DNA from: Viridothelium virens
Taxonomy: Eukaryota; Ascomycota; Dothideomycetes; Trypetheliales; Trypetheliaceae
Length of the DNA: 64,000 bases
Direction of reading: 5' to 3'
NCBI GenBank assembly: GCA_010094025.1
Contig: ML991813.1
Span: forward strand, 62,001 to 126,000
Numbering within the stretch: the first letter of the stretch is position 1; the number at the start of each line of letters is the position of its first letter. The notes beneath the pieces are model-generated. The model did not search any database. It was not told where the DNA came from and saw only the letters and a program-made list of their open reading frames with translations. The position numbers were made by a program, and so were the translations under genes. Below are positions 1 through 64,000 of the stretch, piece by piece.

Positions 1-3000
1 CGGCCATTCGGAATGAGTGGGGCATCATTGGAAGTAAGCCCATGGTCATGCTGCTTCATAGGTTGTTCTTCCCTTCATGGCGTGGTCTCGGTGCAGGGTG
101 GTGTGCTTGCCACCATTCCCTTTCCGGTCTGCGATTCTCACAAAACAGAACCGCTACTGCTGTCCCACCCTTGGAATAACCAAGATACGCAAAATTCCAT
201 GCTCACTGATAGCCTCTGACCCAATGGAATGTTCCTCGCTTCGAAATCCTTTTGATCTCTAGAAACGCCTTGCGAACATCGATAACCGGCACAGATGCCC
301 TCGCTCTTGTTGAAAATCTACCTGCTGTTAGCAAAGCTTCGTAGATCATGCCCTTGGCTTGTTCATCTTCACAAGCGGATGATAATTATCCATCAACTTC
401 ACACAGTGAGACTGTTCAACGTTGCACGCCAGACTTCCATATACAAGAGACCCCTAGGGAGTATGGTTTAGGATGATGAATGTTACCCGCCAGTGACAAG
501 TTTCAAACCCCAAGCTCCATTTGCTCTAATTCCCGATACTTCTCAGGGGTCGAGATGGATGACATACTTTGGCGTCAGTTATATGTGCCGCTGTAGACTG
601 TACCACTGATGCATAGGCGGCCAACTTATCTGTTCAAAAGTCCACAATTTGGTCATTTGCAGTGGAGCACACGGCAAGCAGCTGAGTTTTCTGCTTAGGT
701 TAAGATTTTCTGTAACGTGAAACACTCATTTAAGTACGCTGTCATCGTTCACAACGGAATTGAACATAGCTCATCAGCAATACACTGCCAAATTCTCCGG
801 CACCCTGTGTCTCGTAGTACCTCTGACAAAAGACTATCGCAGACGCCGGTCGAATGCTGTTAGATGGCACAATGTGAGCATTCTGATCCTAGAGCATCTC
901 TTCAAGGTACTATGTCGGAAATTAGCCACCTGCCAGGGGATTATCCCTGCGTTCAACCACTTGTCAGCCTATCATAACTTGTTTCGATTCAAGTTGGTCA
1001 ATTTGAGAAAGACCAACTACTTCACGATCTTACCTTTCGGTCGTTCCATGATGACTATGGCTCGCTCGCCTTTTCTGGGACTAAGCTCATGAGTTCCCTG
1101 AGCAACGAAATCATAGCTTGCCCGACATGTGAGCAACTAGGAATTGGGTAATTGGGAATCAGATTCTTACGCGAATCACACGACTTTGTATGAGGCTGGT
1201 CTTTTCATATCTCTTGCATTGCCTGGTTAGGTACTGGCCAAATTGGACTCAATGCCGGCAATAAAGAGGGGGTCTTGACGTTGAAGCTGTGGTCCATACC
1301 AATAACTTGACGTATCCGGGCTGGTGAGTAGGGATGGCCTTGAGGCTTCGTCTGCCAGTCCCTTTTTTAGAAGGGCCAATCTCCTCTAAGTAGGCGTTTA
1401 GCGGGTAGCGGCTTTGTGAAGGGTTACCGTCCCGCTCTACCAACCACCACCATCTGCATAGAGCATCAGCTTGAAGACGGAGAAATTAAAGAAGATAAGG
1501 GCAGAGAGGCGACTCTCAAGTTGAACTTCACATGAGTGGGCTTTCACTCGACCAGTCTTTCTAAGACTAAGCTGCAAAGATCCGTTCGCAGAGATGTCGC
1601 ATAGTGAATTGTACATCAATGAACTAATTTCGCCCCGAGGATACCGGGAGAAGGCTGCATCCTTTGATTCATTCCGATTAAGACTGGTGGACATCTCGTG
1701 AACTTCTTTAATTGCCGAAGCAGGACCGGCATGGTGCGTGTCGGCCTTTAGGAGGTCGGCAATCCATGGGCTCTTATCCACAAGATGAGTAGTAACGGAA
1801 GGAGAAGCGAGAACTGGAGGATAACGGGTAATGCGAAAGGAATTGCAAGATGCTAGCCGAGGATAGTTGCGTTGCTTCAGTCGAACGTTCGGACTAGTTG
1901 ACCTTGCTCGCGCTTGGGTCCCCATTATCCTGCTGTAACACCTTTATTAGTCCTTTCTGACCTCAGTCTGAACCAAAAAGAACCAGAGGATAATATATCA
2001 AATCAGCAAGTAAAAGCTTAATGAAACAACATAATCAGCTTTCAATCGGATTATTGCTGGGAAACAATGGTAAATTGTCATAATGTGAGTTGTTGCGAGC
2101 ATGCTCGCGAGAGAGTGCGGTGACAGATTACCTTCCAGACGTTAGCTAAATGTGATCAAGTGGAGAATGATGCAGTATATAATTACCTGAAGAAGGGATT
2201 ATGCGATTGTATCGGTGTTATGGTAGTTGACTTGGTAGGAGGTATTGATGGGCGTATCAGCCTATCGAAGCATGCCAGGAGAATCGCAGGACTTTAAGGA
2301 CCAAGGACATACTTTGGATTGATCCTCACCGTCATTAGACGATGAAAGGTAGTCTACGTAACACTGCTACCTTCTGCAAAGTATGAAAGCTCTCATGGCC
2401 AGGGCCAATCAACTCATCCTTTTACGCCGAGCAACTCGCTACGCAGCTTGGGGGCGAACACGATTGACGCACTTTGGCTGGACAACAAATGGACATTGAG
2501 CAATGCCACGAATTTATTCGTTCCTTGATTCATGGGATAAGGGTCAGTCAATCTGAGAGGTGCCAGAACACGCATATTCGACATGTCCAAAAACTGTCTG
2601 ATCGCCAAGTCGTAGACGAGACGGTGTATTCGAACAAGACGTAATGCTATCGTAATTTCCAGTGAGCACTGTAGAAATAGTTCTGACAAGACAATGAGCT
2701 GGTGAGATTGGATTGTGCAGCTTCAGGATGATGTGTGTAATGGTAGATGCTGCATGCGTTCAACGATACATCCTCAGTGGTAGATGTTAGCTTTTACAAA
2801 ATCATATAATGACATTCACTCGAGAAGTAGCTTCAACACATTCTTGAGATGGGCAGGTGGTTTTTTGCTCATAGAAGGTGTGAAGTGACAAGAGCTTTTC
2901 GATTGTGAATGTCGCGTCTCGAGGAAGGCGTGGCGGGGCGGGAACGGGTCGGCCCGGCAGTTCGATACGCGTGCACACGTGAATTCGCGTGTGTCTGCAC

Positions 3001-3073
3001 CCATCACTACCTAGCACAGACCGGACACAGTTCAACCTCCTCTTCGCCGTTATTGTTTGGGCTGGAGACTTAG
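1..3073. other. Stretch without a convincing gene
   Basis: No reading frame here shows a family motif or exon chain that I recognise. The longest open frame is on the minus strand at 1437-1925 (162 codons). It has no recognisable domain and no clear continuation, so I do not call it. The last part of the stretch is the upstream region of the synthase gene starting at 3074. Confidence 0.5.
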
Positions 3074-4575
3074 ATGCGACGGGTGGTAGTAACGGGACTA
3101 GGTATTGTGACACCGTTGGGAGTCGGTACGTTGTATTCACGATGATATTCTCTGCAAGTGCTAATAGTTGAAAAGGTGTGCGCCGAAGCTGGCGTGGACT
3201 CGTGGATGGCCATTCCGGTATAATTTCTGTCAAGAACAGAGGGCCAGGCTTTGCAGCCCTGCCAAGCCAAGTCGCAGCCACAGTTCCTCGGGGCAGTGCC
3301 GAAGATGGCAAATGGGATGCAACAGAAAGACTCAGGCCGGGCGTAAGTCCAATTATAGTGCCATTGTGTCATGCCTACTTATCTTCCATACAGGACGAGC
3401 GTAAAATGGCGTCTTTTGCTCAGTTTGCCATAGCCGCTGCTCAAGAAGCACTTGATGATGCTTGTTGGGCGCCGGAAACTGTTGAGGAACGCGAGTCTAC
3501 GGGGGTTCACGTAGGTTCTGGGATAGGCAGTTTCGACGATGTCTATGACACCTCAGTTGCCTATCATAGTGGAGGATACAAGAAAGTCTCTCCTCTTTTT
3601 GTACCTCGCTTGCTTATTAACCTTGGTGCTGGACATATCTCAATGAGGTATGGGCTCAAGGGACCAAACCAATCTGCAACAACCGCTTGCACAACCGGAG
3701 CTCACTCCATTGGTGATGCTGCTAGACTCATCGCTTTTGGAGACGCAAATGTCATGATTGCAGGCGGCGCCGAGTCTTGCATCCATCCGTTGGCGATGGC
3801 GGGCTTTGCTCGAGCAAGAAGTCTGGCAACTGGGTGGAACGAGACACCACATCTAGCTTCAAGACCATTTGATCGTGCTCGAGGGGGTTTTGTAATTGGA
3901 GAAGGTGCAGGCGTGGTCATACTTGAGGTTTGAACATTTTTGTCATGGTTTCGATTTTTTTTGATCTGATGGAAATCTCATAGGAATTGGAACATGCGAA
4001 AGCCCGTGGCACACGAATCTATGCCGAACTACGTGGGTACGGCCTTTCCGCCGATGCCTACCATATGACTGCTCCAAGAGAAGACGGCGAGGGCCCACTT
4101 CTGGCGATGAAGCGTGCCTTGAGGCATGCAGGAGTATCTCCAAGGACCGTAGACTACATCAATGCACATGGCTCATCGACCATACTTGGCGATGCTGCTG
4201 AGAATCGTGCCGTCAAGTCACTGCTTCTGGGTGAGGGGGGTAAGCAGAATGCGACTGATATCAACGTCAGCAGTACCAAGGGCGCGATTGGTCATTTGTT
4301 GGGCGCTGCCGGTGCTGTTGAGGCTATTTTCACCATCCTTTCGATCTCGGAGGTATGGTAACCCAGAGACTTCTTTCCACTGATATCTAATTGATCTGTT
4401 ACAGAATGTAATGCCGCCAACGCTAAACCTCGAGAACCCTGGTGACCCGACAGAAGACTTCGACTGCAATTATGTACCAAGAACTGCTCAGCACCGACGC
4501 GTAGAAGTCGCTCTCACAAATAGTTTTGGCTTTGGCGGCACCAATGCGAGCCTCTGCTTCAGCAAGTATGGCTGA
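3074..4575 (+). CDS. cem1: Mitochondrial 3-oxoacyl-[acyl-carrier-protein] synthase (KAS II type)
   Basis: Condensing enzyme of mitochondrial type II fatty acid synthesis, extending acyl-ACP by two carbons; yeast Cem1 is the family reference. Five exons: 3074-3125, 3176-3342, 3394-3927, 3984-4352, 4405-4575, giving 430 residues, the usual FabF length. The protein opens with [18 protein letters not shown], which fixes both the start and the first splice. The catalytic cysteine lies in [12 protein letters not shown] (about residue 172). The two active-site histidines lie in NAHGSST and [14 protein letters not shown], and the C-terminal NSFGFGGTN loop is present, so all catalytic elements are intact. 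The 51-base second intron has no in-frame stop and is called from its splice signals and the family alignment. Mitochondrial location is inferred from homology; no long presequence precedes the core. Confidence 0.93.
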
Positions 4576-4887
4576 GAAATGCCTCTATGGCCATTTTCGA
4601 TTTTTCCGAGAACATACAAGCTTGCCGCTAACGGTCAAGGGCATTCCATGTCTTCAACTATCAGATTTGAGAAGGCCAAGGGCCAGTATTGCGGAGAGGA
4701 TAAGAGGCTCTCGAGCAGCGCGGCTCACATACCCCGCGGCGGCGCGATTTAGTCGTATCAGCATGCCCCACTATTAGGATCTCCAGCATTTGACAAGGTC
4801 ATTGCAAGACGTAAACATTGCGTTACTGCTTCCCTAGGGGACCTCTTCCACTAGGATCTTCCGTCACTTCATCCAGTTCAGCATGTT

Positions 4888-6841
4888 ATGGCAGACGCGA
4901 ACGAAGCTGAGTATGTTCGGCCAGTTTTGCCTTCTCATCTCTCAGAGCCACGCTCGAGATTGCTGAAGACCCTTTCCGTGAAGGCTGCTGCGTATCATGA
5001 TAAGGTGCCAGGGATACGCAAGCTACCTTTTTCGGCTTCTGCGATTATTGTCGCACTCATTGCGGTCAATATCAGTGTATGGATCGTTGTTGGAATAGTA
5101 CTTGTATCGTTAGATTTTCTCCTCGACCAGTGCTCCACATTGACCAGTTGTAGCATTTTCATACGTACGCATGCGGCTAAACTCTATGCTATGCAATGTT
5201 AACCTCCCTGGTGAAGCTCATTGATCTCTACTGCGGTCCTGTCATATACTCTCGGGCTTCGCCATGCATTGGACGCTGACCACATATCTGTATATCTCCT
5301 ATCTTCTAGTGTTCACAATGACATCTCTTATATTTTTCTCAGGCGATTGATCTTATGACCCGCCGTCTTGTTGCCTCTGGACGTCCGTCTGCCACAGTTG
5401 GCCTCTTTTTCTCGATCGGACACTCGACGTATTTTCCCGTGCTAGTGGAAAAATGTTATATTGCTGACCCATGAGCCTTAGGATAGTGATCGTCACTTCT
5501 ATCGTCGTTGCTGCTACTGCTTCCGCGGTCTCCAAGAAATTTGGCGCCTTCTCACAGGTCGGTGGGATCATAGGGACTGCTGTCTCCGCAGCTTTCCTCA
5601 TCATTCTTGGTCTCATGAACGCCTATATATTATATAAGCTCGTCATCCAGCTCCAAAGGGTCATTGATATGCATCCTGATGGGGAAGAGTCATTTAAGAT
5701 TCAAGGTACGGGATGCTTATTCCAGATCTTCAAGAAGCTATTCAAGCTCATTGACAGGTATATTCCCTCCCTCCTCCGTCTTGAAAATTTTCGCGAAACT
5801 TTCGTCTTTCCAAAAATTCTCTTGAAAGGTAGAGGCTGAACAGTCAGGAAAGGCCGTGGAAAATGTACCCTCTTGGTGTGCTCTTTGGCCTAGGCTTCGA
5901 CACTTCTTCTGAGATTGCCCTTCTTGGAATTTCTTCCATCGAAGCTTCTCGCGGAACCTCCATCTGGCTCATTCTGATTTTTCCATGCCTCTTCACGGCG
6001 GGTATGGCGCTGCTCGACACGATGGACGGCGCGCTCATGATGGCATTGTACTGTAGCGCAAATCTAGCAACGGATAAGATCGCGACACTATACTATGGCT
6101 GCATCCTGACGGCCATCACAGTCATAGTGGCGATCGTGATCGGGACAATCCAGTTGTTGAGTCTGATCGATAGTATTGCAAGCCCAGATGGTAAATTCTG
6201 GAAAGGCGTAGAGGTCGCGGGGGATCACTACGATATTATCGGTGAGTCTTCCAGAGCGTCCCGTTTCTCATTTATGTAGAATCCAGAGAGTTCTACCATC
6301 CCTCAAATGCCTATCAATCTCAACTTTCATAAGGTCTGACTTCCGCATGATCAGTACTTCGGCCCCTTCTTCAAGCCTCTTTTTCCTTCTCCGCCATATA
6401 CTACCCTTTTCCTATTTCTTCTCTTCTCGTATTCCCCAAGCCACCTCCGCAATATTTTCCGTTACTGTACTCTTCCTAGATCCTCACACCTCCTCTCCCG
6501 TCCGCTCCATCTCAACCTCACCACATCCTCCGCTGTATACCACAGAACAGCCCACTACCCCATATCACCACGAAACCAAGCTCACCAACTCCCCAGGCGG
6601 CTGCATCTGCGCCTCCTTCGCCATCCTCGGCGTCCTCAGCATCCTCTGCTACCGGCCCTGGCGCCGACGCATCGATCGCGCCCGATCTCGGCGCCACCGC
6701 GCACCAGCACCGGAGGTGGCCGACGGCGACCACGCCGGTGGTACTGACGACATGTGTTTGGATCTCACCGATCGTACGGCTCCTTGCAACATCGGTGATG
6801 ATGATCGAGGGCAGGGAGATCGGTCGGCGGCTGTGGAATGA
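4888..6841 (+). CDS. High-affinity nickel/cobalt transporter, NiCoT family
   Basis: Integral membrane permease for Ni2+ (possibly Co2+), presumably feeding urease or another nickel enzyme. Seven exons: 4888-5103, 5154-5164, 5217-5289, 5343-5428, 5482-5757, 5853-6241, 6597-6841, giving 431 residues. The signature RHALDADHIS in the second helix is assembled across exons 3 and 4. LGFDTSSEIALL and MALLDTMDGALM are in exon 6, and a basic PWRRRIDR follows the last helix. Exon 2 is only 11 bases; without it the conserved LHFH stretch and the reading frame are lost. The last intron (355 bases, pyrimidine-rich) is unusually long for this window. The C-terminal tail after the last helix is polar and not conserved. 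The gene starts 312 bases downstream of the synthase gene on the same strand. The family call is firm; metal preference cannot be read from sequence. Confidence 0.9.
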
Positions 6842-7496
6842 GGTGGCGACGCCGAGGGCGTGGTGGGACGGTGGCGTGATGGTGTGGTGGGATGATTGTA
6901 GGAGGTCCGAGGAGATAGAGAGTTGGGTATGTGCTATGTCAGACCATTTAAGGTTGAGAGGGAGAGCAAGTGGTGCAGGGCCGATGTTCGGCGTGAGGGA
7001 GAAATTCGGCCGGGGATCCGGGGGTTTGGTAGGGAGGGTTGATAGTGACAGTAGCAGGAAAGTCGACTAGATAGCCAGGGTGATACGTAATGAGTAGCAA
7101 ATGGTTTAAGCTGATTTGAGGCGGATGATGCTGATTAAGGTATACAAACGTAAATTTTGGTCTGAGGTATCTCTGCTATGTGGTGTTGCGGCTTAAGCCC
7201 GCCTATATACAACCCGGAACATACGCATATGCTGTAGACCTGAAAAAATACAAAATAAGATCATGACTTTTATGTTCTAGCAGCCTCTTGATCGGCCGCT
7301 GGGGCAATTTGTTCACCTCGAAGGCTCGCAGATGCCTCCTTTCCCTTGTGTGCTTGCGCCAATGCATATCTCCACGCGAAACTCCAGCATATTGGAAATA
7401 AATCGTCGTTACGAAATCATTTTCCAGATAATCAGATGCGCCCATATGTAATGCCAAAATCGTATCGACCGCTCATTTCTAAAACAACACGCTCCA
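6842..7496. other. Intergenic, convergent 3' ends
   Basis: Lies between the stop of the transporter gene and the stop of the minus-strand gene at 7497. I see no coding or RNA feature. Confidence 0.5.
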
Positions 7497-8342
7497 TCAC
7501 ATCAACCCCTGCAAATCCCCTGTACTCCCCCGCACGGGCCTCCTCGGCGGCGCCTGCATCTCGCTGAAGCGAAAAAGCTGTTTCAGACTACCTGGCGGCG
7601 GCTCGCACGGACTCAGCAGGGGCCACTGTTTCTCGTACAACAAAGTTCCATCAGTGGCGACGTCAGTGCTGGGCCTCGCAACCATGACGCTCTCCAGCGT
7701 GGTCGTTGTCGTCGTTGTCGACCACTTCGCCGACTGGAAGGGCGCAGCGGGGAAGCGTGTCTCTGAGAGACTCAGAGAGGCCGGGGGTGTTGGGGGGTTC
7801 GACGGATACGTCGTGGTGGTGGTGCTCGTGATAGTGGTCGTGGGTGAGGGTAGCACGAGATTAATGCCTCGAGGAGTGCTGCTGCTACCGTGCGGATTGG
7901 TACGGGGAGGGAGAGGGCGCATGGTCGAAGGGGTCTGGGAGAGAGAGGTGCTGGTGGAGGAAGCAGGGGTGTGGGAGAGCGAGGGCATAGTGCTCAAGGT
8001 CGTGGAGGAGGCATAGGGGCGGCGGGCCTTGGGGCGGGCTGAAGCTGTCTTTGAGTTTGATTCTGGGCCGGAGGTTGAGAACTGCCGCAGGTAACGTGCC
8101 GCTTCAGAGTCCCCTCGAGGTGAGCGTTCCTCGTGGCTCTGAGCATCGTCTTCGAAGGTTTCGGAGAAGGGAATGGAATGGGATCTTCGGGTAGGAGAGC
8201 GTTGAGGGATAATATCTCGGACTGGAAGGTCCTCGAAGGAGAAGGTGCTACTAAAGGGAGTTGTGGGTGGTGTTTGCTCGGCGTTGAATGGTGGTGTGTA
8301 CGTCATGGTTTTGTCTTTTTTTCGACAGCTGAAAAACTTCAT
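7497..8342 (-). CDS. Ser/Thr/Pro-rich hypothetical protein
   Basis: I do not recognise this protein. It reads as one open exon of 281 residues from an ATG at 8342 (MKFFSCRKKDKTMTYTPPF). A second ATG at 8306 (MTYTPPFNAEQ) could be the true start, because the sequence just upstream looks like a 5' intron with a pyrimidine tract ending in TTCAG. The body is dominated by serine, threonine and proline, with a run of seven threonines and several PTRR/SPTRR basic patches, and is probably disordered. The N-terminal CRKKDK and the lack of helices argue against a membrane protein. Uninterrupted openness over 280 codons with fungal-like composition supports a real gene, but low complexity can keep a frame open by chance. 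Confidence 0.5.
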   Translation of the reverse strand: MKFFSCRKKDKTMTYTPPFNAEQTPPTTPFSSTFSFEDLPVRDIIPQRSPTRRSHSIPFSETFEDDAQSHEERSPRGDSEAARYLRQFSTSGPESNSKTASARPKARRPYASSTTLSTMPSLSHTPASSTSTSLSQTPSTMRPLPPRTNPHGSSSTPRGINLVLPSPTTTITSTTTTTYPSNPPTPPASLSLSETRFPAAPFQSAKWSTTTTTTTLESVMVARPSTDVATDGTLLYEKQWPLLSPCEPPPGSLKQLFRFSEMQAPPRRPVRGSTGDLQGLM

Positions 8343-10562
8343 GAGCATGCGCCAAGAAAGGAGAAAGGATAGGAGATATTTATGAGCGGCATACCTTTCA
8401 GAGCAATACAGTACAGAGTTACTTGGCGTGATGATTTGCTTTTCACAGACAGGGCTAGGATGGTTAGCCTGGCAGGCCAATCGGAGTTGGTCAGCGACGC
8501 AGATACGTACCAAAACTGCAGGAAACTTGCTGCCATGACGTCGCTATCGTCGTCTTCCCCCTTCTTTGGAGCAGCGGTGCAATTCTTACTCGATCCTTGA
8601 CTGACTTTGTGGTGATATTTATTGTTGTAACTTGTTCGCTGGATCAACGGTCCGGGACGCGATCCTCGGACATATGGAGAGTGCGATTTTTTGGCATGGT
8701 TGCGAATATGGTTCATGTTGGACGTCATTATGAAGAACGGCCAGACGGATCAGAAGAATCACACAGTCCCGATCGGGATCGGGTTTGGCTGAGACGTGGA
8801 GTTTGGGTGCCCCTGCACGCTCCGGTCTGAAGCAGAAGGCGGCAGACTGGATGGGCGGCGGCGAACGAGGCAGGAAGTCTGGTGGAGAAATGATGAAACC
8901 TTAGGAATGTATGCTACTGGGGCAGATCGGACCAAAGTTTGGTGTGGCTTTCACGCTTGGGCGTATGGGCGAGTCCTTTGTTTCTGATCGCAGCCGGATT
9001 GGCGTCAATCGTGCAGGGTGGCTGATGAGTGGAGAACTCGAGATACGAGCAAGACCGACAGATCGTCTGCGTGAAAATAAGAAGCGTGAGAGGAGAGCAT
9101 ATTTGTGGAGCGTGAGGGCACACACTTGTATCGATCAAGTTCGAGTGGTGGTCAGTGATGCCGGGTGTGGTATTGTGTGGTATCGTCCAATATGGAAGGA
9201 CAATCCCTGCCCAGCCTTTTTTAAGAAACTGGTGGACAAAGACGGATTGCAGCAGGCGTCACTGCACCAAAGGATCTCGGAGCAGTAAGCCTCGACGCTG
9301 CACTCGGCCGACAATAGATAATGGCAAATATGGGAGATGGCGGCAAAAGGCAATACAGCGCCACCGTCGCTGCGGCTTTGAGGAGTCTTATGCAAATTGG
9401 GGGAAAGCAATATCCACGCTCGTCTGCAAGGTTCCCAAGTCTATCTGCAAATTAGATCAAGAGCTAGAGATAGCATATCAACGTCGCTATCTATCACTCC
9501 AAGCACGCAAGCCCGTATCTACACGCACCAGCGGTGGTAGTCAGTTGAGGTGACTAAACGTGCTCAATCCTGACGACCGTATCGCTCGCTAAGATACACT
9601 AAGCCGGCTTATGGATGACTCTTGAGATCGCCATGGTTGCGCCAGTCACGTTCTGGCCGCACTCGTCGGCACCTCTGCCGAACGGGTTGCCAGCCACTCC
9701 TGCACGAGCGTTAAGATGCGTGGAGATGCGTTAAGGTACGTCCGTCTGCATTGCTCCAGCAGGATTGGGCGACATGGGCGATTGCATGCAGCCGGCGTCG
9801 GGAGTCCACTTTTCTAGCCTCAACGTTCGCTATTCCCGACCTGTCATAACTCGGCCTCGCATTCTTGAAATAAGCTACTTTCTCCGATTTCACCGGTCCC
9901 GGCCAACCGCTTTGGGCTTCTTATTATTGTCGACCTCTTCTCGTGTTTCCCTGCTTCTCGCGTCCAGACCGAATGTCTGCGATCGCGGACAGGAATGCCT
10001 TGGGAGCTCACAGGCCGAAAAGGGGTACCATTGTGTAAACCTCATCAACTTCAGTCTGGAGAAGGTATACCGAAGATCACAGCAATGGTCGTGTTTCGTT
10101 GAATCAGGGGAAACTGAGGCGATTGGGTCATTCTTTAGATTACACATTTGTTGACCTGCATCACTTTCAAGGGAATGAAATTGACTTGGCATGGAATAAC
10201 CCCTCACGTCATCTAGAACCCAAAGGGCGCGAAGGAACGATCAATCGAAAGGTTTAGCTACGCACTTCCATTCATCCTCCATTAACATTCTAGAGAAGAC
10301 AGTGTTGCTCTTGAGATGTGACTTTACGTTGCGTCTGTAAGGTCTCCGCAGACTTTTCTCCACTTCCATTTTGCCAGGATGTGAAAGATCCTTGCACTGT
10401 TGCTGTCTTTCATTCCATTATCAATATCTGCTTATCATTCTCTATCTCATTTCATGGTACCTCCCAAAAGAGCTCTTCCAATTCCGAATTTCCTGCTCCC
10501 GCTGGATGACCTCGGGTAAACGATGGTATCTCCGTAATCTCTTCAGTAAATGCGAGGGCTAT
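8343..10562. other. Intergenic stretch, nothing recognised
   Basis: About 2.2 kb with only short overlapping frames on both strands (longest about 130 codons, such as 9155-9553 and 9765-10154). None has a recognisable motif or a plausible exon partner. The right end is the 3' flank of the minus-strand membrane-protein gene. Confidence 0.45.
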
Positions 10563-11603
10563 CTACAGGTTGCTGATAGAATCGTGAACGGTGGAATGAT
10601 AGGTAGGTGGTGCATCGCGGCGAGGCGCTCCAATCTCGTTCGAATCGTCGAATGGATTTCTGTTTGGCTGCTGTAGCGCTTGAGCAGGACGTTGTGGCCT
10701 GACAATCGCATTCGCATCATCGAATGGAGATCTCTGAGGAAAAGATGTGTTTTGCGCCTCGTGTTGGTCACCGATGCTCGGGGTGACTGACTGCTCCTGC
10801 CCCGCCGGTCGTGCCAACGGCACTGGCTGTGCTGGAGGGGCAACATTCTGCAGTTCGTGGCCTTCCTCTTCGTCCGTGCTTTGTGTTGTCCTCTGAGGGG
10901 TCCAGCTCATCACGAGCCCTGCAAGCCCAAAAAGAGCAATGATGATGCAAAAGTTTAAGAGGATGACTCCGGACTGAAAGGTCAGAAAACCTTTCACCTT
11001 GCACCATTGGTCTACCAACATCGCTGGACTCGAAAAGGCCGGTTTGAGATAGCGACCTTCCTGCTCTGACCATTCTCGCGGAATCAAGCTCCTTATTGAA
11101 CCGAATTTAGATTGGAAGTGGAAGGGCAAGAAAGCCATGATAGTGAGCAAAACGAAAAAGGCAAACCATCCATCGGCCTCGCGTCCTGACCATTTCAGCT
11201 CGTGGGTACGCCAAAGTAGGGAGACCACGAGAAAGATACAAGAGCAGCCTGCGGTTATCGCAAAATTAATGACTAGATCCTTTGAAGCGTCCCCAAGGCG
11301 CGAGAAAAATTTGTGCTGTGTATGGTGCTCGATTGCCCTTCGGAAAAATTGGAACTGACTATTCGTCTTTAGCAATCCGAGATTCGAAATGAGACTGGCC
11401 CACCCGCGGATGAGGTATATGGTGAAGGATCCAACCACCAAAGAAGCCGATGTGCGCAGTCCGCGATCCAAATAGAAGTGAAATCGGGAATCATTGTAGT
11501 TGCATCGTCCGAACTGCCTTGGGCAGAACCATATTAGGAAAGCGAGGATGATGACCAGGTACGGAAATATCAAATCGTCTGATACCTCAAGCATTTCAGA
11601 CAT
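10563..11603 (-). CDS. Five-helix membrane protein with NPF and PPxY tail
   Basis: Single-exon gene of 346 residues starting at ATG 11603 (MSEMLEVSDDLIFPYLVII). I do not recognise the family. Hydrophobic helices are visible at about residues 9-27, 52-73, 109-131, 145-163 and 207-235, followed by a roughly 110-residue polar tail. The tail carries a near-repeat, SPFDDANAI and NPFDDSNEI, the second being a true NPF motif (EH-domain ligand type), and ends with APPTYHS, a PPxY motif (WW-domain/Rsp5 ligand type). This suggests an endosomal or plasma-membrane protein subject to ubiquitin-dependent sorting; that is inference from motifs alone. The reading frame is intact and hydrophobicity is regular, so I trust the gene more than any function. 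Confidence 0.72.
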   Translation of the reverse strand: MSEMLEVSDDLIFPYLVIILAFLIWFCPRQFGRCNYNDSRFHFYLDRGLRTSASLVVGSFTIYLIRGWASLISNLGLLKTNSQFQFFRRAIEHHTQHKFFSRLGDASKDLVINFAITAGCSCIFLVVSLLWRTHELKWSGREADGWFAFFVLLTIMAFLPFHFQSKFGSIRSLIPREWSEQEGRYLKPAFSSPAMLVDQWCKVKGFLTFQSGVILLNFCIIIALFGLAGLVMSWTPQRTTQSTDEEEGHELQNVAPPAQPVPLARPAGQEQSVTPSIGDQHEAQNTSFPQRSPFDDANAIVRPQRPAQALQQPNRNPFDDSNEIGAPRRDAPPTYHSTVHDSISNL

Positions 11604-13541
11604 ATCTCTATTTAATGGAGATCAGTAAGGCTTTCCACTTTTCGGACAAGGAGACTTGGTGAATTGAGGTTTCGAAGCTGAACGTTAGTTGTCGAGCTAA
11701 CAACAGGCGCTAGGTACGATGAACGGAAGACATCGTTGGAAGCAATGTGCGAGCGATAATAGCAGCTGAGGATAGGAAGGGTCTCAGGAAGTTTTAGTAC
11801 GATTCGCTATATGGGCAAACGTCCAATCTAGCGTGTCCGGATGCCATGGGAAGGCAGTTTGACAAGCGACCTATTCTGGCCAATCAAATGTAGTTTGTGA
11901 GATGAATTTAATGGATGTACCACTCCGAATACTTCTGAAGGTCCTCCTCTTGCTCGGCAGATACACACTGGAGCCAATATTTTCCAAGGGAACCTGGCCA
12001 ACCTGGCGTACTGACATTTGAGTTTCCTCGGTCAATACCGATCTGCCTTTACTCGTTTGAAATGCACCAATGGTGTATTGAGCATATGATATTCATGCTT
12101 TTCCGAAGGCCAGGCCGAATGATATCAGACCTCAAGGAACGCTGATTGACCACGAGACCGAGCTAAGTAATCCGATCCCTTGTTCCCGTGTGTGTACGCG
12201 TGCTAATGGGGCGGTGCTTGCGTCTCTGGATCCAGGGAACCCGTATACTGACGAGTCGCCTCCGTAGCTGAGGCTAAACTGATGGTATTTCCCTCATTTC
12301 TTGAAGGCTCTCGAAGTCAATCTGCCCAAAATCTCCATCGGACTGGCTCAAGGCGAGGAGTTAGCCTTTGGAGTAGCGCTCGCCCAACACTCGGCCTGCT
12401 AGCCACATCTGTTGAGCGGTTGCCATCACCTCACAGATGCGGATTGGTCGAACGGGAAGGTCATCCTCACGACCATGCGAAATGTCAATAGCTGGATACT
12501 GCAGCAGTCAGGTCAGCCATTTTTAGGACCTACTTCGATAGGACGGGCAAGAAAGGATGGAAAATTCAATCGGTGATCACGTGGTCATACACTTCCTAGA
12601 ACGAGCGATACTCTACCTAAGGTGGGCACTTACTCTCTCGTCTCTTCCATTCCTCTCCTTAGCATCACTTGCGACTTTCGGACTTCGTTAGCAGTCGCGT
12701 ACAAGAATGAAGTGGCTTATCCAAACTCGAACGCACGATAATTTCCATTCATCATTCAAAACACCACGGAAACTGGTTCTCGACTCCACACCAGATAGTC
12801 CTACAGGTAATGTCAAGATGGCTAGTGGACGTCGAACATCTCTGAAGGGCTCAACCCACACCATATACCTTGAGCCTTCTTGGGTCTAGTGTCTGAAGCT
12901 CCAAGATAAGGTTGACAGGCTAGTCTCGCGTGGAACTGCTGTATGGAATAAGCTTTACGAGAGTGAAGACATCTTCGCAAATTCCACTTAGGGAAGCTGC
13001 CGTAGCTTTACCTCTTTCTAAATTCATGACGGACGGCGAAGGATATTGTCATGTCCAAAAAGTCGGTTTGTTCGACTTGCCGCATCCGCTGCGATTGAAT
13101 CTCGTTTCGGACCATCTGCTCGATAGATCTTCTCATGCGAATTTGAGCAGTTCAAGGAAGCTTGGCCCATTACCATCTTAATGCAAAAAAGAACGGCACG
13201 CTCAGCAGAGGAGCACGTGCGATCAGTCCGCGAGCTCGCGCTTCATGCTAGGACAAGAAGGGTTCTTCAGAGAATGTAAAGAAGGAGTGGAGAAGCGGAG
13301 AAGTGCAGTGGAGAGGTGTTCCTGGGTCTAGAGCGAGAAGCGTTGATCTCCCGCTGATGACCCCTGTACGACGTCACAGGCCCCTCCAATTGTATCATAA
13401 GGTGCCTAATTATAGCGTAGTTGTCGTAAGGCAGATATGTAATCTCCAACTCTCTCCTTCGCAACGCTCAATATATAGGTACTTACTTTGAAGATCCCAT
13501 CTCATCTACTGCCCTTGGAACCACCTGAATCTTTGCCCAAT
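11604..13541. other. Intergenic stretch with weak coding hints only
   Basis: Nothing firm. A frame at about 12298-12420 reads plausibly (KALEVNLPKISIGLAQGEE) but is closed by stops and has no partner exon that I can name. A frame at 12707-12889 starts at an ATG but shows no domain. The right end is the 5' flank of the DUF4336 gene. Confidence 0.4.
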
Positions 13542-14463
13542 ATGACGTCGAAACTCATTCCCCCCAACCCTTCGGAAGTCATGGTGATTCGAAAAGTCAC
13601 GCCAAACATCACTACCCTTTCAGCACCCTTCTCTCGGTTTGGTCGGGTTAAAATTGGTGGTAGAGGGACAATCGGTACGTGTTGTTCATTTCTGATATCC
13701 TGCATGTAGCCATTTTAATCATCCCGCAGTCCGGTTGTCATCCGGTGCACTCGCAGTTTTCTCTCCTGTCGCTCTGACACCAGAGGTAAAAGAGACGGTC
13801 AGGGGCATGGGGGAAGTCAAATATATCGCGGCTCCTGATCTAGAGGTAAGTGGAAGCTACAAAACTAAGCCGAAGGCATCTGAACTGACAATTCAACAGC
13901 ATCATATCTTCCTAGGACCCTGGCATGATGAATATCCATCTGCCAAGGTTATTGGACCTGAGGGTCTTGCGGAGAAACGGGCAAAACAAAAGAATGAAAA
14001 TGTTCCGTTCAGCGTCATCTTCTCATCAAAGGACAAAGAGGCTAACAAGGTTGATCCTGAATTTGATGCTGACTTCGATCATGAATACGTCGATGCTCAT
14101 CCAAACAAGGAGCTTGTCTTTAACTTCAGGCCTGATAAGACTCTGATTGAAGCTGATCTACTATTCAATCTACCAGCCACGGAGCAATACAGCAGGCACG
14201 GCGAGTCGCCCACCTCTGGCGTGCTCACCCAATTCTTCAACTCCATTAATAATACTCGTGGCAATGCGATCTGGCAGAAACGCTTGATTTGGTATGCGTT
14301 CAGTGCCAGTAACCGGACATCATTCAATGCAAGTATTGCCAAAATAAATAAATGGGATTTCAATCGTATAATTCCCTGCCATGGAGACGTAATCGAAACA
14401 GACGGCAGAGGCATTTTTCAAAAGGTCATGGAATGGAACTTGCAGGCTGCCCAGAAGAAGTAG
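13542..14463 (+). CDS. DUF4336 protein with metallo-beta-lactamase-like fold
   Basis: Three exons (13542-13674, 13730-13845, 13900-14463) give 270 residues. The protein matches what I know of DUF4336, a family in fungi, plants and cyanobacteria related to metallo-beta-lactamase hydrolases but of unknown reaction. Visible hallmarks are VIRKVTPNITTLSAPFSR near the N terminus, the strand pair VRLSSGALAVFSPVALT, KYIAAPDLEHHIFLGPW across the second splice, AKVIGPEGL, and a late PCHGDVIETDG that would supply a metal-site-like histidine. The ATG at 13542 is chosen because it is the first in frame; upstream codons in that frame have only TTG. Introns are 55 and 54 bases. The gene ends 324 bases before the FHIP gene on the same strand. 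Substrate and location are unknown. Confidence 0.82.
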
Positions 14464-14787
14464 CGAGTGAAACCACTTTTTTTTTTTTTTGAGGATCTTC
14501 TATCGAACTTTGTTGTAAAATACAGTGGGAAAAGGGTCGGATCAGGCGCAGAAGGGTCGGAATTTGCTTTTAATCTTGGCGATTGTAACTGTTGAGGGAT
14601 TTGCTAAAGTAACAAGATAATGTAAGAATGACTTATCCAAGGCTTGGTGTACGTGGCATGCTCTCGATTACCTGAACATGTGAAACTCGTTTGATGAACT
14701 CTGGAGCGCGTTGCTGATTCACGCGCTTTCGCGACTCAAACTTCACACCTCAACCTCATCCCTCCGCGACATGCGCGGAAGCCACCC

Positions 14788-17700
14788 ATGGACTTTGTGA
14801 GTGTTGCTTTTGCCCTTTCTATGATTAGACTTCTAATCCCAGCAACCTAGTGGTCCCGGTTGATTGGCGGTGGTGGATCCGAGAAACGGCAACCTGCTCC
14901 AAACAATCCCCAGCAGCGTCTGGCACGCTTCCGACGGATATATGATCAAACCTTGGTAATGCTTGCTTCTGAAATTTATCAAAATGACGGCAACTGACTA
15001 TTTGATAGCAAACATGGCATAAGAAAGCGTCTCTGTCCTCCGATTCCCAAGCCCTCGATAATGTGCGAAGCAACTTCCAGCGACTGACCTCGTACTTGCA
15101 TGATGAGTCGCGGTCGCCAGCACCTCATCTCTGCATATCATATGCAGCATCCTCACAAATTTATACTACGGTAGCTAGGATTGCCTCGGTCTCTCAAAAT
15201 GAAGGCATTGTTCGCGAAGCAGTGGCCTTCTACGGCGCCCTCATTGATAGCGAAGAGGAGGATTTCCTGGCCAGTCCTGTATTCGCAGGTTCCTTGATGG
15301 CCTTTGTGGGCAGGCTGACGGGATCTGGAGCTATGCTTCTGGGAATCGATACTTCTGCAGAGATTGTGGAATTGCTCTTCGGAATCGCAGCCAAAATTAG
15401 GCTGGAGCCTGACATATTGCCAATATGGTTCACATCAGAGACACGGAATGGACGCGATCTCCAGTCACAAAAGACAAACTTTGCGGGTGTCACACAAAAG
15501 GATGATTTCCCGTTATGCTATCAGCTTATCGATCATGTCCATCACGAGGGTAGGATTGGCGACTTTGCAAGGACGGGTTTGCTGTACATCTTCGAGTCTG
15601 CCGCACACTCCAATACTCTGGAACAATGGCTTGTCGAAAGCGATATGCCAACTCTCATGGCTACCGGGCTCGGTGCGCTTTACAGCCAGTTGAGCAGGAA
15701 ATTGTCGATTCTGCATCCCGCCGACGAGCTTCCAGTCATACTATCCCTGTCCGACTACGCTGATTTGCAACCCTCTAAAGACGCCGAGAGTCTATTTTCG
15801 CCAGCTTTTAGTGTGGAAATGGATACATTTCTTTCTTACCTTACATTCTGGCAGGATGTGCTGCAGCATTGCAAATCCGATGATGTAAAGGCTACCTTGA
15901 TCGACCATTTCCAGATTCTATTCCTGCAACAACTCTTGTATGCGCATTTTTCAAGAGAACCTCTCGTTCATGTATGGAGACTGACAACTCGCAGATATCC
16001 GTCGTTACTCGAGTCATCCGATGTGGATGGCGGATCGTCCGTAGCGGTATTGACCTATTTGCGGCGTATTCTTGACTCCCTTGAACACCCAGACCTAGTG
16101 CATATGATTCTGCAGTATTTGCTCGCGTTACCGGAACCAGCCCCGTCCAGGCCAGCGCCTCCACCACGATCTCCTACAACAGAGAAACGGAGAATGTCGT
16201 TGATGCTTCTGAAGGAACCCGAAAAGGAGGAAGACAAGCTGTCTCCTTCACTTTTCAATCTTGTCGATCTTATAATCAACAGCTTATCGTCGAAAAATAC
16301 TCAGACGGTCATCACAGCCCTAAAACTTGTGTCCTTGATTCTTGACAAAGACCACATCTATGCTGTATCCACTCTTGTGCGGAGTATGCCGTGTAGAAAC
16401 AAATCACCTCAGCGTACCGTGGGGGCACTTGATGCGGAAGTCGATGCATACCTTGCCTTGGCAGAAGGTGTAGGTGGCGATCAGGAATTGGAAGAAGCTT
16501 ATGGAGATCATTTATCAGATATCCAGATGGTCCTGGAAACTCATCCATGCTCGGCTCGATTCCTGATACCGCCCATGATCAATAACCCTAACCTCAACCA
16601 ACATCCGACCTCGGGCCTCTGTCTCAAACCCGTCGATATACACTATCTTAGCAACGATGACCCGATGTTCACATCACTTCTACGAATCCTCGAAACATTC
16701 TTCACCAATAACGTGGAGACCAACCTAGGCTTGACAGATGCAATCATCAACCTCGCATCCTGTCCCTGCATCCGACTCGAAGGGTGGCTCGCCATTGACC
16801 CGCTGAAGTACCAATTCCCCGACTCAACCCATGATCTCCAATCTCCTCTCCTCACCAAATCCCCCACCATTGCGCCCTCCCAACCCTCCTCCCAACCCTC
16901 CTCCCAATTCGCCTCCCTCCACCTCGCCCGCCGCCGCCCCGCCTTCGCCACCCGCGACACCCCCCGCCTCCTCTCCACTCTCCGCTTCCTCACCACACAA
17001 CTCCACCTCCTCCGCCACACCATCCCGTCCCTCGACACCCTCATCCAGAATCGTAAAGAAGTCTTCCAAGTCACCGCCTCCCTCGATGCCGCTGGCACCA
17101 CCTCCTCCGACCCACCTCCGCGCTCCTCCTCCCGCCCCTCCATCGACATCTCCACCACCACTGGCACAAGCACCGGCACCGGCGCCACGACCCCGGCTGC
17201 CCCCCACGCAGTCCCAAAGCTAGAGTCAGTGCCCCAGCACGCGCTGGCGCGCTCGGCCAGCCCCTCGAGATCTCGGACCAGCTCGCCGCGCGGGAGGAAC
17301 CTGCGCTCGGAGGTTGGGGCAGGGAGTCCGGTGGCGAGGTTGTCGTCTTCGCCTGCGCCGACGACGGTGTCGGCGTCTTCTGCGTCGTCGAGGGCCGCGG
17401 CGGTCTTGTCGCCTACGGCGGTACAGGCGCGGGGAGCTATGAGTCCGGCGGGCAGAGGGGCTGGGACGGGGACGCCGAGGAGTGGTGGGGTGGGAGGAGG
17501 TGGAGCGGGGGCGGGAGGTTTCGCGCAGTTGAGTCCTGCGGTGGCTGAGCTGGATGCGAAGGTTTTGAAGAGGAGGGTGCGGTTCCCGCTTCGAGCGCCG
17601 GGAGAGGAGAGTAGGGTAGGAGAGGAGCGATCATTTCAGGCGGATGATAAAGGGGACGGGAAGGAGGTCAAGGAGGCGAGCTTGAATCATGTGTTGACGA

Positions 17701-17789
17701 ATATTGTCATTTTACAGGAGTTTATTCTAGAGATCGCGGCGGTGTTGCAGGTTAGAGGGAACTTGTTCGAGGATGTTAGATTTGTATGA
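14788..17789 (+). CDS. FHIP-type FTS/Hook-interacting protein (RAI16-like)
   Basis: Subunit of the FTS-Hook-FHIP complex, which links early endosomes to dynein; Aspergillus nidulans FhipA is the fungal reference. Exons 14788-14796 (only MDF), 14851-14955 and 15009-17789 give 964 residues. The N terminus MDFWSRLIGGGG followed by NPQQRLARFRR and the helical repeat region, including FPLCYQLIDHVHHEGRIGDF and GLLYIFESA, match the family. A conserved block near TSLLRILETFFTNNVETNLG closes the domain. The region from about residue 640 to 880 is Ser/Pro/Ala/Arg/Gly-rich and probably disordered. Its DNA (about 16830-17560) is strongly strand-biased, C-rich then G-rich. A final helix, LNHVLTNIVILQEFILEIAAVLQVRG, is typical of the family C terminus. 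The nine-base first exon is inferred from splice signals and the conserved start. Confidence 0.9.
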
Positions 17790-18156
17790 GACTTCAGCAT
17801 TTTATATCAAAGTCAATGTTAGGGTCCTTGCTGTGCATACTTCTTTTTACGGAGAGTTAGAGCAGACGGATGTTGCAGAGAGACGAGATGTATTGGGGCC
17901 GAAGACTTGATCCACGTCTGAAGAGCTTCTCAACAAGTGCGCCTTCTTGACCCCTCTGAGACTACGATTGTATCATCAAAACTAGGATACATTGCTACTA
18001 ATGTTAATTTCATCATCTCGCTTGCAGCTCATCATATCCTAACCCGGAATTTTCCTACATCAAACAGGACAAGTACCAGAAGAAACTTTAAGTGTGCAAC
18101 TGCGTTTTCCTATTGCTCGCTTAGACTCCCAAGTATAGCAAGAAGAGCGACGACAA
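17790..18156. other. Short convergent intergenic region
   Basis: Separates the FHIP stop from the 3' end of the minus-strand gene. No feature seen. Confidence 0.5.
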
Positions 18157-19733
18157 CTATCGATTCCATATTAGCCTTTTGACCTCACCTGCTTGTAAGA
18201 AACCTAGGGAAGAAAAAGGATCAAAATGTGATGGAAAACCTTACCACCAGCTGCAGTCACGATATATGAAGATATGGTCCATGCAGTGCTCACATCGCCA
18301 GTTTTGAGCATATATACTAATCCAGTCCCGAAACTGAAGACAACTGGAAACAACACCACCACCGAGAGGCGAACAGGGGACCAGCGGTAGATCAGCTCGA
18401 GCGAGTACCGGCTCTCAATTGGGGCACAGTTCGTTTCTAGGTTCTTTTGAACCCAAAGCGTCCAAGCATTGCTCACATCGTTGTCTGGATACCATCGTGA
18501 GGTCTTGTAGGCGCGGAAAAAATACGATAGTGTGTTCTCTTCTACTTTGGATAGGTTGAGCTTGACGTGAGAGCCCCGAGCTACATCACACTGTATCAAA
18601 CAATAACAAGTCAGGCAAAAGGATTTGTCAGATGTGGGAAGAAGGGTAGGCAAGGGGAATATACCTCGTAAAGGCCAAAGCGGCACAGAGACTTTAGCGA
18701 AACGTATTCACGCCAGCCCCTAATGAACCTCACTTCCTTTCGTAATTGATTGAAGAAAGTTCCGTCATTCTCAAACTTTACAGGCTTCTCGCTTGGATCG
18801 TTAGAGCCTTTAGAAAACCAGCCGATGATGAGGACCGACGGCTGTGTATCATCTCGAGACCTAGATCTCAACAATTCATGGATTAATGCGTCGAATGCAT
18901 TGCGGTCGAGTCTTGATGCATCATAACTTGCACTTTCTGACTTTGGCTCTTTGGCCTGGGCATTCTCTACGGAAGACATATCTCTCGTATAAGCCTGTGA
19001 CATTTCCGATGTTGCGTTGATGCCTGCTGAGGCCGCCGAAGGATGCTTGTCATCATTGCTAGCTCGTTGGCATGAATACAGTAACGTAGTGTTCGAGGAC
19101 TTACCCTTGAAGTGCGTGGCCCTTGTGCTCCTGAGGTTCTTGATCTTGCCTCGATGTTTCTTGCGGAATGGACTGGCCTTCTTTGTCTGGAAAAACAAGC
19201 TTCGTCAATTTTTTAACGGTATCCATATAGTGCACACGTTCCTCTAAGATCTCATGGTGGCCATTCCAGCTCCGAGCCCGCAGGAGGAGATGCCACAGAG
19301 GTAACATGATTGGCGAAAGTAAATCCCAGAGCTGATGACAACTTCGCACCCTTGGGTACTCTTTTTGCGTGTCCACAATTATTTCTCTCACAGATTGGAC
19401 GACATATTCGCAAAATTCCACGAAGCCGCCATCTTAGTAGATACGATATGCCGCCTGTATTACCGTAGCTTCGCGAACTGTTAACCCAGTGCGTCGAGCG
19501 CATCGCTTCTCCGCCCAAAGCCAGTTCCCGTAGACTGGCTTTTGGACAGATGGTATTCCATCCAGCCGGCCCTTTTCCTCTGGCCCCTCTGTTGAATTTG
19601 CTCCGGCGATGAGAGGCGTGTTGACATTCTCGAGATCGGCGGGCGGGTTCTCGATGTCAACAGGGCGATGCTCGTCATCCGGCATGCTGTTTAGAGCTTG
19701 CAGGGATGGTGTAGAGTAAGCTTGAGGTATCAT
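18157..19733 (-). CDS. Hypothetical protein with C-terminal two-helix membrane anchor, 5' exons uncertain
   Basis: I recognise the general type (a fungal protein with a polar front and two closing helices) but no named family. The back half is well defined. Exon 19058-18665 ends in IRGWREYVSLKSLCRFGLYE. It is joined over a 74-base intron to exon 18590-18245, which holds FRAYKTSRWYPDNDVSNAW and the helices LSVVVLFPVVFSFGTGLVYM and AWTISSYIVTAAG. A short last exon ends with a stop at 18157; two acceptors (exon start 18203 or 18191) keep the same frame. The exon ending at 19105 (KLTKLVFPDKEGQS) joins 19058 cleanly. The front exon beginning at ATG 19733 is in the same frame but runs into a TAA at about 19437, so either an unusual intron of about 100 bases removes it or the gene is damaged there. 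I could not decide. Confidence 0.55.
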
Positions 19734-20522
19734 AGGCAGTGAGAGATGACATGTAGCCTAGAGAGCTGACCGCATCGCTGCATCACTTCCTCTACAGCCT
19801 TGCATCCTAGGCAGCAGCGATTTCAATGAATGGTGAGCCGACATTTAGCCAGAGCAAGAGTGTGGGAGCTTGAGATAAACGTCACACGAAAGGGTCACTG
19901 GAGTATATCGTCTGCCAAGCGCATCAGGCTTCTAGATTGCGAAGTCAAGAAGAGGATAGCAAGCGCGGTAGAAGAGGTAGAGCCAACCTGGCTACGCTGC
20001 CTGTACGGGTAAGACGTGTAGGTACCTAGGGTACTCTATCGTAGGCGTCGAATAGCGATAACCCCCGCACCTCCGCCTGCCCCTGCGCATACGCCCACGC
20101 ATGCATATATAGGGAAGGAGCAGTTGTTCGCCGTATTTATTGATTGAGAAAATGGAAGTTCGTGTTGGATATGACCTTAGAGCAATATCAATCAGGACTG
20201 AATCGTTCTGATCAAATCAATCGATATTGCGGTAGGTCCTCGTTAGTGAAATAATGGTACTCTATTAAATCTATCTTATGTTGGGTTGGGTCGTGTCAGA
20301 GACTCCACAGATGTACAAATCTAGATTCTAATGAGGGACTGTAGAATGCGAAGGAAGCCCAGCCCCTACATTCTATCTAGTTTACAGTGAAAGTGAATTT
20401 AAACTAAGCTGCACATACCTCGTCTCATCTTCGTTCCCGCGCTTTTGTCCTCTTAGCTTAGAGTCAGACTTTGTTTTTCTTTTTTTTCTGTGCAAACGTC
20501 CACCAGCGAAGCCTGTCGCCTC
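19734..20522. other. Intergenic, nothing seen
   Basis: Between the 5' end of one minus-strand gene and the 3' end of the next. No coding exon or RNA gene recognised. Confidence 0.5.
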
Positions 20523-22858
<2,336 letters not shown>

Positions 22859-24063
22859 GATCGATCGATCGGCACGATGCCTTAGAAATACTAACTTAAC
22901 AGGACTTTGGATTGGTGTCACGACAACGTCTTAAGACTGAATTGACTTTGCCCTCTACGAATCCGATTGCAGACAGGGAAAAACACAAGAAGAGGACAGT
23001 ATTGGTGGTGTCGTGTCCCAGATTTCTTAACCATAATAAGGTTTAAGGACCAGATGGAATTCATTATGACTAAGGTTGCAGTATTCATGCAGCCCAAGGG
23101 AGCTGAAACAATCGGATAAGTGGGACCGAAAGGGGAATTGTCAAAGAACCCCTGCGCTCCCGGTGGGCAATGCATCGCGCCCTAGAGCTTGGATCCTTCG
23201 CGTTTGCGACAGAGTTGTTTCCTGGGAGTTATTTGTTGTACACAGACTGGCTAAGGTTAACTATTCGATTTAGGGTGATGGGCTTGGGGTACGAATGGTA
23301 TGAGCACGGGAACCATTATAAAACGATCACAGGTCCTGAAAGCTCTTCTGATTTTATCTCATATAGGTGGTTGAGATCGTGAGTCTTTGATGGAGGTAAA
23401 AGGCTCCAAGGGAGTTGTGTACCGGCGGGGACAGTCGTAAGCAATTTCCGAGACCAAATAAGACGGAATATGATTGACCAATCAAGCTAGCCTATTGATA
23501 GGGCCGCGTAATCCTCGTAATCCTCATCCTTACGTTGAGGCACAGAAGTACACCAAGGGAAGGGTGAGATCCGTGCATATCGTACCTCAACTGGTTGGTT
23601 GAAATCGAGTCCTCACCATTTGCAATTTTGACAAGAAAGTCTGATCATCTATATGAGTGACTGTGTGTAAGAATGTGATTCGAACTGAAAGGCAGAGCCA
23701 CTAGGATTCAATACAGATACAGATATAAAAGATAATAAGATTATATAGTGGAGACCACGGTTTTCCGACAATCTTTTCTCCTTTCTCCTCCGCCCACCCT
23801 CAAAGCCTTCGGCGTGCTCAACGATGGGCGTTCGCATAACATCAATGTATCTACCGCACACGTCAGTAGAGCAGATAGCCGCCAATAATCTTCGCCGCGA
23901 AGTGTGACTGACATTTGTTGAAAGGCAATTAGTAGCGTTGGGGTTCTTTGGTTAAGTTCATGGTTGCTGCTCCATTTGTATCAGCGCATACCGTAGATAG
24001 TCCCGTCTGTGGTTCTCCGATGAACCTAGACCTTATCGCCCGAAGTGGCAATGTATAAAATCG
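22859..24063. other. Upstream region of the mutase gene, no gene seen
   Basis: Holds the divergent upstream regions of the mutase gene (minus) and the gene starting at 24123 (plus). Short frames on both strands lack motifs or exon partners. Confidence 0.5.
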
Positions 24064-24275
24064 CTGGGGGTTGCCCGAACACTTTTGTTCTATATTGTAT
24101 TTTGAGAACAAAGATCACCACAATGAAACGTAGAATTTCCGCTACTACGCTTCCTATCTCACCATCGAACTCATCACCCTCTTCATCAAGCTCGGCAGAT
24201 GTCATCACGCCCGACAGCTCTTCAACAACGCGTCTCACTACAGTACCAGGACAAAAGTGTTCGGGCAACCCCCAG
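24064..24275. repeat. Inner hairpin: perfect 25-base inverted repeat, copies 1 and 2
   Basis: Bases 24064-24088 (beginning CTGGGGGTTGCCCGAAC) and 24251-24275 are exact reverse complements over 25 bases, enclosing 162 bases. Copy 1 lies in the 5' leader of the gene at 24123. Copy 2 lies inside its coding frame, where it encodes GQKCSGNPQ. Beyond the perfect core, copy 2 continues in similarity with copy 3 (see 24786-25575) and carries an extra CCCCAG unit. I see no clear target-site duplication. Confidence 0.85.
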
Positions 24276-25133
24276 CCCCAGCAATCTTCCCGCGCCAGCG
24301 AGCGGAAACGAATTTTTTTGTGTGGCTGCGAAGAAGCGGAGAGCAAAAGTACATATGAATATCTCGGCTTCAACTCCGATACCGCCCAGGCTATCTGGAC
24401 TCGCTATAGCACAAGAGATCCTGACATGCCTTATGGCTTTTTAGACTTTGCAGAGGGTCAACTCGGCTATATATTGTCGGGACCCAGCTCTGATTCTCAA
24501 GAATGTAATGAATTTATGACCAGGGTTGGAGTCAAACCTTGGCTGCGCCAAGCAATTCTAATGGACGAGTTTGCGGATCTCCGAAACACGGCTACTTGTG
24601 TCTTTTGGATTATGGATACTATGGAAATGCGATACCGTAACCTGCTCTCAATGATCTACAAAAATCAGATGATGGTTGAAAAGAGAGGCCACAAACCAGG
24701 ACAAATTGGATCTCTCTCAAAAACTCCCTTAACAGATGACCCAACCTGTAGGAAGCGTGGATCATCCCTTTCAGCACCCTCTCAGACAGTACTACAACAA
24801 ACGTATTCGGACAACCCCCAGCAATTTTCTCGCGACAGCGAGCGGACGATGCTGTTTTGGGCGAAAGACATTGAGCAATGTGAGAGCGTATACAACGAGC
24901 AAACTGGAGAGATTGACTTGGATCCATCGTGTTACTGTTCTGGTGGGTTTTCTGGAGGACGAAAAGTTCTGAGCTACTGGACATCACAGCGAGAATTAGC
25001 AGATAGATATGCTCAGTGGGCCAAATATAGAAGCCCAGACTCTGGTATTGGTATTATCCAAATTGCACCGCCCAATTCCTGGATTAAACAGTTATCTCCC
25101 TTATATCTCTGGTATGATGGCTGCTCTATATAA
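24123..25133 (+). CDS. Fungal hypothetical protein with internal repeat; frame continues beyond a stop
   Basis: I do not know the function. From ATG 24123 (good context, CCACAATGAAACG) the frame gives 336 residues and stops at TAA 25131-25133. The same frame resumes directly after the stop and stays open to 25451. That continuation reads DSWKQVIWHSRGFKSLPKHL, IGHITSGLNTKY and YNEIKESDLLTVEVDGE, which is what I expect at the C terminus of this lineage-specific fungal family. So the gene is either interrupted by one nonsense codon or is spliced in a way I could not find. Candidate introns near the stop break the frame. The protein holds an internal duplication: PGQKCSGNPQ...ASERKR and QQTYSDNPQQ...DSERTM, coinciding with repeat copies 2 and 3. 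Residues near RELADRYAQWAKYRSP and IIQIAPPNSWIKQLS are the most family-like. Confidence 0.55.
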   Translation: MKRRISATTLPISPSNSSPSSSSSADVITPDSSSTTRLTTVPGQKCSGNPQPQQSSRASERKRIFLCGCEEAESKSTYEYLGFNSDTAQAIWTRYSTRDPDMPYGFLDFAEGQLGYILSGPSSDSQECNEFMTRVGVKPWLRQAILMDEFADLRNTATCVFWIMDTMEMRYRNLLSMIYKNQMMVEKRGHKPGQIGSLSKTPLTDDPTCRKRGSSLSAPSQTVLQQTYSDNPQQFSRDSERTMLFWAKDIEQCESVYNEQTGEIDLDPSCYCSGGFSGGRKVLSYWTSQRELADRYAQWAKYRSPDSGIGIIQIAPPNSWIKQLSPLYLWYDGCSI

Positions 25134-25575
25134 CCACAAGATTCTTGGAAACAGGTCATATGGCACTCTCGCGGCTTTAAGTCACTCCCAAAACACTTAA
25201 GGCACCTTAACAAGCACAATTTGTGGATCGGACATATTACATCTGGCTTAAATACCAAATATACAAATCGGGGTCATTATAATGAGATCAAGGAGAGCGA
25301 TTTGCTGACTGTCGAGGTCGACGGAGAGAACGCGAAGGCCATACAATGGGCTTTCTGTATGGAACAGGCGGTGGATGATTTCATGGAAAAGGGTAAAGTC
25401 AGGGGATGGATCCATCGCCTGGGAAGCCTAGCAGCGAAGTCAACAAGCTAAGGACCCAGCTCATCATGAGTTTTGTGAGTCAGGACAGCTACTGGGGATC
25501 ATCTTGTGGTGGAGATGGCTGCGTGTCGCGGGAAAATTGCTGGGGGTTGCCCGAACGTTTTTGCTGTAGTACTGT
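24786..25575. repeat. Outer inverted repeat, copies 3 and 4 (52 bases each)
   Basis: Bases 24786-24837 and 25524-25575 are inverted copies of one 52-base unit, aligned without gaps with about 45 of 52 positions identical. The shared core is AAAATTGCTGGGGGTTG. Copy 3 is within the coding frame of the gene at 24123; copy 4 lies about 70 bases after the end of its extended frame. The same core occurs in copies 1 and 2 at 24064 and 24251, so four copies sit within 1.5 kb, outer two on plus and inner two on minus. Confidence 0.8.
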
Positions 25576-26289
25576 ATAGTGTATGGAGGAAGGAGGCTCG
25601 AAGGGATATGAATGTGTGCGTGTAGGCAAGGGGAACTAATCAAGCAACAGAAACTCAGCCTACCAGCTGCGGGCGGGCCTAAAGGTCCGGAAGGAGAAGG
25701 CGGCGGCAGAGAAGAGAGCGGCGGAGGACGAGGGCGGCGAGGAGGGCGAGGGCCAGCAGCAGAAGAGGAAGTGGGCGGCGGGAATCAACGAATAGAAATA
25801 ATTTAGTATAGATACAACATCGCGAAATGCTAGAGCAGAGATTACCTTCTGGGTTGTTGTTCCAACTTCATCCGCCCTACCTCTCGCACATCTAGACCCT
25901 CTCGTACTGTCGGACAACCCTCGGAAAGGATCCCAAGATGCATCGTGCAGGCCTTGGATATATCGACAGAACTCATGCAACCTGTGCTATCACGGTACTA
26001 TTTCCGTTTCCACAACACCGCAAGAATGCACTTTGGAAGATACCGGTGGAAATGGCTCTGGGACGAGCTACACTGGAACAGAAATAATCCCGGGATAAGC
26101 TATACGATACGATACTATCATAGAAGTGTTTCTAGGATAGTAATTTGTGAAAGATGGTATCGAACAGGCTGCACAAAGAAACACAAGACGGTGAGTATTT
26201 CCAACCATTATATTGCATGCTATTATCCGGCTCCATCCTACTTTTCCTTCGAAACTGATTTCTAAATTCGAATATACTCTAGGCACTAT
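25576..26289. other. Intergenic with a purine-rich tract
   Basis: Bases about 25660-25790 are a GGC/GGA/GAG-rich tract with strong strand asymmetry and no homology that I can see. The remainder to the stop of the HeLo gene is AT-richer and holds no recognisable gene. Confidence 0.5.
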
Positions 26290-28437
26290 TCACGCGACGC
26301 ATTTATCCATTTCTGCCGCAATTTTCCAGCACAACCGTTTCTGATTCTCTGCCTCACACTTGGCAGAGTCAACCCTTAGGCACTCTTGCACTGCATTACA
26401 ATATATTGCTCCTGCAGTTCCTTTAAGATGTGCTGCCTCTCCGAGTATCCGATCTCGGAATTGTTGAGGCGAATCGTCGAGACTACGAAAGGTTTCGAGA
26501 CTCTGCCAGAGTCCTATCTCTACGGTTGTCGTAAGTAACCAAATTTCACGCACTAGGGGAATAAATCGTACCGAGTAGGACACATCCAAGACTGTATATA
26601 TCTATGCAAAATTCGGTGGTTAATCTCCGAACGGTGTAAATAGCCTTTTCGAGCCTTACCATATGCACGTTGATAACGTCGCAATCGATTCTCACGTTTA
26701 TCTGGATGTTGGTAAATGTCCAGCACGATGTCGTTTGCTCTATAGTCTTCATCGTCATAGTTATAATCTGGCCGCTCGGCTGGCTCATCTGTGCGTGCTC
26801 GGTCCATTCCTGTCAGCAGTGGCCGATCGAAATCGTACTGCCGTGGTAATTCTTTGGGAGGCCCAGAGCCGGTCGACGAGAGAGGTGGAAAGAAGATAAT
26901 GGATTCTGAACGAATGTTTTTGTGAACCTTTGATTAATTAAGTCTAAGTTTGTGATGCATTGACATTTCTGTCTCCCGCAAATGCCTTGATCTCTTCCCA
27001 TCAGATGATCAGAATGGAGAGGAAAACAAAAGAGGGGACACACCCAACCACAAGTGTGCATTGTATGTACGGACTCAACTAAGGCTTTTGCCAATCGAAA
27101 GCGTGTCCCAAGCTCCATGATGTCTTTGGAGCCATCAGTACGGAGAAGCATCCGGCTCAGGGTAATCGGCATCCGGTATCGGACAAGACCTTCTTCTAGC
27201 TTTGGCTCCTCAAACTCTCGTATATGTGCCGGAGGTTCGAGAATCAATCCATAACGGCCCTGAGAACGAGAGCTAGGCATGACCAAGCCATAGGAATAGG
27301 GAACCCGAACATCTATTGGTCTTTTACCATACATGATTGCTGCAAGCTTCGTCAGTTCGTTTCTGTCGGTGGTGGACGCATCGCGCCATTCGATCAACAC
27401 AATCCGCGGCTCGCTGAGCTTGTAAAACTTGGCTAATGTTGCTCGACCTTCTTTAAAGGAATACCTTGGCTCGATGGAAAAGTCGTCGTAACTGTAAGTG
27501 GGAGCTGGTTTTGCCTCTGACATATTTGCCTTGAAATCCGCAATGTCTTGCAACTTTTCATATACTACGCGGCAGCGCTGATTTGAGTTGATTTTTCCGG
27601 CTTGCCAGGCTCCTGCAGCTGCTACCTTGCAAAAGCGGCGCAATATCGCAGGGTCATCGATAGCGAATACAATATCTATGATTGACCATTCTAAATTCCT
27701 CGCATCCTCGGCCGAACAGTTTCGTATTAGCCACCAATTGAATTCTCTGAGTTGAGCAATCATCTTCTGAAACTTTTCTTTGTCCTTGATGGCAAACTTC
27801 ATGCTCTTCATCACGCCAAGCCTCTCGCGTTGCTTCTCGCACTTTTTCTTGAACTTCTTCTCTACCTCCTCAGAGTCTAATTTCTGGCCGATTGAGATAA
27901 GCTCTTTCCCGTCAATAACGTCGGTGGTCTTGAACTGTTCCATTTTCTATCATTGAATATGAGCTCAGAATCGAACCTTCAAGTAGGATTTGGCATGACC
28001 TTGGTGTCCTTTGCTTGGACACCATACTTCTCTGCAAGCTTGGCTGTATCTGCAAACACAGCCGACATCTTACCTAACGTGTGCACAACATGTGGACCTA
28101 TCTTGGTTTCTTCATTAAGATAGGACTGAAGCTTCGATTTGCGCGCCTTGTCTGCAGAGTCAAGCTCCCAAATCTCGCCCCAGCGGATGAATGATCCTTG
28201 CTCCATGTAAAAGGAATGGTATTCATCTTCGAGATGTTTAGTGACCGTCAGAGCCTCTTCAACCAACTTATACCCATCTGCAATAGAATCAGAACGTGAC
28301 CATGACCATGATGGTGTTGTGGAACACACCAACGCAAAGCGGGAAGAGCCCCAAGACTCCCAGAACTAGGCCCACAGCTCTTATCTGATGTTAGATTCTG
28401 TGAGGAAGAGCGAACGAAGCCTGACGCACTCTGCCAT
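26290..28437 (-). CDS. HeLo-like domain protein with C-terminal pseudokinase
   Basis: Seven exons: 28437-28430, 28379-28330, 28277-28000, 27946-27044, 26927-26660, 26601-26572, 26519-26290, giving 588 residues. The N terminus MAEAVGLVLGVLGLFPLC followed by DGYKLVEEALTV is characteristic of HeLo/HeLo-like domains, which in HET-s and relatives form a membrane-disrupting helical bundle in fungal incompatibility. The start appears only after two splices, the first exon being eight bases (MAE). From about residue 300 the protein resembles a protein kinase. SVHTMHTCGWVHKNIRSESI sits where the catalytic loop belongs but has HKN instead of HRD. DIYSLGCVLLEIGLW is the F-helix block, built across the 30-base sixth exon. 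I see no DFG, so it is probably a pseudokinase. Role in programmed cell death or non-self response is inferred from architecture. Confidence 0.85.
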
Positions 28438-29489
28438 CCTAAATGCTTCTTGGCATCAATGTCTGTCCTTAACAAAGCGTCTTGTGTGAGAGGACTGAAA
28501 TTTCGACTGACAGACCTGTGGAAATTTGCAATTCAGGCGGAGGGATTAACGCAAGAAACAAGCCGGAATTGAGAAAGAAGATTACAAATGGTGCTTAGGC
28601 TGAACTTTTTTTGTCTCGATGCCTCTAGGTGACGTTGCAACGTGGCTAACCTATCACTTGCAATGCTGCTGGAAGCAAAAGTGGGGCGCTGCTGTCTGAG
28701 ACATCACCCTTCAAGGCAGTCGGTGTTGATTCGTTGCATGCCGCATAGGTACATCGTTTTTCGAGAAAAGTAGGCGATACGGATGAGCATGGTTGGGCGC
28801 TGTGAACTCTTGGCAGCATGAAGAGTATTCAGGGTTCCTGGCTACCCTGGTCCTTACAGAGCGTGGTTCGGAATGAACTATTTGTCATTTTGTCTCAAGG
28901 TCGAGCGAAGCTAGGCGCTGCGATCAGCATTCGCCAGTCACAATGGAGGCTTCCAAGGCGGCCTATCACGGCGATGCAGACAGAAAATACGCGATGCACC
29001 GAACTGGCCAAACACGGCTTACATGCTGCGATGGCAACTGTCGCTGATACCCACGTAAGCGACGAGGAGTTACATCAACGAAAATTCATGTATTGAACAA
29101 GAAGGGAGAGATGGGGTGATAGGGTGTAGAGTAAGGTAAGAACTAGCTAGAAGTGATAGGCTAGAGCAGGTCGATTACACCCCATCACACGTGACCTGAA
29201 TCAAGCTTCTCGATTTGCAATTGGAGTAAAAACATTCTAGAAACGACATAACAGTTTACTATGGATAAGATACAAAAAATGAGTTCGACGCTTTGATTGC
29301 GGAGAGATTGATTGTCGTTAATTTTCAGACGGTATCTAGCAGTTCACTATTGCGGCTGTCCTTCCCCAAAGGCAAGGGTAAACCAAAGACCAAATGCTGC
29401 AAATGAGACTGGACGAGGGAGTCTTATAATGTTCGGCTCACTATGCGTAAAGCTAGGCTGGGACACTCTATAGGACTCCCCATCAAAAA
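28438..29489. other. Intergenic, nothing seen
   Basis: Separates two minus-strand genes. A 92-codon frame at 28818-29096 has no motif. No RNA gene recognised. Confidence 0.5.
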
Positions 29490-32461
29490 TCACCAAAGAA
29501 TGCTCAAATCATAGTTATCGAATAAAGGCATGACATCCTGCGTATCGATCATGATTTCAGGCTGGTTCAGATGAGCATCTTCTTCTCGATTTAAGGAACG
29601 CAGGCCGGTCTCCCCAGCTCGGGCCTCAGTCGAGGAATTGGAAAACATGCTCATACAGAACTCCACGGCTTCTTGTCGAGTCCAGAAGACATCAGGGTTG
29701 AGCCCTGCAGCCCTCCACGCCTTGGTACGAAGACGCGCAAGATGACTCCACGCTTCCGTACCGCCTGCCACAAGAGGCCGCTTCATTCGAGGATACTCTG
29801 TCCCTGCGACAAGACCATGAGATGGATCTCGAAGTGCAAAGATCATGTCTATGGCGTCTTGTGATTCTCTGCTTCCTGACCCATCAGGGCGATCCTCAAG
29901 AGAGTGAAGTATCACTGCCACGGCGTGGAGAGGCTGGTGATTACTTGAAGAGGTCAGAAATCAAGCGCATTTAGCGGAGGGTTTTCGCTTACCCAGGCCA
30001 ACTCCAAGAAAAGATGTCGAAGTCAGGGTTGCATGCAAGATACGCAACTTTGAAAAGCATCGATCGACAGTGGAGCAAGGCCCTGTGCATGGTCAATCGT
30101 CGAGCAGGACAGGATGGAGCATTGCCTCGGACTCATCGAAAATTGTCGGCCAGACATCGGTCAAGTGGCGACTAAGGAGCGGATGACACGTGAAGGCTGC
30201 GGTTCATTAGTAGACTGCAATCATCAGTGACGAATCCTTACTCCATAGTCCGTCTGCGAAGGTTGAGAGCAATAATCGTGCCCAAGAATGCAACCTAGCG
30301 GCATGCGATCGTTCTACATGATGATCTCTGTCGCTTCCGGTTGTGACAGATGCTATTTCAATCCTTTCTATGCGCGATTGCAAATCCTGGGTAAGATCTT
30401 TTAACATCAAGCGTAGTTCAACGGCCACCATTTGCGATGGTGGGCTATTGTGACACAACTTTGCAAGAAATTGCCTCATTAGCGCTTCTAAAAGTGTCAG
30501 CGTAAAGTTTCATGGAAGTACCGAAGAGCTTACAAGATGTTCGAAGTTTCCCTTCCACCAGAATGCCCCCAGGTGAGACCAGTGATTTGGGTATTGAGGT
30601 ATCGGGTTGGTCCGTATGTGCTAATGGCTGCAAGCCTTTCGAAAGTCCTTCTTCGTATAACGAGCCTTCAATTGTCCCAATGTATTCGTCTTTCAGCTCG
30701 CTCAGTGGTCGAACATCCCAAGAAGCGGTGTCCACGAGTGGTGGCAAGCCGGAAGCGGTGGCAATCAGGACGTCAATGTGCACAATATGCCACCATACTC
30801 TTCGCCGCGTCTCTCGATTGGTAAGGCTCAGAGATCGGAAATGCGATGGGTCTTTGTGCAGTCCCAATGCCTGTGCAACTCTAAGGGCAAGTCCAACAAA
30901 AGCACTGCTGACAATTAGGCAATCCCAATCAAGATGAAAATGAATGCACTCTTACACGCAAGACAAGGGTTCCTCGTCTACAACATCGTCAGCATCGCTT
31001 TCAGTTGCTTGGTAGGTACAGGCTCACCTCTCATACATGTTGCCTGGCAGATGATATACGCGGTCAACGTTGCAAGAGTTGGCGTATGGGGGAAGCCAGA
31101 CGCATGTAAGGCTTTTTTTGCGGTGTGTCGAAGCCCCGCTGCAATATCTTCCTTGTTTTCTGATGCAAAGGAGCAAGCGAGAGCCTCTTTGGGGCATGTT
31201 ATGGCGCCGGCGAAGCAGATCGCGAGCATGAAAGCCAAGAACGATTTGTCGTCTGCCAGATTCTGCTTCGTCCAGCAGTCATTGTACTGTTCTACGAACG
31301 ACGAGATATGAATGAGGGGAACAAGGGGATGGTAGTTTCGGATGTAAGACTCCAATAGCATGTCACATTGCTTTCTTGTTGGTACTGAACTTTGGATGTC
31401 TGATTGAGGTTCTCGGGGACGACGTCGCGCATCTTGATCGGAAGTCCAGATAGGTGAGAGAGACAAAGATCCTATACCAGAAGCTTGTTCATCAACCATG
31501 AACGGGGTGCGGGCAGGAGGTATGCCAGTCGCCTCTTGAGGGAAGATATCTATTGCATCGGATCCAAACCCTCCGGTCTGATGATACATTGTTCGAGTTC
31601 GTCCCACTGAAGTTGGGGGAGAATGACTACGTAAAGAAAGTTCGACAAGTTCATTTTGATTGCTCAGCAATGTGTCAAGCTCTTCTGCCTACAAGGGTGA
31701 GCGTACAAATGCTGAAGGAGAAGGGGAGATTGTACCTCTTTGCACATGTATCCCCAATGGTGTTTGTCGATATATCTCTCATGATGATGATGAGATGGTT
31801 GTAAGAGATATCCTGGGTCTTGTGATGGCAGTGAGGACGAATGCGTAAGGCCGCTGTGCGATGCTTCAAGACAGTCAGTCAATACTCTGTCGACTGAGTC
31901 TCGCACTTTTGCTACCTACAACGCAATGGCTCAGCTGTCTCGTGCGGGTTTGACGCCGACTCTCTCTCTGCTGCAATAAGACAGAAGACATGACATTTTC
32001 TGAAAGGAAACTCACGCATCAACTGAACCAGCAGCGTAAGGTGTTGCACCCGGGCTTCAATAGCCTTGAAATGCTCGGCCGAGATGGTAACAGTATCAGA
32101 TACAATCTCCGGGCCGACTTCGGCGGCTGTTGTACGGCTCTCATCTGTCCATTGATGAGTTGAGAGCGATGTGAGAATACTCGGTAGTGCTGCGCACCTA
32201 CAAAGGTGATTGGTGAAACGCCTTCGGATCTCTCATAGCTACACTGTTGGCTTTTGAGCGCATGACGGACTTCGCCATACGAAAGGAGCTTACCACTATT
32301 CCACTGCTCCGACATCTACCGCAGGCAGGACGGCTCTTGTTATGATCAGGATTAGCCGCATCGACGCTCGCTCAAAGGACGCCACAGACCTTGTCACATT
32401 TCGCCTTCTTCTCACGGCAATTTCTACAAGTGTTCACAGCTCTCCCTCGAGTAACAGGCAT
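29490..32461 (-). CDS. Zn2Cys6 (Gal4-type) transcription factor
   Basis: Twelve exons in transcription order: 32461-32390, 32335-32294, 32243-32198, 32144-32016, 31911-31736, 31688-31028, 30977-30956, 30907-30534, 30484-30242, 30196-30133, 30082-29993, 29943-29490, giving 790 residues. The zinc cluster is assembled across three exons as CRNCREKKAKC, then ACGRC, then the final cysteine of GIVCSYER. The spacing is C-x2-C-x6-C-x6-C-x2-C-x6-C. A short linker (EHFKAIEARVQHLTLLVQLM) could be the dimerising coiled coil. The middle homology region runs through LESYIRNYHPLVPLIHISSF, RVAQALGLHKDPSHFRSLSL, RRRVWWHIVHIDVL and ADGLWTFTCHPLLSRHLTDV. Every splice was needed to keep frame and family sequence; the donor at 30132 (GTCCGA) is the weakest. 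Targets are unknown. Its neighbours are a hydrolase gene and an aldolase relic. Confidence 0.9.
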
Positions 32462-33059
32462 GTCAATTTCGCCGACTAGACCACTACTCAACTTGCTTGA
32501 ACGTGCTCGGATAAGAGCATCTCAGCAGAGCAAACCTATGAGGGATCGAAGCTTGTCTATATCGAGACATCGAGAAGCTCCAGGTAGCGGAGGGAATGCT
32601 TGCGGACTGTAGAGTAAACGCACGGGCCGCTTCCAGCCATCGTCGTCGTCGATTCCGACGTCTCCGAATGGTGTAACTACCCACGTACACTTGCTCACGC
32701 CAAGGCAACCGGTATTTCAGGTCCTGTTGGCGCACTCGCAATTCAAAAGTGGCTGCATGCCGTTTGGACGGCGGTCTAAGGCACCTTGGTTGCTCGTCTA
32801 GACGTCGCTACATCTGTGAAAGCGCCGGCCGGAACGGCTCCATTCGGAAGTCACTGACCACAACGCAATGATTGGCGATGGAGTCGAGGGCCCACTTTCA
32901 CAGAGTTTTAAATTACGGCAAATCTGGTTGAAGAAGGATCGACGATCCTTTAGTCTACTTTGCTCTCCCGGCAATGGCTTTGCAGCAGCATTCTTTCGCT
33001 CAACATCTTCACGACGTCACAGGATATGCAACACAAGCCTTTCCCTCTAAACAAATAGC
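32462..33059. other. Upstream region of the Zn2Cys6 gene
   Basis: No recognisable gene. It contains the presumed promoter of the minus-strand regulator and leads into the aldolase relic. Confidence 0.5.
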
Positions 33060-33530
33060 CCTTCCATTACGACTTTTCGGAAGGAAGCTACGGCTGTCCC
33101 CAGCCGTCCAGTTTCGAAGATAAACACGTGTAACGAGAGTATCTGAAAGGCAGATTGGCCGCTGCCTTCAGGGATCTTTGGACAGAAGGGATTCACCGAG
33201 GGCGTAGCCGAACACATCACTTTTAGAGACCCAGTGGATCTAAAGACTTTCTGGGTCAATCCCTTCTGAGTTTCTTTCTACCGAATCAGAAGGTCTGGCC
33301 GAGTTCGACTCTACCATCAGGGCAAGGTCCTGGACGCAGATCAGTTTCGCCTGATCAATCGCGCGGCGACCATTATACATGCATCTGTACACGCCGTCAG
33401 GCCTGATTAAGTATGCGCTGCGTATACTCATTCAATTCATGGTCGGACATTCACAACATTAGGACTTTCCTTCCCGATACTCTCGTACGACATCTGTGCC
33501 TTCTATAATATAAGTCAAGCGTAGGATCGT
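33060..33530 (+). pseudogene. Relic of a class II aldolase/adducin-domain gene
   Basis: A host gene decayed past function. Translating successive frames gives blocks in the right order for the family. FEDKHV and REYLKGRLAAAFRDLW (about 33113-33175) are followed by FTEGVAEHITFRDPVDLKTF with WVNPF, ending in a stop near 33267. Next come QGKVLDADQFRLINRAATII with HASVHAVRPD to about 33405, and VCAAYTHSIHGRTF and YDICAFYN to about 33510. The HASVHA and AAYTHSIHGR parts cover the metal-binding histidine region of class II aldolases. At least two in-frame stops and one change of frame separate the blocks, the loop after WVNPF is garbled, and I cannot find the C-terminal third. Such genes in fungi are often next to a regulator or hydrolase, as here. 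Limits are approximate. Confidence 0.7.
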
Positions 33531-33612
33531 GACGAATGAAGACTACTTGGCGTAAAGGTTGAGCAAATTCGAACATCGTATAGCTTCTATACCAGACTGA
33601 GACTTCCAGTCA

Positions 33613-33843
33613 TTAATGAGAACGAATCATCGACTGATTTGGATATGCGGTGATCTCCATCTCTTCAGGAGGCGCCTGGAGATCGCGTTGGGGATCGAGC
33701 TTCTTCCAATCCGCTTGCCAACTCTTGGACATGCCTTGACATTCGCAGCAACTTACAGCATCGGCGGCTAGCTGCGATGCATCTTCATTCAACCGGCCAG
33801 CATTGCCTAGCTCGGTAGGGTCTTCTCCAGACGCCTCATACTT
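33613..33843 (-). other. Exon-like open frame, no parent gene found
   Basis: A minus-strand frame of 76 codons plus stop follows a good acceptor (GCGTAG at 33849-33844). It reads convincingly as protein: EASGEDPTELGNAGRLNED, SCCECQGMSKSWQADWKKLD and QAPPEEMEITAYP. It begins without an ATG, so it would be a terminal exon. I could not connect it to an upstream exon, because frames between 33850 and 34020 close quickly, and I do not recognise the family. It may be a leftover of a decayed gene next to the aldolase relic. Confidence 0.3.
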
Positions 33844-34161
33844 CTACGCCATGGTCAGTACGGAAACTTGGTAGTGTGAAAGCCTTCAAGCCCGAAAGCT
33901 GGGACTATCCTTAGTAATGTCTCTGGTAAGCTGAAGCGAGATATAGGTGGGTATAGTAAATGTCTAGTCCGTGTTTTCCGGCCGGCGGAACTCCATCGGG
34001 CAGAGGACTAAGCTTACAATGCTGATTCTAACGTCATCAATACAAGGGAATTCGTCTTCCATAAAGCATGACACCCTGCAATACAGACAGTGTGATAGGT
34101 CGAAGAGTCTTCGCGATCTCTGTTTCTGACAAGATACATCAAAGCATTTGATATTCGAGCA

Positions 34162-35344
34162 ATGGCACCGCTACTCCTCATCTTCGCATTTTCCTTCATT
34201 TTCTTCGCATCGGCCAAAGCCTATGAGACTCTAGACATTGCCAATGTATCTGAGCCTCAGGATAATGCACAATTCAATCGTACACTAGCCTCCTATCGAC
34301 TTGCCGGGCTCAATGGCAATTCTGAATATCTTACACATGGCTTCGTACCCGTCGGATGCGGCGCGAATATGTCTGTTCACTACACAGAGCCTTCTGTCTT
34401 TGGATCGATGACAGGCAGTCCCCAGAAGCCAATCACAATCCTGACCCATGGTTATCCGGAGTCGAGTTATATTTGGCGTCGGGTGACGGGGACCTTGTCT
34501 GAAAGGGTTCCCCTCTTTGTCGTTGACGTGAGTACCAGCCAACGTAACCACTCTGATTCTTATCTCTAAAGCTCTACCTTGCGAGCAGCAACCAGGTTAT
34601 GGACTCTCGACCCCGTGTGAGAATGGCACCGACAAGCTTACCGCTGCAGGTGCTATCGTCGATGCCTTGACTGCCGTGCACGGAGACGGAGTATCGATCA
34701 TACTTGCTGGACACGATCGAGGAGCTCGCACGATGCAACGTCTTGCAGTTTCGATCGCCGACTTTCCCCAAGTCAAGGGCTTGGGCGCCTTCCTAGCAGA
34801 TATAGTCCCTATTGTGGAGGAGTATAAATCGTTTCAGAACCCTGCAGATGCAGTTGGGTATTTCCATTGGTCTCTGTTGCCTCGCGGCGATTTCGCAACG
34901 GACGTCATCATGGCGTATGGTGGGGGAAATTGGGTCAAGAAAATTTTCGAGTTTGGCTCTGGCAACAACTCGTTCGCTACGGATTTGTTCAAAGCAGACA
35001 ATGCTTGGGATATCTACGCCAACTTCTTTAACCAGCTGTCAGTCACCAATGCGAGCGTGTACGATTACCAAGCTGGAGCGACTGTCGACTACGACGCACA
35101 GGTCGCAGATCAAGCGGCTGGAAGGAAGATCAGCATGCCGCTACATATTCTGTACTCTATCTACAATCTTGAGACGTTGTCGGGCTTCAATGTGGCGGAG
35201 ATCTGGTCGCAATGGGTGAGCAACGGTACGAATCTCACGGTCCAAGGAATCGGTGGGCAAAGAGGTCACTTCATTATCGAGGAGGCCCCTGATGAGACAA
35301 TCACACAGATAAACGAGTTTATGGATGCTCTTGGGGTTGCATAG
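34162..35344 (+). CDS. Secreted alpha/beta hydrolase, epoxide hydrolase/dehalogenase-like
   Basis: Two exons (34162-34527, 34589-35344) give 373 residues. A signal peptide is evident in MAPLLLIFAFSFIFFASAKA, and several N-glycosylation sequons (NRT, NMS, NGT, NAS, NLT) fit a secreted or vacuolar protein. Catalytic layout is that of the epoxide hydrolase/haloalkane dehalogenase branch. The oxyanion HGYPESS is near residue 95. QPGYGLS is formed at the splice. GHDRGA has aspartate as nucleophile, and a late GQRGHFIIEEAPDE supplies the catalytic histidine. An acceptor a few bases upstream (GCGAG at 34585) would insert one glutamine without changing the frame. Substrate unknown; xenobiotic or fatty epoxide cleavage is possible. 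Confidence 0.85.
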
Positions 35345-35678
35345 ACTATGCGCCATCAAGAAGCACCTGGATAGATCCAACACGCGATGATAACGCCACA
35401 TGCCTGATGACGCAACTACAGCGTACAAAGAAAGGGCTGTCGACTACTCTATCTGAAATGGAGAAAGACGTCAAGGGCAGCGACGTAGTTGCAGCAAGTC
35501 AAGTACTCTTTTTGCTCGGGTATTCACTTACGTACAAGACTTATCATTACGAACCAGTCAATGCCATCACAAAACGCGAACTCGAGCCTCGCTTAGAACG
35601 CTAGAAAAACGGCTGTCCGAAGCCAGCCACGCATGCGTCATCGGGTCCTCGAATCTCTCCGCTCCGCTCCGCCAAGCA

Positions 35679-38600
35679 TTACCCAGTCCACCAATTCTTC
35701 CACATCTCCGCCCATCTCTCCTCCTTCAACTCCTTCAGCCATTCCCTGAACTCCATTCCTTCCAACTCAGTCTCCCCGTCCTCGGTGTTCTCCGCCCTCT
35801 CCCCCTCGGTATTTTTACCGATAGGCTCCACCCTCTCAATCCTCATGACGCCCCCCTTAATGCCCTTCCACCCCTCCACGGGACCCCTGATATATGCGTG
35901 ATTTACGCCACAATATTCTTTCCACGAATCATTCGGCCCGCCATCATTCCTCGCCTGACGCTTTTCGTAGCATGCCTGGCATAAGTCACAGGAGGCGCAG
36001 ACCGCGCAGAGGTAGTGAGGGGTAGACCAGTTGCTGAAGCCCTTGGAGCAGCCTTCGCAGAAGTAGGTGCTGTTGTTGAGGTCACCATCCGGGGTGGGCT
36101 GAGAGTTAGGCTGGGAGTTGGGAGAGTTGGTCTTCTTGCTAGGGGTAGCGACGTTGCTAGACGTGTCGGAGGGGACGCCATTAGTGAAATCCGAGGCTGA
36201 CTTTGGAGTAGAGGGTTCATTGGAAGCGTCTGTGTCGGAGACATGGCTTTTCGGTTCGGGAGTCGGCTGCGCAGTAGAAGATGAACAGCATGCTTCTCCG
36301 CTCGTAGTGGGCTCTCCATTGGTTAGCGGCGGGCCTCCAGAGTCATTTTTCTGAAGATCCTCCCTTCTGTTATCTTGTGTCTCAGAAAGATCCTTAGAGT
36401 CTCCTTCACTGTCAAGGTTGTAGAACTGCGCGGAGTAGGCGATCTGTGCATCTCTTTGAAGACCAGCCAGGGCCAGAAGCCTGGCAAACAAGCGAAGACT
36501 TGCTTCATCATTGCTTGAGATGGTATCTGTCAGGCCCTTATAGCATATATCGAACGTTGATTGCATGACATCGTAGTATTCTTGAGCTGGTCCGAGCTTG
36601 AGCAGCATTCGGGCAAGCATGATCGTGGTATTGGAGCTTCGCTCGAAGTCAAGTGCTAGCGACTTGCCTAGCTGCTTCTCTGGAAGCTCCTTCAATTCAG
36701 CAAGGAGCGCAGCCTTGTGCGAAGGATCGTGGGAAGACACAAAGTCCTCGTAGAGAATCTCAGCATAGTAGAAACGAGCGATAACAAGTGCAAACATGTC
36801 GTCGCCATCTCCCCATATATTTTTGCAAGCATCGCTATTGAGGAGTCTGATCAAGACGGCTTTTGCGGCAGGGCTGTCTCCGATAACTCTTCTGTAGAGG
36901 AACGCAAGCCTAAGCCGTATCGATCCACTCCTTTCACTATGATCATAGTATTCGATGGCTTGGCTGTAGAGACGAAGGAGGGTAGAAATGCCTTCGTCGC
37001 CTACCTCTTTGGCGGCTTTCTGGACCAGCTGATTGCCATCGTCGAGTTTGCGCGCGAGGAAAATCCTCTGGTGCTCGGCCTTTGTCTCACCCAGTCTAGT
37101 AATGATACCCTTGTAGTCCTTCTGTTTCTCCAAGATATCGAAGACGTCCTCGAGAAAGAAAGGTCGAGTCCAGGGAAGTAGATTGGCTGACTCATCGTAC
37201 GACTTGATCGCTTCCTCGTACAAATCTAGTTTTGCTTCGATCTGCGCACGGGTGTACCAGCAGTCGAACAAGAAATTTCTGTCATAGTAGGAATACGGCT
37301 TAGTGAATAGAGAGTCAAGCATTGCAAAGGCCTCGACAATGTAGGAATATGCTTGCTTCAAGCCCTCAATCCTGTCTCCCTCTAGGGTGACCTCGAAACT
37401 GCGAAGCCCACAGTCGGCTCCGAGGCTGAGCATACGGAATCGGTCCTCATTTGGCAAGTCGAACTTCAGAGCGTTCTCACATTCCTCCAACGCAAGTTGG
37501 GGATGGTGTTCCCGACTGTAAACGGCAGCCAGGGCCCGATGGAACTTGTAGTCGTCATCCGTGCGATCAAAAGTATTAACAAAGTCACGTATCCTCTCCG
37601 GAGAAAGCGAGTCGTCATTCGAGATCTCCTCACCAGCGTTCTCTAAGAGATGCAGAGTTGGAACAGCCATCCGGAACGCCTTGTATGCACGGGATTGGCT
37701 AACGGCCTCGTACCAATTTCGACCGTGGCAACGCAGGAGATCTTGCAGGCCAGTCTTCGAATCTGACTGGAAACTACGCAACCATTCTGCAACATTCGGC
37801 TCGAGTGTAGACACTATTCTCTCTGCTCGCTCGAGCCATGCGGGTATGCGTTCGAAGGCCGACTTCGTCATGGCCGGGCATCGTGTGTGTGTATCTGATA
37901 GTTCGAAGATACGATCGGATTCCTCGATCTTGCCCAACGCATTATTGTTGTTCTGAAAGATTTGCGAAAGCAAGCTAACCACCCGCCGTATTTGCTCTTC
38001 AGTCGCATCATTTACCGTAATCTGTAAGAAATGCCAATCCCAATAACACGACGCGTATTCGAGTAGGTGATTCTTCTCTCTTGAATCCGTCTTGTCTCCG
38101 TCGCCGGTCTCCAAATTCACTTCAGTCTTCACTGGAGAACACAGCACGCTTATTGAGGTATCGAGGATCGTAAGGTGGGCTGCAGTCTGATGCTCGGCAA
38201 GCCCGTCTGTTTGGGATTCTTGCTCCTTGAGAAAGTCACGAAAAGCCTTCTCTTGGAAGTAAAGCGAGCCAGAAACATCATCATAGTCATCCTCGTGATT
38301 CTCATCTATCGAATCGTCATCGTTGAGAGGCGCATCCGCTTCGCCATCGTCACTGTCCTCATCATCATTCTGGACCAGATCAAGCAGTCTCGACGACTGA
38401 CCCTGTACCTCATCTTCAATCCTGAAGATGCTTTCGCTTGTCGACAGGAATATCACCTGGTTGGCCTCAGCAATAGTTATAGGTCTTTTTGCATAGATCA
38501 ACCATGTGTACAATGTTCTGATCGCCTGCTGAGCCTTCGAAGACCGTGTGTGATAAATTTCGCGGATGATATGTTTGAAGAGGTCTGACAGATTTGAAGG

Positions 38601-40451
38601 GAGCTTATCGACAGCCTTGCGTGCAAGGCCTTCCCGTCCGGTGGAGTCCAAATAATGGAGAGCTAGATCGACGTATAGCATTCCATCTGCTCTTTCGGTC
38701 ACTTTCGCCCTGATGATCTGCTTGATGCGTTTGGGAAACCTCCTAATCCCAGGAAGATTATTACATCTTTCGGAGGCAAGAGCTGACATATCTCTCTTTA
38801 GATTTGAGCGGCTCATCTCAATCTCCGTTGGGTGCAGGGTGTCAAGGGCGGCTACTCCTGGGCGAGATGTTAAGAGCACTCTGATTTTTAACTTATCCTT
38901 CACAATGCTGCTTAAGAGCTGCATGAGCTTCCCGAACTCCTGTTCTGGGAGTTCATCGAGACCGTCAAGGATGAAAAACACCGAATCCTCTGCCTGCGGG
39001 CCGAACCTCTTTCTGAAAAGCTCATCCCACAACACTTCGATGTCTTCCGGAATTCCGTAAAGTTTATGGCCGTCCGTAAGCTGCGAGGCAATATGCTCGC
39101 AATATGCATTATCTTTCTGGGCGAGCTGAAGAACTAGAGAAATCAGGCAGTTTTTGATCGATTTTAAACTCTTCCCAGTTTCCTGAAAGTGAAAGCGCGC
39201 TGGGAAAGACCTACCGAACCGCGCTCGGTTCGCAGCATCAAGCCTACTGTATACGAATTGCGACAGCGTCGACTTGCCGACGCCCGGGGGACCCCAAAGG
39301 AGTAGCACAGAACTGTCGCTCCGACATAGGGACCAGGTTGTATAGGCATCATGCTGGAAGAACCAGAAGTAATTCGTACCAACGTAGCTTCTTCCGAATT
39401 TACGAACGAGCTGCATAGGGTTCTTCGTATAGCCTGTAATATTCGCTGAGCACCATGCCTTGACCTGGTTGAAAGCAGCTGGCTTTCGCACTGCAGGATC
39501 CTTTACCTGAGCTTGCGTTTGCTTACTGGCTTGGTTTGAGATACCAGGAATCTTCTTCTGTGGAAATCTGTCCTCTAGCATTCTCTCTAGCCTCTGTTGG
39601 CTCTCTTTTTGGGTTTGAAAGGAGTCTTGTATGATGTCCCGAAATGATATTTGCCGCCTTAGTATCAAGTCTGACTTGTCATTCAATTCGTCCATGCGGA
39701 TAGTCAACTGCATTTCCATGCGGTCGACTTGATCCCGATTAGCTGCCAAGAAGTCCTTGATGTCTTGGGTGTTCCGAAGCGCCATTGTTGAAGTGGCAGA
39801 TGTGAGCTTGATCAGCGCTTTTTTCACGTTGACGTATGCTTCCCCAAGCTCGTCATCATCACCAAAGATAGATGACAAATATTTCAGGACCCGACCCTGC
39901 TTCATGTATTTTGTGTGAACGGCGAAGACGACCAAGAGGGACTCCATGATATCGGTCATGTGCTGAGTGAAGCTAACATTGTCTGGCACTCGATCTTCCA
40001 GAATCTTTACTGTTTTTAGGAAGTCGCCCATTTCCACGAACAGTTGCTCCACTTTGTCATAATCGGCAGACACTTTCTGGGCTGTTTGAATAGCAAATGT
40101 AGCAACAGTCCAAATCGGGCTTGCCGCAGGGAACGATGTTGACACGGCTTTCGCAACTTGGTCTCCGATGAATTGAGCAATACCTAGGTTTTTGCGAACG
40201 GATGCCCTCAGATCATCACCTTTCGAGCCACTGTGTCTTTTGTGCAAGAACCGTTTTGCGTCATCCTGGACTGCTTTTTCCACATCTTCAAGGCTCATCA
40301 CCATGTTGCTCCAGTCTTGCGCAATTTTTTTCAAGCCTTTTTCGTCACTTATGTGATTGTTGTACTGTTCAATGGCATTTCGCCAGAGGTTCGCCAGGTC
40401 TGTCGGAGGCCTCCGAGTAGCCACTGTAACGCCATTACTCTGCTTTAGCAT
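35679..40451 (-). CDS. STAND NTPase: Goodbye-NACHT-TPR-ZZ protein
   Basis: Single uninterrupted exon of 1590 residues from ATG 40451. The frame is open 60 bases further upstream, but that part looks like the end of a 5' intron (pyrimidine tract, CTACAG). Residues about 15-235 resemble the fungal Goodbye domain: LWRNAIEQYNNH, then FPAASPIWTVATFAIQTAQ and YDKVEQLFVEMGDFL. The NACHT core has Walker A WGPPGVGKSTLSQF (about residues 385-398) and Walker B FFILDGLDELPE (about 492-503). A winged-helix-like part, an acidic linker and a long helical TPR-like half follow. Near residues 1463-1520 a cysteine pattern (CEGC, CAVC, CDLCQAC, then NHAY) indicates a ZZ-type zinc finger. Such proteins are fungal NOD-like receptors with proposed roles in non-self recognition and cell death. 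The ligand is unknown. Walker A and B are intact. Confidence 0.9.
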   Translation of the reverse strand: MLKQSNGVTVATRRPPTDLANLWRNAIEQYNNHISDEKGLKKIAQDWSNMVMSLEDVEKAVQDDAKRFLHKRHSGSKGDDLRASVRKNLGIAQFIGDQVAKAVSTSFPAASPIWTVATFAIQTAQKVSADYDKVEQLFVEMGDFLKTVKILEDRVPDNVSFTQHMTDIMESLLVVFAVHTKYMKQGRVLKYLSSIFGDDDELGEAYVNVKKALIKLTSATSTMALRNTQDIKDFLAANRDQVDRMEMQLTIRMDELNDKSDLILRRQISFRDIIQDSFQTQKESQQRLERMLEDRFPQKKIPGISNQASKQTQAQVKDPAVRKPAAFNQVKAWCSANITGYTKNPMQLVRKFGRSYVGTNYFWFFQHDAYTTWSLCRSDSSVLLLWGPPGVGKSTLSQFVYSRLDAANRARFGRSFPARFHFQETGKSLKSIKNCLISLVLQLAQKDNAYCEHIASQLTDGHKLYGIPEDIEVLWDELFRKRFGPQAEDSVFFILDGLDELPEQEFGKLMQLLSSIVKDKLKIRVLLTSRPGVAALDTLHPTEIEMSRSNLKRDMSALASERCNNLPGIRRFPKRIKQIIRAKVTERADGMLYVDLALHYLDSTGREGLARKAVDKLPSNLSDLFKHIIREIYHTRSSKAQQAIRTLYTWLIYAKRPITIAEANQVIFLSTSESIFRIEDEVQGQSSRLLDLVQNDDEDSDDGEADAPLNDDDSIDENHEDDYDDVSGSLYFQEKAFRDFLKEQESQTDGLAEHQTAAHLTILDTSISVLCSPVKTEVNLETGDGDKTDSREKNHLLEYASCYWDWHFLQITVNDATEEQIRRVVSLLSQIFQNNNNALGKIEESDRIFELSDTHTRCPAMTKSAFERIPAWLERAERIVSTLEPNVAEWLRSFQSDSKTGLQDLLRCHGRNWYEAVSQSRAYKAFRMAVPTLHLLENAGEEISNDDSLSPERIRDFVNTFDRTDDDYKFHRALAAVYSREHHPQLALEECENALKFDLPNEDRFRMLSLGADCGLRSFEVTLEGDRIEGLKQAYSYIVEAFAMLDSLFTKPYSYYDRNFLFDCWYTRAQIEAKLDLYEEAIKSYDESANLLPWTRPFFLEDVFDILEKQKDYKGIITRLGETKAEHQRIFLARKLDDGNQLVQKAAKEVGDEGISTLLRLYSQAIEYYDHSERSGSIRLRLAFLYRRVIGDSPAAKAVLIRLLNSDACKNIWGDGDDMFALVIARFYYAEILYEDFVSSHDPSHKAALLAELKELPEKQLGKSLALDFERSSNTTIMLARMLLKLGPAQEYYDVMQSTFDICYKGLTDTISSNDEASLRLFARLLALAGLQRDAQIAYSAQFYNLDSEGDSKDLSETQDNRREDLQKNDSGGPPLTNGEPTTSGEACCSSSTAQPTPEPKSHVSDTDASNEPSTPKSASDFTNGVPSDTSSNVATPSKKTNSPNSQPNSQPTPDGDLNNSTYFCEGCSKGFSNWSTPHYLCAVCASCDLCQACYEKRQARNDGGPNDSWKEYCGVNHAYIRGPVEGWKGIKGGVMRIERVEPIGKNTEGERAENTEDGETELEGMEFREWLKELKEERWAEMWKNWWTG

Positions 40452-42035
40452 GTCAAGAACGCAACCTGTAGGGAGACAAGAGCGTGATATATTGAATGAA
40501 GCACCTCTCAAGAATAGTTGGGAAATTAAACCATAAGATCAGAATTTCCAGCAGCGGGAAAATGCGAAAAAAAGAAATCGCTCCAAACGAGAAGTTAACG
40601 CATACAACTGGACTACGGCCGATCTCGTGGAACGAATGCCAAAACAAAACAGGTGTACCAATATGTGACTTTTACAGATAATTGCTGCTATTATTTGTTG
40701 GCCGTATCTTCCTCTCGTGATTCACGACGACATAATCGTACTTATTTTAGGCAAGGAAACATATGCTTGGTAAGGCAAATCCTTTGATATCTTCCTAACG
40801 ATCTACAAAGGATCGTATCAGGCTTCCAATTAAATGGATCAAATAGGTTGTATATAAAGGGGTGATGTTGTAACATTGTGAGGATGAAATTGTAGCCCAT
40901 ACCTCGTCGACTTCTAGACGATACAGCGGTTAGGCCACCCAAGTCTCCGGAATGCAATTACTCCGATCCGACCACATGACTAAACCTAGAGCCTCAACAC
41001 CAACACCTGCTTGTCGACTTCGCTACCAGTGTTTTCGACATGTGTTTCGTATAGGAGTTGTCCGAAGATCAACGATTCTAGTTGGAAATGATGGTGGCGA
41101 TGGATTATACTTTGAGACTTGTGCCATCAACATAAGCCAGCCTGGCTCATTTTCGGATATAGAGACAACTTTTTCCTACCTTAGGTAGGTATATCCTGGT
41201 TTGGGCTCCAACGGAGCGCTCCTCATTTCACCATACTGGACTGGCTTCGGTTGCCAACCCCATGGCATCGTTTTCGACTGCCTCTCCCGTGTTTCTGCTC
41301 AATGAAATACCACGGACGTGAACACCGTTGGTTGCCTGAGCTATTAGAATTCGAGCAAAGTGCTAGGACAGGTACTCTGTAATCGTGACACTGGGTCAGG
41401 AGTGCACCGGGGAAACCTGAGAGGCTATCTCTAGTATACTGGGGATTGCGATTAAGGTGCCTGATTGAGAAGAGAGATACCCCAAATAGTCTCCTCAATA
41501 TCCAAAGAGGTACCACAAAAAATTGGAGGAGAGAGGTGTAGATGTTATGGAAATTGCGCATTGCAAACCCATGTTTTTGAATCAGTGATGTCCAAGATGC
41601 AGAGGCGCCCAGTCGATCATCATTACTGCTCCTAATTTTTCCGCAATGTCAAGGGAAAGAGAAGTGAATGTATTCACATAATGAATCTGTGGTATCCTGT
41701 ACTAAGCGGCCCCACAATTCTAACCTGAAGTCACAGTCTGGCGCCATCCTCCAAATGCTTTTCCGCACAGAGGAATATCTCAGACGCCTTACTTCACTGT
41801 ATGCATGACGCATTACCGGAGAGATAATGAAACATCGTATCTCCGTCAAAGTCCCATACAGAACGCTTGAAAAACTCCGTACGTGCCCAATATATTCCTC
41901 GACTAAATCCATGAAATGAAGAACAAGTGAGCTATTCTTCAGGTACAACGATATATCGATCGTACGCATTAGTGCTACGACATGTTGTCAGCCCAGATCA
42001 ATCTCACATGTCCGAAAACTATTCGTGGGAAAGAC
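40452..42035. other. Intergenic, upstream of the STAND gene
   Basis: Contains the promoter and a probable 5' intron of the STAND gene, whose acceptor is at about 40468. A 106-codon minus-strand frame at 41649-41969 has no motif. I also considered a short extra exon of the glycosyltransferase gene here (see that entry). Confidence 0.5.
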
Positions 42036-43668
42036 TTACATGTACGTTTCATAAGGAACGCCGCGGAAGCGCCTTGTAACCTTCATCTCCCCCGTCTGTG
42101 AGTCTTCTTGCCAATCGTCAGCATACAGGGACGGCTCGAAGCTGATTTCCCTCCACGCGCGGAAGAGTTTTCGCCAGTAGCACGCTTGCGCGGCCGGTGT
42201 CAAATATTTGTCCCGAAACTGTCGAGCAGAATTGTCGGCTATTTTCTTGGCAAGCTGAGGATTACCCAACAACATTTCCATCTTCTCCGGCAAATCCTCG
42301 AAGTCATCTCGAACGAAGACGACATTCTGGTCTTCTCCGTTTCCAATCATCAGGTGTTCATAGTTTTCCATCCAGAGACGTTTGTGCATGACCACCACCG
42401 AGTCGCAGTTCAAGAGGTATTTGCCTCGTCCGGAGTAACTATTACCCTCGGTTTGAATGAGATATTGGTACTGGCAGTGATCTGCCATCCTGATGACATC
42501 GTTCATCTCAGATCCCCAAATAATTTCTCTCACGTCGGCCCACGGCTTGTCACGTGTAACATTCAGCAAGTCTTCTCTGATCTTGTTGAGCTTTGCTCCA
42601 CGCCACAGTGCCGCTGCTCTCTTTGTCTCAAAAGGCTTTACTTTGTCTGCCATCTCTTGCCGCACTTGCTCGTATGAGCCCAAGACTTCCATATCCCAGC
42701 TCCAGTATCCAAAATCAGGCATCATCCATTGATACTCCTCTTCTGCTCGACGAGTCATTACCCAAAGGGGCTTCTTGAACTCTTCTTCGTCTGCAATGTC
42801 CTCGACGGATAAGGAAAACTCGATATTGGGAATAGGTCCGTGATATGCGGATATGGCTCGGTGAATGGAGCCAAGCATGGCAATAGCTCGCCGAATATCG
42901 TAGCGGATAGCACCACCAGGATGACCATGGATTTCGATACACTTTGTCTCAACAATGAAGAGCTGTAGGCCGTCAGCACCAGATCTTCTTCACGTAGCAT
43001 GACAGCGAACACAACTCGATGGATCAATAAACGACGTATTCGCAATTAAAATTGGAGAATTGTGATAGACGTGTCTGCCTTTCTTGACCTACCTGACGTT
43101 GATATATCATGGCTCGTAGAACACCAAAATCTTTCCATCCAAGGTCTAAATCCCCCTCAGTAATGTTTCCATGGGTTTCTTGTCTCCATTGCTGTGCCCG
43201 ATAGATCTCATAGTACATGTCAGGAAACGCAGACTCGCACTGTTCATCCTCGAGCCCATAGTTCGCGGAGTCTCGAGCCGGATCGAATTTCCAAGTCTTT
43301 TGCTCAAGCAGACCTTCCCGGTGGCACATCTCCTCGATCTGAGCCAGGGACAGACTTGATGTCTGAGAAGCAGCCGCCGATGAAGACGTTGCGGATGTCG
43401 TTTCGGAAGGCTTAGCCCATGGCTCCTCACCTGGGTTCAATTGAGACGGAGGTTCTGAAGCGGCGTTTTCTGTATTAGATGATTTTGAATTGCCGCCCCT
43501 CGAGCCCCCCTTTGCCGGCGTGGAATGGTCAGAATCGTGTTCAAAGATCGGTTGTCTTATTTCTGTGACACTTTGGTGGTATAGCAGAGCGACGGAGATG
43601 AGGAGTATCAAAGCAATTGAGGTTACGCCTAGTAAAGTCGAACGACGGGAGTAATACGAGCCAATCAT
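42036..43668 (-). CDS. CAP10/GT90-family glycosyltransferase, type II membrane protein
   Basis: Two exons, 43668-43093 and 42962-42036, give 500 residues. A short cytoplasmic tail (MIGSYYSRRS) and one helix (LLGVTSIALILLISVALLYH) indicate a Golgi type II anchor. A Ser/Pro-rich stem follows. The catalytic domain shows the GT90/CAP10 pattern of a fungal xylosyl- or related transferase: PLWVMTRRAEEEYQWMMPDF, KRAAALWRGAKLNKIREDLL, MADHCQYQYLIQTEGNSYSG with RGKYLLNCDSVV, and HLMIGNGEDQNVVFVRDDF. The final DNA reads TACATGTAAGT, so TAA at 42036 may instead be the donor of a further intron leading to a short exon near 41970. The first in-frame ATG is 43668. Donor sugar unknown; capsule or cell-wall glycan work is inferred from the family. 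Confidence 0.86.
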
Positions 43669-46185
43669 GGTGATTGAAACCAAGAAGTAATCAAGACAAA
43701 AATGAGCGGCAGAGCAATGTCCTGCTCAGAAGGAATTAGCCGTATTGTGGCGGATCTGCTGCAAAGCTCAATGGCAATTCAAGATATCCCAGTACTCCAA
43801 CTGATTTAATATATCTTATGAAGCCTCAATACCGCTTGTTCCATTTATTGTGCGACTTCTAGAGGTAGAGATGCGTTGCGAAGCGAGAGAGGTTAGGCTT
43901 TCGCGTCAGCGGCGAGGACAATGCACTTATCGCCCCATGTGCTTCGCTTCGTCCCGGTCAGACCAGATAATTCGATAATGGCCGAGCTCTTTCACAATAT
44001 ACGGAGCCAGAGAAATGCGCATGAGCGGGGGCTCCAATACTCGATGGAAGCTTCCGAGGAAACAAGACTGTAGAGATTAGACCAATTCTCTTTTTATAAC
44101 AAAACCGGGTATTCACTCACAACTCCGAAGTAGATGTGTAACTTCCAAGGATAGAATAGCTCCGTGTAACTGTTGGGAGGGAAGATTCGTACTTGTGTTG
44201 CCAGATCGCTGTAGAACAAGCCGGAGGACTTCAGGGACAGGTATTCCGTACAGAGCAGAAGATTTGGTAAAACCTTAGGTTCGAATACCAGTGGCTGAGA
44301 AGAGGAGTCGTGATACGTAGGAGGAGAGATACTTGCTCATGAAAGATCAACGAGCCAGATAGCCGATAATTGCGCCTGGGTAAAAACCCTCCTATCTTCC
44401 AAGTGGTTGTCATCCGCTTCCACCACGAGCTGACTGCGGCACCGCGCCGGTACTCCGTACTCGGTGCACATTGAGGTTCTGGGCCAGGATGCTGCCCCTT
44501 CAGGGTCTCACCCGGCTGTCATCTTAGGAGGCTAGCCTGCATCCTCCCAGCCCGAGCAGGGGTAAGATCGTCCATCTTCTGACGCCTCGGCCGCCACCCT
44601 AAGAGAAGGGGGAAGCGAGCGTCACAATAACTTGGTTAGGTATGTGCATCATACCTCTGCAGATGAGGTTGGAAGCGGCAAAGTCGAACATCCGTATCCG
44701 TACTTTCTCCAGTTACACCAGGTCTCTTCCGTGCAATACACGACGATTTGTTTCTGGAGTGAAAGGCGAAGTGTAACGTACCAGCGGCTCGCGGACACCT
44801 GTGACAGTCGGTTATGAGCGACACATACGTGCTCCGTGCTCTACCTTAGTCTTTTGCGGAAATGACACGCGTACGATACGCACCTAGACGTCAAGAACGC
44901 CAAGAAATCCAATCCATACGGCAGAGAAACTTGTGTAATGAAATAGCAGCCATTGGTTGGGTGATACTCGAATTCCTTGGCGACATTTCAGATAAAAAGC
45001 TGGACGCGAAATCGATACTTGGAGGGCTACTGCCAACCTACGTGCGTGGTAGACCACTTTACTGCAGCTCGCATGATGAGGATGCATACGTCCCGTTCCG
45101 TTTCATTTAATAGCATGAATTCCACCTCGTCCAGAATGACAGGCACACACACGTAACATTCCGTCCAGAATTCTCCGCACATTATCGTCGGCTACGTGTA
45201 CCTACCCAAGATATCTATTCTCAAAGCATAAAGGGGTGACAGGATTGAATCCACAGACGCTCTTGCGGCTGTGTCCAATGTAAGCCGTAATTATATATCT
45301 CGTGACAAGGGTTGCTATGATTCATGTAGCGCTTCTAATGAGAATACTAACACTTTTCATGGCCTGCAATCTATTAAGCTTCGCGAGCAGATGTAGCAAT
45401 CGGACCATGGTCACAAGCAAGATCAAGTAGTCGGAAGTCCCTCTACTTCAATTGAACTTGAGTTCCTCTTTTGGAAAAACCTAGATGATTTTCAGTGTCT
45501 TATAGTGCCTAGAAAGCTAAAGGTAGGCCTACGAGTTGATGCATTTCCAAAGCAGTCATACCTTCTCGTTCTTTCACTCGTGAACTCCACCGAGGAACAT
45601 CGGATTTTGACATCATCTTTATTGGGGTCAAATACCTGGGAGCGAAGTGAGAGAAATTCAAGGTGGAGCAATGGGCGTAACAAATTCTTGACGGTTGAAC
45701 GCGCAACAGCCAACGCGTACGTGGACTGTCCTACGCAACCTACAACGCGTCTAAACAATAATATATGGATGGTGAATTGACGGTGTCTAGGTACAGAGGA
45801 CACACTACCTGCGGTGGCTCTATGCTATTAGAGACATGTTTTCATTGCTCAATAGTGCCATCACAACTTAAGCAACTCATATTCTTCGTCAATGTCGGAG
45901 ACTTGGCGGAACTCCTGGGTTATCTCTTCAAACACATCTCAACGAGGCGAACTACGACAGCAAGTTGCCAGATGCCCGCTTCCTTGGTCAATCTGCCCTA
46001 GAAACACTATACCCAGGTATGCACTCATAGTGGATGCGGCCGTGGCATTCCGATCCGACAAAATAAAGTGACGTGTCATAATGAAATTCGGCAATTAGAG
46101 TCGGATTTACCTAGGCATGATGTTCCCAGGTATTACTATATCTTCGGAGCAGTAGGTATGGATACAATGACTGAATAGCAAGTCA
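43669..46185. other. Intergenic stretch, nothing recognised
   Basis: About 2.5 kb with only short frames. A B-box-like string at 44278 (GGTTCGAATACC) lacks an acceptor stem and A box, so it is not a tRNA. The right end is the 3' flank of the LAM-type gene. Confidence 0.5.
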
Positions 46186-49100
46186 TTACAGCAAAATTGC
46201 GTCTCCGCGATCCCTATTCTCCCCCTCCTTCCCTTCCTTCTCCGATCCCCCTCCCCTCTTTCTGCCCACCGCCTCTTTCAATTCATTCAACTTTGCCTCC
46301 GTAACACGAATCGCTTCATCCATCTGCCGCTCGCTCATCCTCTCATTCTGCAATAACTTCCCGATCCCCCTCCCCGCATGCTCCTTCCCTCCTCCCGCCA
46401 TCCCTCGCAACCCACCATCCTCCAATCCCACCCGCTCCTCCAACCAATCCCACAACGCACTCTCCTCCCGCCTCCAAATCTCCTCATACGCCACCGCCCT
46501 GTCCGCCGTCCCCATCTGCCCCGGAAACCCCACTCCTGCCGCACCTCCCACACGTCCCCTCCCCATCCACCACCACCCCAGCAGCAGCACCCCCAACGCC
46601 ACCAGCACCGGCGCACTCACCAACGGCCCGAGGATCTGCCCCACCGGCTCCAGCACCGCGCGCAGCGGCTCCAGTGGCCCCCAGCTGGCTGCAGCCTTCT
46701 TCTTCTGCACGATGGCCTCGGCGGCCTGCGCGCCGGGCTCCGGGATGCTGTCGCCGTCGGCCTCGTTCTTCTTGCGCTTGGACGAGGAGGAGGAGGGCTT
46801 GCCGGATTTGGCGCCAGGGCGGGGCGCGCCGCGGACGGGGGGCTTGGTGACGACGGCGGCGCGGAGGGCGGAGACGATGTCCTTGGCGTATTGGGTTTGG
46901 CCTTCTATGGCGCCTTTTTCGATGGGTGCTGGAGGGCGGGGGGTTAGTGGATTTTGCAGAAGGGTGGGAAGGCAGGGGGAATTCAGAGGAGGTGAAGGGG
47001 ACTGAGAAAGGGGGGCCAAGGGATAGCAAGCATACCTTTGAGCCAGCTTTTGCCCGTCCATTCGATGGTGAAGTTCATGATGATGCGGGTAGAGTTCTCG
47101 GGACCCCACATGAGGCAGTAGCGAGTCTTGACTACGAAGGCGTTGCCGCTGGGGACGTCGGGGTTCTGGGTGGAGCAGTCCACTGATACGGCCTTTTCGA
47201 GGTCGAACGCATTCATCGTGTTGTTCAAGATGCACTTTGTCTGCTTCGGTCCTATCGAAGCATTCAGAGGTTTCATGTAGCTGTAGCTGAAGGTCTTGTT
47301 CTCCAGATTCATGCCACCGGGCGCACTATCAGCCCAGTTCAAATCCCAGTTTCGCTGATCATCAACCAGCCATTTCTTCATGAAGACTGATGACCCAGGC
47401 CCGAACATGAGCGAGTAGATCTTGCCGAGGGGAGCTGGGACCGTCGTGTCAATGAGTAACTTGTCGTAATGTGTATCTGTATCGCCACACGTAGTCGGCT
47501 CATGCATGGGCGAGCCAGGATAGTCCGCGCTGACAGCGGCACCAGTGGTCGCCGGGTCCATAGCCTCGGTCTGTTTGCTGCTCGTTGTGTGTCCGCCGGG
47601 CGGTGCTGGTGTTGTCGCTACCGCCGGAGCAGAGGTTTTCCTGCTGAGGGTTCGAATTGCATCTCCTAGCTCGCTTTCCTCAATACTGGCTTCCCTACGG
47701 CCGTTGAGACTGCTCGCAACTTCATCATCGTCCTCTGCGTCTTCATCGTAGACTTCATCCTCGGAACCGTCAAGCGAAGCGTCCTCGGTCGCAACAGACT
47801 CAGCCTTCTCAGTCTTATCGCCCGTCCCCGAATCGTCGAGTGTAACGCCATTAACGGAACTCTTGAGATTGGGGTGGCTGATCTTCCATATTCCGATCAG
47901 TAAATCGTATGTAGAATCGCGAGCGACAAAGCTTGCAAAAACATTCCTCGCATGTAGCGTCTGAATTACGATGGCATTTGGAAAGATGACAGCCGTATTC
48001 TTCTTTTCTACCGATACCACCTCATCGAAGCTAATGACCAGATTGGTGACCCAGCCAAGAATGTTGCTAGAGAAACAGATGTGACCCTCAGAGACGTATA
48101 ATCTTCCATGAAGAAGGATGTCGCGCTGCAAAGCAGCGCTGTAGTCTTCGATTAGATAATCATCCTCGGGCACGCTGCGGAAGAGGTGATGAAATTCACG
48201 GTTTCGCTTGCTGCTCGCCACAGCAAATCCAGTTGGTGTTCTGCCATTCGTGGACGCCCCCACATTCGCAAGAGCATTTGTCATTCCCATCAAGCCAGCG
48301 CCAATCGTAGTCTGAGAGGTTGTTGCAGAGCTGCCTCGATGCCTTCGCCTTCTTCTTCCACTGATTTTACTCCGAACACTCCCACTTCGCAAGATACCGA
48401 CGCCATCTGGCTCCATCGACGGCGGCCTTGGTGGCGTAGCATCTCCATCAACTCTTGATATTGAAAGTGGCCGCTTCACAAGAGGCTCAGATACTACCGA
48501 AGAATCATCCGCCACGACGGGAGGTTTTTCGTAGGCAGCAGATATTGCCCGTGCGGCTTGCTGATCCTCCACGCTCGCAGCCGCCTCGTCCTTGCGAATT
48601 GTGGAAACAGACTTATCAGGAAGATCTGCCACCGACGTTAAAGGATTTGAATCCGTATTTTCATCGATTCCGAGATGACTCAGGCTCAAATCGCCACTTC
48701 CAAGAGTCTCAACAGCAAGTTGTCGCCTTTCTGATGCCTCGTCCTCTGTACCGTTCTCAACTCCGGAAATGCCATTTGTTGTTTCCTCAGGTATATCCTC
48801 TATTCTCTCAGGCTCCGGCACTCCAAGAGCAGCTTTACCTTTCTGTCCTTGCCCAATAGTACTAGGGTTGATACTGTTACTGAATTGGTTCGCAGCATGC
48901 TGCGCAGCCGAAAACATTGACGAGAAGAATCCTCCTGCATTGTTAGGGTGTACCAGAGATCCGCCAGGTGTTTTTGCCTCTTCTACCGTGGGCGCGAGAG
49001 AGGGTGGTTGTTTTGATAAACTACTTTTGGGGTTTGTAGAAGAACGTGCCCGCTTGTGTGATATTTGATTTCCAGACGGAGATACTACAATGTTTGGATT

Positions 49101-50489
49101 GCTCTGTTGAGATCTGGTAGGTGAGCCGTTTTCCTCTGCAGAGTCATCCTTGGCCAAGCTAGCAGCTTTAGCAGAAGTAGGGGTGGGCGGAGTCACTAGC
49201 GTCGCAGGTGCTGTTGGTTTTTGAGGTGGAGTACTAGGGACAACATTGCCATTGGAGACACCATTGGGACTAGAACCTTGGGTAGCATGTTCCACCAAGG
49301 CAGGCGAAGACTGAGCGTGTGGTGTCAGGAGCCGCTCCGATCGCTCTTCGCTCGATTTCTCGGAAAGAACAGGCAGTTCAACATTGCTGTTCCTTTCGTC
49401 GTTATCATCTTCTTCTTCCTCTTCCGAGTCAGCGCTCTCCCTTCTGTTCCCAACACCATGACTGCTGTTCAACCTCCTCTCGCTCTCCCCGGACTTGTCT
49501 GAAGCCGAATCCGATATGAGGGATCTGGGCTCTGTGGACCTCCTTTTGAAAGCTTGTTTGATTTTGTTTGCAGGGGAGGAACTGCGCTTTCGCAGGACCG
49601 GAGCTTTGAGCGTACTGGCGTGTTTGGGAGCCAGGATGTCGAGAGACTGCGATGCAGACTGATCTTTTGTAGAACCGACAGTGGCTTCAGTCGAAGCGAC
49701 TGGACTGAGCTGAGCTGACGCAATGAGAGGTGAAGACAGAGTCAAATACCCGACATGCGAATGATGTGGGGAAATCGATGGTCGTGTGGGGGCTGGTCTG
49801 CGGTGTAGAGATGGAAGTCAGCCAAGAGCAACAGCGGAAGCTTGAAAGGCGATGTAATTAACAGATATGCAGTCAAATTGTAGGCTGCCAGAATTAACAG
49901 CACATATTCCCGACTTGCACTGCGGGTGTTGAAGTGGTGAGGTGGTCGCTGTTGTAGCTAACGCACAGCTCCACTCCGCGCTTTGGGGGCGCCGCTGGTG
50001 CCGCCGCGAACATAACCGGGAGCCCCATGCATCAGTCCGAGTAGATGAAACCGATCTCACTCACACTTCAACGTCCGAATCTTCTGTCAATAGACTGCTT
50101 CCTCCGCTATGATCCTGATCGAGTGATTCTTGGCTTGGATTGACATGCGAAGTTTGGTCCTCGGTGGAGCTGACAACTCCTTCGGCGGTATTTGGCCTGT
50201 TGTCATGACGTACCGCTTCTCTACCACCCTTACGCCTCCTCCGCTTTGTCTTGGAAAGAAGTCTTGACAGCTTCGTGGAATCCTCACTATTGCGATGTAG
50301 CCCAGATTCTTCGCTTGAGATACGAATATTGTCCTTGAACTTATCAATTGCTCTGTCAATGGATCCTCGAGTGCCAGCACGGTCCAAGGATGAGGTTTCG
50401 TTGGCAGTTGAAGCCCTCGAGAGGTCGTTGTAATCCTTGCTGCCTCTGCGGACTTTGAGGACTCTTGCAATTCCTTCTGACGGGGCCAT
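46186..50489 (-). CDS. LAM-family sterol-transfer protein (GRAM and VASt domains)
   Basis: Lipid-transfer protein anchored at membrane contact sites, moving sterol between plasma membrane and ER; yeast Ysp1/Ysp2 (Lam1-4) are the references. Exons 50489-50065, 49797-47036 and 46928-46186 give 1309 residues. The first 670 residues are low-complexity and basic, with Ser-rich stretches. The GRAM domain (about 676-781) includes YSAALQRDILLHGRLYVSEG, ICFSSNILGWVTNLVI and VEKKNTAVIFPNAIVI. The VASt domain (about 925-1065) includes YDKLLIDTTVPAPLGKIYSL and RNWDLNWADSAPGG, and ends KSWLKAPIEKGAIEGQ across the second splice. One transmembrane helix lies near 1164-1185 (VLVALGVLLLGWWWMG), and a coiled-coil tail follows. 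The 267-base first intron has no in-frame ATG competitor; its acceptor (CCGCAG) restores the family sequence. The gene is divergent from the gene at 51148. Confidence 0.9.
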
Positions 50490-51147
50490 ACCGTTGCGAG
50501 AACACTGGAGATAAGCCGAAGTTTTGCTTGTAGTTATGGATGTTGGATGCTGGGCAGTGAAGTCAAGCCAAGGCTAAATGCGATCGCTGAGTGGTGGCCT
50601 TGGGAGAAACATGCCAAAAGCGACTCTCCAACGTCCGAGTGGGCACTCGATGGTGCTACGAGTTAAATTGCGTTAGAAGCACAAGTCTAGCCATGAGCGC
50701 AGGGCCTCAGCTTTGCCATAGGGCCGCAAGTCTCGCCGTAACGAGAAGTCGATCACAGTTGAAGGTAGCGCCACTTGCAGACGCAGCTCATAGCCAAGTC
50801 TGGTAGTAGTTTGCAATGAGTGCACCTGCTGTTCGGAAAATACGTAAAACTACGTAACCTACCTAACTAAGCTACATGTAGCCGCCTGCTCAATGCCAGC
50901 GTAGCTGCCACCCCTGTCGGTGCAGCTGTGCACACGCGACTGCGGAGTATTGGATGTGTTTCCGAATGGCATTCTTCACGTCACGCGGTTCCCGATCAAC
51001 GACTACCTGGGCAGGCACGGAGTACATACCTACGTCCCGGTTCCCTGGGCTCACAAACACATCAGTGTTCGTGGTTATAGCCTCGCGGCGATGTTTTTTG
51101 ACTTTTAAACACAGCAGTACCACGCTTCAATCTACGTCTTTATTGAT
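50490..51147. promoter_or_regulatory. Shared divergent promoter region
   Basis: 658 bases separate the start codons of the LAM-type gene (minus) and the MIT/coiled-coil gene (plus). It must hold both promoters. I could not assign specific factor sites. Confidence 0.5.
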
Positions 51148-52899
51148 ATGGAGGCAGCTCCGTTAACTTTGGTATGCGTCTCTACCGCACGCTTTGCCCA
51201 CAAGGTACTGTTCGCTAACCTATACATAGGCGCATTCGCATGCTCGCGTCGCGTCTCTTGAGATTCAAAAGTCTAACGCCACTGTCGCCAGTAAAGAACA
51301 TGAGCTTGCCGCAGGAGAATTCGCAAAAGCGGCTGAGCATACACGGGATACGGAGGTACGGCGCTGTCCGTCGACAGTTTGAGACCATGGATAACTGAAG
51401 ACATGTTGTAGGCATTTCGAATACTGAAGGTGCTGGAAGATCACCATCATCATCTGTCCAGAATCCTCAAATCGGACTCAAAAGTGCCGCTGGCGACTCC
51501 GAAGGTCGACAAGGATCAAGATCAGGATCAAGGCACAGCCCTACCAACAACTCCTGAGCCTCCGAAAAATGAGACCGCAGCAACTCCACCAACTCTTCGT
51601 TCACCCTCTCCAGAACTGAAGGCCAAGTCTCCATCCGAAGCTCTTTCCCAGCGCAGAGCTTCCCGGAATGTGCCTTCGTCAATAGCAAGCAATTTAGCCT
51701 CAGCGCGTGGTATACCATCTAGTCAAAAACGTCGCCCACAACCTGTGTCTCCTGCTTTGTCAACAAACAATGTCGAAGGGAAGATATCCAATGATCCTTC
51801 ACACCAGTTATCTCCAATAGCACGAAGGGAACTTGCGCAACAGCGTCTTTCAGGCCGAGCACTGAGTGCGAAGACGTCTCCGGGGAGTCGGGTCACTTCA
51901 GAGACAATGCCCAATGCCTTGACTGCTGACGAAACTAATTCCAAAGTTTCAACCCCGCTGAACGCAGCTCAGCAATCCAGTGACGACTCGTTTCAAAGGT
52001 TTTACTCAAATATCAGGGAGCGTATCTCCTCCTTACCCTCATATCTTGCATTCGCTGGTCTTCCTCTTTCCCCTTCGTCCGAATCTACAAACGATGCACC
52101 ATCTTCGACCTATTCGAATAAGATACCAATAGACAAAACCACTACGAACACCCGTGGCCGTACTGAGGCAAATCTGAATAACATCTTTTCAGGCGCAGCT
52201 CTTCGTGCCGTTAAAGATGATAATGGTAACGGCTTCGGGGGCGCGGAAAGCTTTTACGTTGTTCCATCAACAGGAGGAACAGTCTCATACGCTGGCATCC
52301 TTGGCCGAGAAGATTCTGGACAGCGCATGCGTCTATCTAATGGTAGCACAGGTGAGGGAGAGGGTTCGGATGAATTCGTAGACGCCCTGGAAAAGCCACA
52401 GCCGAGCAGTCCAAGGGCCAGCCGGAATCGAGAAGGTATCATACACGGTCTCAACGAAAAGGGGAAGAAGACGACGGAGGAGCTTTTATTGGAGAACAGC
52501 AATTTGAAGAAAGGAATTGATATCTTAAGTAGTAGACTCGCTCAGTGGGAAGTCGGTAGCCAGGCCCAAAGCATGGCACTCAGGCAAAGCGTTATGGCAG
52601 GCAGGACAGGAGGAGCAGCAATTGAAGGAGGGTCCGACGAGCCAGCAGGTGAAGGCAATGATGGACTCAATGCTAAAGCCAAAGGAAAAGCTGAAGACAC
52701 AACTGTTGCAGTCGTCCAAGACCAGGCTTCTCAGGAAGAGAGGAAGAAGCTCGAGGAGAGGATTGGCAAATTAGAACGGGAGAATGAGAAGCTTCTCTCA
52801 GTAGTTGTTCGTTATAGGGAGAGATGGGAGAAGTTAAAAGAGGGAGCAAGAACCCGACGAGACACAGGAGCAAAAGTCGAAGAAAGTAATCAATTATAG
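51148..52899 (+). CDS. MIT-like, coiled-coil protein resembling NRBF2/Atg38
   Basis: Three exons (51148-51171, 51230-51355, 51412-52899) give 545 residues. The N terminus MEAAPLTLAHSHARVA with ELAAGEFAKAAEHTRDTE and AFRILKVLEDHHHHLSRI forms a three-helix MIT-like unit spread over all three exons. The middle is Ser/Pro-rich and disordered. The C-terminal part is coiled coil: EELLLENSNLKKGIDILSSR, then EERKKLEERIGKLEREN and VVRYRERWEKLKEG. MIT plus a distant coiled coil is the layout of NRBF2/Atg38, the autophagy-specific PI3-kinase complex subunit, but sequence alone does not prove this. An unrelated vesicle-trafficking MIT protein is the alternative. Confidence 0.75.
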
Positions 52900-53522
52900 C
52901 TGTGGTAAAACAATGCCAAAATATTGCTCTCGCCCGATTCCTACTTCAATCACGCATGACACGAGCTTTTTGTTCGTATTTGTCGCATCATACCCAGCAT
53001 TCTACCTTACTGCGGTCGGGAGGCTCTTCAACTGGTAATACATTTTATTAATGGTTCGCGTTCATATGAGCCACCGTGGTTATAACAGTAAAGTTGCAAT
53101 AACATGGATTGCATTTATCACCATTTGAGTAACCACCCGACCGCGATAAGGTACTTTGTAGAGCGTCTTCTCCCACAAATGCTCCGTAGCTAGAAGTACC
53201 AAAATATAGTTGAACGGTGAAAGTATTTGGCGTCTCCATAAAGGACTTAGAAGAGATGCATATACTCGTCTTGTGTTCCTCGGAGATGCTCCAGTGTCGA
53301 AATTTTTGTGCAGTGTGTGACGAATGCGGCCCTGGAGCCATGACGCTACCCGTAGGATAGTTTGCAGTGAGAACTTCTAGCGCCGTCTCCTCGACTTCTC
53401 TCACAACTGCGAAACCCCAGCGATCACAACCCACCAACTATAGCGAGCTCCTCAATTTACAATTGCCTGACCAGGGCGAGCGTCTACGGACTCCATTGTT
53501 TCTGAACAACGTAACCGCGCTT
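52900..53522. other. Intergenic, upstream of the arginine attenuator leader
   Basis: No plus-strand gene seen. A minus-strand frame at 53048-53437 is open for 129 codons but begins with TTG and has no motif, so I leave it uncalled. The right part is the promoter of the carbamoyl-phosphate synthase gene. Confidence 0.45.
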
Positions 53523-53784
53523 ATGCGTTGTTTCCAGACTATCTATACGTCGCAGGTAAGGTCCAACGCCCTGTCGTAGTCACCGCCATTCCACTTGCCT
53601 CTAAAGTTGAACGAAGCGAGCATTGGGGCGGCGTTTCGTGCTAAGCGATACCGTCCAAAATAAAATGACTGACATTGCATCAACAGGACTATATCTCTGG
53701 TATGTGCGATAACAGCGAAAGGCCATGAACCTCTTCGCTAAGTGGATTTTTGCAGACCACGTCTGGAAGGCTTCAGTGAACTAA
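53523..53784 (+). promoter_or_regulatory. Arginine attenuator peptide uORF (24 codons, three exons)
   Basis: Cis-acting uORF of the downstream carbamoyl-phosphate synthase gene. In Neurospora arg-2 and yeast CPA1 the attenuator peptide stalls ribosomes at its own stop codon when arginine is abundant. Here exons 53523-53555, 53687-53699 and 53756-53784 join to 24 codons plus TAA, the Neurospora length. The peptide contains TSQDYISDHVWKA. Aspartate 12 and tryptophan 19, the residues known to be needed for stalling, are in place. The junctions use good signals: GTAAGG/CAACAG and GTATGT/TTGCAG. The stop lies 36 bases before the main start at 53821. In this leader the peptide cannot be read from unspliced RNA, because the frame closes in the first intron. 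Confidence 0.9.
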
Positions 53785-53820
53785 GGCATTGAACACGCTA
53801 CTTAATATCTTTACGATACA

Positions 53821-55282
53821 ATGCTTGGGCGTATCTTCCGACCGGTAGGACCTACGGTCCCGGCTGCCCTCGCTCGCAGCTGGAAAGTTGGCCCACCGGC
53901 TCGATTTTTGGCTACTGTTGGAGAAAATACGAATCGAGTTTTGTCACCGCGTAAGCCGCGAGCTACACCTGTTTCTCATGAGCGGGCAACCTTCACGATC
54001 AGAGTGAGAGCCGAACGAACAAGAATCAACACCGGTCTCCAACTATTTGCTAACCACCTTTTCTTAGGATGGACCCATATTTCACGGCAAATCTTTTGGT
54101 GCGAAATCCAACATCTCGGGGGAAGCCGTCTTCACGACTTCTTTGGTTGGATATCCTGAGTCTATGACCGACCCCTCATACCGTGGACAAATCTTGTGCT
54201 TTACCCAGCCTCTGATTGGGAATTATGGCGTCCCCTCCTCCGCCAGAGATGAGCATGGCCTTCTCCGATATTTCGAATCTCCCAATATACAGGCATGTGG
54301 TATTGTTGTTGCCGACGTTGCCGAACAGCATAGTCATTGGACTGCCGTTGAGAGCCTCGGTGAATGGTGCGCTAGGGAAGGCGTGCCAGCCATCTCAGGG
54401 GTCGACACGAGGGCAATCGTGACCCATCTCAGAGAACAAGGTTCATCTCTGGCTAGGATAACTGTTGGAGAAGAATATGATGCCGACGAGGATGAGGCAT
54501 ACGTGGATCCAGAGGGTATCAATCTGGTACGAAGGGTGAGCACAAAGGCTCCCTTTCACGTGAGCTCCTCAGGCGATCTCCACATTGCCCTCATCGACTG
54601 CGGTGTCAAGGAAAATATCCTCCGCAGTCTGGTACGTCGAGGTGCGAGCGTCACCGCTTTTCCTTATGATTACCCTATCCACAAAGTCGCCCATCACTTC
54701 GATGGGATTTTCATCTCAAACGGCCCTGGCGATCCAACGCACTGCCAACAGACTGTGTATCACCTACGCCAGATCATGAACAATTCTCAGCTACCCATCT
54801 TCGGCATCTGCCTCGGACATCAGCTACTCGCGCTTGCCGCTGGAGCTCGGACGATAAAACTCAAATATGGCAATCGTGCTCATAATATCCCCAGCCTCGA
54901 CGTCACAACGGGCAGATGCCACATTACCAGCCAAAATCACGGCTACGCTGTTGATACTGCGACGTTACCCCCACAGTGGAAAGAATTCTTTGTCAATCTC
55001 AATGACTCGAGCAACGAGGGAATGATCCACACCTCCCGCCCAATTTTCAGTACCCAGTTTCATCCTGAAGCCAAAGGAGGACCGCAGGACTCCTCGTATC
55101 TCTTTGATGTGTACCTGGACAATGTGAGACAGCTGAAGAAAACACAGGCAGTGCTACAGCCGGAGAAGGATACAAGGCCGAGCCCGTTGCTGGTCGACCT
55201 GCTCTCCAAGGAAAGGGTAGGTGTGCAACCGGGAGTGCCGGAATTCAAGCACCAGCCGGCTGCCGTGGCTGCAGCGGCATAA
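53821..55282 (+). CDS. cpa1: Carbamoyl-phosphate synthase, arginine-specific, small subunit
   Basis: Glutamine amidotransferase subunit that supplies ammonia to the large subunit for carbamoyl phosphate in arginine synthesis; mitochondrial in filamentous fungi (Neurospora arg-2). Exons 53821-54003 and 54068-55282 give 465 residues. The first about 40 residues ([20 protein letters not shown] and onward) are basic and lack acidic residues, as in a mitochondrial presequence. The synthase N-domain reads [18 protein letters not shown] and [20 protein letters not shown]. The class I amidotransferase domain has the nucleophile in [17 protein letters not shown] and the His-Glu pair in [11 protein letters not shown]. 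Translation is expected to fall when arginine is plentiful, through the attenuator uORF at 53523-53784. Confidence 0.96.
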
Positions 55283-56306
55283 GGCAGGATTTTGAAAGTG
55301 GGATGTGGAGGGACGGAAGGATTTTTCAATTTTTTGTTTTTTTGCTATTGAAAGCACAGTCATCTCTACGATATGCTATGCACCCCAACTTCCTAAATAA
55401 GCTGCAAATAAAATTGGTTGGCGTTCAGATGATCAAGGAAAAGGAAGGAGTGCATTATAGTTACATTGCGTGATCGGATTTGTGATGCTACCGAGACTCT
55501 CCGTGTCAAGTCTATGGGTGTTGACTGTGTGATATTGTCTGGCCTGCAATGATAAGATCACGTGCGGGTAGGATGGTGACCGGAGCTCAAAGCCAATTGG
55601 AGTGAAGAGGCAAGCGCGTAGATTCACTACTCTGTATTCCCCTCTAACTTCCAGTGCCTCCTTACCTAACATTAAGCCTCCAGGCCAACCTCCATCCTAA
55701 TAACAATCTGCCCACAGGCATTGTTCCTGACGTAGGTACCTTACTTCTCGATGATCGAACTAAAAGGCGGCCTCGGGGAGGTAGGCAAGGCTTCCCGGAT
55801 CAGGATCGTTTGGCTGTCATAGACGCGCCACTGCCGGTCTGTCGCCCTGGGTATTTCTATCGACGACAGTGAGCACGCAACACCCGGTGACCACTTTTTT
55901 TTTTCGAGGCTATAACCACTCTAGATTGCCGCCATGATCCTGGATCCCTCGCTCCACCTTGCTGTAGGGCCCCGCCTCTATCGATGACAGGAGATGCTCA
56001 TTGCGCTCGGCGTCGCCTACTAGAGGCCGCCGGTGCGGCGGCAAACCTTTTCAGCTGCACTGCAATCCGAGAGACGCCAGGACCTTCACAGACGCCCCGA
56101 GCGTAAGTGAATCGGTTGGCAACTAGTGGACCTTCTCAGTCGGGAGCTGGGCGCAATCGATTCGTAAGGGCAGACGCTGTCTTTGCCTTTCTCAGCTTAT
56201 TCCCCTTCTCTTGGCCCGCTCTTCTTCTGCCACGCAGACTTATCCACCCAGCCCTATTTCCTGCCGGTATAAAACATGAACGTTCTTGTCCTTTGATCTG
56301 CGCCAC
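55283..56306. other. Intergenic, nothing seen
   Basis: Short frames only. Right end is the 5' flank of the small unrecognised gene at 56307. Confidence 0.45.
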
Positions 56307-56858
56307 ATGGTCCCACAACTGCCGCCTAAGGCGTCAAAGCGCGCGGTAAGATCCTTCATGACCAAGCTCTCGGTTGACGTCGATGGGTATCGTGGACGGC
56401 ATCGACCTTCTCTCAGACCAGCGCCTGACTCAAGCGTTCCGGGACTCCCAAGGCTCTCCGACGCTCTGTTAACGAGACGCCCCGAAACTCCAAGACAGCC
56501 TTCGAAACCAGTGCTTGTGGTAAGCTTATATCTAAGATCTCACCCAAGCGATTGCGAGAAGGATCTGTCAGCACTAGGAAGGGGCGCATGATCTCCTTTT
56601 CCATAACTGCGCGACATACATGCGCCAGGTGCAAATAGGCAAGAGGGGTCCGGCTTCAATTTCCGTGGGAAGCATCTTTCCTTGCCGTCCGAGTATCGGG
56701 GTCGTGCATTCTTGAGGCTCACCCGCGATCCGTGGTTACTGAAAGAGGTAGGCTTGGAAGCTAACGATCCCATGCAAATACTTGACCCGAGGACCGGCAA
56801 GGTTTTTACCTTCCCTCGAGGATCAACTGCTGCCCAACGTGCTCGTGAGATCAAATAA
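56307..56858 (+). CDS. Small hypothetical protein, two exons
   Basis: I do not recognise it. Exon 56307-56519 starts MVPQLPPKASKRAVRSFMTK and ends PRQPSKPVLV at a GTAAGC donor. Exon 56646-56858 reads GFNFRGKHLSLPSEYRGRAF, RLTRDPWLLKEVGLEANDPM and TGKVFTFPRGSTAAQRAREI before TAA. The second exon has the composition and ordered hydrophobic pattern of conserved protein; the first is basic and Pro-rich, possibly a targeting segment. The 126-base intron is chosen because its acceptor (GCAAGAG) keeps phase zero. Another acceptor is possible, and the first exon could belong to a different start. Total about 141 residues. Confidence 0.5.
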
Positions 56859-57134
56859 CCTTCCCTACTCCCCGCAATGTCGGAACTTAAGATCCTCAGC
56901 CTTATATGGGTTGAGCGTTCGGGTAAGCGCCGCAGGGGAAATGTCTGGTTCGTGTTTCACAGACTAGACAAAGGCATGTTCTGTCATTTGTAATGATAAT
57001 AAAGTGGTTTCGCGTCAAGAATTGAAAAAGTCGACACATTCCCTTCTCCTGAGAGAACTTGATAGTCCAAAAGGAGCTTATAAATTAGCTTACAACTCCA
57101 AGTCTGACTTGCAGGGACGATCTCTGCATGAACG

Positions 57135-58151
57135 ATGCCGCCGGACGGCTCTTCGATCAACGCCGTCAACACCCCGCAAATCTCTATACCACGTCAATTG
57201 GAGTCATTCTCATTATACGCCCCACCGAGCACTGATCTTCATCGTCAAACTCCAATCAATGACACGGTCACTGCGCCAATTCTGTACCTGACCCCCTCCC
57301 ATCCATTTACTGGAGCCGAAGTCACCGTATCTGCAAAATGGGAACTTGAATGGGATCAGGCGGGGCTTGTCATCTTCACAGGAGATGTGTGTAGCAGTAT
57401 TGACCAAGCTACAACCCCATCCAGTGCTCCGCTGCACCCTGCAGCTCTGGAAGACCGTGATCAGGATCCATATGAAGAAGACCAAGCTCCACCTGCATAT
57501 TCGGCCCCATCACGACACTCAAAGTGGGTCAAAGCAAGCCTTGAATTCACAAACAATGCTCTACACGCTACTTCCGTTTCTGCAACTCTCGATGGTGCGG
57601 ACCTTGCGATAGCACCATTACCGCCTCCATATTACAACACTCATCAGATGCAAAGTCAATTGTCCGGCACTCCCCGTTCTTTGTCTCCTTGGTCGTCTGA
57701 CTATCCCGAACATAATTTCCTTCGCTCTAACAATTCTCCCCCGTACGCTTTGAACCGATACCGTGCTCGCGCACTAGCATCTGCTGCTGCAACTATCCCT
57801 GGTCGTACTGATCTCCGCCTCAAACTGGAACGCATAGGGTACGCGCTATGGGTCTGGTACGAAGACCCCTCGCCTCCTCCCTATTCGACGGAACTGAACT
57901 GGAAGAAACTCCGAGAGATATCCGGGTTCTTCTGGGGAATCGAGGACAAGGAAATCAAAATCGGGGTCACTGCCAGCCGACCTGCAAATTTTGGTATGAG
58001 CGTCTGGGAAAGGGAGCACGGTGGTGCTGCGCTTAGTCAGACGTCGGCCGAGGGGTCTGCTGGTGAAGTGGAAGGATTGGACGGTGGAGATCCGGATCTA
58101 ACTGCGAGAAGAGGATTGCTTGTGCACTTCGAGGATCTGGAGATCTGGTAA
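57135..58151 (+). CDS. DUF1349 (Ree1-like) protein with PPxY motifs
   Basis: Single exon, 338 residues from ATG 57135 (MPPDGSSINAVNTPQ). The conserved concanavalin-like DUF1349 pattern is interleaved with insertions: EWDQAGLVIFTGD, then KWVKASLEFTNNALHATSVS, LRLKLERIGYALWVWYED, WKKLREISGFFWGIEDKE and IKIGVTASRPANF. It closes with GLLVHFEDLEIW. Ree1 in yeast affects enolase activity, but the family reaction is unproven. Insertions carry PPAYSAP, PPPYYN and PPPYST, all PPxY-type WW-domain ligands. The start is 276 bases after the stop of the preceding small gene. Confidence 0.82.
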   Translation: MPPDGSSINAVNTPQISIPRQLESFSLYAPPSTDLHRQTPINDTVTAPILYLTPSHPFTGAEVTVSAKWELEWDQAGLVIFTGDVCSSIDQATTPSSAPLHPAALEDRDQDPYEEDQAPPAYSAPSRHSKWVKASLEFTNNALHATSVSATLDGADLAIAPLPPPYYNTHQMQSQLSGTPRSLSPWSSDYPEHNFLRSNNSPPYALNRYRARALASAAATIPGRTDLRLKLERIGYALWVWYEDPSPPPYSTELNWKKLREISGFFWGIEDKEIKIGVTASRPANFGMSVWEREHGGAALSQTSAEGSAGEVEGLDGGDPDLTARRGLLVHFEDLEIW

Positions 58152-58558
58152 GGCTGAGACCTATCGTTCAAATTGACATGTGAAGATCCACTTTCGTTAC
58201 CCCCTGATGTTCCGGAACTCGGAAGAGTTCCTTCACCTCAGCCCGAGTTTAATGACTATTCCATTACGCATTTAATGCGCAAGCTTTATATTCGCATTCA
58301 CTTCTCGCTATTCCTTCATTTGATTCACCTTTATGTCCAAGTGGCGAGCTTTTATGATATCAACATTACCTCCATCGTAGCACAACCGTGAAGGGCTTTT
58401 TGAACATGTCCATCTTCCACTCTCAGAACTCCAGGTCAACCGTTACAAAAATTCCGGGTGACCCTACCCCAAGCTTAATCTCTCGACCCCACGTCCCTAC
58501 ATTAGTCCTCTCAACCCTTCCCTCCTTCTTCTCCTTCCTCTTTCGCCCTCTCCCATCT

Positions 58559-59227
58559 TCACCCACCCCGTTCACGCGTCCTCCTCCCTGCCTTCCCCGC
58601 ATACCTCGCCCCCCAAAACAGATCCCTCCTTCCCAACTCCTCTAGCGCTCCCTTCCCCACCTCTCCCTCCGCTGCTGGCACTCCCAAGCTCACGGAACCC
58701 CTCAGAGCAGAAAGATCCCCTGATTCGGCTGCTGTACATAGCAGCTGCCCCCGTTGTGTGTGTGCCGCAGCCAGAATGCGCGCCTCTTCTGGGCCGATGG
58801 GCTCGTTAGTGGTGCGAGGGGTGGCGAGGGCGATGGCTTCTGCGAGATCAGACAGGATAGATCCTGTGAGGTGCTGCTGCTGATGTGACGAAAGAGGGGG
58901 TCCTTCGTGGGAGGGTTTGGAGTTGCTGGGGGCGAGGAAGAGATGAGTTGTGTTCGCACGAAGGAGGTAGAGCGAAGCACGGGTGGAGTGATGGGCTATG
59001 AGAGCGTCGAGTTGGCTTTTGGCTTTTTTGATGGTTTCTGGTGGGTATTGGGGGCTAGTGATGGTGGCGAGGATTTCGGACTCTATCTGCGAAAGGGGCG
59101 GTTGCCTGGTGGAGTGTCCCGGGGGATGTTCGGGTCTGGTAGTTGGAGACTGCTGGAGTTTGGTATTCAAAGGACTATTTGGAGCTTGCCGAGCATTCTC
59201 GTTCAAGCTCGTCGGTTCCAAAGCCAT
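58559..59227 (-). CDS. TPR protein, TTC36-like
   Basis: Single exon of 222 residues from ATG 59227 (MALEPTSLNENARQ). After a Pro/Ser-rich front, helix pairs resemble the TTC36 family of small TPR proteins. These include LDALIAHHSTRASLYLLRAN, SILSDLAEAIALATPRT and ARILAAAHTQRGQLL, and then ALEELGRRDLFWGARYAGKA near the end. Function in fungi is unknown; the human relative binds chaperones. It is convergent with the DUF1349 gene, 407 bases apart. Confidence 0.75.
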   Translation of the reverse strand: MALEPTSLNENARQAPNSPLNTKLQQSPTTRPEHPPGHSTRQPPLSQIESEILATITSPQYPPETIKKAKSQLDALIAHHSTRASLYLLRANTTHLFLAPSNSKPSHEGPPLSSHQQQHLTGSILSDLAEAIALATPRTTNEPIGPEEARILAAAHTQRGQLLCTAAESGDLSALRGSVSLGVPAAEGEVGKGALEELGRRDLFWGARYAGKAGRRTRERGG

Positions 59228-60699
59228 AATACAAACGCTGGGGTCCTTGAGGAACTACCTAGTTGGGGAGTAGAAAGTGCCATTTGATGGAAAGAACTAG
59301 CATTATAATCACTCTCGTGCTGCAGCCGCAAAGCGACTACACATGCATCAGCTAACCTGATGGATATCTATCTTCCCAAAATATATGGTTTCCCATTGTT
59401 CTGGAATCGTGGTAGTGGGAAGATGCGAGCATATATGGCCGAAGCAAGCCGTGGCGTCGGCTACACTCGGTTTGCAGTCCCCTTCTCCTTACCACCTATT
59501 TTAGTCCCAACCAAGCCGCACTTTTGACTGGATTGTTAACTGCACGATGGTACGCCGTGGTAGTGGGTAGCCAGTTACACTTGATTTTAGTGTAAAAGCC
59601 GACGAAGGCGACTTGATATGTTCCATAAGCCTCAGATGCAAGCAAATATCTGCTAATCTGCAGACAAAGCTGCTCTTCATCCCAGCCTCCACTTGCCAGC
59701 GTCTCTGATGATTATGTGTATCTTTGTTTACTGGTATTGGTGCCTCAAACAAGTCGTCCGTCCTTCTCGAACCCTTGGGCTTGCAATGCAGTGACGACGA
59801 AAGTCAGATTGTCTGTTCCATGAGGATTCCGCTTGTCGCCTTACACAGTACGTGCGTTGGACATAGGCTGACGGTATTCATTTATTCACAAAGGGAGGGC
59901 ATCGGAAGAATCTGGAGTTCTCATGTTAGAGCGCATGGCGGAACATCCATTAGCAGACGATCGAACAATGGTGGATGGATTACTACTACGGAACCGAAGC
60001 AGAGTACAGGACATTCAGCTTTTACTCCGCCTCCTCCTTTGTCTCGAAGTTGCCTGACCAGGTTTCTGCGGAGGTTAGACATCCACAGGAGCCTGTCTTG
60101 CCTTCCGTATTCTATAGTACCCTGCATAATTCTTTTCACCTGCTTATAAATGAGTATGCGACTTTTTGATGTGGACACGACAAGGTTTCAGGTAGTTGAA
60201 CGAGGTCCCATCTCGTATAGCAGATGGCGGATTTCCTAATTTCGTAATGCTCTCTATCTTTGTGCGAGGCCTTACTGACTAAGTCTGTCCGCTTCTAGGC
60301 CTTGATAGACGGGACCCACATCGTCAGTAGAGTAGGGTGTAATATAGGTAGTGTCCACCTTTCCCGCTACAGCACTATCGGCAGCCATTTTCAATGTAAT
60401 CATTGCTGCAAATGCAGACTTCCAATGATCGTCTGACCGTCAGAGCTGGAAGCATCTATTCCCCTGGCTGACCGTGCTGTACGGGGATCAACCAAGTGTC
60501 GTATGCTCCGACCTCGCTCGTCACCGGCTCTTTCAAACACCGTACGAAGGAAAAAAGGAAGATCCATGCGATCTGTTGTATGATGCTGAGGTACATGGCT
60601 AATGTTATATTACTGTAAGGGTATATTTGACCTTTTCAAATGCGGAAGCTCGATCATTCAGCGATAGATTGTCCTTCACTTGCTTTTGCGATCTCGTCC
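59228..60699. other. Intergenic, nothing recognised
   Basis: Between the TTC36-like gene and the acyltransferase gene. A plus-strand frame at 59724-60149 (141 codons) has no motif or exon partner. Confidence 0.45.
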
Positions 60700-61805
60700 C
60701 TATCTCCGTTTCCTTGTCCAAGCCCGCACAAAATCTATCTTTTCTCTCACGCCCAATCCCACCCTCTTCACTCTTCCCAGTCGGGCAAGCGCCTCTCCAA
60801 TCTTGTCTAGCACTCTCTTCTCTTCCACACCTAATCCTTCCCCAGCTGTTATTCCATTTTCTAAGGTCGGGTCATCCGGAGCACTCTCCCCATTAATCTC
60901 AAGAGTCGCCTTCTCATCTGTAACAGCCGCAGAATTGTAGATACATTCTGCAATCCGCACCCGAATGCAATGCGTCGAACGCGAATTGAGGTTCCATAGA
61001 AACTTGAGATATTCCCCCGGCACCGGTGTTGTAATGTCCGGAGCTGTATACCGCAGACTGACAGGAAATATTTTGGTCTCGGCCGGGGCAGAGAGCAGAC
61101 TGAGACTGAAAGGGAGGATGGCGCGACCGTTGGTGGTGGTACACTCGGGAAAGACAACGACCGGTCGGTCGGGATGTTGCTGGAGAAGAGTGGAAAGGTC
61201 GACAAGTGTGGCATTGTGAGGTGGATGAAGGGTGGGAGGAGCAAGCGCATGGAGCATAGCTTGAAGAAGCGAGATCGGTTGGACAAGGCGATAACCGGGA
61301 TAGGAGGCTGTGAAGACGGGATCGAAGATCGCGGCTAGGTAGAGGGCATCAAGAGGGGAGGTATGGGAGGAGGAGATGATGGTCCCAGGGCCGGGTACTC
61401 GTGTGGCAGTATGTTTTGCGAGCGAGCTGAGCATATTAGCATACGATCTTGGCGCATCTGGGTCAACATCTTCAATACCCTTTCTTGACTCCATCGATTT
61501 GTAGATCAATCCACCATATTCCAGGTGTTCCTAGTATAAGCCATAATGCCGCCTTTTTGCCCAGAGATCCAATCGGGAGCCATTGAAAGATGAGGAAATA
61601 AGTAATGCTGACTGTCAAAAGTATTGGTATTCGCACGGCGAAGAGAAAAAGGTTCAGCGGGAGAAATGCGCCCGAGGGCTGCGTTGGCACGGGAAAGAAA
61701 GGCGCGATGCCAGAACCTTAAATCTCCATTAGCGAAAGAGTCCTGAGCACGGTCTCTGTGATGCGTGTACTTACCTCTATCGCGATATTGGGAGTACTTT
61801 TCCAT
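60700..61805 (-). CDS. loa1: Lysophosphatidic acid acyltransferase, LOA1/VPS66 type
   Basis: PlsC-family acyltransferase; yeast Loa1 (Vps66) makes phosphatidic acid from lysophosphatidic acid at ER/lipid droplets. Exons 61805-61775, 61716-61479 and 61426-60700 give 331 residues. The N terminus MEKYSQYRDRGSGIAPFFP is made by the first splice. Hydrophobic segments FLFAVRIPILLTVSITYFLI and WLILGTPGIWW follow. The second splice yields KKGSLAKHTATRVPGPG. The acyltransferase motif HTSPLD (H-x4-D) sits in IISSSHTSPLDALYLAAIF. VVVFPECTTTNGRAILPFS is the second block, with cysteine where many relatives have glycine (PEGT). The polar C-terminal tail ends in basic residues. The gene is divergent from the kinesin gene at 62367. 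Confidence 0.9.
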
Positions 61806-62366
61806 CTGTTATCTGACCTGGGGAGAAAGTGGTGTGGGCACGAGACATGGAGGAAGAGGGAGTTCGAGTTACGCCGAAGCGAAGCTGCAAAGACAAATCA
61901 TCAAGCAACTTACGTCATGGACTTCTGTCAGCGTCCAGGACTGGATCAAAGTGAAGCCTATGTACCCATGGGACTGGGTCGTGGTCAATGGAGCTGAAAT
62001 CGGGCTGTCGGTGTCGTTCACATGTCAACAGGTGGCTGAATTTCTAAGTCGAAGTTGGGGCCACAAAGACCAGGATTTGTGGGCTTACTTATCACTTGAT
62101 TAGGTGCAGGTGAATTGATGTGTCCGACGTCCAAGCTTTGGGACACGACGACACTAAGTAAGTAGGGACGAGGTCCCGATGTGATTGGTTCTTTTAGCTT
62201 GCCCTGGCGCGCTTTTGTTTACTCTTCCAAACATCGTCACTACCACCTTCAGACGGGCCCATATCTACAAGCTTTACACGACGCCAATCTGCCCCACGAT
62301 ATGACTGCCGCCTTTCCAATTAACGTTCTCCAACCATCTCTTCACAAACGGTTCGGGTGACGCCAT
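61806..62366. promoter_or_regulatory. Divergent promoter region of acyltransferase and kinesin genes
   Basis: 561 bases between two divergent start codons. No further gene seen; no specific sites assigned. Confidence 0.45.
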
Positions 62367-64000
62367 GGATTATAGCGAGAATGCGGTATAGTAGTCCTTT
62401 CATTGCAAAAACATGTTTGCGTTGAGGCGCACCAATTCCCATTAGCTGACACTTCCCTCCTTTAGTCGATGCGCGGGTCGCACCTTCGTCCACCATCCAG
62501 AATCACAGCCCCTGGAATGGGTTTGCACGAGATGTCGGCGTCTGACAACAATGCCCGAACTGGGGGAGCATCTTCGATGATGCCTCCGCCAATGAAGCAC
62601 AAACCCTCAGGATGTTTGTAAATTTCCAACGAAGTTCCTAGTTGGCGCGCTAATAGTTGAACAGTGCCCGAACCCGCTACAAAGCGCAAGACTCTCGTCG
62701 AACGCGCTGGGGAATCAACACAATCCAATCCTATTGCTCTACCGACATCACGCTCAGTAAATTCGGCTGTGACGAACACAGCGCAAGCTGGACCTCGCAA
62801 CACATCTTTCTCCTCCTCGATTTCCTCCAGCTCCTCCCGTAATCCATCTACTACTTCTCGAACCACCTCAGCCAGTTCCACTCGAAGTGTTGTTGGAAGC
62901 ATTGGCCGCTCAGCAGGAAACCATCTACGTTCGCGCACTGCCATGCCGAACAACAGAGCTGTTCATTCATCAACAAATGGCACGACACGCCCAGCCACAG
63001 CCATTGGTGATCATGAAACGTCAGTATCGGATCACCCGGTGCTGGGCAAGCGAAAGGGTAGGATACCATCTTATATCTCCTCAGCAACACCAGACACACC
63101 GGGAAGCCTTCAATCTTTTGCACAACGTCAGCGTCACAGGAGTCAAGCCGTGGTCATCAGTTCCGGTCCTATCAGAAAACCTTCAATCCAACAGACATTA
63201 GCCCCAGCACAACAACAGCATGTACATCCCAGCAATCATTCGCTCCGGGAATTTTCTTTTACTTCTGCCTTCAACAACATGAATTTGGACTCGGATGATA
63301 CACAGAAATACGATAGCATGTTCGATATCGAATCAACTCGGCAAAGCTCTAAGGCTACGTCAACCCCTTCACATATCCCCAGACTTGCTACAGCAACACC
63401 TAATCTCCTTGAACCGCCAACTCTCTTTCAGCCAACTTCCTTTCAATCATTACAATCTCCTTCACCCCTATCAAAGCACTCGCGCAGTCAACAGTCCCGT
63501 TCTCCTTCCCCTACACGACAATTTTTGAACCGCTTTTCTAACACTGTGGCCCCTGCACCAGCATGGGATACCAAAGGTCGACTCGAAGACATGGAATCGC
63601 TCTACGCCCAGCTCAAAGGCCAGATGGATAGCACGACCTTCGAACGCAACGGTCTAGAGGAGACCGTCAACTTATACAAGACCAGACGTACGTCATCTCG
63701 TTTTCACTCTTATGACATTGATGAAAGAAGATCTGTGAAACCCGTCCTAAACTAATTCGAAGCTGACTTATTCGTTGGTGCTTGTAGTCAACGAATTAGA
63801 AGAAATTCGAAAGCAACTAAGCTCATCAAATCACTCACTGAAGACAGATCTAGACGACACAAAGGTCATGTTGTCGACTACTAACACAGCGCTTGATGAT
63901 TCAAGAAGGGCGCATACTCACGAAGTTGACGATTTAACTCGCAAGCATAGAAACGAAATAGAAGACTCAAGCGATCGGCATCGAAAAGATCGAGAACGAT
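62367..64000 (+). CDS. Kinesin-14 (KlpA/Kar3-type) N-terminal tail, cut by window end
   Basis: Minus-end-directed C-terminal-motor kinesin for spindle assembly; only the tail is inside the window. Exons 62367-62387, 62466-62613, 62665-63687 and 63788-64000 (open at the edge). The sequence runs SMRGSHLRPPSRITAPG, ASSMMPPPMKHKPSG, ATKRKTLVERAGE, a long Ser/Thr/Gln-rich segment, then the start of the coiled coil: LEDMESLYAQLKGQM, GLEETVNLYKTR joined to LNELEEIRKQLSSS, and DLTRKHRNEIED. This matches fungal KlpA tails. The first exon (MDYSENA) is inferred; an ATG at 62469 is the alternative start. The donor at 62614 (GTTTGT) is non-consensus but gives the family sequence. The motor domain would lie beyond base 64000. 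Confidence 0.85.

Follow-up and report, generated by a model that had tools for sequence, protein, structure and literature searches.

A putative arginine attenuator peptide uORF split over three exons ahead of a CPA1-type gene in Viridothelium virens

The arginine attenuator peptide (AAP) is a textbook example of a eukaryotic arrest peptide that senses a metabolite. The initial annotation of a 64,000 nt stretch of Viridothelium virens DNA (assembly GCA_010094025.1, contig ML991813.1, positions 62,001 to 126,000 of the forward strand; this whole stretch is referred to below as the window, and its own numbering is used) proposed that such a peptide is encoded by an upstream open reading frame (uORF) dispersed over three exons, and that splicing of the leader might constitute a second layer of arginine control on top of ribosome stalling. 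The locus thus raises two questions: whether the frame is an AAP uORF, and whether its introns regulate it or simply have to be removed. The reading that we favor, and hold to be very probably correct, is that the AAP uORF of CPA1 is interrupted by two spliceosomal introns, that these are spliced constitutively, and that the resulting leader would confer classical arginine-dependent stalling.

The features on which this reading is based are collected in Table 1. The span that had been assigned to the uORF, 53523-53784, proved to be exact: joining of the exons gives 75 nt that read MRCFQTIYTSQDYISDHVWKASVN-stop, and the 24 codons and the TAA are readable once both introns have been removed. Since the introns fall at the Q11/D12 boundary and inside the D16 codon, both of them cut the conserved AAP core. 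The 13 nt size of exon 2, on which the initial annotation had not remarked, is a feature in its own right, and this exon carries Asp12. Transcription probably starts within the ATG-free stretch that precedes the uORF, or slightly upstream of it.

Table 1. Predicted features of the leader and of the putative CPA1 gene (window positions)
Feature	Position	Strand	Length	Remarks
ATG-free stretch	53343..53522	+		Adjoins the AAP start codon upstream; preceding ATG at 53340 (ATGs listed for 53201-53823)
AAP uORF exon 1	53523..53555	+	33 nt	M1-Q11; ATG in the context cttATG (C at -3)
uORF intron 1	53556..53686	+	131 nt	Phase 0; GTAAGG...CTGAC...CAG; ATG at 53665 inside
AAP uORF exon 2	53687..53699	+	13 nt (microexon)	D12 Y13 I14 S15 and first base of D16
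uORF intron 2	53700..53755	+	56 nt	Phase 1; GTATGT...CTAAG...CAG; ATGs at 53702 and 53725 inside
AAP uORF exon 3	53756..53784	+	29 nt	Remainder of D16 to N24, TAA stop
Spacer, uORF stop to CPA1 start	53785..53820	+	36 nt	No ATG
CPA1 exon 1	53821..54003	+	61 codons	ATG in the context acaATG (A at -3); without a separate Pfam match
CPA1 coding intron	54004..54067	+	64 nt	GTGAGA...CTAAC...TAG
CPA1 exon 2	54068..55282	+	404 codons and stop	Carbamoyl-phosphate synthase small (glutaminase) subunit

When the uORF peptide was compared with the PDB sequence set at E ≤10 a single chain was matched, the arginine attenuator peptide 2xl1 (E 4.4e-5), which we take to be that of Neurospora crassa arg-2. The alignment is gapless and collinear, residues 5-21 of the one pairing with residues 5-21 of the other; 10 of the 17 positions are identical, and six of the seven others are conservative, the exception being Q5 for P. 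Within the core (T9-A21) 10 of the 13 residues are identical, forming the pattern TSQDY-SDH-W-A, and the remaining three are conservative (I14 for L, V18 for L and K20 for R). The 24 codons found here equal the length of the 2xl1 chain, and the Neurospora peptide likewise stands ahead of a carbamoyl-phosphate synthase small subunit. The match leaves out residues 1-4 and 22-24. The latter form the C terminus, which reads SVN here and presumably LNA in Neurospora; the C-terminal tail of AAP probably matters little. The core features of AAP, an Asp followed by a Tyr together with a Trp, are present, and the Asp that is kept, Asp12, aligns with Asp13 of the Saccharomyces cerevisiae CPA1 uORF. Passages of PMC7969011 report that replacement of yeast Asp13 by Asn abolishes arginine-induced stalling and regulation. 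The yeast core, TCQDYIS (from the primer TCQ-N-YIS that introduces the Asn), resembles the one described here and differs in the place of its Asp, 13 instead of 12; splicing of the yeast uORF is not described in these passages.

The three-exon structure itself was examined by a spliced dynamic-programming search with residues 5-21 of 2xl1 as the query, over the 600 bases from 53221 to 53820. Up to two introns of 45-300 nt were allowed, at any GT...AG and with no use of further splice signals. The search recovered both uORF introns with a score of 71, the self-match of the query being 94. When one or no intron was allowed, the best scores at the same locus were 48 and 23, respectively. The maxima obtained with zero, one and two introns were 29, 38 and 47 for 500 dinucleotide shuffles of the 600 bases, and 24, 34 and 38 for 210 further stretches of 600 bases, taken from both strands of the window with the forward strand near the locus excluded. 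Together with the match to 2xl1, these scores bear out the identity and the three-exon structure that the initial annotation had read from the letters. The identity of the frame as an AAP uORF is thus well supported, all the sequence features tested being those expected. A second AAP was not found in the V. virens genome (30.7 Mb, 175 contigs) when this was scanned with a contiguous degenerate pattern of the AAP core at up to two mismatches, because the three matches, none of which was convincing, were fewer than the six obtained with the reversed control.

The splice signals look genuine. The donors, GTAAGG and GTATGT, belong to the class GTA[AT]G, which accounts for 195 of the 6831 GT dinucleotides in the window, and both introns end in CAG, as do 2175 of its 8516 AG dinucleotides; since these motif classes were picked after the sites had been seen, the frequencies are to be taken as supportive only. 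In addition, a CTRA motif starts 18 nt before the end of both uORF introns and of the CPA1 coding intron. A crude training of the donor consensus on 417 candidate introns (from the window, L087 and L088) found GTAAGG 4.3-fold enriched and GTATGT at 0.94-fold. The same training was noisy and ranked GTGACT top, and we regard it as uninformative; the intron 2 donor gets no support from it.

The uORF is located directly upstream of a gene for the small subunit of carbamoyl-phosphate synthase. Exon 2 of this gene contains the Pfam domains PF00988 (5.9e-44) and PF00117 (4e-53), and reaches 445 bits against NCBIfam TIGR01368, the cut-off of which is 307. Exon 1 possibly encodes a mitochondrial targeting region. 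The small subunit forms a stand-alone reading frame, and we consider the gene to be, as part of the reading favored above, probably the arginine-specific type (CPA1, arg-2 or cpaA) of a filamentous ascomycete-like fungus.

Constitutive splicing of this leader would place the 24-codon uORF 36 nt ahead of the CPA1 start codon. The two start contexts, weak for the uORF and strong for the main frame, suit leaky scanning: some scanning ribosomes would bypass the uORF AUG and arrive at that of CPA1. The start context of the CPA1 uORF is also described as inefficient in the consulted sections of PMC7969011. At high arginine, ribosomes translating the uORF would stall at its stop codon, so that the TAA at 53782-53784 would be the site of arginine-dependent stalling, and would block the scanning ribosomes behind them; at low arginine termination would be normal and leaky scanning would feed CPA1. 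The stalled mRNA could in addition be marked for nonsense-mediated decay, the junction left by the CPA1 coding intron being located 219 nt 3' of the uORF stop. Leaky scanning, stalling, the response to arginine and decay are all predicted here by analogy with the AAP family, for which they are described in parts of PMC7969011, PMC7049704 and PMC11550727; the relevant part of PMC7049704 reports CPA1-type mRNAs as decay substrates. In this scheme splicing would be a constitutive prerequisite and not a regulator.

To see what retention or skipping would do to the leader we modelled the alternative isoforms. As had been proposed, the intact AAP is lost when either intron is kept. With intron 1 retained the frame reads MRCFQTIYTSQVRSNALS and is accompanied by a second uORF of 11 codons, the AUG of which (53665) has an A at -3. 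With intron 2 retained it reads MRCFQTIYTSQDYISGMCDNSERP, and AUGs appear at 53702 and 53725, both with a G at -3, one of them being an in-frame internal start. The AUG at 53725 shares the frame of exon 3 and opens MNLFAKWIFADHVWKASVN (53725-53784), a truncated AAP-like peptide that keeps the C-terminal part and lacks Asp12. In the intron-retained forms the AAP start codon stays and leads into a short non-AAP frame. Skipping of the microexon gives MRCFQTIYTSQTTSGRLQ and adds no AUG. Because uORFs take the place of the AAP, the retained transcripts would be poorly translated at any arginine level instead of being derepressed. Retention would therefore swap an arginine-responsive block for arginine-blind uORFs, and CPA1 would not be freed. 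Among the modelled errors, skipping of the microexon is the only one that would look like a derepressing route.

These isoforms bear on the alternatives to constitutive splicing with classical stalling. The one that survives best, although we regard it as rather unlikely, is that the introns form a passive quality gate: CPA1 RNA that is unspliced or mis-spliced would, owing to its extra AUGs, be poorly translated and degraded, and therefore the enzyme would be made only from spliced, arginine-responsive mRNA. The AUG with an A at -3 and the 11-codon uORF contributed by intron 1, and the two AUGs contributed by intron 2, speak for such a gate. ATGs occur in introns by chance, however, and the form that lacks exon 2 would gain no extra AUG. 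This alternative is compatible with a constitutively spliced classical AAP.

A second alternative is regulated splicing, in which intron retention or microexon skipping would follow the arginine or growth state and switch between an arginine-sensing and an arginine-blind leader. We consider this very unlikely. The conserved core is destroyed alike by retention of intron 1, retention of intron 2 and skipping of exon 2, and the microexon would be the likeliest weak point; very short exons are often skipped. A fungal precedent is also available, as sections of PMC5640933 describe alternative splicing that adds or removes uORFs in the leader of the Neurospora S-adenosylmethionine (SAM) decarboxylase gene. 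Against regulation, the splice signals are consensus-like, and the uORFs gained by the retained forms would not allow a simple derepression of CPA1. RNA structure gives no hint of it either. Folded alone, intron 1 had a z of 0.14, with 105 of 200 shuffles folding at least equally well, and no Rfam family was found between 50000 and 58000 at E 1 or better. Regulation through RNA structure was rejected for this lack of signal, without being disproved by it. The idea that splicing adds a second layer of arginine control found no support: no sign of it was seen in these tests, and retention would work against derepression. A narrower version, in which regulated inclusion of the exon for Asp12-Tyr13, or regulated removal of the introns that flank it, decides whether the CPA1 mRNA senses arginine, has in our view only a slight chance of being right.

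Further observations concern pairing within the leader. The region 53400-53830 contains three short inverted repeats, which we judged to be due to chance. Exon 1 (53532-53539) and exon 3 (53761-53768) contain a perfect 8 nt complement (TTCCAGAC and GTCTGGAA); this is probably chance as well, though pairing in the spliced leader is possible.

It is still less probable that the frame is a decayed relic, AAP-like in appearance, that is seldom spliced together or has lost the ability to stall ribosomes. The dependence on two introns and so short an exon does make production of the AAP less secure, but an open frame of exactly 24 codons, the kept Asp12, the identity of 10 out of 13 core residues, the orderly splice signals, and start contexts that are weak and strong where expected all argue against decay. 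The chance that the resemblance to AAP is fortuitous is negligible, since, large as the search space opened by two free introns is, the score of 71 was not approached in any of the 500 shuffles or 210 window stretches, and the frame lies directly ahead of the one kind of gene for which AAP is known.

Carbamoyl-phosphate synthase small-chain sequences were matched at two further places in the V. virens genome, on C77 and C5. The C77 copy is a second complete match and lies ahead of an open frame of 1543 residues, running up to the edge of the extracted stretch, which is consistent with a putative fused, pyrimidine-type enzyme. In the spliced search, the best AAP-like frames with two introns scored 35 before the C77 copy (three 600-base stretches) and 31 before the C5 copy (four 600-base stretches). 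Because both scores are within the range of the main-locus shuffles, no AAP was found in these stretches at either place. The C5 copy (L088 4401-5300; about 42400-43300 of C5) consists of repeated small-chain-like fragments of the LVFQTGMVGYPESI type, in different frames and with stops between them, and is probably a decayed, internally duplicated copy. A 180-residue frame in it (L088 4687-5226) had no Pfam match.

Relatives of the locus were sought in collections of viral and genome contigs. With CPA1 exon 2 as the query no relative was found in either collection, and its first 56 residues gave none among the viral contigs. Among the genome contigs these 56 residues had relatives, the best 80 of 107 being all labelled as prokaryotic, with a top identity of 77%; the prokaryotic relatives carry no information on the uORF. 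No fungal relative was found by these searches of the two collections, as far as the best 80 of the 107 go, and the contiguous AAP-core pattern had no match in the viral contigs.

The proposed switch is well known; the unusual points of this locus are a core broken up by two introns, and a microexon of 13 nt. Introns may have been noted within the AAP uORF of some fungi. In the portions of the open-licence literature covered by our search we recognized no description of a spliced AAP uORF. AAP control of CPA1 orthologues is reported for yeast, Neurospora and Cryptococcus in sections of PMC7049704, according to which the Cryptococcus CPA1-type gene CND01050 has a conserved AAP uORF that is occupied by ribosomes, and its mRNA is raised in a upf1 mutant. 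The uORF of Toxoplasma ApiAT1, as presented in parts of PMC8370653, likewise encodes an arginine-responsive AAP-like peptide with a critical Asp, but precedes an arginine transporter gene, and its authors proposed convergence. The leader of the SAM decarboxylase gene (SDC motif) is, like the present one, a fungal leader in which splicing sets the presence of uORFs; it differs in that its alternative splicing was seen by RT-PCR, whereas here it is a proposal, and in that it has no AAP, as far as the excerpts of PMC5640933 go. Scans for unspliced uORFs would miss sensors like the one described here, in which three exons share the AAP and the essential residue falls in a microexon. The locus also lends itself to a clean test of the idea that an arrest peptide can be gated through the splicing of its leader. 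Should splicing prove constitutive, the locus would add one more fungus to those with a well-conserved control.

Finally, some minor observations were made around the gene. The general control site TGASTCA (cpc-1/Gcn4) is absent from 52900-53822; a TGACTGA, one base off TGACTCA, is present at 53666-53672, inside intron 1. Upstream of CPA1, a 489-residue frame (51430-52899) had no Pfam match. An open frame of 338 residues at 57135-58151 matches DUF1349 (PF07081, 1.1e-11).
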